The position numbers were made by a program, and so were the translations under genes. Below the pieces are notes generated by a model. That model was not told where the DNA came from. It worked only from the letters and a program-made list of their open reading frames with translations, and searched no databases. A stretch of DNA of 34,114 nucleotides from Alicyclobacillus sp. GTDB lineage: Bacteria; Bacillota; Bacilli; Alicyclobacillales; Alicyclobacillaceae. Positions 1-34,114 of this stretch are shown here, in pieces. The stretch is from assembly GCA_023511295.1 (NCBI GenBank), contig JAIMBT010000030.1, positions 1 to 34,114 of the forward strand, in the 5' to 3' direction. The first letter of the stretch is position 1; the number at the start of each line of letters is the position of its first letter.

Positions 1-82
1 GGCTGCCGACATGGGTCGATTGTCGACATTGAGTGAACAGACAAATTATCGCCAATTGTCGGTATTTTGTAAAGAGGGGGCA
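1..82. mobile_element. Putative end of a transposable element that cuts jetC
   Basis: JetC-like coding sequence, read on the minus strand, stops resembling its family at about base 84 and gives way to AT-richer DNA. Read inward from jetC the new sequence begins TGCCCCC at base 82, and TG is a common insertion-sequence terminus. The stretch contains the direct repeat ATTGTCG at 19-25 and 55-61, and a TGTCGACA palindrome at 21-28. Repeated short motifs near the end are typical of elements with several transposase-binding sites, such as IS21 or Tn7-like elements. No transposase is visible because the window ends here. The family assignment is a guess; the foreign nature is better supported than the type. 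Confidence 0.5.
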
Positions 83-83
83 G

Positions 84-2063
84 CCAAACGTCGTCCTCGT
101 CCACCGCTCCTCCCGACGGCGACACCCAAGCGTCCAGTACCCCCGCTTCGAACAGCGCCGTCTCCAGCGCCGCTTGGGTTCCTTCGTCGACGTGCGGCTG
201 GAACTCACAAAGGGTGTACAGCGGGCCACCGACGGCAGCACCCGCTGCTTCCATCCGGCGCCGTCGCGCCAACGCTCGCGCCTCCGAGCGTGGGGGCTCC
301 GGCTCGCGCAGGTGTTGCCATTCCTCCAGTTCTCGCTGTTTATCCCCTCGCTCCGCCTCCAGCTGGCGCTTGCTCTGGCTCACTACGGCCCGATCCCGCT
401 CCACGTCGACATTCGCTTCCGCGAGGGCCGCCGACACCGGCGCTTGCACGTCCGCATAGGGCACCGCCGGGTATTGCTGCAACGCTCGAAGCGCGGCCTG
501 ACAATTCTCCTGCGAGATCGGCAAAAACTGCAAACCGCGCTGCTATGCCAGGATAGCAGTGTGCTGGGCTAGAATGGCCGTATCGAGCTCTGCCTGCCGG
601 TCACCGAGAGCCTGCTCCCGAGCGTCGCGCACGGACCGAGCGTCACTCATCGTCCGTTCCGCGGCATCGGCCCGCTCGCGGTGGTGCTGTTCGCGCATGC
701 CTATCTCGAGCGCCTGTTTCAGCCGCCCGTCGTGCGTCCGCAGGTCAGCTGCGAGTCGCGTCCAAGTTGCCGAGTCCACCACGGTCGCTGCGCCGGCGTC
801 CGACCACAGGGCGGCGTAGACGGAATGGTCAGCAAATGCGCTCGCGGTGGCCAATCCTGCCAGTTCCGATTGGGCACGCGCGGCTTCCGATTCCGCAGCA
901 GCGCCTTCCTGCATCGCAGCGGCAAGCCGTTCCGCCTTCGATTCAAGCTGTCGGGCGTAGTCGGCGGCTCTGCTCTCTCCCGCCGCATACGCACGCTGGA
1001 TCTCGGCCAGTCGCTCGGATACGGTTTCCAGCTCGCGTTGTCGTTCCATCACCTCGGAGCGTTCGATGGTGTCCATCTTCGCTTCTGCATCGATGACGGC
1101 TTGCTTGGTCTGTGCAACCCGTTCCATCCGTTCGCGGATGCGGACATCGACCTCATCGAACGCGGCTTTGCTGTGCGCAGCCTCCTGCTCCCTTCTGGCC
1201 ACCTCCGCGTGACAGTTTTGGAACTCCGCAGAGAGCGCATAAATCCGCATCCGGTTGTACTGGTCATACGCGTCCTGCAAGCGCGTGAGGTCTGCCTTGT
1301 GTTGCGCCAGTTCGTCGAGGCGGTCGCTGATTTCGTCCAGGTCTTCCAGGACCTCCGCCAGTGGCCGCAGGTCGTCCTCTCCCAGAGCAGGCAGAGCATC
1401 GTTTAAGATCTCGTAGACCACCGACGGCTTGTGCTCCTTCGACAACTTCGGCGAGCGCAGCTGAATCAGCAGGTTCAACAGTTCTTTGTACGACTCAGTG
1501 TCTGGAAAGCCGAACAACAACTGGTTCACCAGCGCCTGGTACTCGCTTTGCTCGCGAACGACCTTGCCACCCATGCCAATGACCTGTTCCAGGGCAGCCC
1601 GGTCGAGCGGCACTTTCTCGGCACCCGCCACACCGTCGCTGACGTCGTATAAGAACAGGTCTCGCCCAATGCGCCGACCGTCTGTGACGGCAAACCCCCA
1701 GAATGACACGCCGGCTGCACCGCGTCGCGCCTTCAAGCCGATGCCCACAGTCAGGTACTTTCCGGTTTCCGGTTGAAAAAACTCCAAGTAGAGGTACCCC
1801 GTCCGCTCCGGCAGTGCGCTGTCTCGGTCGCCGAGCAGGTAGTACTCAATCTTGCGGTCGCGTGATCCAAACGGGTCCAGTCTGGACGGTCGCTTGTCTC
1901 CGTCCAGCACGAGCGGCAGGAAGCTCTGCATCGTGACCGACTTGCCAGATCCGTTCGCTCCGCGCAAAATCAGCCGGCCGTCCGCCAACTGAAACTCCGC
2001 CTCGTCATACAGCCAAAAATTTACAACCCCAGCCCGGTGCAGGTGCCAACGCGACGGATTCAC
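84..2063 (-). pseudogene. jetC: Broken jetC: SMC-like ATPase of type II Wadjet (TIGR02680 family)
   Basis: This is the N-terminal half of the SMC/MukB-like ATPase of the Wadjet anti-plasmid complex. A Walker A motif GANGSGKS lies at residues 35-42, followed by the ATP-head region and then a long charged coiled coil from about residue 230. The GTG start at 2063 overlaps the jetB stop (GTGA), so translation is coupled. After 506 codons there is an in-frame TAG at 543-545. The same frame then stays open for about 153 more codons down to base 84. That segment still looks like the family: coiled coil, then a conserved block with CEFQPHVDEG and LDAWV. About 660 residue positions remain of a protein usually near 1300, so both the stop and the element at 1-82 disrupt it. 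The C-terminal signature and D-loop half of the ATPase is missing here. Confidence 0.8.
543..545 (-). other. In-frame amber codon inside jetC
   Basis: TAG interrupts a reading frame that remains open and family-like on both sides. One base change from CAG, AAG, GAG or TGG would create it. It is a nonsense mutation or a sequencing error; nothing suggests programmed readthrough. Confidence 0.7.
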
Positions 2064-3361
2064 ACCTCATCCTCTCCTTCCAGGGCGTACGTCCCAACCC
2101 AGCGCGCGAACACTGGGTACAACACGACGCCGCCGTCTTCGAGGCTGCGTCCGAGGTTCCACTCCACCAAGTGCCTGGTGACGTCCTCCGCCAATGCAGA
2201 GGTGGACTTCTCGCGATACTCCTTGCTCCACCATGCCCCGTGCCGTTGACGAAGCGAGATCAGAATCGTCTCGAGGTCGCTTCGGGTCAACGTCGGACAG
2301 CCGTCGCTGTCCCGGTCTGCCGCCCATACATCGGATTCCCAGTAGCGGCGCAACTCGGCTGCGAGCAAGGACACAATGTCCGAGATGACGGCCTGCGTCG
2401 GGAACAACTCCATCTCCGCGGTCAGCTCAGGCCACACGAAGAGCAGACCCTCCCGATATCGGCGCCCCTCGAGGCCAGTGAATGTCCGGATACGCTCCAA
2501 CAGGGACGCTCGTTGCGTCTGTACGTAGCGGCGCTGGCCCTCTGTCCACTGCCAGTCATACACCACCGGCTCCTGCAACAATCGGCGCATGACCGCATGC
2601 CGGCGCTCCACAGCCGTGGAGGTCTCCGCTGGGAGTAGCGCGTGCTTGTCCGCCACGTCCGCGCCGTCGCTGGAATCCATCTCGAGACGGTCGAGTACCA
2701 CGCCCACTTCCGCCGCGATGTCCTCGTCCAGCATCCCCTCTGTGGAGACCTCCAGCAACCGCTGCGGCACCGATTGCAACAGGTAGCGGGAGAGCAGCGA
2801 CGCCTGATACAACACGTCGTCCTCGCCGCTGCGCGCCCAGTCACTCTCCTCCCCCTCGACGACCGTTAACGCATCGAGATCGCGCAGCTTTTTGAGCGCC
2901 CGCGCCATGGACAGACGGTGGTCGTACAAGGTCCAGTCCACCGACAATCCGACGGAGACCAGGTGTTCCCGGATGGCTTCGACCATCTCCGTGAGCAAAA
3001 ACTGCTGCCCATCGTTCAACCCTTCCAGGTACCACAGACCGTACGTGAAGTACGCGTAGTCGCGGCCGTCCCGGAACCCGTCCATGGCCATCCAGGACTG
3101 CCACACCCCGGGGGTTTTCTCCAACTTGGCGAACTGCCGCGTGAGCACGAGGGACCACCCCGCCTGCTCGTGGAACCAGTCGCGCAGTGGACGGTAGTGA
3201 TCTCGAATCACCCGATACAGCTCCGCGTCGCGCTGTCGCTGCACGTAGGGGCGATTCAGCAGGGCCTGAACCGCTTGCTGCCGTACCTCCTCAAAGCTCC
3301 CACCCGCTGCACCTCGAGCCGCCCGGCGGGCAGCACCGACGCGGCTGCCGTCACGGCTCAC
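2060..3361 (-). CDS. jetB: JetB, KITE-like subunit of type II Wadjet (TIGR02678 family)
   Basis: This 433-residue protein matches the TIGR02678 family by length, order in the operon and overall character: a soluble, charged protein with winged-helix-like segments. In Wadjet the JetB subunit is the KITE (MukE-like) dimer that sits on the JetA kleisin and helps the SMC motor extrude plasmid DNA. The GTG start at 3361 overlaps the jetA stop by four bases (GTGA). Its own TGA overlaps the jetC GTG in the same way, so the three genes form one tightly coupled operon. The frame is intact. With jetC broken, the subunit has no functional motor partner encoded here. The function comes from family knowledge and the operon; no catalytic motif is expected. 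Confidence 0.8.
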   Translation of the reverse strand: MSRDGSRVGAARRAARGAAGGSFEEVRQQAVQALLNRPYVQRQRDAELYRVIRDHYRPLRDWFHEQAGWSLVLTRQFAKLEKTPGVWQSWMAMDGFRDGRDYAYFTYGLWYLEGLNDGQQFLLTEMVEAIREHLVSVGLSVDWTLYDHRLSMARALKKLRDLDALTVVEGEESDWARSGEDDVLYQASLLSRYLLQSVPQRLLEVSTEGMLDEDIAAEVGVVLDRLEMDSSDGADVADKHALLPAETSTAVERRHAVMRRLLQEPVVYDWQWTEGQRRYVQTQRASLLERIRTFTGLEGRRYREGLLFVWPELTAEMELFPTQAVISDIVSLLAAELRRYWESDVWAADRDSDGCPTLTRSDLETILISLRQRHGAWWSKEYREKSTSALAEDVTRHLVEWNLGRSLEDGGVVLYPVFARWVGTYALEGEDEV

Positions 3362-4860
3362 GATGTCGCCTCCTCTTCAATCACGAGTTCAAAGTCCGGG
3401 AGTTCCAAGGTTCCATCGGTGAACTGTAACTGCGTCCGCACACCGCCCTCCGGCAACTTCAACCTGACGGACAACCCATCGGGTGTGCGTGCAGATTTCG
3501 ACTGGTGGACCAGGCAGGCACCAATCCACTGCAACAAGATCCTTCGCTGGTCCGGGTTCAAGGGCCCCAGCTCACTCATCCGCAGCCGGCGCCGCCGAAC
3601 CCACGCCGCCACCAGGTCTGCTTCCTGCTGCTTTCGCGCCAAGATCTCCGCCATCGCGTGCGTCCGCTGCCGCTGTGTGCTTCGGATGGCTTCGGTAGTG
3701 CCGGCTCGGCGAGGACCGCGCAGGCGAGCCCGCAAGGTCCGTACAACCGGGGTCTCGGCCCACATGGACAGGTCGGCTGAATCCGACGCGGTCTCCACCT
3801 CTCCTTGGAAGTGGCGCGTGGGATACAGTCCGAACATGTACGCGCCAAGCCTGTGCGCGTCCGCCGCGTTGTCCAGTGCCAGGAAGATGCGCCCCACTTG
3901 TTCCAGTTCGCGCCGTCGGCTGACACCGATGCGATGCCGGTCTTGGATGGCCAGCGCGTACCGCACCACCCGCGCAATGGTGTCCTTGGTCTGGCGCTCA
4001 AGATAGTGCACATCGCTCGGTTCCGTCTCTGTCCCGACGAACCACTGCCGCAGCACAGACCACTCCTCCGCCAACCGAGCGGACCTTTCCGCCTCGCTCG
4101 GAGCCTCCTCCAGAATCGGCAACCGGGCGGCGTCGGCGGAGATGGCCGCGAGAAAGGCGTTCCACGTCTCCGACGGCGTGTCGCGGAACGCCGCTTCAAT
4201 GTGTGCACCGAACCGTTGTAAGCCGCGGACGAAGTCCCTCAGGTACTGCGACAAGGTATCCTTGAATGCGAGGAAGGCGTCCGTCAGCATCAACTCTTCC
4301 GCTCGCGCTGTCTGCAGACTCCCGAGGTAATCCGAAGCGCTTTCGTGCAGTTGCCGAAAAGCGCCCTGCAGGTCTTTCCACAACTGCAGCGCCGCGCCCG
4401 GCGCGAACGTGCCCCGGGCCGCCTGAATCTGCGCGATGTACCCTGCAATCCGTTCCAACAGCGCTGGCTCGAGAGAGCCGCCGTAGCCCTGAATCTGCTC
4501 CAACGCCTCGAGCATTCGCTCAATCTCGACGGCATACGGCGTCATCTGGTAGCGGAACCGTTTTCGCAGGTACTCCTCAATCGATCCCGCCCGTCCCCCG
4601 TCATGACGGCTGGTGAGGTTGCCCCACTCGGTCAGAACTTCGAGGTCTCGTTGGCACTGTTCCTCGGTGTACTCTTCCAGCAGTCCCCACGCACAGATCC
4701 CGCCGTACACCTCGCTCGGCTTCAACCAGTACTTCAGCTTGCTGTGATTCTCGTAGAAAAACCGCATGATGAGCCTGTACCGTGCGACATTGTCGGCGTT
4801 GAGATACTTCAACTCCGGAACAGGCCGCATCCAACTGCCAACAGAGGGACGTCCCTGCAA
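3358..4860 (-). CDS. jetA: JetA, kleisin-like subunit of type II Wadjet (TIGR02677 family)
   Basis: The first gene of the Wadjet operon encodes 500 residues, close to the usual TIGR02677 length. The N-terminus (PELKYLNADNVARYRLIMRF, then a WLKPSEVY segment) is the winged-helix-like start typical of the family, followed by long helical segments. In the complex JetA is the kleisin (MukF-like) that bridges the JetC heads. The TTG at 4860 is chosen because AGGAGGTGG lies 9 bases upstream; an ATG at 4830 is the alternative and has no comparable site. The gene ends in a four-base overlap with jetB. The reading frame is intact, so decay of the system began downstream in jetC. Confidence 0.8.
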   Translation of the reverse strand: MQGRPSVGSWMRPVPELKYLNADNVARYRLIMRFFYENHSKLKYWLKPSEVYGGICAWGLLEEYTEEQCQRDLEVLTEWGNLTSRHDGGRAGSIEEYLRKRFRYQMTPYAVEIERMLEALEQIQGYGGSLEPALLERIAGYIAQIQAARGTFAPGAALQLWKDLQGAFRQLHESASDYLGSLQTARAEELMLTDAFLAFKDTLSQYLRDFVRGLQRFGAHIEAAFRDTPSETWNAFLAAISADAARLPILEEAPSEAERSARLAEEWSVLRQWFVGTETEPSDVHYLERQTKDTIARVVRYALAIQDRHRIGVSRRRELEQVGRIFLALDNAADAHRLGAYMFGLYPTRHFQGEVETASDSADLSMWAETPVVRTLRARLRGPRRAGTTEAIRSTQRQRTHAMAEILARKQQEADLVAAWVRRRRLRMSELGPLNPDQRRILLQWIGACLVHQSKSARTPDGLSVRLKLPEGGVRTQLQFTDGTLELPDFELVIEEEATS

Positions 4861-4896
4861 CCGCTCGCCACCTCCTCAGCACTTCATCCTGCCCAC

Positions 4897-4902
4897 AGTA
4901 TA
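4897..4902 (-). promoter_or_regulatory. Weak candidate -10 box for the jet operon
   Basis: TATACT on the minus strand lies about 37 bases upstream of the jetA start. The hexamer 17 bases further upstream (CTGCGA) matches TTGACA poorly, at 3 of 6. This is the best sigma-A candidate in the 181-base gap before jetA. I see no clear terminator for the upstream acyl-CoA synthetase gene, so readthrough is also possible. Confidence 0.3.
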
Positions 4903-5041
4903 TCGGACAACCGGTTTGTTCGCAGGCGCCTGGAATAAATCGGCACCCTCCAGCTTCCTGCTCATCACGCGGGAAGTGGACGGTGCCGTTTGGTTTCAAA
5001 GCAGTGGCCCCACCCTCAGCGCGGGTCCATCTCGGCGCTCC

Positions 5042-6709
5042 TTACGGGCGCTCGAAGCGGCCGGCTTTCTGATCCTCCAGGGCCATCTGCCGGACAATGA
5101 AATGCCGCTTCTTGCCCGTTGCGGTAAACGGTAGCTCGTCGATGAACCGGTAGAACCGCGGCCGCTTGTAGTCAGCCAGCATCGGGTGGTTACTGCAGAA
5201 CTTGTTCAGCTCAGCCGCGGTGAGCGACTCGTCTGCCTTCACGATGTAAGCCACCACAGCCTGTCCGCGCAACTCGTCCGGCACGCCCACCACCACGGAT
5301 TCCTTCACTTTCGGGTGCTCGTTCAGCACTTCTTCCACCTGAACCGGATAGATGTTCTCCGCCGACGAGACAATCATGTCGTTCTTCCGGCTGGCGATGG
5401 TCACGAACTCGCGCTCGTCCCACGTCCCGAGGTCACCGATGTAAATCCATCCCTTGTAGAAAACCTTCGCCGACTCCTCCGGGTTGTTCACGTACGAATA
5501 GGTGGACTTCCCAGGCGACTTCACAATCACCTCGCCCACTTCCTTGCCGTCCTTTGCAGCCAGTTCGTCCGGTTCCGCCCGCCGGTCCGGGAAGACCTTG
5601 ACCACGCGCACCTCGTCGTCGGTACAGGAACGGCCCGCTGAACCCGCCATGTCGGGCAGGTCGTAAGGGCGCAGGAAGGTGTTCCAGAACGCCTCGGACG
5701 TCCCGTAACCGTTGAAGATGTTCGGGGTCAAAGTCTCTTGGAACTTGATGCAGTCCTCACGGCCGAGCGGTGCTCCCATCGTGACAATCCCCTTTAACCC
5801 AGACAGGTCAACGGGCGATTTCTTCTGCGTCTCATAGAGCATCTTCAGCATCGGAGGTGCACCGATGAGGAAGGTGAGCTTGTACGTTTCGACATACTCC
5901 AGCACGGTCTTTGGATTGAAGTACCGCAGGATGACCATCTCCGCCCCGACGTACAGCGAGGGGGTCGGGCCGCCAGAGTGGATGCCGCCGCGGTGAAACC
6001 ACGGACTCATGTTCAGGGTCTTGTCCACCGGCGTGAGCGGGAAGTGCATGGCCACGTCGTGCGCCGACAGGACGTCGTTGATGTTGTTCATCGGAACGCC
6101 CTTCGGCCGTCCGGTCGTCCCGGAGGTATAGAGGCGCGTCGTCTCGTCGTAGATGTGCATCGGCCGCTCCACCGGCGGGTTGGCGGTCGACTGGCTGGCG
6201 ACGTAGTCCGTGTACAGCACGTGCCCAGGCGCTGCAGCTTCCTGTCCGTTCATGTCCACCATGATGATACGCTGCGGTTTGTGCTTCGCCATTTGCAGCG
6301 CCTGCTCCGCCGTCTCTCGAATCTCGACGTCGTACACGTACACCACGGGCTTGCTGTCGTCGAGGATGTAGGCGGTTTCGCCCGGAGACAGCCGAAAGTT
6401 GATGGGGCAGTTGATGGCCCCAATCTTCTGCGGCGCCAGGTAGCAGTGGACGAACTCCAGAGAGTTCAGCAGTTGGTAAACCACCACGTCGTTCTTTGTG
6501 ACGCCGTCTGCCAACAGCGCGTGCGCGAGGCGATTCACGTCTTCGTTCAACTGTGCGTAGGTCCACGTGCGCCCCCGCAGCGGGTCTGTCACAGCTGGCT
6601 TGTCCGCAAATCGCTGCACATTGCGCATGAATCCGTTGATGTATGTAAATTCATGCTCAAAGGTGTCCTTGAACATTTCGATGTCGTACGTGTACGAGGC
6701 CTCCGACAT
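5042..6709 (-). CDS. Acyl-CoA synthetase (AMP-forming, ANL superfamily)
   Basis: A 555-residue AMP-forming ligase that activates a carboxylic acid, probably fatty or aromatic, to its acyl-CoA through an acyl-adenylate. The P-loop motif TSGTTGRPKG is at about residues 195-204. Further along are GYGTSE (A5-like), YIGDLGTWDE (A7) and KNDMIVSSAENIYPVQVEE (A8). The C-terminal lysine region PFTATGKKRHF (A10) is also present, so the protein looks catalytically complete. The ATG at 6709 is preferred over an upstream in-frame start at 6766 because a purine-rich GGGGGGA site precedes it and the family N-terminus fits. Substrate cannot be read from sequence; long-chain fatty acid or feruloyl-type ligases are the nearest relatives I recognise. 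It stands alone, with no beta-oxidation genes next to it. Confidence 0.85.
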   Translation of the reverse strand: MSEASYTYDIEMFKDTFEHEFTYINGFMRNVQRFADKPAVTDPLRGRTWTYAQLNEDVNRLAHALLADGVTKNDVVVYQLLNSLEFVHCYLAPQKIGAINCPINFRLSPGETAYILDDSKPVVYVYDVEIRETAEQALQMAKHKPQRIIMVDMNGQEAAAPGHVLYTDYVASQSTANPPVERPMHIYDETTRLYTSGTTGRPKGVPMNNINDVLSAHDVAMHFPLTPVDKTLNMSPWFHRGGIHSGGPTPSLYVGAEMVILRYFNPKTVLEYVETYKLTFLIGAPPMLKMLYETQKKSPVDLSGLKGIVTMGAPLGREDCIKFQETLTPNIFNGYGTSEAFWNTFLRPYDLPDMAGSAGRSCTDDEVRVVKVFPDRRAEPDELAAKDGKEVGEVIVKSPGKSTYSYVNNPEESAKVFYKGWIYIGDLGTWDEREFVTIASRKNDMIVSSAENIYPVQVEEVLNEHPKVKESVVVGVPDELRGQAVVAYIVKADESLTAAELNKFCSNHPMLADYKRPRFYRFIDELPFTATGKKRHFIVRQMALEDQKAGRFERP

Positions 6710-6765
6710 CTTCCCGTCCCCCCCAATTCTGATTTTACGAACTTTAGCGCACTCACAATATCTCA

Positions 6766-6774
6766 ATTATACCA
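6766..6774 (-). promoter_or_regulatory. Extended -10 promoter for the acyl-CoA synthetase
   Basis: On the minus strand TGGTATAAT is a perfect extended -10 (TGnTATAAT), about 57 bases upstream of the ATG at 6709. No good -35 lies at 17 bases, which is tolerated for extended -10 promoters. Confidence 0.45.
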
Positions 6775-6860
6775 CTGCCCTGACCACCGACGCACAAGAA
6801 GGCAGAGGTCTACGTCCGCTCGTTCGACGCATCGACGGCTCCGTCCGCGCGGGCGTCCGA

Positions 6861-6889
6861 TTTTCATCTCCCCACAACTTGTGTATATT
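6861..6889 (+). promoter_or_regulatory. Sigma-A promoter for the diguanylate cyclase gene
   Basis: TTTTCA (6861-6866), a 17-base spacer, and TATATT (6884-6889) lie 83 bases before the GTG start at 6973. The -35 matches 4 of 6 and the -10 matches 5 of 6. Confidence 0.45.
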
Positions 6890-6972
6890 CTTCCTTGAAT
6901 GGCGAGCGGTGGCCTGACACAGGGTTGGTTCGGACCACATGGGTCATTCCGGTCTGAGAAGGAGGGATTCCA

Positions 6973-7908
6973 GTGAACCACCTGTTCTTTCGTGAACGGT
7001 TACAAGAAGCGTCATCTGAGATCTTGCAGATGCTCCGCTCCTTCATCGATATCAACACCCTGTTTGTCGCCATCAATGATCGACAAACCAACTATATTCT
7101 AAGCGTTACCAACAAAGAGGAGGCGTTGGTCACTGAAGGCGAAATGCCGTTTTTCGAATCGTATTGCAGTCTGGTGTGCCGCGACACGCGCACCAGGTTA
7201 CTGACCATATCGAATACAGAAATCGACCCGCAAACCGCGTCGATGGACATCACCAAACGCTTGGGTGCCACCACATTCATTGGCGTCCCGATTGTGAAAG
7301 ACGATGGAACTCCACTCGGAACGGTATGTGCGATGGACCGCAAGCCGTATGACATCGAGGACCGGGAAGTGCAGCTGCTCCAAATGGCTTCCAAATTCCT
7401 GGCGCATGTCATTGAGCTGGAAAATTTAGCGTATCGGGACACCTTGACAGGTGCGTTTACCCGGAACTATTTGGACGTGGCGTGGCGAAACGCAACCGAG
7501 ACGTACGCCACGTTCGCGCTCTGCATGGTGGATATCGACAATTTTAAAGCGATCAACGACCGATTCGGACACGTGGTCGGAGATGAGGTCCTCCGTCTCA
7601 TCAGCCACTACGTTTTGTCAAAGACGGATGACGACGACATCTGGTTGCGGCTTGGCGGCGACGAGTTTCTCCTCATTCGGTCAAACGTTCCATCCAGAAA
7701 GGTCTTGGAGGACTTTCTCACGGAACTGATTTCCGGACTTCGGAGGGAGCCCCTGCTGCCTGGAGGACAGCCGCTGACCGTGAGCATCGGTGCCAGCCTC
7801 TATCCAGGGGACGGAGACGACGTCGATACACTGCTGAAGGCCGCTGACGCTGCGATGTACGATGTCAAGTTTACAGGAAAAGACCGGTTTGCACTTCATT
7901 CGTCGTGA
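6973..7908 (+). CDS. GAF-GGDEF diguanylate cyclase
   Basis: A 311-residue soluble protein that should make cyclic di-GMP from two GTP. Residues about 10-140 form a GAF-like sensor (LGATTFIGVPIV, GTVCAMD). Residues about 145-308 form the GGDEF domain, starting at YRDTLTGAFTRNYL, with the intact active-site loop GGDEF at 228-232. The inhibitory I-site, normally RxxD ending six residues before the loop, reads DDDD here, so product feedback inhibition is probably absent. The GTG start is fixed by AAGGAGGGATT just upstream. The 3' end overlaps by 38 bp the 3' end of the convergent HD-GYP phosphodiesterase gene, a natural antagonist. The signal sensed by the GAF domain is unknown. Confidence 0.88.
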   Translation: MNHLFFRERLQEASSEILQMLRSFIDINTLFVAINDRQTNYILSVTNKEEALVTEGEMPFFESYCSLVCRDTRTRLLTISNTEIDPQTASMDITKRLGATTFIGVPIVKDDGTPLGTVCAMDRKPYDIEDREVQLLQMASKFLAHVIELENLAYRDTLTGAFTRNYLDVAWRNATETYATFALCMVDIDNFKAINDRFGHVVGDEVLRLISHYVLSKTDDDDIWLRLGGDEFLLIRSNVPSRKVLEDFLTELISGLRREPLLPGGQPLTVSIGASLYPGDGDDVDTLLKAADAAMYDVKFTGKDRFALHSS

Positions 7909-9502
7909 GCGTCCCGACCGGTTCGCATCCAGCAGCATCTGAAGCCGCCATCTGTAACGACATTCCATCCTCCACACATGCGCCGATGGTCGACGAGGTC
8001 ACCGCGACCTCGTTCGATACGGGAGCCATGCTTTCTACAAAGAGACGCACAAATTCGGGGTCCCACTGCGTACCCGCGCCCTCTGCTAAAACTCGAAGCG
8101 CATCCATGACCGGCATGCCCTTCCGATACGGTCGGTCTGAGGTCATCGCATCGTACGCATCTGCAACCGCGATGATGCGGCCAAGCAACGGAATGTCTTC
8201 TCCCGCCAACCCATCCGGGTACCCGAGGCCATCATATCTCTCGTGATGGGACCGCACACCTGGAAGGAGCGGCGCCATCTCGTCCGCGGGCTCAACCTGC
8301 ATGAGGATGCGCTCACCCATGACTGGATGCGACTTGACGATTTCGAATTCGTCGTCCGTAAGACGACCCTCTTTCAAGAGCACGGCGTCTGGAATCCCTA
8401 TCTTTCCAATATCGTGCAGCCATGCTGCCCGTCGGAGCATTCGGACCGTTGCGTTGTCCACGCCGGCCCGTTCCGCGATTTGCACCGCGTAGTCCGCAAC
8501 ACGCAGCGAGTGACCTGCTGTGTATGGGTCCCGCGCGTCCAACGCCGCCGCGAGCGTGGCGAAATAACTCTCGACCAGCTTGGCGTTTCTCTGGTCCCGG
8601 GCATCGAGTCCTTCAATCATGTGATTGAACCCGACCATCAATTGCGCAAACTCGTCGTGGTAGAGGTGGTACGCGGATGTCTGATAGTCCCCTTCCTTCA
8701 CTCTATCGAGCATGTGCGACAGATACCGGATGGGCGACTGGATATTTTCTGCCAATAAATACGCACTGGTGATGGAATACAACACACAGACGCCGAGAAT
8801 CGCTCCTGCCCACAGCCAGTACGCGACGTCCCCCTCGCGTAGTTGAGATGAGAGTCGAACTCCGGATATCACGGAGAACAGAAACAACGGCAGGACGCTG
8901 ACCATCACGATGCTGATTTGGAGTTTTCGTTCAATGGAAACGAACGTCCCTGGCGGCAGTTCATCGAGAGGACACCCCAACTGTCTGGCGTATTCCATCT
9001 CCCGTTGCAGGACCGGACGCGTGGCACGAATCGTCAACAAGTACTCTATCACCGCATGCATACAAGCCACCATCACGGCGCCGACCAATGCGAGGAGAAT
9101 GTACCAATAGGGGATGGACACCAAACCTGCCCGAATGCACACGGCCGTCAACGCCATGGCAGGGATGGAGAGACCCATCAGATGCGGCCCCAAAATGCGT
9201 CGAACAGCCAACAATGGCAATCGATGCGTCGCTGCGTACGCTTGCTGAACCAGGTGCATATCCCGGGTGGGTGCCGAGAAAAAGCTTGCGATAGGCCGTA
9301 GGTGGCGACGGAAAGCGGGGTACTCGGACGCAATCATCATCAAAAGCGAGGTCAACAGGATGGCGAGAAGCCAAGAACGCTGGTCCGGCGATAGTCGAAT
9401 CGTGGTGAAGAGCACGAGCCCCCCAAGGCCCAGGACAGCGACGCCTGAGCCGATGAGGTAGTTTCGAAAGAGCGTCCGGACAAACTGTTGATACAAATCC
9501 AT
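7871..9502 (-). CDS. Membrane HAMP-HD-GYP cyclic-di-GMP phosphodiesterase
   Basis: A 543-residue membrane protein predicted to hydrolyse c-di-GMP. The N-terminal part has about six hydrophobic segments between residues 15 and 250. A HAMP-like linker follows around 255-310 (ENIQSPIRYLSHMLDRVKEGDY). The HD-GYP domain begins near residue 320, with H363-D364 in HDIGKIG, the pair H419-H420, and GYP at 427-429 inside HHERYDGLGYPDG. All metal and signature residues I can check are present. The ATG at 9502 follows GAGGGAGA. The last 38 bases overlap the end of the GGDEF gene on the other strand, so the two mRNAs would share complementary 3' ends. The N-terminal membrane region is not one I can name. 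Confidence 0.87.
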   Translation of the reverse strand: MDLYQQFVRTLFRNYLIGSGVAVLGLGGLVLFTTIRLSPDQRSWLLAILLTSLLMMIASEYPAFRRHLRPIASFFSAPTRDMHLVQQAYAATHRLPLLAVRRILGPHLMGLSIPAMALTAVCIRAGLVSIPYWYILLALVGAVMVACMHAVIEYLLTIRATRPVLQREMEYARQLGCPLDELPPGTFVSIERKLQISIVMVSVLPLFLFSVISGVRLSSQLREGDVAYWLWAGAILGVCVLYSITSAYLLAENIQSPIRYLSHMLDRVKEGDYQTSAYHLYHDEFAQLMVGFNHMIEGLDARDQRNAKLVESYFATLAAALDARDPYTAGHSLRVADYAVQIAERAGVDNATVRMLRRAAWLHDIGKIGIPDAVLLKEGRLTDDEFEIVKSHPVMGERILMQVEPADEMAPLLPGVRSHHERYDGLGYPDGLAGEDIPLLGRIIAVADAYDAMTSDRPYRKGMPVMDALRVLAEGAGTQWDPEFVRLFVESMAPVSNEVAVTSSTIGACVEDGMSLQMAASDAAGCEPVGTLTTNEVQTGLFL

Positions 9503-9729
9503 TCTCCCTCTGTGGACACCGAAGGCGCCTAAAAGAGTTGTATGTGCCGCCCGTCATACGTACAAGCGTCGAGCGGACCACAACGGCCTTCAGCATCCAT
9601 ACACGTTTGTCAAGACGAGGGCAGATGGCGAGAAGCACGTCCCTCCTCGCCTCGATGGCGCCATTACCCAGTAACAACCAGTATTTAGCAGACATCGTAG
9701 CACACCGCTTCTCTCTCTGCAATCCAAAT

Positions 9730-9767
9730 GGCCCCGCTCCTGATTCCTCCATCCCAGAAGCGGGGCC
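9730..9767 (-). terminator. Hairpin terminator after the binding-lipoprotein gene
   Basis: A perfect 9-bp stem GGCCCCGCT/AGCGGGGCC with a 20-base loop lies 15 bases past the stop codon at 9783. The T-tract is weak (ATTTGGATT). The rest of the gap, 9503-9729, carries no gene I can support. Confidence 0.6.
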
Positions 9768-9782
9768 GATGCAGGAGGGAGG

Positions 9783-11528
9783 TTATTGCGATACCCACCA
9801 GTTGTTGAAGTTGATGGGTCCGTACACCTCCCAGTCCTGGTCTGGGATGTGCAGCCGTTTGCTGTACGCAATCAACCCTTGGTTCTCCCACAGGAACAGT
9901 TCCGGCAGTTGCTGGTTGACGTAGCGCTGCCAAGCAATCAGCGCCTGCTTTCGATCCGCCTTGTTGAACGCCGCCTGGTCGTACGTCTTCGCAATCAACG
10001 CGTCGTTCGTCTTGTCGCTCCAGTCGTCCACGTTGAACACAGCCCCTTCGCTCCACATCTCTCGTGGGTCAGGGTCGACGCTCGGCCCAAAGCTGACGAA
10101 GAACATCTGGACGCTCTTGTCCTTGCTGAGGATCTTCGACACGAACGTGTTCCAATCGACCGGTGTGTCCAGGGTCACCTTCACGCCCACAGCTTTCAGG
10201 AACTGCTGTATCGACACCGCCTCCGTCTGCGATGTGGGGGAGTTCGTCGAGTACAGCAGGTGGATGTCCGCCGTTTGGTGTGTGGTCGGATCTATCCGCC
10301 ACCCATCGGGCTGCTTGGTCCACCCGGCCTCATCCAGCAGTTGATTCGCCTTCGCCGGGTCGTAGGGGTAGGTGTTCAGCCCGTCCTGGGCTGTCGCACC
10401 CGCCCAACTGAACGGGACAATCGGGGAGTTGACCACGGTGCCCATGCCAGCCGTGATGGCCCGCGCCATCTCCTGCCGATTGAACGCGTACTCGAACGCT
10501 TGGCGTACCCGGACGTCCTGGAACTCTGGCTGGTACAACTTCAGTCCTACAAACGCGTAGTTCAACGTCGGGTATTTCTTCACATTGACGTTCGGAAGCT
10601 GGCTCAACTTCGGGATGTCCTGCGGCTGAAAACCGGAGTACATGTCGAGCGTCCCGTTCGCCAGCATGCCCGGCGCAATGTCGTTGTTGATGGTCTCAAT
10701 CGTAATCTTCGAGATGTGCGCCTTGCCATTCCAATAGTACGGGTTGGGTGTGAGCACCACGGAATCCGTATGGTTCACCTGTTGATACTCGTATGCACCC
10801 GAGACCACGGTCGGATGCTTGCTGATGTCCGAGTTGATCCAGTCCTTGATAGGCGTGCTCGAGAGGTATTTGCTTGGGAGCGGCGAGATGTTGGCGATAT
10901 CCGAGTACAGAACGGCCGCGTCCACCGTCGTGAAGTGGATTTGAAACTCGTGGTCGTTCACCTTCGTAAAGCCGCCCGTGTCGGCAAACGACGTCGCGTG
11001 GCCGGCTTGAATCTGCTGAAATCCCTTTACGGAGCTGACGTAGTAGGCATCGGGCCCTTGAAGAACCTTTGTGTAATCGGGGTTCGCGAGCGTGTTCATC
11101 GCGAACAACACGTCGTCCGATGTGATGGGCGTGCCATCCGACCACTTCGCGTCTCGCAGCCACATCGTCAGGGTCAGGTGGTCCGGAGACCACTGCCACT
11201 TACTCGCCAGCATCGGCTTGAAGTTCAGCTGTTGGTCCGTGGTCAGCAGGGTGTCATATGCGAACTGGACGACGAAGTTGGTGTAACCGGAACTCGTCTC
11301 AAACGGCAGCAGCGTGTCGTTGAAGGGTTGCGACTGGCCAATCACGATGGACCCGCCGTCCTGCGGCTTCCCCTGGCTGGCTGAGACGTTGCTGTTCCCA
11401 GACGAAGCACCTCCCCCGGCCGCGCCGGTGTTGCCGCTGCTGCCCGTGCCCCCGCCTCCGCAGGCGGTCACCAACCCCAGCAGACCGACGGCAGCGGCTC
11501 CGAGGCAAACCCTCTGTTTTCTGCTCAT
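9783..11528 (-). CDS. ABC transporter substrate-binding lipoprotein (family 5, OppA/AppA type)
   Basis: An extracellular lipid-anchored binding protein for peptides or similar solutes. The signal peptide runs from MSRKQRVCL to the lipobox VTAC, so the mature protein starts at C23. A Gly/Ser-rich linker follows to about residue 48. The body then has family 5 features: SLRP-like TLTMWLRDAKWSDGTPITSDDVLFAMNT, VSGAYEYQQ, YNRQEM-like FNRQEMARAI and the QLLDEAGW block. At 581 residues it is full length. An in-frame GTG at 11534 is an alternative start; GGGAGGA fits both, at 5 or 11 bases. No permease or ATPase genes lie next to it, so it must share a transporter encoded elsewhere. The ligand is unknown. 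Confidence 0.85.
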   Translation of the reverse strand: MSRKQRVCLGAAAVGLLGLVTACGGGGTGSSGNTGAAGGGASSGNSNVSASQGKPQDGGSIVIGQSQPFNDTLLPFETSSGYTNFVVQFAYDTLLTTDQQLNFKPMLASKWQWSPDHLTLTMWLRDAKWSDGTPITSDDVLFAMNTLANPDYTKVLQGPDAYYVSSVKGFQQIQAGHATSFADTGGFTKVNDHEFQIHFTTVDAAVLYSDIANISPLPSKYLSSTPIKDWINSDISKHPTVVSGAYEYQQVNHTDSVVLTPNPYYWNGKAHISKITIETINNDIAPGMLANGTLDMYSGFQPQDIPKLSQLPNVNVKKYPTLNYAFVGLKLYQPEFQDVRVRQAFEYAFNRQEMARAITAGMGTVVNSPIVPFSWAGATAQDGLNTYPYDPAKANQLLDEAGWTKQPDGWRIDPTTHQTADIHLLYSTNSPTSQTEAVSIQQFLKAVGVKVTLDTPVDWNTFVSKILSKDKSVQMFFVSFGPSVDPDPREMWSEGAVFNVDDWSDKTNDALIAKTYDQAAFNKADRKQALIAWQRYVNQQLPELFLWENQGLIAYSKRLHIPDQDWEVYGPINFNNWWVSQ

Positions 11529-11711
11529 CTCCACTCTCTCCTCCCGTTACACGTCGGAAAAGCGAAACTTACGCCTATCCTACTGCGGACAGAAGGAATA
11601 TTCAATATACTCAATCAAAATGACGGGAACTGCGTTGAGCGCTGTGATTCGGTTACACTGGAGACAGTCCCTGCAAGATGCTCCGCTGACACCGACAAGG
11701 GAGGAGTCCAC

Positions 11712-11924
11712 ATGGCAGATGGTACGGTACGAGGCGACGTTCGCCGAGGGCTCGTGGTGGATATCGTCCTCAAGAAGGACCAGCCGACCGGAAAACTGAC
11801 CCGCGGCGTGGTCAAAGATATCTTGACAAACTCCCCGACACATCCCCGAGGCATCAAGGTGCGCCTGACCAATGGCCAGATAGGACGTGTGCAAAAGATT
11901 GTCGGGCCAGTGCAAGAAAGCTGA
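11712..11924 (+). CDS. ywbE: YwbE family protein (DUF2196)
   Basis: A 70-residue protein recognisable as the YwbE family by RRGLVVDIVLKKDQPTGKLTRG, the VKDILTNSPTHPRGIKVRL segment and the G-Q-I-G-R-V ending. Family function is unknown. The fold looks like a small beta-barrel that repeats G-x-V-x-x-I motifs. GGGAGGAG sits 6 bases before the ATG. It is divergent from the binding-lipoprotein gene across a 183-base gap and appears to be a single-gene unit. No terminator is obvious in the 80 bases that follow. Confidence 0.85.
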   Translation: MADGTVRGDVRRGLVVDIVLKKDQPTGKLTRGVVKDILTNSPTHPRGIKVRLTNGQIGRVQKIVGPVQES

Positions 11925-12005
11925 CCCGACCACCCATACCATATTCCACCTGCTCTCCTGCAGGACCTCCGCTCGGATGCGTGCACCCATCCACCTGCCA
12001 GCCGA

Positions 12006-12251
12006 CTACTCTCCCTCATGCGTCGCTCCAAACCCGCTATTCCTCGGATTAGGGTACCCCCCCCCGACCATTTTATGGAAACCACACGGGCCGTGGCAGA
12101 GCGCCAAGGGGTAGTTCACACCGTTTATCCGATGAAAGCCGGTCCGGAACACCTCATGCAGCTCGCGCTGTTCGCGCAGCCGGCGACACCGGATGCAAAA
12201 AACCCGCTCCGTATCCGACATACGTTCACTCACACCGCCCTCTCCGTCCAA
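12006..12251 (-). CDS. Small putative zinc-binding protein, function unknown
   Basis: An 81-residue open frame with CxxC (FCIRCRR) near residue 20 and a second cysteine pair, CHGPCGFH, about 35 residues later. This spacing would suit a zinc ribbon. The TTG at 12251 has AGGAGAG seven bases upstream, which is the main reason to believe it; a GTG at 12233 or ATG at 12221 are alternatives. I do not recognise the family. Its 3' part contains a run of nine G (plus-strand C9 at 12057-12065), so slippage would change or remove the tail after HKMVGGG. It could also be a chance frame, because no homolog can be checked here. Confidence 0.42.
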   Translation of the reverse strand: MDGEGGVSERMSDTERVFCIRCRRLREQRELHEVFRTGFHRINGVNYPLALCHGPCGFHKMVGGGYPNPRNSGFGATHEGE

Positions 12252-12352
12252 TCCATTTCTCTCCTGAAATATATCTCCAGTTTATCAATGTTCGTACGGA
12301 ATCGATAGGGAGTCCGCCCACACCCTGCAGGTAGTCGCACAGGGTCACTCCG

Positions 12353-12381
12353 TTTACAAACCTGATTTCGAAGCGTATGAT
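12353..12381 (+). promoter_or_regulatory. Sigma-A promoter of the acid-sugar operon
   Basis: TTTACA (12353-12358), an exact 17-base spacer, and TATGAT (12376-12381). Transcription should begin near 12388, giving a leader of about 95 bases before the regulator gene. Confidence 0.6.
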
Positions 12382-12393
12382 GGGTGAAGAAAC

Positions 12394-12407
12394 TGAATAC
12401 GTTTGCA
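12394..12407 (+). promoter_or_regulatory. cre-like / LacI-type operator just after the operon start site
   Basis: TGAATACGTTTGCA matches the CcpA consensus TGWAARCGNTWNCA at all but one position and has the central CG typical of LacI-family operators. It begins about six bases after the predicted transcription start, a roadblock position. A larger inverted repeat GAAACTG (12389-12395) and CAGTTTC (12419-12425) flanks it. Either CcpA or the LacI-type head of the downstream regulator could bind. Confidence 0.5.
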
Positions 12408-12483
12408 GAAAACGAGTGCAGTTTCATGTATGCCCAGCGCCCCGGGCAGACTCCAGTGAGGAAGGATGGTGAGGAGAACTGTG

Positions 12484-13272
12484 GTGACCATCAAGGACAT
12501 CGCCCGCAAGGTGGGGACGTCGGCTTCGACCGTCTCGCGTGTGGTCAACGGGTTGAACATCCGCGACAAAGACCTGGCGCGGCGCATCCTCGAGACCGCC
12601 GCGGAACTCGACTACCAGCCGAACGAAGCGGGCCGCCGCCTGCGAACTGGAGTGGACGCGGAGTATGGCCCGGTGTTCGAGGTGAGGTCCCGCGAAGACT
12701 TGGAGGCCAAGCGGGCTATCGCGGACAAGGCGGCCGGTCTGGTGCAGCCATCCGACGTCGTGGTGCTCGACTCCGGGACGACGGTGGCGCAGATGGCGTA
12801 TGTTCTGCCGACCGGCGTGATTGTGTACACCAACTCGTTGGCCGCGCTGCAGCCTCTCGCGAAGCGAGGGATTCCGGTACACGTGGCGCCGGGGCTGTAC
12901 GTACCCGCGATGGCGGCAGTGTTCGGCCCGGAGACGGAGGCGTACTTCGCATCGCACGGTTCAAGCGTCTACTTCCTGTCTTCTGCGCGGGTCGATGTCC
13001 GAACCGGGTTGTTCAACCTCCACCCGTCCACCTACGGCGTCAAGCGGGTTGCCCTGGAACACGCCCGCCGGAAGATCTTGCTGGTTCACCACGACAAGTT
13101 CTGCGACTCTGGCTTGACCGCCTTTGCGCCGTTGACCGCCGTCGACCTCGTGGTCACCGACTTCGTCCCGCCCGCATTCCGCGAGCCGCTGGCGCAAGCC
13201 GGGGTGCAGGTATTGGAGACCGCGCGGGAGCGTGCAACCGCTGTCGAGAGAGGAGGTGGAGAGCACGCTTGA
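12484..13272 (+). CDS. Chimeric regulator: LacI-type HTH fused to DeoR-type effector domain
   Basis: A 262-residue transcription factor of unusual build. Residues 1-55 are a textbook LacI DNA-binding head (TIKDIARKVGTSASTVSRVV, then the LDYQPNEAGRRLRTG hinge-like end). From about residue 75 the protein is the DeoR C-terminal sugar-phosphate-sensing domain, not a periplasmic-binding-like LacI domain. This is shown by RAIADKAAGLVQPSDVVVLD with the GTT loop, VIVYTNSLAAL, a GLFNLHPSTYGVKRVAL block and LLVHHDKFCDSGLTAFAPL. The GTG at 12484 is chosen because GAGGAG sits 7-8 bases before it and the family starts MTIKDIA; an ATG at 12466 is possible. Its end overlaps the kinase start, so it is the operon's first gene and likely its own regulator. 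A phosphorylated four-carbon acid is a plausible ligand. Confidence 0.85.
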   Translation: MTIKDIARKVGTSASTVSRVVNGLNIRDKDLARRILETAAELDYQPNEAGRRLRTGVDAEYGPVFEVRSREDLEAKRAIADKAAGLVQPSDVVVLDSGTTVAQMAYVLPTGVIVYTNSLAALQPLAKRGIPVHVAPGLYVPAMAAVFGPETEAYFASHGSSVYFLSSARVDVRTGLFNLHPSTYGVKRVALEHARRKILLVHHDKFCDSGLTAFAPLTAVDLVVTDFVPPAFREPLAQAGVQVLETARERATAVERGGGEHA

Positions 13273-14560
13273 TACACCTATCTTTGTCGTCGCCGACGAC
13301 CTGACGGGCGCCGCAGATGCCGCAAACTACTTCCGTACAAATTCACACCGCGTGCGCGTCAGTTTCCAGTGCGACACTCCCTGGCAGCTCACGCTCGGCC
13401 CCTCCGTGGTCCAGGTATTCGACGCGGAGAGCAGAGGACTGTCTGTACACGGCGCGGCAGAGCGGATGAGCCAAGCCGCCGCCCAGCTAGTCGCGGGAAC
13501 CCGCGGAGCCTTTCGCGTGTACAAAAAAATAGATTCCACGCTGAGGGGGCATATTGGGAGCGAGATCGAGGCGTTGTTACGGGCGCTTGGCCGCAGGGTG
13601 GCTCTGCTCGCCCCGTCCTTCCCAGCGAATGGGCGCATCGTCCGGGATGGCCGACTCTTTGTGGGCGGGTTGCCCGTGTCGCAGACCGCGTTCGGCCGCG
13701 ACCCGCGTAACCCTGTGTTCCAGGACGAGGTCGGCGCCATCGTCCGCCAGACCACCGGCCTCCCCGTGATTTCACTCGGGGAGTCTGTCATCCGTCGAGG
13801 TGCCGCAGCGGTTGCCGAATTCCTGCAATCGATTGCAGAACCGCTGTCAGTGGTCGTCGCCGACGCAGAAACCGATGAAGACCTGGGGGTCCTCGCAGGG
13901 GCCGTCACCGACGCTAACACGGTGCTCCCGTGTGGGTCGGCTGGACTCGCGAAGCAACTTGCCGCCCGTTGGGTCGGAGCCGCAAGCGGATTGGATGGAC
14001 GGTTGTCAGGCGTGGAACGTCCCTCTTGCCACCGCGTGCTGGTCGCAGTGGGAAGCGCCAACCCGGTGTCGCACGAACAGTTACGCCACGTGGCGACGGC
14101 GCGCCGTGCACAGGTCGTAGAGCTTCAGCCTGGGCAATTGGCGACAGCCGGTGCGCACGACCAAGAGCTCGCCCAGGCGGTGGCAGCCTTAACCGCCGCG
14201 CGCGAAGTCGTGACCGGCGTGACGCTGGCCGAAGCGCGGGCGCAGCGCCAGCCCGATGTACCCGGCAGTTTCGAACAGGACCTCGCCGAAGCCGCGTATC
14301 AGTGGTTCCAGGCTGCCGCAGAGCAGCCGGGCAGTCCTCAGGTTGGGTTTGTCGCGACCGGGGGAGACACCGCGTTGGCGCTTTGCCAAGCGATCTCTGC
14401 GGGCGCCATCTGGCCGCAAGGAGAAGTCGTGCCCGGTATGCCGTGGAGTCTGATGGAGACGCCGTCTGGCGACATCCCCCTGGTCTCCAAGGCCGGCGGG
14501 TTCGGCGGTACAGATGCCCTGTTGCAAGCCGTGGCGTTTCTACTGGGAGAGGGCGAATGA
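13256..14560 (+). CDS. Four-carbon acid sugar kinase (DUF1537 family, DtnK/OtnK-like)
   Basis: A 434-residue kinase expected to phosphorylate a C4 sugar acid such as D-threonate or erythronate using ATP. Family marks in order are VADDLTGAADAANYF at the N-terminus, KKIDSTLRGHIGSE near residue 92, LAPSFPANGR near 120, RDPRNPV, LPCGSAGLAKQLA near 225, ATGGDTALAL near 370 and the SKAGGFGG ending. All belong to the two-domain DUF1537 fold. The GTG at 13256 overlaps the regulator gene by 17 bases and lies in an AG-rich stretch; an upstream GTG at 13232 is less likely. Which acid it uses is open: threonate, erythronate and related kinases all belong here. The next gene, of PdxA type, fixes the pathway class. 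Confidence 0.88.
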   Translation: MESTLDTPIFVVADDLTGAADAANYFRTNSHRVRVSFQCDTPWQLTLGPSVVQVFDAESRGLSVHGAAERMSQAAAQLVAGTRGAFRVYKKIDSTLRGHIGSEIEALLRALGRRVALLAPSFPANGRIVRDGRLFVGGLPVSQTAFGRDPRNPVFQDEVGAIVRQTTGLPVISLGESVIRRGAAAVAEFLQSIAEPLSVVVADAETDEDLGVLAGAVTDANTVLPCGSAGLAKQLAARWVGAASGLDGRLSGVERPSCHRVLVAVGSANPVSHEQLRHVATARRAQVVELQPGQLATAGAHDQELAQAVAALTAAREVVTGVTLAEARAQRQPDVPGSFEQDLAEAAYQWFQAAAEQPGSPQVGFVATGGDTALALCQAISAGAIWPQGEVVPGMPWSLMETPSGDIPLVSKAGGFGGTDALLQAVAFLLGEGE

Positions 14561-14603
14561 CCGACCGACGCGTTCAGACTGCACAGATGGAGTGTGAAGA
14601 AAG

Positions 14604-15623
14604 ATGAGCAACACCAGCCAGAAACCCACGGTCGCCATGACCATGGGAGACCCCGCCGGGATTGGCCCGGAGATCTGCGCCCTGGCTGCCCTCAGCCCCG
14701 CGGTCACGGACCGCGTGAACACCTTCGTCATCGGAGACGCGAAACGAATGGAGGAAGCCGTGTCCATCCTGGCGGAAGCAGGTCGGTTCCATGCCCGGCC
14801 AACCGTGCGTTCCATCCAGGAACCGGGCGACGCCACCTATCAGCCCGGCGTCATTGAAGTGCTCAATCTCGGCAATGTGCCAAGCGGGCTGCCGTGGGGG
14901 GAACTGAGTGCTGCAGCCGGCCAGTGTGCGTACGACTACATCGACAAGGCCGTCGCACTCGCGGTCGAGCACACCATCGATGCCATCTGTACAGCTCCAC
15001 TCAACAAGGAAGCGTGGAAGCTGGCGGGTGTTCCGTACCCCGGTCACACGGAGGCGCTGGCCGCGCTGTCCGGTTCGCCGTCCTCCGCGATGATGCTCGT
15101 CAACCGAGGGCTTCGCGTCGTACACGTGACGACGCACGTCAGCCTGAAGGAGGCCATCGCGCTGGCGACCAAAGACCGCGTCTTGGGACGGATTCGCCTG
15201 ACGGCAACGTCTCTTGAGCGCTTCGGTGTCGCGAAGCCGCGCATCGCCGTCGCCGGCCTGAACCCGCACGCGGGCGAGGGTGGACTGTTTGGGGATGAGG
15301 AGCAGACCGAGATCATCCCCGCTGTCGAAGCGGCGCAGGCCGAAGGGATCAACGCGAGCGGTCCGTGGCCGCCCGACTCCATCTACGCCCGTGCGGCCAG
15401 CGGCGAGTTTGATGTGGTGATTGCCATGTACCACGACCAGGGCCACATCGCCATCAAGATGCTCGGTTTTGACACCGGCATCAACGTGACGCTCGGCCTG
15501 CCCATCCTGCGCACGTCGGTAGATCACGGGACCGCCTTCGACATCGCCGGAAAGGGCGTCGCCCGGGAGAAGAGCATGGTGGAAGCCATGCTGGTAGCGG
15601 CCGATTTCCTGGCGGCGCGGTGA
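14604..15623 (+). CDS. pdxA2: PdxA2-type 4-phospho-threonate/erythronate dehydrogenase
   Basis: A 339-residue member of the PdxA family of metal- and NAD-dependent beta-decarboxylating dehydrogenases. Visible motifs are MTMGDPAGIGPEI at the start, CTAPLNKEAW near 130, PGHTEALAAL and VTTHVSLKEA carrying metal-binding histidines, AGLNPHAGEGGLFG near 220, and YHDQGHIAIKM near 275. Housekeeping PdxA makes pyridoxal phosphate, but next to a DUF1537 kinase the PdxA2 role is expected: oxidation and decarboxylation of the 4-phospho acid to dihydroxyacetone phosphate and CO2. The ribosome site is weak (GGAG 11 bases upstream), with 43 bases after the kinase gene. A vitamin B6 role is less likely because of the catabolic neighbours. 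Confidence 0.85.
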   Translation: MSNTSQKPTVAMTMGDPAGIGPEICALAALSPAVTDRVNTFVIGDAKRMEEAVSILAEAGRFHARPTVRSIQEPGDATYQPGVIEVLNLGNVPSGLPWGELSAAAGQCAYDYIDKAVALAVEHTIDAICTAPLNKEAWKLAGVPYPGHTEALAALSGSPSSAMMLVNRGLRVVHVTTHVSLKEAIALATKDRVLGRIRLTATSLERFGVAKPRIAVAGLNPHAGEGGLFGDEEQTEIIPAVEAAQAEGINASGPWPPDSIYARAASGEFDVVIAMYHDQGHIAIKMLGFDTGINVTLGLPILRTSVDHGTAFDIAGKGVAREKSMVEAMLVAADFLAAR

Positions 15624-15635
15624 CGACGACCGTCG

Positions 15636-15655
15636 CCCCGCCCTCGGGCGGGGTT
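15636..15655 (+). terminator. Possible intra-operon hairpin between pdxA2 and the permease
   Basis: CCCCGCCC (15636-15643) and GGGCGGGG (15646-15653) form a GC-only hairpin followed by only two T. It may attenuate transcription or protect the mRNA end; it is weak as a terminator. Confidence 0.35.
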
Positions 15656-15725
15656 GCGGGCATGCAATTCGGACAAGCCGGATTGCGCCGAACATTGACA
15701 AGACATCTTGTGAGGAGGTTTCCCC

Positions 15726-16703
15726 GTGCCCATTAAACGCGGATTGGAGAAAATTCCTGGCGGGATGATGATCATCCCCTTACTGATTGGCGCTGTCCTC
15801 CGGACGATCTTTCCCGGTCTGGCGGACAACCCCGTGTTCAAGAGTTCCTTCACCGGCGGGCTGTTCCTCGGTGCATCCACCTTGCTTGCGGCCTTCTACA
15901 TCTGCCTGGGCTCGACAATTGAGTTCAAAGCGGCCGGGTACATTCTGAAAAAAGGTGTGGCCCTCTGGGTTGGCAAGGTCGGTCTCGCTGCCATCATCGG
16001 ACTGTTGATTAAGTTCACCGTGCCTGACCAGAACCATATGTTCCTAGGTCTCTCTGCGCTGGCCATTGTGGCAGCGTTTTCGGACACGAACGGCGGTCTG
16101 TACATGGCCTTGATGGGGCAGTTCGGCAAAAAGTCGGAAGATGTGGCCGCGTATTCCATCATGTCGCTCGAATCCGGGCCGTTCTTCACGATGTTGATTC
16201 TCGGTGTGGCCGGCCTTGCCGCATTCCCGCTGATGGCCTTCGTGTATGCCATCCTGCCGCTCATCATCGGCATGGTGCTCGGAAATCTGGACGTCGATAT
16301 GCGCAAATTCCTCAGCCCTGCACAGGGTGTATTGATTCCGATGTTCGCTCTGGCGCTCGGTTTTGGCATCAATCTGAAAAACGTGGTACAAGCCGGGTTG
16401 TCCGGTATCCTGCTGGGACTGGCGGTCGTGGTGATTACCGGGATTGTGCTCGTGCTGTTGGACAAACTGACGGGCGGAACGGGCCTCGGCGGCATTGCCG
16501 CCGCGTCGACTGCAGGCAACGCGGCCGCCGTTCCTGTCGCGGTTGCAGCCGTGTATGCGGGCTACCGCGGCATCGCGGCGACGGCCACCGTCCAGGTCGC
16601 GGCCGCCGTCATCGTCACGTCCATCCTGGTGCCGATTGTCACCGCGTGGTTTTCGAGGCGGCGGGAGCGACGGGAACTCGCAACGGGTGCCATTCGGCAG
16701 TAG
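15726..16703 (+). CDS. 2-keto-3-deoxygluconate permease family transporter (KdgT-like)
   Basis: A 325-residue membrane protein with about ten hydrophobic segments, full length for the KdgT family. Family-like stretches are the N-terminal [32 protein letters not shown] near residue 118 and [10 protein letters not shown]-like [39 protein letters not shown] near 255 also fits. KdgT imports 2-keto-3-deoxygluconate by proton symport. Here the gene follows a C4-acid kinase and dehydrogenase and no KDG kinase or aldolase is present, so the substrate is probably threonate- or erythronate-like (inference). The GTG start has GAGGAGG seven bases upstream. Operon transcription ends at the hairpin at 16777. 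Confidence 0.87.
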
Positions 16704-16776
16704 GCCTGGCGCAGCGTTCGCCCACGCCCCCTCACGGAACATCCTGGTGCCAATTCCAGGATGACCTCGCTTCCAA

Positions 16777-16809
16777 CACAGCCTCCTGGTCCCCGGACCG
16801 GAGGCTGTG
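16777..16809 (+). terminator. Terminator of the acid-sugar operon
   Basis: A long hairpin: CACAGCCTCC pairs with GGAGGCTGTG, with an inner GGTCC/GGACC stem and a single-base bulge. It is followed by GCGCGTTTCCC, so the T-tract is poor. It lies in the 329-base gap 16704-17032, which otherwise holds only the mannitol regulatory region. Confidence 0.6.
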
Positions 16810-16932
16810 CGCGTTTCCCAGCCCCCTCCGTCCCAAGCCCCGTGCGGCCTCCTGTCAAGTCCGTTCCTAGAGGCCTGAGCCCCCGCGCAGTTCGCATGCG
16901 CGACGCGGTATCCGACATATTAACTTGTGTCA

Positions 16933-16994
16933 CAGCCCACTTGGTCAGGGCTGAATTTCTTTTGATTGCCCGCCGCCCGGTCGGCTCGTATAGT
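16933..16994 (+). promoter_or_regulatory. Mannitol operon control region: inverted repeat and -10 box
   Basis: TATAGT at 16989-16994 is a good -10 with no matching -35 at 17 bases, as expected for an activator-dependent promoter. About 50-70 bases upstream of the start site, CAGCCC (16933-16938) and GGGCTG (16948-16953) form an inverted repeat. It follows TTGTGTCACA, which resembles half of the MtlR site known from Geobacillus. MtlR binding here is an inference. Confidence 0.45.
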
Positions 16995-17001
16995 TTGAAC
17001 C

Positions 17002-17015
17002 GGAAAGCGATTTCA
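17002..17015 (+). promoter_or_regulatory. cre-like site in the mtlA leader
   Basis: GGAAAGCGATTTCA matches TGWAARCGNTWNCA at 13 of 14 positions, differing only at the first base. It lies immediately after the predicted start of transcription and just before the mtlA ribosome site, a position where CcpA would block elongation when glucose is present. Confidence 0.55.
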
Positions 17016-17032
17016 GTTTGAGGAGGTTGCTC

Positions 17033-18529
17033 ATGGCTACGCAAGCAGTGGCGCAAAACGTCGCCCACGCTGGCAAGGCGCGTGCGGGCATGCAGCGTTT
17101 CGGCGGATTTCTCGCCGGTATGGTGATGCCAAACATCCCCGCGTTCATTGCCTGGGGCTTTATCACAGCGTTTTTCATTCCGACCGGTTGGACGCCAAAT
17201 GCGCACCTCGACCAGCTCGTGTCGCCGTTCGTGTCGTTCTTGATCCCTGTCCTCATTGGCTTTACCGGCGGCCGCCTCGTTCACGGCAACCGGGGTGCCG
17301 TTGTCGGCGCCATCGCGACCGCGGGCGTTGCCGTAGGGTCTTCGCAACCGATGTTCATCGGCGCCATGATAATGGGGCCGCTTGGCGGGTACCTCATCAA
17401 GCAGTTCGACCGGTTGACGGGCGACCGCGTGAAGGCAGGCTTCGAGATGTTGGTCAACACCTTCTCGGCCGGCATCATCGGCGGCGGACTCGCCATTCTC
17501 GGGTTCCTCGCCGTACAGCCCGTCATGGACACCGTCTCGAACGCGCTCGGCGCAGCCGCCATCTGGATTACGAACATCCACCTGCTGCCGCTCATCGCCC
17601 TGTTCATCGAGCCCGGCAAGGTGCTGTTCCTGAACAACGCCATCAACCACGGGATTCTCGATCCGATTGGGCTCCAACAAGCCAAGGAGACCGGGAAGTC
17701 CATCTTCTTCCTGCTCGAGACAGACCCAGGCCCTGGCCTTGGCATCCTGCTCGCGTACTGGATCTTCGGCAAAGGCACCATCAAGCAGTCCGCACCCGGT
17801 GCCATCATCATCCAATTCTTCGGCGGCATTCACGAGATCTATTTCCCGTACATCCTGATGAAGCCTGTGCTCGTCGTCGCCGTCATCTTGGGCGGCATGG
17901 CGGCAGACAGTACCTTCATGCTGCTGCACGCAGGTCTGGTTGCAACCGCATCTCCCGGCAGCATCATCGCAGAGATGGCGATGTCGCCGAAAGGCGGATA
18001 CCTACCTGTGCTCGCCGGCATCTTCGTCGGCGCTGCGGTCTCACTGCTCGTCGCATCGTTCTTCCTCAGCCGCTCGAAGGAGGAGATGGACGCGTCCGCG
18101 CTGTCGATGGCTCAGGAGATTGTTCGGGACATGAAGGCGCAGAGCAAGGGCATGGCCCCCGCCAGCGCCAGCGCACCGGCGTCGATGAGTACCGCACAAC
18201 CGAGCGTCCGCGCGGCGGCCCCTGCATCCACCGAGACGCTCACGGCTGTGCCCAGCCAGGTGGTGTTTGCCTGCGAGGCAGGAATGGGGTCCAGTGCGAT
18301 GGGCGCCTCCATTCTGAAGAAGCGGCTGCGCGAAGCCGGGTACGACATCCCGGTCCATCATATGCCGGTCAACCAACTGTCGCCGGACGTCGAGGTGGTG
18401 TTCACACAGAGCAGCCTCGCCACGCGCGCGAGCCAGGTCGCGCCGGACGCGAAGATCTACATCGTGAACAACTTCCTCGACAAGGCGACGTACGACGCGT
18501 TCGTGGAGGACCTAGACCAGTTGAAGTGA
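17033..18529 (+). CDS. mtlA: PTS mannitol-specific EIICB component
   Basis: A 498-residue mannitol permease that imports and phosphorylates mannitol to mannitol 1-phosphate. The membrane EIIC domain (about 1-345) opens with RFGGFLAGMVMPNIPAFIAW and contains the sugar-site motif GGIHE at 264-268. A Ser/Ala/Pro-rich linker (about 375-405) joins the cytoplasmic EIIB domain. There FACEAGMGSS puts the phosphorylated cysteine at C414; most relatives have Asp where this protein has Glu after the Cys. The ATG at 17033 follows GAGGAGG by six bases. The EIIA part is encoded separately by mtlF, the arrangement of Bacillus and Geobacillus operons. It is followed after 12 bases by mtlR. Confidence 0.93.
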   Translation: MATQAVAQNVAHAGKARAGMQRFGGFLAGMVMPNIPAFIAWGFITAFFIPTGWTPNAHLDQLVSPFVSFLIPVLIGFTGGRLVHGNRGAVVGAIATAGVAVGSSQPMFIGAMIMGPLGGYLIKQFDRLTGDRVKAGFEMLVNTFSAGIIGGGLAILGFLAVQPVMDTVSNALGAAAIWITNIHLLPLIALFIEPGKVLFLNNAINHGILDPIGLQQAKETGKSIFFLLETDPGPGLGILLAYWIFGKGTIKQSAPGAIIIQFFGGIHEIYFPYILMKPVLVVAVILGGMAADSTFMLLHAGLVATASPGSIIAEMAMSPKGGYLPVLAGIFVGAAVSLLVASFFLSRSKEEMDASALSMAQEIVRDMKAQSKGMAPASASAPASMSTAQPSVRAAAPASTETLTAVPSQVVFACEAGMGSSAMGASILKKRLREAGYDIPVHHMPVNQLSPDVEVVFTQSSLATRASQVAPDAKIYIVNNFLDKATYDAFVEDLDQLK

Positions 18530-18541
18530 TGTGATGGAGTG

Positions 18542-20578
18542 ATGACCAGCGCGCTGACAGATCGGCAAAAGTACGTTCTGTACCTGCTGCTGGAACAACC
18601 AAACGGAGTGGATGCGGACGATTTGGCGCGCCGGCTCGATGTGAGTCGGCGCACCGTTCACCGCGACCTGCAGGCGATTGGCGACTTTCTCGCGCCCTAT
18701 CGCCTGCAACTGCGAGCGGAGCGCGGCCGACTCGCCATCGCAGGCGCCGCGGCGGACGTGGCGCGCATGCGCGAAGCGGCTGGTGTCCTGCCGAGGGCCC
18801 TCGCGGTTACGCCGCGCGACCGCGAGGTGCTGCTAGCCGCGCACCTCCTGTTGGAGGAAGGGCCACTCAAACTCGGTTACCTCGGGAAGCGCCTGCACGT
18901 GACCGCCGCCAGTCTGAGCCACCAGTTGGATGGGGTCGACGCCTGGCTGCAGGACAACGGGCTGAACGTCATACGGCGTCCAGGCTACGGCGTGGAAGTG
19001 ACCGGCGACGAAGTACGCCGGCGCGAGACGTTGGCAGACCTGCTCCACGCGCGGCTCTCGCCCATCGACCTCATGAAGGCTTTGCGCAACACGGACGGCG
19101 GCGAGACGCCCCCGTTGTTCCTGACGTGGCTCGAGCGCTGGTTCCACCGCACTTGGCTGAAACACGCCGAGGCGGTACTGCAAAGTGAACTGCAGCGGGT
19201 GACGCCGGCACTGGACGAGGCGTCGTTTTACAACTTCATGCTGCACGTCGTGCTTTCCTGCGCGCGCGTCCGACAGGGAGCGGAGATACCGGATCGCGGC
19301 GACGGTGCGGACAAACAGGGACCGGACGCAGCCATCTGCCGTCGCATCCTGGGACAGCTCTTGCCGGAGCAACCGGTACACGAGGGAGAAGTGGCTTATC
19401 TCGCAAAGCACCTGCGCGGCGCCAAGACGAAGATTGTCGAGGATGTCCGCCTGTTCCCGATGAACCTGACGGCGATGGACCTGGCGTTTCAGCTGACGCG
19501 AGAGCTCGAATTGTCCCTTGAGATTCCGCTCTCCAAAGATCAGGCCCTCGTCGCTGGTTTGGCGCAACACCTGGAACCCGCCATCCACCGGATGACGGTG
19601 GGACTGAGCATCCGTAATCCGCTGCTTGCCGAAGTGAAGCGTCAGTACCCAGACTTTTTCAAAGCGGTTGGGGATGCGACCAACCGGGTCCTCGAGCCGT
19701 ACGGCATCCAGGCACCGGAAGAGGAAATCGGGTACCTGACCATGCACCTCGGCGCAGCGTACGAACGGCGGCTGGCGGAGCGGATGTGGCGTGTGCGCAT
19801 CGTCTGCCCCAACGGCATCAGTTCCGCCCAATTGCTCGCAAGTCGGCTCAAAAAGGAATTCCCAAACATCCAGGTGACCGGCATCGAATCGCTGCAGTCG
19901 CTGCAAACGGAGGACGCCGACTTCGTCGTATCGACTGTAGCGGTCGACGACGGAGAGCGGCCCGTCGCAGTGGTCTCACCGTTTTTGACCGACGCCGACA
20001 TCGCCCGTGTGCAGGATATCATTGCGGGCTTGGAACGCCATCTATCCGCCGCAAAGGCAAAATCGGCCGCCGTTCGCCGAGACAGGCACTTCGAAGGGAG
20101 CAGTGCAGCGGCAGCGGCCATCGCGAGCCGGGCCGCCCTGTTCACAGTGGAAGTGGACGGGTTGTCCGCCGCCATCCACCGCGCGGCGGTCGATGCTGTG
20201 GAAGCCGGTGACGCCGCCGACGGCGAGGCGGTGCGGCAAGCCATCGTGCAGCGCGAGCGCCTTGGCAGTGTCGTCCTCCCCGGCAAACGCTTGGCGGTGC
20301 TACACGCACGGTCAGACGCGATGCACCGATGCAGGATTGCGGTCTACCGATTGCGCAGCCCAATCTCGGTTCGGGGGGTGGGCACCCAGGAGGAACCGGT
20401 GGACACCATCCTGGTGATGCTCGCGAGGGTGGACGAGGAACTCGACGTGATAGATCTGCTGGGAAGATTGAGTGCCATGCTCGTGACGGACCCACATTTG
20501 GTCGACGTGCTGAGCACAGAAGACATCGGCGGCGTGCGCCAGGCGCTGCTCACGTCGATGCAGAACTGCGAGGAGTGA
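18542..20578 (+). CDS. mtlR: MtlR, PRD-containing activator of the mannitol operon
   Basis: A 678-residue multidomain activator. Residues 5-60 are an HTH_11-type winged helix (DDLARRLDVSRRTVHRDLQAIG). A second Mga-like helix-turn-helix follows around 95-170. Two PRD domains follow (about 195-300 and 305-410; HLRGAKTKIV and TMHLGAAYERR mark their ends). Then comes a GAT-like EIIB domain (RIVCPNGISSAQLLASRL near 420; here the Cys is followed by PNGIS) and a C-terminal EIIA-like domain. Phosphorylation by PTS proteins at PRD and EII-like sites would tie activity to mannitol and glucose supply. The start is weakly defined: ATG 18542 or GTG 18539, with GGAG very close. It sits between mtlA and mtlF as in Geobacillus. 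Confidence 0.9.
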   Translation: MTSALTDRQKYVLYLLLEQPNGVDADDLARRLDVSRRTVHRDLQAIGDFLAPYRLQLRAERGRLAIAGAAADVARMREAAGVLPRALAVTPRDREVLLAAHLLLEEGPLKLGYLGKRLHVTAASLSHQLDGVDAWLQDNGLNVIRRPGYGVEVTGDEVRRRETLADLLHARLSPIDLMKALRNTDGGETPPLFLTWLERWFHRTWLKHAEAVLQSELQRVTPALDEASFYNFMLHVVLSCARVRQGAEIPDRGDGADKQGPDAAICRRILGQLLPEQPVHEGEVAYLAKHLRGAKTKIVEDVRLFPMNLTAMDLAFQLTRELELSLEIPLSKDQALVAGLAQHLEPAIHRMTVGLSIRNPLLAEVKRQYPDFFKAVGDATNRVLEPYGIQAPEEEIGYLTMHLGAAYERRLAERMWRVRIVCPNGISSAQLLASRLKKEFPNIQVTGIESLQSLQTEDADFVVSTVAVDDGERPVAVVSPFLTDADIARVQDIIAGLERHLSAAKAKSAAVRRDRHFEGSSAAAAAIASRAALFTVEVDGLSAAIHRAAVDAVEAGDAADGEAVRQAIVQRERLGSVVLPGKRLAVLHARSDAMHRCRIAVYRLRSPISVRGVGTQEEPVDTILVMLARVDEELDVIDLLGRLSAMLVTDPHLVDVLSTEDIGGVRQALLTSMQNCEE

Positions 20579-20582
20579 ACAG

Positions 20583-21017
20583 ATGATGCCAGTGATTCAA
20601 GTATCGAACGTGTTGTTGAACGTCCCCTCTGAACCGAAGACGGACGCCATCGTGCGGGTCGGTCGGAAGTTGGTGGAGAACGGCTACGTGGAAGAACCGT
20701 ACATTGACGGGATGCTGCTGCGCGAAGCGTCCATCACCACCTATATCGGCAATCAGGTCGCGATTCCCCACAGCATGCCGGAGTATGCGAAGTATATCCG
20801 CCAATCCGGCATTGTCGTGGCGCAGTACCCCGCCGGCGTCGATTTCGGCGAGGGGAACATCGCGAAGATTGTGATTGGCATCGCCGGCCGCGGCGAGGAG
20901 CACATGGAGGTGTTGTCGCAGATTGCGGCCGTGTGCATGGAAGAAGAGAACGTAGAGCGGTTGGCACAGGCCCAGACACCGGATGACGTGATTGCACTCT
21001 TGGGGGTGTCCCTGTGA
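20583..21017 (+). CDS. mtlF: PTS mannitol-specific EIIA component
   Basis: A 144-residue cytoplasmic phosphocarrier that passes phosphate from HPr to the EIIB cysteine of MtlA. The active-site histidine is H63 in GNQVAIPHSMPE, and the protein has normal EIIA-Mtl length. The ATG at 20583 is supported by GAGGAG ten bases upstream, placed inside the end of mtlR. The gene begins four bases after the mtlR stop and overlaps mtlD by four bases, so translation is coupled. Confidence 0.93.
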   Translation: MMPVIQVSNVLLNVPSEPKTDAIVRVGRKLVENGYVEEPYIDGMLLREASITTYIGNQVAIPHSMPEYAKYIRQSGIVVAQYPAGVDFGEGNIAKIVIGIAGRGEEHMEVLSQIAAVCMEEENVERLAQAQTPDDVIALLGVSL

Positions 21018-22189
21018 GCCGCGCGGTACACTTCGGCGCCGGCAACATCGGACGCGGGTTCATCGGCGAAGTCCTGGTTGAGAACGGCTATGACGTGCTG
21101 TTCGCCGACGTGGTGCCGACCCTCGTCGACGCCCTGGCGGCGCAGAGTGCGTATCGCGTCATCACGTTGGACGCCGAGATTGAAGTGAAAACCGTTCGCG
21201 GCGTCAGCGCGGTCCTACTGGACTCCGAGCCCTGCCGCGAAGCCGTGGCCGAGGCAGATCTCGTCACGACCGCCGTCGGCGTCGCCAACCTGGCATCCGT
21301 CGCAGCGGTCATTGCCGACGGCCTCACACGGCGCATGGCCCGCGGTGTGGCGAGCGCTCTGAACGTGATCGCCTGCGAAAACGCCGTTCGCGCGTCATCC
21401 ATCCTGCGCGAAATGGTGTGGTCGCTCGTCCAGCCAGAGGTGCGGATGTGGATGGAAGCGCACGTCGGCTTCCCAGACGCCGCCGTCGACCGCATTGCGC
21501 CAAATCGCGACGGCCACGCGACAGAGCCACTCGACGCCGTGGTGGAGCGACACTTCGAGTGGGACATCGAGCGGCCGGCCGTACGCGGCGAACTCCAGCT
21601 AAAAGGCGTCACCTTCGTCGACAACCTGGAACCGTATTTGGAACGCAAGCTGTACCTGGTCAACGGCGCCCACGCCGCGGCAGCGTACGCGGGGTACCGC
21701 CGCGGACGCCAGACTGTGATTGAGGCCATGGGCGACGCGACCATCCGCCGACTCGTCGAAGCCGTGCAGACCGAAGCGGTACTCGGCCTCAGCCACGCGT
21801 ACCCGGAACTCACCGCAGCGGCGCTGCACCAGTACGCGCAGACGGTGCGGGAGCGGTTTGGTAACCCGCACGTTGTTGATTCCGTTGATCGCGTTGGCCG
21901 AGATCCGCTGCGCAAGCTCGGCGGTACGGACCGGTTGTTTGGCCCGCTGCAGCTCGCACGCGCAGCCGGTGCAAGCACCCCCGGACTCGTCCGTGCCATC
22001 GCCTGCGCCCTCGCGTACGACAACCCCCGTGACCCCACGGCCGTCGAACTGCAGACACGCATCTCTGCGGGCGGCGTCCGTCACGCGGCGGCGGAGATTT
22101 CAGGATGCACCGACGACGCCGTGTTGGACGCCATCGCTGCCGACTACGAACGCGTGGTCGGCGGGGATTGGCGCCTGTTTGCCGACTGA
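21014..22189 (+). CDS. mtlD: Mannitol-1-phosphate 5-dehydrogenase
   Basis: A 391-residue NAD-dependent long-chain dehydrogenase that converts mannitol 1-phosphate to fructose 6-phosphate, which then enters glycolysis. The nucleotide-binding motif HFGAGNIGRGFIGE is at residues 5-18, and a second domain starts near 190. The catalytic-region signature KLYLVNGAHAAAAYAGYRRG is at about residues 214-233, with the expected Lys, Asn and His. The GTG start overlaps the mtlF stop (GTGA). It is the last gene of the operon. Confidence 0.92.
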   Translation: MSRAVHFGAGNIGRGFIGEVLVENGYDVLFADVVPTLVDALAAQSAYRVITLDAEIEVKTVRGVSAVLLDSEPCREAVAEADLVTTAVGVANLASVAAVIADGLTRRMARGVASALNVIACENAVRASSILREMVWSLVQPEVRMWMEAHVGFPDAAVDRIAPNRDGHATEPLDAVVERHFEWDIERPAVRGELQLKGVTFVDNLEPYLERKLYLVNGAHAAAAYAGYRRGRQTVIEAMGDATIRRLVEAVQTEAVLGLSHAYPELTAAALHQYAQTVRERFGNPHVVDSVDRVGRDPLRKLGGTDRLFGPLQLARAAGASTPGLVRAIACALAYDNPRDPTAVELQTRISAGGVRHAAAEISGCTDDAVLDAIAADYERVVGGDWRLFAD

Positions 22190-22213
22190 CGTGAGGTACT
22201 CGCCGTGGCCACG

Positions 22214-22237
22214 CAACCGCGCACCGAAGCGCGGTTG
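22214..22237 (+). terminator. Hairpin after mtlD
   Basis: CAACCGCGC and GCGCGGTTG form a 9-bp stem with loop ACCGAA, 25 bases after the mtlD stop. No T-run follows directly, so it may be a weak terminator. Its 3' arm overlaps the -35 box of the next promoter. Confidence 0.4.
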
Positions 22238-22263
22238 ATGGCATCCGCAATTTGCGGTATATT
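22235..22263 (+). promoter_or_regulatory. Promoter with a palindrome in its spacer, before the M20 peptidase
   Basis: TTGATG (22235-22240), a 17-base spacer, and TATATT (22258-22263). The spacer contains the perfect palindrome CCGCAA-T-TTGCGG at 22245-22257, directly abutting the -10, where a repressor would exclude RNA polymerase. Confidence 0.5.
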
Positions 22264-22346
22264 TTGTACTCTCAGACCTGCTGGCACGGACCATTCGGGT
22301 GGTGTTGCGTTGCCAGCGGGATCGACCATGTGAAGGGGGTCGTCGT

Positions 22347-23714
22347 GTGTCATCCGGTCCCAACTTCAGCGGGGAGGCGGTCGCGCAGCAGGTGGCGAAA
22401 AGCCGCGAGGACTACCTGTCCCAGTTGTTCACGCTGCTTCGGCAGCCCAGTATCAGCGCACAGAACACCGGCACGGTGGAATGCGCCAACTTGCTCCGGC
22501 AAACGATGGAGGACCTCGGAATCGCCACCCGCGTCATAGAAACGGCGGGGCAACCGGTGGTGTACGGGGAACGGATGCGGAACCCGAATGCACCGACGCT
22601 GCTGGTGTACGGACACTACGACGTACAGCCGCCAGACCCCATCGAGGCTTGGCACTCCCCGCCCTTCGAACCCACCATCCGCGACGGCCGAATCTACGCT
22701 CGCGGTGCAGGCGACAACAAAGGCCAACTGATGGCCCAGTTGCTGGGGGTCCAGACGTACCTCACACTCTATGGGGATCTGCCTATCAACATTAAGTTCA
22801 TGTTTGAAGGGGAAGAGGAGAGCGGCAGCGTACACCTGGCCTCGTTCGTCGAAGACCACCGTGACCTGCTCCGTTGCGACCTGGTCTATACCTCCGATGG
22901 CCCGATGCACGAGAGCGGCGCACCAGTGGTGTTGCTCGGCGTCCGCGGCATGCTGTACGTGGAACTGAGCCGTCGGTGCGCCAAGTGGGACAACCACTCA
23001 GGCAACAAAGGGAACGTGGTGCAAAACCCGGCTTGGCGGTTCGTCGAGCTGCTCAGCGCCATGCGCGACCCCCGCGGCCGCGTGCTCATCCCTGGATTCT
23101 ACGACGGCGTCCTGCCTCCATCGGACCACGAGCTGGCCCATCTGCGGTCACTGCCCTTCGACCCTGCCCAGGCAGCGAAACAAGCAGGCTGCGCCAGTTT
23201 GAACATGGACGGCGAGACGTATTACCGCAAGCTGATGTTCGAACCGACATTCAACATCTGTGGCTTCCACAGCGGGTACGGAGGCGCGGGATCAAAGACC
23301 ATCATCCCGGCCGAAGCGACCGTCAAGCTCGACATGCGGCTGGTCTACGGTCAAGACCCAGACGACATCTTCGAGAAACTGTGCGCGTACGTTCAGCAGT
23401 TTGATCCGGAGGTGACAGTGACACACCTCGGACAGATGCGGCCGTCCCGCACATCCGCCGATTTACCCGTCATCCAAGACGTGATTGCCGCCGTAACAGC
23501 CGCCTATCGCCTGCAACCGGTGGTCATGCCGAGCCTTGGCGGCAGCTTGCCAGACTACGTTTGGACGGGAATCTTGGGCGTTCCGAGTGTGATTGTCCCG
23601 TATGCCAATTCGGACGAAGCGAATCATTCCCCGAACGAAAACATCGGCGTCGAAAACTTCTTTGCCGGAATCCGCTGCATCTGCCACGTCATCGCGAAGC
23701 TCGGTGGCGCGTGA
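22347..23714 (+). CDS. M20 family metallopeptidase (dipeptidase, CNDP-like)
   Basis: A 455-residue zinc-dependent peptidase that probably cleaves dipeptides or related amide bonds in the cytoplasm. The metal site is visible as YGHYDVQPPDP (His and Asp ligands), GAGDNKGQLMAQL (bridging Asp), EGEEESGS (catalytic Glu and ligand Glu), TSDGPM, and a final EANHSPNEN carrying the last His. The inserted dimerisation domain contains KWDNHSGNKGNVVQNP near residue 220. The GTG at 22347 is chosen over upstream starts because AAGGGGGT lies six bases before it. It has its own promoter and ends at the strong shared terminator, so it is a single-gene unit. Substrate is not predictable. Confidence 0.88.
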   Translation: MSSGPNFSGEAVAQQVAKSREDYLSQLFTLLRQPSISAQNTGTVECANLLRQTMEDLGIATRVIETAGQPVVYGERMRNPNAPTLLVYGHYDVQPPDPIEAWHSPPFEPTIRDGRIYARGAGDNKGQLMAQLLGVQTYLTLYGDLPINIKFMFEGEEESGSVHLASFVEDHRDLLRCDLVYTSDGPMHESGAPVVLLGVRGMLYVELSRRCAKWDNHSGNKGNVVQNPAWRFVELLSAMRDPRGRVLIPGFYDGVLPPSDHELAHLRSLPFDPAQAAKQAGCASLNMDGETYYRKLMFEPTFNICGFHSGYGGAGSKTIIPAEATVKLDMRLVYGQDPDDIFEKLCAYVQQFDPEVTVTHLGQMRPSRTSADLPVIQDVIAAVTAAYRLQPVVMPSLGGSLPDYVWTGILGVPSVIVPYANSDEANHSPNENIGVENFFAGIRCICHVIAKLGGA

Positions 23715-23743
23715 AGCACGCTCGGTGAGGGTGACTGTGCAAA

Positions 23744-23784
23744 GCGGTGCACCACCCCACGCCTTGAACGGGGTGGTGCACCGC
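23744..23784. terminator. Strong bidirectional terminator
   Basis: A perfect 15-bp stem, GCGGTGCACCACCCC against GGGGTGGTGCACCGC with an 11-base loop, lies between the convergent M20 peptidase and formamidase genes. AAA precedes it, which gives short T-runs on the minus strand. It serves both directions by position. Confidence 0.75.
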
Positions 23785-23796
23785 AGTCCAGCCGGA

Positions 23797-24693
23797 TTAC
23801 CAACGGAACCCTTTCCGCTCCAGAATCCAACGCGGGAGTTCCATCCGTACCGTCTTCTTCGGATCTACCACCTGACAGATGGCCAACTGTCCGGCCGCAG
23901 TCATCAGGAGCGCCGCTTCGCCCCGGTCCATTCCCAGTTCCTCGGCGAGGAATTCTGCCATATGGTAGACGGCAGCCTCAGCAGCCAGGTCCAGGTCCTC
24001 GTGGGACGCAATCGTCATCACGCGTTCGTTGTCCATCACCATAGGCACCGGCCAGCGTTTGTCTTTCAGCACCCGGAAGGAGACCGTCACCGCCCCCGCA
24101 ATCTCGACGCCGCAGACCCCGACTTCGCCGTCGCCCATCGCCGCATGCAAGTCTCCGAGCGCAAACAGCGCCCCTTTCACATTCACCGGCAGGATGAGGT
24201 GGGCACCTTCGGTAATGCGTTTGCAGTCCATGTTCCCGCCATGCGGACCCGGCGTACCACACGAGATGTCCTCCTCCGCCGGCGCCGTCCCAATCACCCC
24301 AATCATCGGGTTGATGGGAAGTTCAAAATCCGCAAACACGGCCTTGCCGTCGCGAACCGGAACCATTCGGACCACGTTCCGCTCCAAGGACGGGCCCATG
24401 ACGCCTAAATTGGGACCCGTGGTCATGACACCTTGGTCCGCAAGCTGGATGTGTTCGATGTGCACAGCCAGCAGGTCACCGGGTTCCGCCCCTTCGATAT
24501 ACACCGGCCCAGTCGCTGGATTGATGCGGTCCCAATCGATGCCCCCAAAGTCCTGGTCTTCCCGGGTGATTTGGTCTTCAAAGCAGTCACACGTGACAAA
24601 CACCGCGGTATCTCCGTCCTGCAGCGTCTGTACAGGTGGATTGTGCGGGGACATGGCGTAGATGACATTCGTTTTCGCGATGGTTGCCGACAT
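23797..24693 (-). CDS. Acetamidase/formamidase family amidase
   Basis: A 298-residue member of the FmdA/AmdA family that hydrolyses small amides to ammonia and the acid. Family stretches are DGDTAVFVTCDCFEDQI near residue 30, GPVYIEGAEPGDLLAVHIE near 60, FADFELPINPMIGVIGTAP near 125 and the GTPGPHGGNMDC block near 148. Later come GDLHAAMGDGEVGVCGVEIAG near 187 and a C-terminal GELNISQVVDP-like QLAICQVVDPKKTVRMELP. The ATG at 24693 follows AGGAGG by eight bases; a longer frame upstream lacks family similarity. The gene lies 94 bases after the permease gene and last in the sigma-54-controlled operon, suggesting release of ammonia from an imported or processed amide. The true substrate could be a larger amide than formamide. 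Confidence 0.87.
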   Translation of the reverse strand: MSATIAKTNVIYAMSPHNPPVQTLQDGDTAVFVTCDCFEDQITREDQDFGGIDWDRINPATGPVYIEGAEPGDLLAVHIEHIQLADQGVMTTGPNLGVMGPSLERNVVRMVPVRDGKAVFADFELPINPMIGVIGTAPAEEDISCGTPGPHGGNMDCKRITEGAHLILPVNVKGALFALGDLHAAMGDGEVGVCGVEIAGAVTVSFRVLKDKRWPVPMVMDNERVMTIASHEDLDLAAEAAVYHMAEFLAEELGMDRGEAALLMTAAGQLAICQVVDPKKTVRMELPRWILERKGFRW

Positions 24694-24787
24694 TCCAGAA
24701 ACCTCCTGTGCGATGGAGTGCGTACGGTCCTTGGCTATCCGTCCCGGCAGCAGGGCGCAACAAGCGTTCCGCGTCGTACAGTGAGAA

Positions 24788-26161
24788 TTATTCGGCAGAA
24801 TCCAAGTGAAGTCCTTTCGGCATGGCGCGGAAGCCTTTGGTCGACACGGCGAGCACAATCATGCCGAGGACGAACCAGGAAGCGCCGAGGATGAACGTGA
24901 TGCGGTCAAAATTGACCCAGACGTACAGCAGGACCGCGAAACCAATCAGCGGCATGACGAGGTGGGACCACCAGCGTTTAGATTTCTTCTTGCCGACGAA
25001 GTAGATCATCACCGTCAGGTTCAACGCCATGAACGTGGTGAGGGCTCCGAAATTCACCAGACGGCTCAGATTATCGATGGACATGACAAAGCTCACCACA
25101 AAGGAAATGACCGCGACAAGCAGCGTAGACGCGTAGGGGGTCTGAAACTTTGGGTGAACCTTGGACAGAAACCCAGGCAGCATCTTGTCGCGTCCCATGC
25201 TGTACAACAGACGGGAAATCGCAGCCTGCGCAGCCAGTGCATCCGCAATGCCCCAAGCCACGACCGTCGCCACCAGTGTGAGGAGCTTTAGCCACGTACC
25301 TCCGACCTTCTCGGCAACGAAGTAGAACGCCACGTTCGGGTCTGGGAACGACATGTAGTTCGGATAGGCCACCGCAGCCAAGTAGGTCAGAATCATGAAG
25401 AACACCGCCACCACGATGAGGGACCAGACGGTCGCCTTGCCCACCGTGGACCGACCTCCGGCGGTCTCCTCCGACAGCGTGGAGATCCCATCGAAGCCGA
25501 GAAAGCTGAGAACGGCCACAGAAGTTGCGGCTCCCACCATCCCCATGTTGAATTTGGCGGGGTTGATAATCGGAGCAGCTGTAAACGCCGTCCCATCTTT
25601 GCCGTGGGCGACGAACAGGAAAGCCATGATACAGAATAGGACGAACGTGATGACCTCCAAGATGAGGATGGCCCAGTTGGCTCGATTGGTCATTTCAATC
25701 CCACGGATATTGACGATGGTATTGATACCGATGAAGATGATTAGCCATCCCCACGTCGGAATGGCAGGGAGGAGCTGCGTCAGCCAAGACGCCGAGACAA
25801 GGTATAGCAGGGCCGGAACAAGGATGTAGTCGAGGAGAATCATCCATCCGGCGATGAAACCGACGTACGGGTTCCAGCCGCGTTGAACGTACGTGTAAGC
25901 GGACCCTGCCACCGGAAAGACCTCTGACATCTTGAAGTAGCTGAAGGCCGTAAAGATCATACCGACGAGGCCAATAAAATACGCGAAGACCACCATTCCA
26001 TTGGCCGTTTGAACGACTTGGCCATAGATTCCCATCGGCGCAATGGGTACCATAAAGATGAGACCGTAAACCAACAGATCCCAAAAGCTCAGGGAACGCT
26101 TCAGCTCCTGTTTGTATCCGAACTGCTCGACGGATGCGTCGCTCGCCACCATCTTGGACAT
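24788..26161 (-). CDS. APC family amino acid/polyamine permease (PuuP-like)
   Basis: A 457-residue secondary transporter with about 12 membrane segments. It begins with LKRSLSFWDLLVYGLIFMVP, the usual APC start, and has PVAGSAYTYVQRGWNPYVGF near residue 85, LGFDGISTLSEE near 220 and ALAAQAAISRLLYSMGRDKMLP near 305. It most resembles putrescine/amine importers of the PuuP or YbeC type. The ATG at 26161 has GGAGG nine bases upstream. It lies 86 bases after a glutamine-synthetase-like gene, as puuP does near puuA, so import of an amine that is then glutamylated is likely (inference). Other amino acids remain possible. Confidence 0.87.
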   Translation of the reverse strand: MSKMVASDASVEQFGYKQELKRSLSFWDLLVYGLIFMVPIAPMGIYGQVVQTANGMVVFAYFIGLVGMIFTAFSYFKMSEVFPVAGSAYTYVQRGWNPYVGFIAGWMILLDYILVPALLYLVSASWLTQLLPAIPTWGWLIIFIGINTIVNIRGIEMTNRANWAILILEVITFVLFCIMAFLFVAHGKDGTAFTAAPIINPAKFNMGMVGAATSVAVLSFLGFDGISTLSEETAGGRSTVGKATVWSLIVVAVFFMILTYLAAVAYPNYMSFPDPNVAFYFVAEKVGGTWLKLLTLVATVVAWGIADALAAQAAISRLLYSMGRDKMLPGFLSKVHPKFQTPYASTLLVAVISFVVSFVMSIDNLSRLVNFGALTTFMALNLTVMIYFVGKKKSKRWWSHLVMPLIGFAVLLYVWVNFDRITFILGASWFVLGMIVLAVSTKGFRAMPKGLHLDSAE

Positions 26162-26218
26162 ACCGCTCAACCTCCGTTCCTCTCAACGTTCAGTATCCTC
26201 TCGAGCACAGGTCTCGCC

Positions 26219-26249
26219 GACGCCGGTGCACCCGTGTTTCGTCGGCGTC
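26219..26249 (-). other. Short inverted repeat at the ligase stop codon
   Basis: GACGCCG (26219-26225) and CGGCGTC (26243-26249) form a 7-bp stem spanning the ligase stop and the ligase-permease gap. It may tune the ratio of the two products; it lacks a T-run. Confidence 0.28.
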
Positions 26250-27612
26250 AAAAGACATCCCCGTACTCCTCCAGCTCCCAGTCCGTCACGTGTCGTAAAA
26301 ACCGTTCGTACTCCAATCGCCGAAGCGCCAGATAGTGCTCCACGAAGGCTGGGCCGAGTACCTCCTTCGCCCACGCATCCCGCTCTAGGTCATCCAAGGC
26401 TTCGCCGAGTGAACGTGGAAGCAAACGCGAGGCAGAAGCATACGCGTTTTCGGTCGGCCCGCAGGCCGCGCCAGGTTCCATCCGCTGCCGAATCCCATCC
26501 AGCCCGGCCGCCAGCGTGATAGCCAACGCGACGTATGGATTCGTGTCAGCCCCAGGCAGGCGGTTTTCCACGCGCGTATCGCTACCTCGAGCGGCCGGAA
26601 TCCGAATCATGCATGAACGGTTGTCATACCCCCACGAGACTCTATCCGGAGCGAACGTTCCAGCCTGCAACCTCTTGTAGCTGTTCACGGTGGAGTTGCA
26701 CAACGCGCTGATGGTTCGAGCATGGTACAGCTGACCACCAACGAACCACCGGCAACAATCGGACAGTCCGTCTGGTTGGTTCGGATCGAAGAAGATGTTC
26801 CTGTCCCCCGAATCGTGAACGGAATGGTGCAGATGCGCCCCGCTGCCGCTCATCCCGTTCCTGGGCTTACTGAGAAAAGACGCCCGATAGCCCTTTTGAG
26901 CCAGAATTTCCTTGATGCTGGAGCGGTAATAGAAGGCCATGTCGGCAATCTCGACGCCCCAAAAAGGTGAATTCGACACTTCGAATTGACCAGCTCCGTA
27001 CTCCGTGTTGGCAGCTTCCGGACCAGCCCCCATCTCGGTGAGATGATTGAGGACTGCGAGGATCACAGATTCTACCTCTGCCTGCTTGGTCTCTGCGAAA
27101 CACTGGAGCCCATCCCACGCCGGTTTCAGTGTCCCTTCCACTTCGCGAAACGCGTAAAACTCGTACTCGAAAGACCCTAGGACGCGGTACCCGAGCGCGT
27201 CGTACTCGGACAGTACGCGTTTGAGCACCTGTCGTGGCGCGAGTGGCACTGGCTCCGCTTCGGCGGTCACGACATCGGCGATGATTCGCGCCACACCGGG
27301 AGCGTACGGAAGGACGCTGAAGGATTTTAAATCCAAGTCCAGATACCAACTCGGGTACCCGCCGGTATAGGTCTCTCCGACGCCCCTTTGCAATGCTGCA
27401 GCCGTATCGAGCGAAAACAAGGCCGACGGAAAGGACAGGCGGGCGTCTCCAGAAAGCAGTTGCAGGAAACGGCGAACGGGTACGTAACGAGACCGCGACA
27501 CGTTTGATACATCCTGTACACAAACCCGCACAGTCTGGATTTGGTGCTGTCTGATAGCCTCTTGGATGTGTGGAATCCAATTGGATTCCATCTCCCTTTC
27601 GGCGCGGGTCAT
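26248..27612 (-). CDS. Glutamine synthetase family ligase (gamma-glutamylamine synthetase-like)
   Basis: A 454-residue member of the GlnA type I fold that probably joins glutamate to an amine using ATP. Active-site blocks are FEYEFY near residue 147, NTEYGAGQFE near 204 (metal-binding Glu), GSGAHLHHSV near 256 (the HxH region) and RIPAARGSDTRVENRLPGAD near 340. The glutamine-synthetase adenylylation loop and the GlnA N-terminal beta-grasp signature are not evident, and the family looks closer to PuuA/GlnA3-type enzymes that act on polyamines, ethanolamine or anilines. The ATG at 27612 follows AAAGGGG; a long upstream extension of the frame is unlike the family. It is the first gene after a sigma-54 promoter. 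Confidence 0.87.
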   Translation of the reverse strand: MTRAEREMESNWIPHIQEAIRQHQIQTVRVCVQDVSNVSRSRYVPVRRFLQLLSGDARLSFPSALFSLDTAAALQRGVGETYTGGYPSWYLDLDLKSFSVLPYAPGVARIIADVVTAEAEPVPLAPRQVLKRVLSEYDALGYRVLGSFEYEFYAFREVEGTLKPAWDGLQCFAETKQAEVESVILAVLNHLTEMGAGPEAANTEYGAGQFEVSNSPFWGVEIADMAFYYRSSIKEILAQKGYRASFLSKPRNGMSGSGAHLHHSVHDSGDRNIFFDPNQPDGLSDCCRWFVGGQLYHARTISALCNSTVNSYKRLQAGTFAPDRVSWGYDNRSCMIRIPAARGSDTRVENRLPGADTNPYVALAITLAAGLDGIRQRMEPGAACGPTENAYASASRLLPRSLGEALDDLERDAWAKEVLGPAFVEHYLALRRLEYERFLRHVTDWELEEYGDVF

Positions 27613-27681
27613 CCGCACACCCCTTTCACACGCGAGATGAGCCGGGACCATGCCCAGCCAGGCCTTACAGGAGACTTGAAT

Positions 27682-27697
27682 AGCAAGATTGATGCCA
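27682..27697 (-). promoter_or_regulatory. Sigma-54 promoter of the ligase-permease-amidase operon
   Basis: On the minus strand TGGCAT-CAATC-TTGCT matches the -24/-12 consensus TGGCAC-N5-TTGCW with one mismatch and exact spacing. It lies about 70 bases upstream of the ligase ATG and faces the operon. The divergent gene encodes a sigma-54 activator. The 319-base gap 27613-27931 holds this promoter, the palindrome at 27825 and the activator's own promoter. Confidence 0.8.
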
Positions 27698-27824
27698 TGG
27701 GCACGTGAACCCGTGCCGGACCGGCATCGGCAGTTGGAGGCAGGTGTCATGGGCGTCTTTCGTGCGAATGGGGGCTGTTTCTGAATCACAGCGAATGGGG
27801 CAAATCCGAGGGGTGGATGGGGAC

Positions 27825-27846
27825 ATTGGTGCAATATCGAACCAAT
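27825..27846. promoter_or_regulatory. Candidate enhancer site for the sigma-54 activator
   Basis: ATTGGT-N10-ACCAAT is a perfect inverted repeat about 130-150 bases upstream of the -24 element, a normal distance for an activator that loops DNA. A nearby GCACCAA at 27861-27867 mirrors TTGGTGC at 27826-27832, so a second half-site may exist. It also lies upstream of the activator's own promoter. Confidence 0.5.
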
Positions 27847-27873
27847 AGTGCATCAGAACGGCACCAACAAGAT

Positions 27874-27902
27874 TTGATGCAAGCGGGTGTATCCGCTATC
27901 TT
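27874..27902 (+). promoter_or_regulatory. Sigma-A promoter of the sigma-54 activator gene
   Basis: TTGATG (27874-27879), a 17-base spacer and TATCTT (27897-27902), followed by a leader of about 23 bases to the GTG at 27932. Confidence 0.5.
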
Positions 27903-27931
27903 TGGCCTATCACGCGCAAGGAGGAGCGCTC

Positions 27932-28999
27932 GTGAACGCACTGGGAGACGTGGTGATTCAGAGCCGGACGATGCAAGCGTTGTTTGCCAAAGCGCGGCGC
28001 ATGGCAGCCTTTCCGTCGACCATCCTCATCGAGGGGGAGAGCGGAGTCGGAAAGGAGGTCGTGGCTAATTGGGTTCACCAGCATAGCCCGCGCAACACCA
28101 TGCCGTTCATCAAAATCAACTGCGCCTCTATCCCGGAGTCCCTGCTCGAGTCTGAACTGTTCGGTTACGAACGCGGCTCATTTACGGGGGCGAAGCAAGA
28201 AGGGAAACCGGGCTTGTTTGAGTTGGCCGACAAGGGGACGTTGTTGTTGGATGAAATCAGCGAGCTTTCACAGTCCATGCAGGCGAAGTTGTTGCGCGTG
28301 CTGCAGGACCGAGAGGTGCGGAGGGTCGGGGGAAGTTGGTCGCGCGTGATTGACGTTCGTATCCTCGCCAGTACCAATGCCCACCTACGTGAACGGGTTC
28401 AATGCGGAACGTTTCGGGAAGATCTCTACCATCGCTTGAACGTCGGCTTCTTGCACATTCCACCGCTACGATCACGGCCGGAGGACATCGAACCGCTCCT
28501 TGACCATTACATGGCGGCTCTGTGTCAGTACCTCGGCATCACGCGGCGCCTATCCCCTGAGGCAAGGGCCGCGCTTCTTCGATACCCATTTCCGGGGAAT
28601 ATTCGAGAACTACGGAACCTGTTGGAAGGTCTATGCATCAGCGCGGCCGAGGAAGAGATCTCACCGGACGACCTGCCGGCGTACGTCCTCACCCCTGAAA
28701 CCGACGCGCGCCTGGGCGCATGGGCGAACGTGGAGAGAGGCCCATTCAGTGACCGAATCGGCGTGGAGCCCGACGGCTTGAACCGGACTGTATCAGATAG
28801 CCGCGTTCGTGAACCGTCCGGGCTTCGGTCGGAAGGAGCCGGGGCTTCCCTGCAGCAGCGGCTGGATGCATACGAACGCCGACTGCTGGAAGAAGCCCTA
28901 CACGAGGCAACGAGTATTCGGAACGCCGCAAAACGGCTGAACGTCAGCCACTCGACCCTGGTCCGTAAGCTCAAGAAGTACCGGCTTCACGACCACTGA
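27932..28999 (+). CDS. Sigma-54-dependent activator lacking a sensory domain (AAA+ plus Fis-type HTH)
   Basis: A 355-residue enhancer-binding protein. The AAA+ domain starts almost at once: Walker A GESGVGKE at 35-42, the sigma-54 contact loop GSFTGA at 82-87 (usual form GAFTGA), Walker B LLLDE at 104-108, and RFREDLYHRLN-like TFREDLYHRLNVGFLHIPPL near 165. A linker of about 70 residues leads to a Fis-type helix-turn-helix at the C-terminus (NAAKRLNVSHSTLVRKLKKY). No PAS, GAF or receiver domain precedes the motor, so the signal must come through a partner protein, expression level or the linker. GTG 27932 is set by AAGGAGG seven bases upstream. It is divergent from the operon it most likely controls. 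Confidence 0.87.
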   Translation: MNALGDVVIQSRTMQALFAKARRMAAFPSTILIEGESGVGKEVVANWVHQHSPRNTMPFIKINCASIPESLLESELFGYERGSFTGAKQEGKPGLFELADKGTLLLDEISELSQSMQAKLLRVLQDREVRRVGGSWSRVIDVRILASTNAHLRERVQCGTFREDLYHRLNVGFLHIPPLRSRPEDIEPLLDHYMAALCQYLGITRRLSPEARAALLRYPFPGNIRELRNLLEGLCISAAEEEISPDDLPAYVLTPETDARLGAWANVERGPFSDRIGVEPDGLNRTVSDSRVREPSGLRSEGAGASLQQRLDAYERRLLEEALHEATSIRNAAKRLNVSHSTLVRKLKKYRLHDH

Positions 29000-29014
29000 G
29001 GCCCAGCCGCGAGC

Positions 29015-29401
29015 TCACGGTACAGTTTTTCCGGCAACAGACTCGACTTGTTTGAGGAACTTCAGGAGGTCTTGTTTCTCATCCCCGCGGGGCAACCCGG
29101 TTACCTCGATGGAGCCGCGCAATCGAGTGTCAACCAACGCGACAACCTGAAGGTCGGCAAAACGAACCTCCGGTTTGCATACACACGCCGCAACCTGGGC
29201 GGCCAATCGAGGTGACGTTTCGAAACGGATGGACACCGAGACGTCGTAACGCTGGTTGGTCTGTTTGCTGACGAGCCGGGCGGAACCTTCCCACGTGAAA
29301 CAAGTCCCTGCTTGCGCAAACGGGTGCGGATGATGGCGGAGTGCTCGTTCGATGATGGTTCTGAGGACGTCTAACCGAAGCACATGGGCGGGGCCCCGCA
29401 A
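29015..29401 (-). CDS. Hypothetical protein
   Basis: A 128-residue soluble protein whose family I do not recognise. It has an N-terminal helix rich in His and Arg (LRTIIERALRHHPHPFAQAG), a central beta-like part (YDVSVSIRFETS, VRFADLQVVALVDTRLRGSIEVTGLP) and a C-terminal helix (KQDLLKFLKQVESVAG). There are no membrane segments. The start is uncertain: TTG 29401 has AAAGGAGGAAGGGG 7-13 bases upstream, and GTG 29383 is an alternative. It is convergent with the sigma-54 activator, 15 bases away, and downstream of the malate:quinone oxidoreductase gene, with which it may be cotranscribed across 85 bases. Confidence 0.55.
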   Translation of the reverse strand: MRGPAHVLRLDVLRTIIERALRHHPHPFAQAGTCFTWEGSARLVSKQTNQRYDVSVSIRFETSPRLAAQVAACVCKPEVRFADLQVVALVDTRLRGSIEVTGLPRGDEKQDLLKFLKQVESVAGKTVP

Positions 29402-29486
29402 CTCAGAGCCCCTTCCTCCTTTAACCGATAGTCACCTGGAAAACACCTGAGCCGTGGTTCATGTTCGCGGACACTCCGGCTCTGGA

Positions 29487-31043
29487 TTACAGACCGGCTG
29501 CGCGGCCGCTGTAGACTAGATTCAAAGCCTCCGCTGTCGTCTCTTGGATGGACCGCATCATGTCCGGGTGCTCGCCTAAGGTCAGTCCATAGGACGGGAT
29601 CATCTCTTTGATCTTCGACTCCCAGGCAGGAAGCTGCTCCGGGAAGCACTTCTCAATGACCTCCATCATGATGGAGACCGCCACCGACGCGCCCGGAGAG
29701 GCACCGAGCAGCGCAGCCACCGAACCGTCCGCCGAGCTGACAACTTCCGTACCAAACTGGAGAATCCCCTTGCCTGCAGCCGTGTTCTGAATCACCTGCA
29801 CCCGCTGTCCGGCCACGACCAACTTCCAGTCATCGCTCTGCGCCGTCGGCACAAACTGGTGCAACTCATTCATCCGCTGCTGCTTGGTGAGCATCACTTG
29901 CTTAATCAGGTACCATGTCAGCGCCGCGTTTTTGAAGCCGGCCGCCAGCAACGTGACGATGTTATGAGGCTTCACAGACTTTAGGAGATCCCACATCGAT
30001 CCGGCTTTCAAGAACTTCGGCGAGAACCCCGCAAACGGACCGAACAGCAGGTACTCGCGCTGGTTGATGACCCGCGTGTCGAGGTGAGGCACCGACATCG
30101 GCGGCGCACCAACCGCGGCCTTGCCGTAGACTTTCGCGTGGTGCTGGCGCACGACCTCTGGGTTCTCGCAGACCATGAACAGTCCACTGACCGGGAACCC
30201 GCCGATACCTTTCCCTTCTTCGATGCCGGAGCGCTGCAGCAGGTGCAGACTCCACCCGCCCGCGCCGATGAAGACAAACCGGGCCTGATGTCGCTCGACT
30301 GTCCCGGACTTCGTATCTCGGACCTTCAACTCCCAGTACCCGTCCCGGTTCCGCTGCAGGTCGTCCACCTGCTTACCGCACTGGACGCTCACGCCGCGGT
30401 CCTTCAGATGGGTAAACAACAGCCGCGTGAGCGCCCCAAAGTTCACGTCCGTGCCGGATTCGATGCGCGTGGCCGCGATGGGTTTATCGATGGTCCGATC
30501 TTTCATCATCAATGGTATCCACTCGGCCAGCTTGTGCGGGTCGTCGGAGTACTCCATCCCTTGGAACAGCGGGTGCTCAGACAGGATTGAAAAACGCTTC
30601 TGCAGGAAGGCCACATTCTGCTCCCCTTGCACGAAGCTCATATGCGGCACGGGAACGATAAAATCCCGCGGATTCTCGATAATGCCTTGCCGGGTGAGGT
30701 AGGACCAGAACTGCCTGGATACCAGGAACTGCTCGTTGACGTGCACAGCCTTGCTGATGTCGAGGGAACCGTCCGGCCGCTCCACGGTGTAGTTCAGTTC
30801 GCACAACGCCGAATGTCCCGTACCTGCGTTGTTCCACTCATTGGAGCTTTCCTCGCCGATGCTGTCAAGGCGTTCAAACACTTGAATACTCCAGTCGGGC
30901 GCCAGTTGCTTCAAAAGCGTTCCCAGCGTCGCACTCATGATGCCTGCGCCAATCAACACGACGTCTGTCCTGTTCTCCACTTCCATTTCGATCCCCATCC
31001 TTGTACCCATCCGCGTATAACAGGATTCAGATTGAAGAGCCAT
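29487..31043 (-). CDS. mqo: Malate:quinone oxidoreductase
   Basis: A membrane-associated FAD enzyme that oxidises malate to oxaloacetate and reduces quinone, serving the citric acid cycle. The FAD-binding motif [19 protein letters not shown] lies near the N-terminus. [20 protein letters not shown] near residue 70 is the family's conserved block, with [17 protein letters not shown] near 255 and [13 protein letters not shown] near the end. At 519-525 residues it is slightly long. The ATG at 31043 follows GGGAG by eight bases. Later ATGs at 30998 or 30986 would give the more usual N-terminus ([10 protein letters not shown]), so the start is uncertain. A weak promoter candidate lies upstream. Confidence 0.9.
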
Positions 31044-31214
31044 TGAACAGTCTCCCGTGATGCTGGGTTGCCGTATACCGGCGAAGGCCATGGTCAAGCT
31101 CCACTGTACACCGGCCCAAGCAGGGCGGGGTTCAGCGGGCAGGGCTCAAAGGGTGTTTCACATCTCCGTCAGGACGCATGGCCCGGCAATCGAACACGGT
31201 TCGACAACCCTTAC

Positions 31215-31243
31215 AGTATACTTGATCATCTGCTCGTTGGCTA
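31215..31243 (-). promoter_or_regulatory. Candidate promoter for mqo
   Basis: Minus strand TAGCCA (31238-31243), a 17-base spacer, TATACT (31215-31220). The -35 fits 4 of 6 and the -10 fits 5 of 6. The leader would be about 165 bases. Confidence 0.35.
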
Positions 31244-31291
31244 ATGGATTGCCTGCGCATCGGACTACCGGTCTCAGACGGGAGGCGGAGC

Positions 31292-32620
31292 TTACCCCAT
31301 CTGAGGCAGCAGTTCCTCCGGGTGTTTCATCAAGATGGGTAATCGAATCTGGACACACGTCCCGACGCCTGGAGAACTTTGGACGGCAATCGTCCCTCCC
31401 AATTGATCCACCAGTTTCTTGACCATGAATAGACCAATTCCCTGGCCAGCTTGTGCTTCATGTTGTTTTTCGTATTTGCGGAACAGACGGCTTAACTGTT
31501 CCTCCGTCATGCCGATACCACGGTCCACCACCGTGAACTCAAACGGATCATCGATGCTGCTGCATGTGACGTTCACTGTGGAGCCTTCGTTGCTGTACTT
31601 AATCGCATTGCTGATGATATTGGACAGTATCAACTTTAAACCAATCCGATTGCCGACCACCAATTGGTTGTCAGGAACGTGAAGAGTGGTTACCAGACGG
31701 ATATTTTGCGTTCTCGCCTTCGTCCGCATGATCTCGAGTACATCATCCACAATGGGTTTCAACAGGATGATGCGCTTGTGCCAGAGAGATTCCGTGCTTA
31801 ATACCTCTTCCGTGGCGATGATATGGGATATTTCGTGGTCGATGACCTTACAGTAGTCCATGATGGATTTCAGCTTGTCCCGTTTCGCTGGATCCGCCTC
31901 TTCCTTGGACAGCAAGGCTGCATAGGCCTGAATAATCGTCAATGGATTCCGGACCTCGTGGGAGACCACATGAACAAAATCCAGTTTCTGTTTGTATAGG
32001 TCGACCTCTGATTCGATACGCTCTTGGGCGCTCAGCGACGGGAACACACGCTCTCGCTTGCTGACCGAGTTTCGGTACAACCGTGAGTGGATCAGTTCTT
32101 CATCGGTCATCAGGTACTCGTGACATCGCATCATATCCAAGTACACAGACGCAGGGACGTGTCGAGCGTTGTATGTACAAACGGTTAAGAACCCGAGGTC
32201 GCTGACGGTGATATCACAGGCGTGTTCATACGCGCGCACCTTAGACGCTGCCTCCAATGATCCGTCTTGGTATTCCACATGACCCCACAGCCGGATGGAA
32301 CGACCCTCCGATAGCAGTGGTTCGACGGCTCCGCGCAAGTTTCCAAGCACTCGTTCGAAGGCAAAATCTCCGTACGTGCGATAGAACTCAAGGTTGTTGA
32401 TGTATTGGACTCTCTGCCAATCCACCGCACTGAGACCTGGCAACCCCTGTCGGATGTCCAACCAGTTCTCCTTCGATTCGATGAAAACAACATGCTGCCC
32501 TAACTGCAGTCCGGTTTTTATGAAGGAAATGGCCGTATCGATGTAAACGTCCTGTGAATGATAGAAATAGGCAATATGCGCCGCATCTGCAACGCTCAGC
32601 CGTTTCGTTAATGAAATCAC
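31292..32620 (-). CDS. MEDS-domain sensor histidine kinase
   Basis: A 442-residue cytoplasmic kinase with no membrane segments. Residues about 12-165 look like a MEDS (DcmR-sensory-type) domain: HIAYFYHSQDVYIDTAISFI, QHVVFIESKENW, then SIRLWGHVEY and a final VCTYNARHVPASVYLDMM. The kinase part has the H-box FVHVVSHEVRNPL with H221, an N-box LILSNIISNAIKYS, the G1 box DRGIGM and the G2 box GQGIGLFMVKKL. The start is GTG 32620, because GGAGGAGG lies eight bases upstream inside the longer frame. No response regulator gene is adjacent, so its partner is elsewhere. MEDS domains are linked to sensing small organic or hydrocarbon-type signals, but the ligand here is unknown. Confidence 0.85.
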   Translation of the reverse strand: MISLTKRLSVADAAHIAYFYHSQDVYIDTAISFIKTGLQLGQHVVFIESKENWLDIRQGLPGLSAVDWQRVQYINNLEFYRTYGDFAFERVLGNLRGAVEPLLSEGRSIRLWGHVEYQDGSLEAASKVRAYEHACDITVSDLGFLTVCTYNARHVPASVYLDMMRCHEYLMTDEELIHSRLYRNSVSKRERVFPSLSAQERIESEVDLYKQKLDFVHVVSHEVRNPLTIIQAYAALLSKEEADPAKRDKLKSIMDYCKVIDHEISHIIATEEVLSTESLWHKRIILLKPIVDDVLEIMRTKARTQNIRLVTTLHVPDNQLVVGNRIGLKLILSNIISNAIKYSNEGSTVNVTCSSIDDPFEFTVVDRGIGMTEEQLSRLFRKYEKQHEAQAGQGIGLFMVKKLVDQLGGTIAVQSSPGVGTCVQIRLPILMKHPEELLPQMG

Positions 32621-32649
32621 TTCGAGGTCCTCCTCCAACAACCCTTCAT

Positions 32650-32713
32650 ATGGTAAAACACCGGACCTCGTCTAGCAATTGATTCGAATGAATTTTTGAG
32701 TCGATGATTCGAA
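32650..32713 (-). promoter_or_regulatory. Kinase promoter with two upstream direct repeats
   Basis: Minus strand TTGCTA (32673-32678), a 17-base spacer and TACCAT (32650-32655) lie before the kinase gene. Immediately upstream, TTCGAATCA occurs twice in direct orientation (32680-32688 and 32705-32713), 25 bases apart. This is an arrangement typical of response-regulator sites. Confidence 0.42.
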
Positions 32714-32778
32714 GCGGAAACAGAGACGCAAAAACGCGGGGTGGTTCAGCTGTGCACACAGGTGGCCGATGACGGATT

Positions 32779-33939
32779 TTATTGGACCTTCCGCGACTGT
32801 GTCCACAGGAAGGACGAGATGATGAGGATACAGAGGAAGAACACCGTAATGGTTGGGAGCGTGCCCCACCCTTGAGATAAGAAACCCAGTCCAATGATTG
32901 GGATACCGACACCGACATACGCGAAGATGTACAACAGGGATACAACTTCGCCTCGTCGCGCGGGCGGTGCGACTTCGTTCACTCGCACCATGCTGCCCAT
33001 AAAGGTGAGCCCGTGTCCAACACCGCACAGAATGGACGCCGCTGCCAACAAGGCCAGCGAAGTCACCGAGATCGCCACGAGCAGCGTGCCGAGCCCAATC
33101 ACCAAGAACAGGAACCCTGCGGTGAAGTACGTGGTAGGGCGAGCATGGTTCCAGATGAACTGCGTGATGGATGAAGACAAAAAGATGGCGAATGGGATGA
33201 AACCAGCAACAGCCAAGTTGGACGTGTGAAGAAGGGTGTCGACGGAAGCTGGTACCAACGACATGAAGAGCGCGACCACCGCCCAACAAACCAAGGCCGC
33301 CCATGCGGAGACGGAAACTGGCTTTCGAATGGCCGGAGGAATGTACGGCCAGCGAATTTTCCAGCTCGCGACGCCTGCCCGTGCCTTCGTATCCGGCATC
33401 GCGAAGCCACACAACGCGCTCGGGAAAATGAAAGCCGCGTGGAGTAAGTACGGCGTCAAAAGTGGGTAGGGTCCGTATTGCGCGAGAAGGCCAGAGATGA
33501 GCGGGGCGGCCGCCGTGCCTGCGGCCATCGTTGCCGTTGCCACAAACGAAGCCCTTTTCTGATTGCGCTTTGGATGAAATTCCACGAGTGCAGCCGTCAG
33601 GGTGCTGTTCAACAACCCGGCCGCGATACCCTGTACAGCCCGCCCTGCGACCAGCGACATCAATCCCCGCGCGAAAGCCAGCAGCAGCGAACCAGCCAAA
33701 GCCAGCCAAACGCCGATGATGAACATCCTTTTCCGCCCCAGCCCGTCTGACATCTGCCCCGCTACGAGCAGCGATGGAATCAAGCACAGCGCGTACACTG
33801 CGAAAATGAGTGTAATCATCCCGGCTGACAGGTGAAACGTCTCTCGATACACCGCGTACAAGGGGGCTGGAACGTTTGTTCCGAACGCGACGAAGAAAAA
33901 CGTATACGCCAACATGATGAAAACCTGCCTGTGACTCAC
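32779..33939 (-). CDS. MFS transporter (drug/sugar efflux-like)
   Basis: A 386-residue major facilitator with about 12 membrane segments. The loop 2-3 signature is GQMSDGLGRKRMFIIG near residue 70. The helix 4-5 region is VQGIAAGLLNSTLTAALVE. Members with this pattern are mostly exporters of drugs or metabolites. GTG 33939 is preferred because GGGGGGAAGG lies just upstream and the first helix then starts at residue 5; a TTG far upstream is unlikely. Its upstream DNA is met by the IS element at about 34026, so its native promoter may be shortened. No regulator is adjacent, so the substrate is unknown. Confidence 0.83.
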   Translation of the reverse strand: MSHRQVFIMLAYTFFFVAFGTNVPAPLYAVYRETFHLSAGMITLIFAVYALCLIPSLLVAGQMSDGLGRKRMFIIGVWLALAGSLLLAFARGLMSLVAGRAVQGIAAGLLNSTLTAALVEFHPKRNQKRASFVATATMAAGTAAAPLISGLLAQYGPYPLLTPYLLHAAFIFPSALCGFAMPDTKARAGVASWKIRWPYIPPAIRKPVSVSAWAALVCWAVVALFMSLVPASVDTLLHTSNLAVAGFIPFAIFLSSSITQFIWNHARPTTYFTAGFLFLVIGLGTLLVAISVTSLALLAAASILCGVGHGLTFMGSMVRVNEVAPPARRGEVVSLLYIFAYVGVGIPIIGLGFLSQGWGTLPTITVFFLCILIISSFLWTQSRKVQ

Positions 33940-34025
33940 AAACCTTCCCCCCGCCCCAAGGCTCGCCAGGATGTGTGGTTCAGCCGGCGTGCCCGCAACG
34001 TATCTCTTAAGCCCCGTAATCGAGT

Positions 34026-34114
34026 TGGACAATCTCTCTAATCCATGAGACCATTAGGTCAGGAGGTTGTTCAAGTGGAACGTCGGAAATTTACTCCAGA
34101 GTTCAAACGCCAGG
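34026..34114 (+). mobile_element. Left end of an IS3-family-like element
   Basis: The window ends inside the element. TGGACA at 34026 is a plausible terminal repeat start. It is followed about 50 bases later by a ribosome site and a transposase-like start. The right end is outside, so size and target duplication cannot be checked. The exact boundary is inferred. Confidence 0.5.
34075..34114 (+). CDS. Start of an IS3-type transposase OrfA (partial)
   Basis: AGGAGG at 34061-34066 is followed eight bases later by GTG and the codons for MERRKFTPEFKRQ, the typical beginning of the helix-turn-helix OrfA of IS3-family elements (R-R-x-F-T-P-E-F-K). Only 13 residues are visible before the window edge, so the subgroup cannot be told. 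Confidence 0.7.
   Translation, partial: MERRKFTPEFKRQ

Follow-up and report, generated by a model that had tools for sequence, protein, structure and literature searches.

The window, by which we mean the whole 34,114-nucleotide stretch analysed here, carries three genes in the order ligase, permease, amidase on the minus strand, all within 23797-27612. The first encodes a glutamine-synthetase-like ligase of 454 aa (26248-27612; Gln-synt_C, 314.5 bits), the second an APC-superfamily permease of an amidase-linked subfamily (24788-26161; AA_permease_2, PF13520, 133.6 bits), and the third a short-type (298 aa) amidase of the FmdA_AmdA family (23797-24693; PF03069, 117.8 bits against a gathering score of 27 bits). 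Each begins at an ATG with a ribosome-binding site (27612, 26161 and 24693, the last preceded by AGGAGG), and the gaps between them are all under 100 nt. Upstream of the ligase gene, also on the minus strand, lie a -24/-12 sigma-54 promoter, TGGCATCAATCTTGCT (27682-27697; 10/12 matches), and, 146 nt further upstream measured start to start, a consensus-matching dyad, GGTTCGATATTGCACC (27828-27843), which is a possible activator-binding site. Judged from this layout, the three genes are a single operon behind the -24/-12 promoter. Divergent from it on the plus strand, and just beyond the stretch (23797-27612) considered in an earlier note on this DNA, is a gene (27887-28999; likely start GTG 27932) for a sigma-54 activator with no sensor domain (PF00158, Sigma54_activat, 220.7 bits; AAA_lid_14; HTH_50), the AAA+ domain of which begins at residue 23 and the HTH_50 of which lies at the C-terminal end.

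On the 3' side of the amidase gene, a perfect 15-bp inverted repeat read from the sequence (23744-23784, unstranded) could act as a bidirectional terminator, though it lacks a T run. For the region 23735-23795 the folding energy is -36.6 kcal/mol (z -3.81), with 2 of 200 shuffles equally good, and a terminator scan of the window did not call the repeat. The flanking genes were rejected as module members, YetF- and TatC-family genes being common only to loci L036, L037 and L039 (one genus).

Taken alone, the promoter match is not significant, as the window has 55 matches with at most 3 mismatches against a shuffle mean of 59. Its credibility comes from conservation: a site of at least 10/12 was found upstream of the ligase in all nine distinct ligase-clade loci scanned (14/14 locus records), loci with less than 200 nt of upstream sequence being skipped. 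The plasmid locus L195, found later, has no -24/-12 site, and the GAFTGA loop of its activator is lost as well. Across the genome, the strict pattern TGGCAYNNNNNTTGCW gave 12 matches versus 4 for a reversed control; TGGCATCAATCTTGCT is one of the 12, and five of them lie within 2 kb of the five strong activator matches. The genome also has an RpoN gene (contig C20), and the activator loop reads GSFTGA in the window, a variant of GAFTGA, and GAFTGG in L163. An RpoN gene, a -24/-12 site and an adjacent AAA+ activator with a GAFTGA-type loop together mark the operon as sigma-54-dependent by prediction, and the divergent activator, RpoN and the conserved promoter site bear out the earlier note's claim of one sigma-54 operon. 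Such control is often linked to nitrogen supply. The dyad consensus GGTKCR-N4-TGMACC is matched at 12/12 in five of nine loci, at 133-146 nt, a count that is partly circular since the consensus was derived from the same loci; the dyad is weak in L040 and L044 (9/12 and 10/12) and no better than chance in L063 and L163 (8/12 and 9/12). Compared with shuffles, half-site counts are clearly above only in L195 and weakly above in L036 and L037.

In the window ligase the ammonium-site residues are replaced (D50>P, S53>A, Y179>C, E327>F), and the residues for glutamate, metal and ATP are retained (E129, E131, E212, E220, G265, H269, R321, R339, R344, R359); position N264 is S here and A in PuuA. PuuA itself shows an ammonium-site loss of like kind, with P at D50 and Y at E327. 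In the ligase tree, 9 of the 18 rows, those of the linked ligases, group as a single clade (support 100/99), and D50, S53, Y179 and E327 are all replaced in 9/9 of them, D50/E327 becoming P/F in the window ligase and the eight other linked ligases of the tree, and likewise in L195. According to the available text of PMC6529630, D50 and E327 are not conserved in PauA7 and the ethanolamine ligase GlnA4, the GlnA4 model having F331 where E327 would stand; the available text of PMC11335346 describes GoaS-class enzymes as having lost the Glu-flap and Asp50' residues. Since the ammonium residues are lost and those for glutamate, metal and ATP are kept, as in GlnA4, PauA7 and the GoaS-class NpaA1 and AtdA1, the window ligase is probably a gamma-glutamyl-amine ligase (GoaS-like), resembling these rather than glutamine synthetase. 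Its partners are an amidase and an APC permease, whereas those enzymes, as described in the same sources, go with dioxygenases or dehydrogenases. Its description as glutamylamine-synthetase-like in the earlier note agrees with the active site, though the protein does not pass the PuuA model (NCBIfam GGputSyn; 255 bits, cut-off 650). Glutamine synthetase was ruled out as its function by the lost ammonium site; a canonical GlnA with D50 and E327 intact is encoded on contig C7 of the same genome.

The window permease is 33% identical to E. coli PuuP, the closest of five permeases compared, and 32% to PlaP; YbaT reaches 27% over 77 aa. In a quickly made tree, which gave warnings and has long outgroup branches, PuuP groups with PlaP (SH-aLRT 100) outside a clade of 82 rows (96), 75 of which have an AmdA neighbour, and the window permease does not fall inside the PuuP/PlaP branch. 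Eleven rows were dropped from this tree, six as fragments or poor matches (L040, L106, L125, L126, L127, L170) and five as copies (L049 and L051-L054, duplicates of L036-L039 and L044, also dropped from the amidase tree). By sequence, the permease is related to PuuP and PlaP yet distinct. The label "PuuP-like" is acceptable, if loose.

Solved relatives of the amidase are 2ii1 (E 2.7e-88) and 3tkk (E 7.5e-85). It does not pass the formamidase equivalog NCBIfam NF045496 (83 against 500 bits), by which formamidase was ruled out as its function. A more obvious candidate for hydrolysing short amides is the second FmdA_AmdA family member in the genome (contig C29, 174.5 bits). According to the available part of a review (PMC10781810), the characterised FmdA/AmdA enzymes act on simple, unsubstituted short amides such as formamide.

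The set of activator, ligase, permease and amidase is found in nine distinct loci (the window, L036-L039, L044, L063, L163 and L195), and by its recurrence in the eight others it is a real module. In a scan of named genomes, AmdA adjoins the permease in 69/80 loci, and no ligase was detected in 62 of those 69. Similarly, among 398 genomes drawn from the phylum, a permease of at least 50% identity occurred in six other genomes, each with AmdA adjoining (6/6), and the five genomes with a permease of at most 39% identity had no AmdA beside it. Across Bacillota, Pseudomonadota, Actinomycetota, Chloroflexota and Deinococcota, this permease subfamily has the amidase as its regular partner, most often with no ligase, and the pair is also present in Klebsiella, Streptosporangium and Eggerthellaceae. 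Permease and amidase are thus a widespread core, to which the ligase and sigma-54 activator look like an add-on. We would like to note that presence and absence were scored by tblastn within fetched stretches, some ending at contig edges, and that ORF calls were mechanical, with shadow ORFs in GC-rich loci. Unlinked genes in other genomes, the first result named as refuting in the earlier note, are seen only in part. The three genes are linked in the eight other loci; elsewhere permease and amidase often lack the ligase, the amidase is missing beside sister ligases, and in L040 it is the permease that is absent.

Where AmdA is missing, another hydrolase adjoins the permease in four of seven permease-clade rows: an alpha/beta hydrolase in L089, a Peptidase_S58 in L102, and an M20 protein with an amidohydrolase and a different ligase in L066 and L067. 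The plasmid relative L191 pairs the permease with a proline-iminopeptidase-family hydrolase. No amidase was recognised in L117 or L119 (a tannase-family gene lies downstream in L117), and L194 has none directly adjoining the permease. A more distant permease (40% identity) in L197 adjoins a cyclase-family protein (PF04199, a kynurenine-formamidase-like family). A class-III aminotransferase lies near the relative in L066 (in L067 by co-clustering only) and an annotated succinate-semialdehyde dehydrogenase lies kilobases from the relatives in L193 and L194, a weak pointer to an omega-amino substrate. Among the chosen ORFs scanned, no further enzyme recurred beside the permease-amidase pair. A histidine kinase and response regulator accompany the pair in Bacillus- and Paenibacillus-type loci, and LysR, MarR or GntR regulators stand beside it in single loci checked.

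The E. coli Puu pathway (puuP, puuA, puuD, puuR, puuC, puuB, puuE) likewise combines an APC permease with a glutamyl-amine ligase, to which the window proteins are only distant relatives; the window differs in its amidase and sigma-54 control and in having on its contig no match to PuuB, PuuC or the C26 (PuuD) family, the PuuB search lacking a positive control. The absence of these genes, part of the earlier note, stands for the contig and only partly for the genome, where PuuB again had no match in that same uncontrolled search, and where six aldehyde dehydrogenases share 33-38% identity with PuuC and one good C26 peptidase is encoded on contig C20. The 12 strict sigma-54 matches all lie off C20; C14, C15 and C33 each hold such a match together with a PuuC-like dehydrogenase, some 6 to 21 kb from each other. 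A search of titles and abstracts found no description of the gene set, and the part of an M. smegmatis GlnR study available (PMC3662644) lists an Acetamidase/Formamidase gene without showing the three together. In the fmdCABDEF cluster of Methylophilus methylotrophus, a formamidase (FmdA-AmdA family in the review's table) also adjoins an uptake system, which there is binding-protein-dependent, with a porin, for short amides and urea; the available part of the review mentions no ligase (PMC10781810). A hydrolase is also paired with a gamma-glutamyl ligase in the FluG-type systems excerpted from PMC6478659, where the amidohydrolase belongs to another superfamily than the window amidase. A ligase-amidohydrolase pair lies near an AmdA-permease pair on two Deinococcus plasmids, with ligases of another branch, 31% identical to that of the window. 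The E. coli glsA-ybaT unit resembles the permease-amidase pair as a two-gene combination of amide hydrolase and APC permease, and differs from the window set in its hydrolase family, its remote permease and its lack of a ligase.

The reading we favour, tentatively and at somewhat less than an even chance, is that the operon imports an amino-amide, hydrolyses its carboxamide and glutamylates its amine, with no oxidation step. It starts from features legible in the DNA: an activator with no sensor domain, a sigma-54 promoter kept across loci, the operon, a ligase that has lost its ammonium site, and a permease and amidase that stay together. In its favour speak the recurrence of the four-gene set, the shared ammonium-site losses of the linked ligases, the steady presence of AmdA beside the permease, and the other hydrolases found there in some loci that lack AmdA. 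The activator would bind the GGTKCR-N4-TGMACC dyad and open the -24/-12 promoter; the permease would import the amino-amide; the amidase would hydrolyse the carboxamide to ammonia and a carboxylate; and the ligase would, before or after that step and at the cost of ATP, place glutamate on the amine. Because the carbon would already be at the carboxyl level, the oxidase PuuB and dehydrogenase PuuC would be unneeded, and the glutamyl bond could later be cut by an unlinked gamma-glutamyl hydrolase such as the C26 peptidase on C20. Bacteria with the pair and no ligase seen might use the free amino acid directly. Purely as speculation, a candidate substrate is 4-aminobutanamide, which would yield gamma-glutamyl-GABA, the last Puu intermediate. 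Several observations argue against this reading: the simple amides named as substrates of this family in the available review text (PMC10781810) need no APC permease; the L197 permease neighbour is a cyclase-family protein and not an amino-amide hydrolase; L117 and L119 lack a recognised amidase, and L194 lacks one directly beside its permease; L040 has ligase and amidase without a permease; the operon has no gamma-glutamyl hydrolase; and the activator loop is non-canonical in the window and in L163.

Alternatively, an N-substituted amide (an N-acyl amine) might be imported, the amidase freeing an amine for the ligase to glutamylate. The same gene set fits, an amine ligase being useful after amide cleavage, as does the PF04199 neighbour in L197; nevertheless, we consider this unlikely, as the exchanged hydrolases are of alpha/beta and S58 types, which often act on free-amino substrates. 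The unsubstituted short amides characterised as FmdA/AmdA substrates, in the review text available (PMC10781810), also speak against it.

The earlier note had the PuuA-like ligase glutamylating an imported amine and the amidase replacing PuuB, PuuC and PuuD on the gamma-glutamyl compound. A PuuA/GlnA4-type active site, a permease closest to PuuP and the lack of a PuuB match (in a search without a positive control) suit this proposal, which we find improbable: forming and then hydrolysing one bond would be futile, and in the 62 amidase-permease loci with no ligase detected the amidase is independent of any glutamylated intermediate. That the amidase "stands in" for the Puu enzymes is not supported, given its regular partnership with the permease in five phyla, mostly without a ligase. 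Scavenging of formamide or acetamide, with the glutamine-synthetase-like protein capturing the released ammonia, would suit the amidase's family name and a sigma-54 operon; we think it slightly less probable again, given the replacement of all four ammonium-site residues in the nine linked ligases of the tree, the intact GlnA on C7, the low formamidase equivalog score and the more obvious short-amide enzyme on C29.

By analogy with the GAT-like AtdA2 of aniline degradation, a precedent in the available text of PMC11335346, the amidase could be a relief valve hydrolysing excess gamma-glutamyl-amine. Ligase and amidase do share an operon, and occur together without the permease in L040, yet the amidase-permease pair without the ligase is the commoner state, and we regard this as very unlikely. 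Least probable of all, to our minds, would be acid resistance through amide import and ammonia release as in E. coli GlsA-YbaT, which has a role in acid resistance and shares the design of amide hydrolase and APC permease: many Alicyclobacillaceae are acidophiles, but YbaT is not close, the pair also occurs in Klebsiella, Streptosporangium and Eggerthellaceae, and an ATP-spending ligase would not help buffering.

Extending the amino-amide reading, it is possible, and we propose it with considerable reserve, that an amide-specific branch of PuuP-like permeases forms a widespread and so far undescribed nutrient module with exchangeable hydrolases, that glutamyl-amine ligases were added at least two times from different branches, and that the Alicyclobacillus-type set is an amide-entry glutamylation pathway reaching the carboxylate by hydrolysis without amine oxidation. 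If true, this would assign a function, and a class of substrates open to testing, to a permease-amidase pair that occurs in several phyla, among them bacteria from soil and gut and bacteria with plasmids. It would also mean that glutamylation is usable with no oxidative chemistry, and would account for a glutamine-synthetase-like ligase serving without adjoining Puu genes. The hydrolases that would count as exchangeable are FmdA/AmdA (several groups), the alpha/beta hydrolase, S58 and M20/amidohydrolase types. The plasmid records opened annotate the pair only as "APC family permease" and "acetamidase/formamidase family protein".

The three-gene sigma-54 operon described in the earlier note was confirmed. 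On the minus strand of the window, which is contig C3 of the 3.43 Mb source genome, a GS-like ligase (26248-27612), an APC permease (24788-26161), and an amidase of the FmdA_AmdA family (23797-24693) follow one another in that order with gaps of less than 100 nt each, and the candidate sigma-54 promoter, a -24/-12 site at 27682-27697, is kept across relatives. A sigma-54 activator without a sensor domain, whose AAA+ domain starts at residue 23, is encoded divergently at 27887-28999, and a perfect 15-bp inverted repeat (23744-23784) lies 3' of the amidase gene. RpoN is encoded in the source genome. Elsewhere in the window, at 18539-22189, a PRD/EIIA regulator is followed by a putative mannitol PTS EIIA and a putative mannitol-1-phosphate dehydrogenase, the latter two judged by eye.

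On the window alone the promoter site is not distinguishable from background, as 55 matches of the -24/-12 type were found versus 59 expected by chance. Across the ligase clade, TGGCACGAAAATTGCT-like sites were present at the 9 distinct loci scanned (14/14 locus records), starting between 59 and 149 nt ahead of the ligase match, and such a site was found in only 2 of the 83 other scanned loci, one with its own activator (L102) and one on a short contig (L106). Two activator-bearing loci whose operon starts with another gene, L066 and L067, carry an 11/12 site upstream of that gene. The activator loop reads GSFTGA in the window and GAFTGG in locus L163 despite the retained site. All four genes (activator, ligase, amidase, and permease) are present at the plasmid locus L195, but the activator there no longer carries the GAFTGA loop, a search for a -24/-12 site there found none, and four TGAACC/GGTTCA half-sites are still in place. 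This paired loss fits a move away from sigma-54. We propose the dyad GGTKCR-N4-TGMACC as a candidate activator element; in five loci, the window among them, it lies 133-146 nt 5' of the promoter. This is a proposal only, since the consensus was derived from the same loci in which it was scored, matches weakly at L040 and L044, and does not hold at L063 and L163. The source genome has 5 strong activator matches and 12 strict sigma-54 matches, and 5 of the latter fall within 2 kb of the former; each activator therefore seems to control its own neighbour. At L063 (2300-5373), two sigma-54 activators stand in tandem, one with CBS and PAS domains adjoining the sensorless one; the former is a possible source of the signal input that the latter is missing.

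The partnership of permease and amidase extends well beyond this operon. Among 80 loci from named genomes, the best 80 of 93 permease relatives in a profile search, 69 have AmdA beside the permease within the fetched stretch, and 62 of these 69 show no GS-like match in that stretch; the sample is rich in near-copies (10 Frigoribacterium, 16 Enterobacterales, and 5 loci that also appear under G handles). A less biased sample of 398 genomes from the phylum gave 12, the source genome included, with a permease at E up to 1e-80. AmdA adjoins it in all six others with at least 50% identity (G143, G144, G179, G310, G236, and G252) and in none of the five with 39% identity or less. A quick permease tree of 93 rows groups the amidase-linked permeases with a small number of further sequences in an 82-row clade (support 96) that excludes PuuP and PlaP, with AmdA present for 75 of the 82 rows. 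Of the seven rows lacking it, L050 is a short contig, L066 and L067 have M20, an amidohydrolase, and another ligase (plus a class-III aminotransferase in L066), L089 has an alpha/beta hydrolase instead, L102 has Peptidase_S58 instead, and no amidase was recognised in L117 and L119. The amidase partners of this clade split into several groups on long branches with unsure joins. At L165 (5482-7672), a putative isochorismatase/nicotinamidase-family hydrolase gene, judged by eye, precedes a permease of more distant kinship (38%) and possibly encodes one more amide hydrolase partner. Bacillus- or Paenibacillus-type loci (L055, L057-L060, L064, L083, and L104) have a histidine kinase and an AraC-type response regulator 5' of the amidase-permease pair; L055, L057, and L060 encode an extra protein of ~450 aa, with no Pfam match in the two of the three that were scanned.

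Relatives of the permease occur in 44 plasmid records, seven of which were opened (L191-L197). AmdA adjoins the permease in four (L192, L193, L195, and L196), a proline-iminopeptidase-family hydrolase in L191, and a cyclase-family protein in L197; no amidase lies directly beside it in L194. On Deinococcus aetherius and D. taeanensis plasmids, amidase and permease lie near a ligase of another branch, together with an amidohydrolase. The pair in L192, the E. coli IncY plasmid NZ_CP081715.1, sits near an IS26 copy and may therefore be mobile. L195 (CP053689.1) is labelled Arthrobacter citreus NEB 577 and has 37.5% GC in the fetched stretch; its ligase is closest to Bacillota ligases, and the organism label may be wrong.

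The full activator-ligase-permease-amidase set was found at 9 distinct loci, in the order ligase-permease-amidase in the window, L036-L039, and L044, and ligase-amidase-permease in L063, L163, and L195. The set or its L040 variant (activator, ligase, and amidase, plus just a fragment of another permease close to a TnpB-like gene) occurs in 7 of 61 genomes, the source genome and 60 relatives, so its distribution is patchy. L048 holds part of the ligase with permease and amidase at a contig edge. L159 retains permease and amidase with a 121-aa ligase remnant (8818-9177), which suggests that the ligase was lost while the pair was kept. No description of the set was found in the open-access literature searched, mostly as titles and abstracts.

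The linked ligases form a single clade (support 100/99 in a tree of 18 rows, 9 of them linked). In the numbering of E. coli GlnA minus its first methionine, the window ligase and the 8 other linked ligases have P, A, C, and F at D50, S53, Y179, and E327 and retain E129, E131, E212, E220, G265, H269, R321, R339, R344, and R359; the genome's own GlnA (contig C7) has all of these residues intact. According to PMC6529630, neither PauA7 nor the proven ethanolamine ligase GlnA4 conserves D50 and E327, and in a model of GlnA4 F331 takes the place of E327; PMC11335346 reports that GoaS-class enzymes have lost the Glu-flap and Asp50' residues.

The core of the system appears to be the permease-amidase pair, with the ligase and sigma-54 control as apparent additions. 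The short nitrogen route of the earlier note, in which the amidase replaced PuuB, PuuC, and PuuD beside a PuuA-like ligase, survives as an idea with its roles changed. APC permeases of this branch transport amines or amino acids. The cargo of this subfamily is probably an amide, judging from gene neighbourhoods, because the permease usually stays with some hydrolase even without the ligase. A molecule bearing both an amine and a carboxamide would fit all three proteins: the permease would import it, the ligase, being of an amine-acting type, would work on the amine, and the amidase would hydrolyse the carboxamide to ammonia and a carboxylate. Whereas the E. coli Puu pathway uses oxidase and dehydrogenase steps, this route would reach the carboxylate directly by hydrolysis and so would not need them. 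A C26 peptidase on contig C20 (227 bits), which adjoins putative dipeptide-type ABC transporter genes read by eye, could complete the route in trans.

Neighbours of the linked clade in the ligase tree have no amidase beside them, for example the ligase on contig C13 of the source genome. This second glutamyl-amine-type ligase is 45% identical to the window ligase and lies beside a different AA_permease_2 protein (both within L045:11438-14504). Contig C35 (L046:4033-8027) carries a FluG-like pair, a GS-like ligase and an Amidohydro_2 protein, accompanied by an amino acid permease; this ligase is 41-45% identical to the Deinococcus ligases near AmdA and permease.
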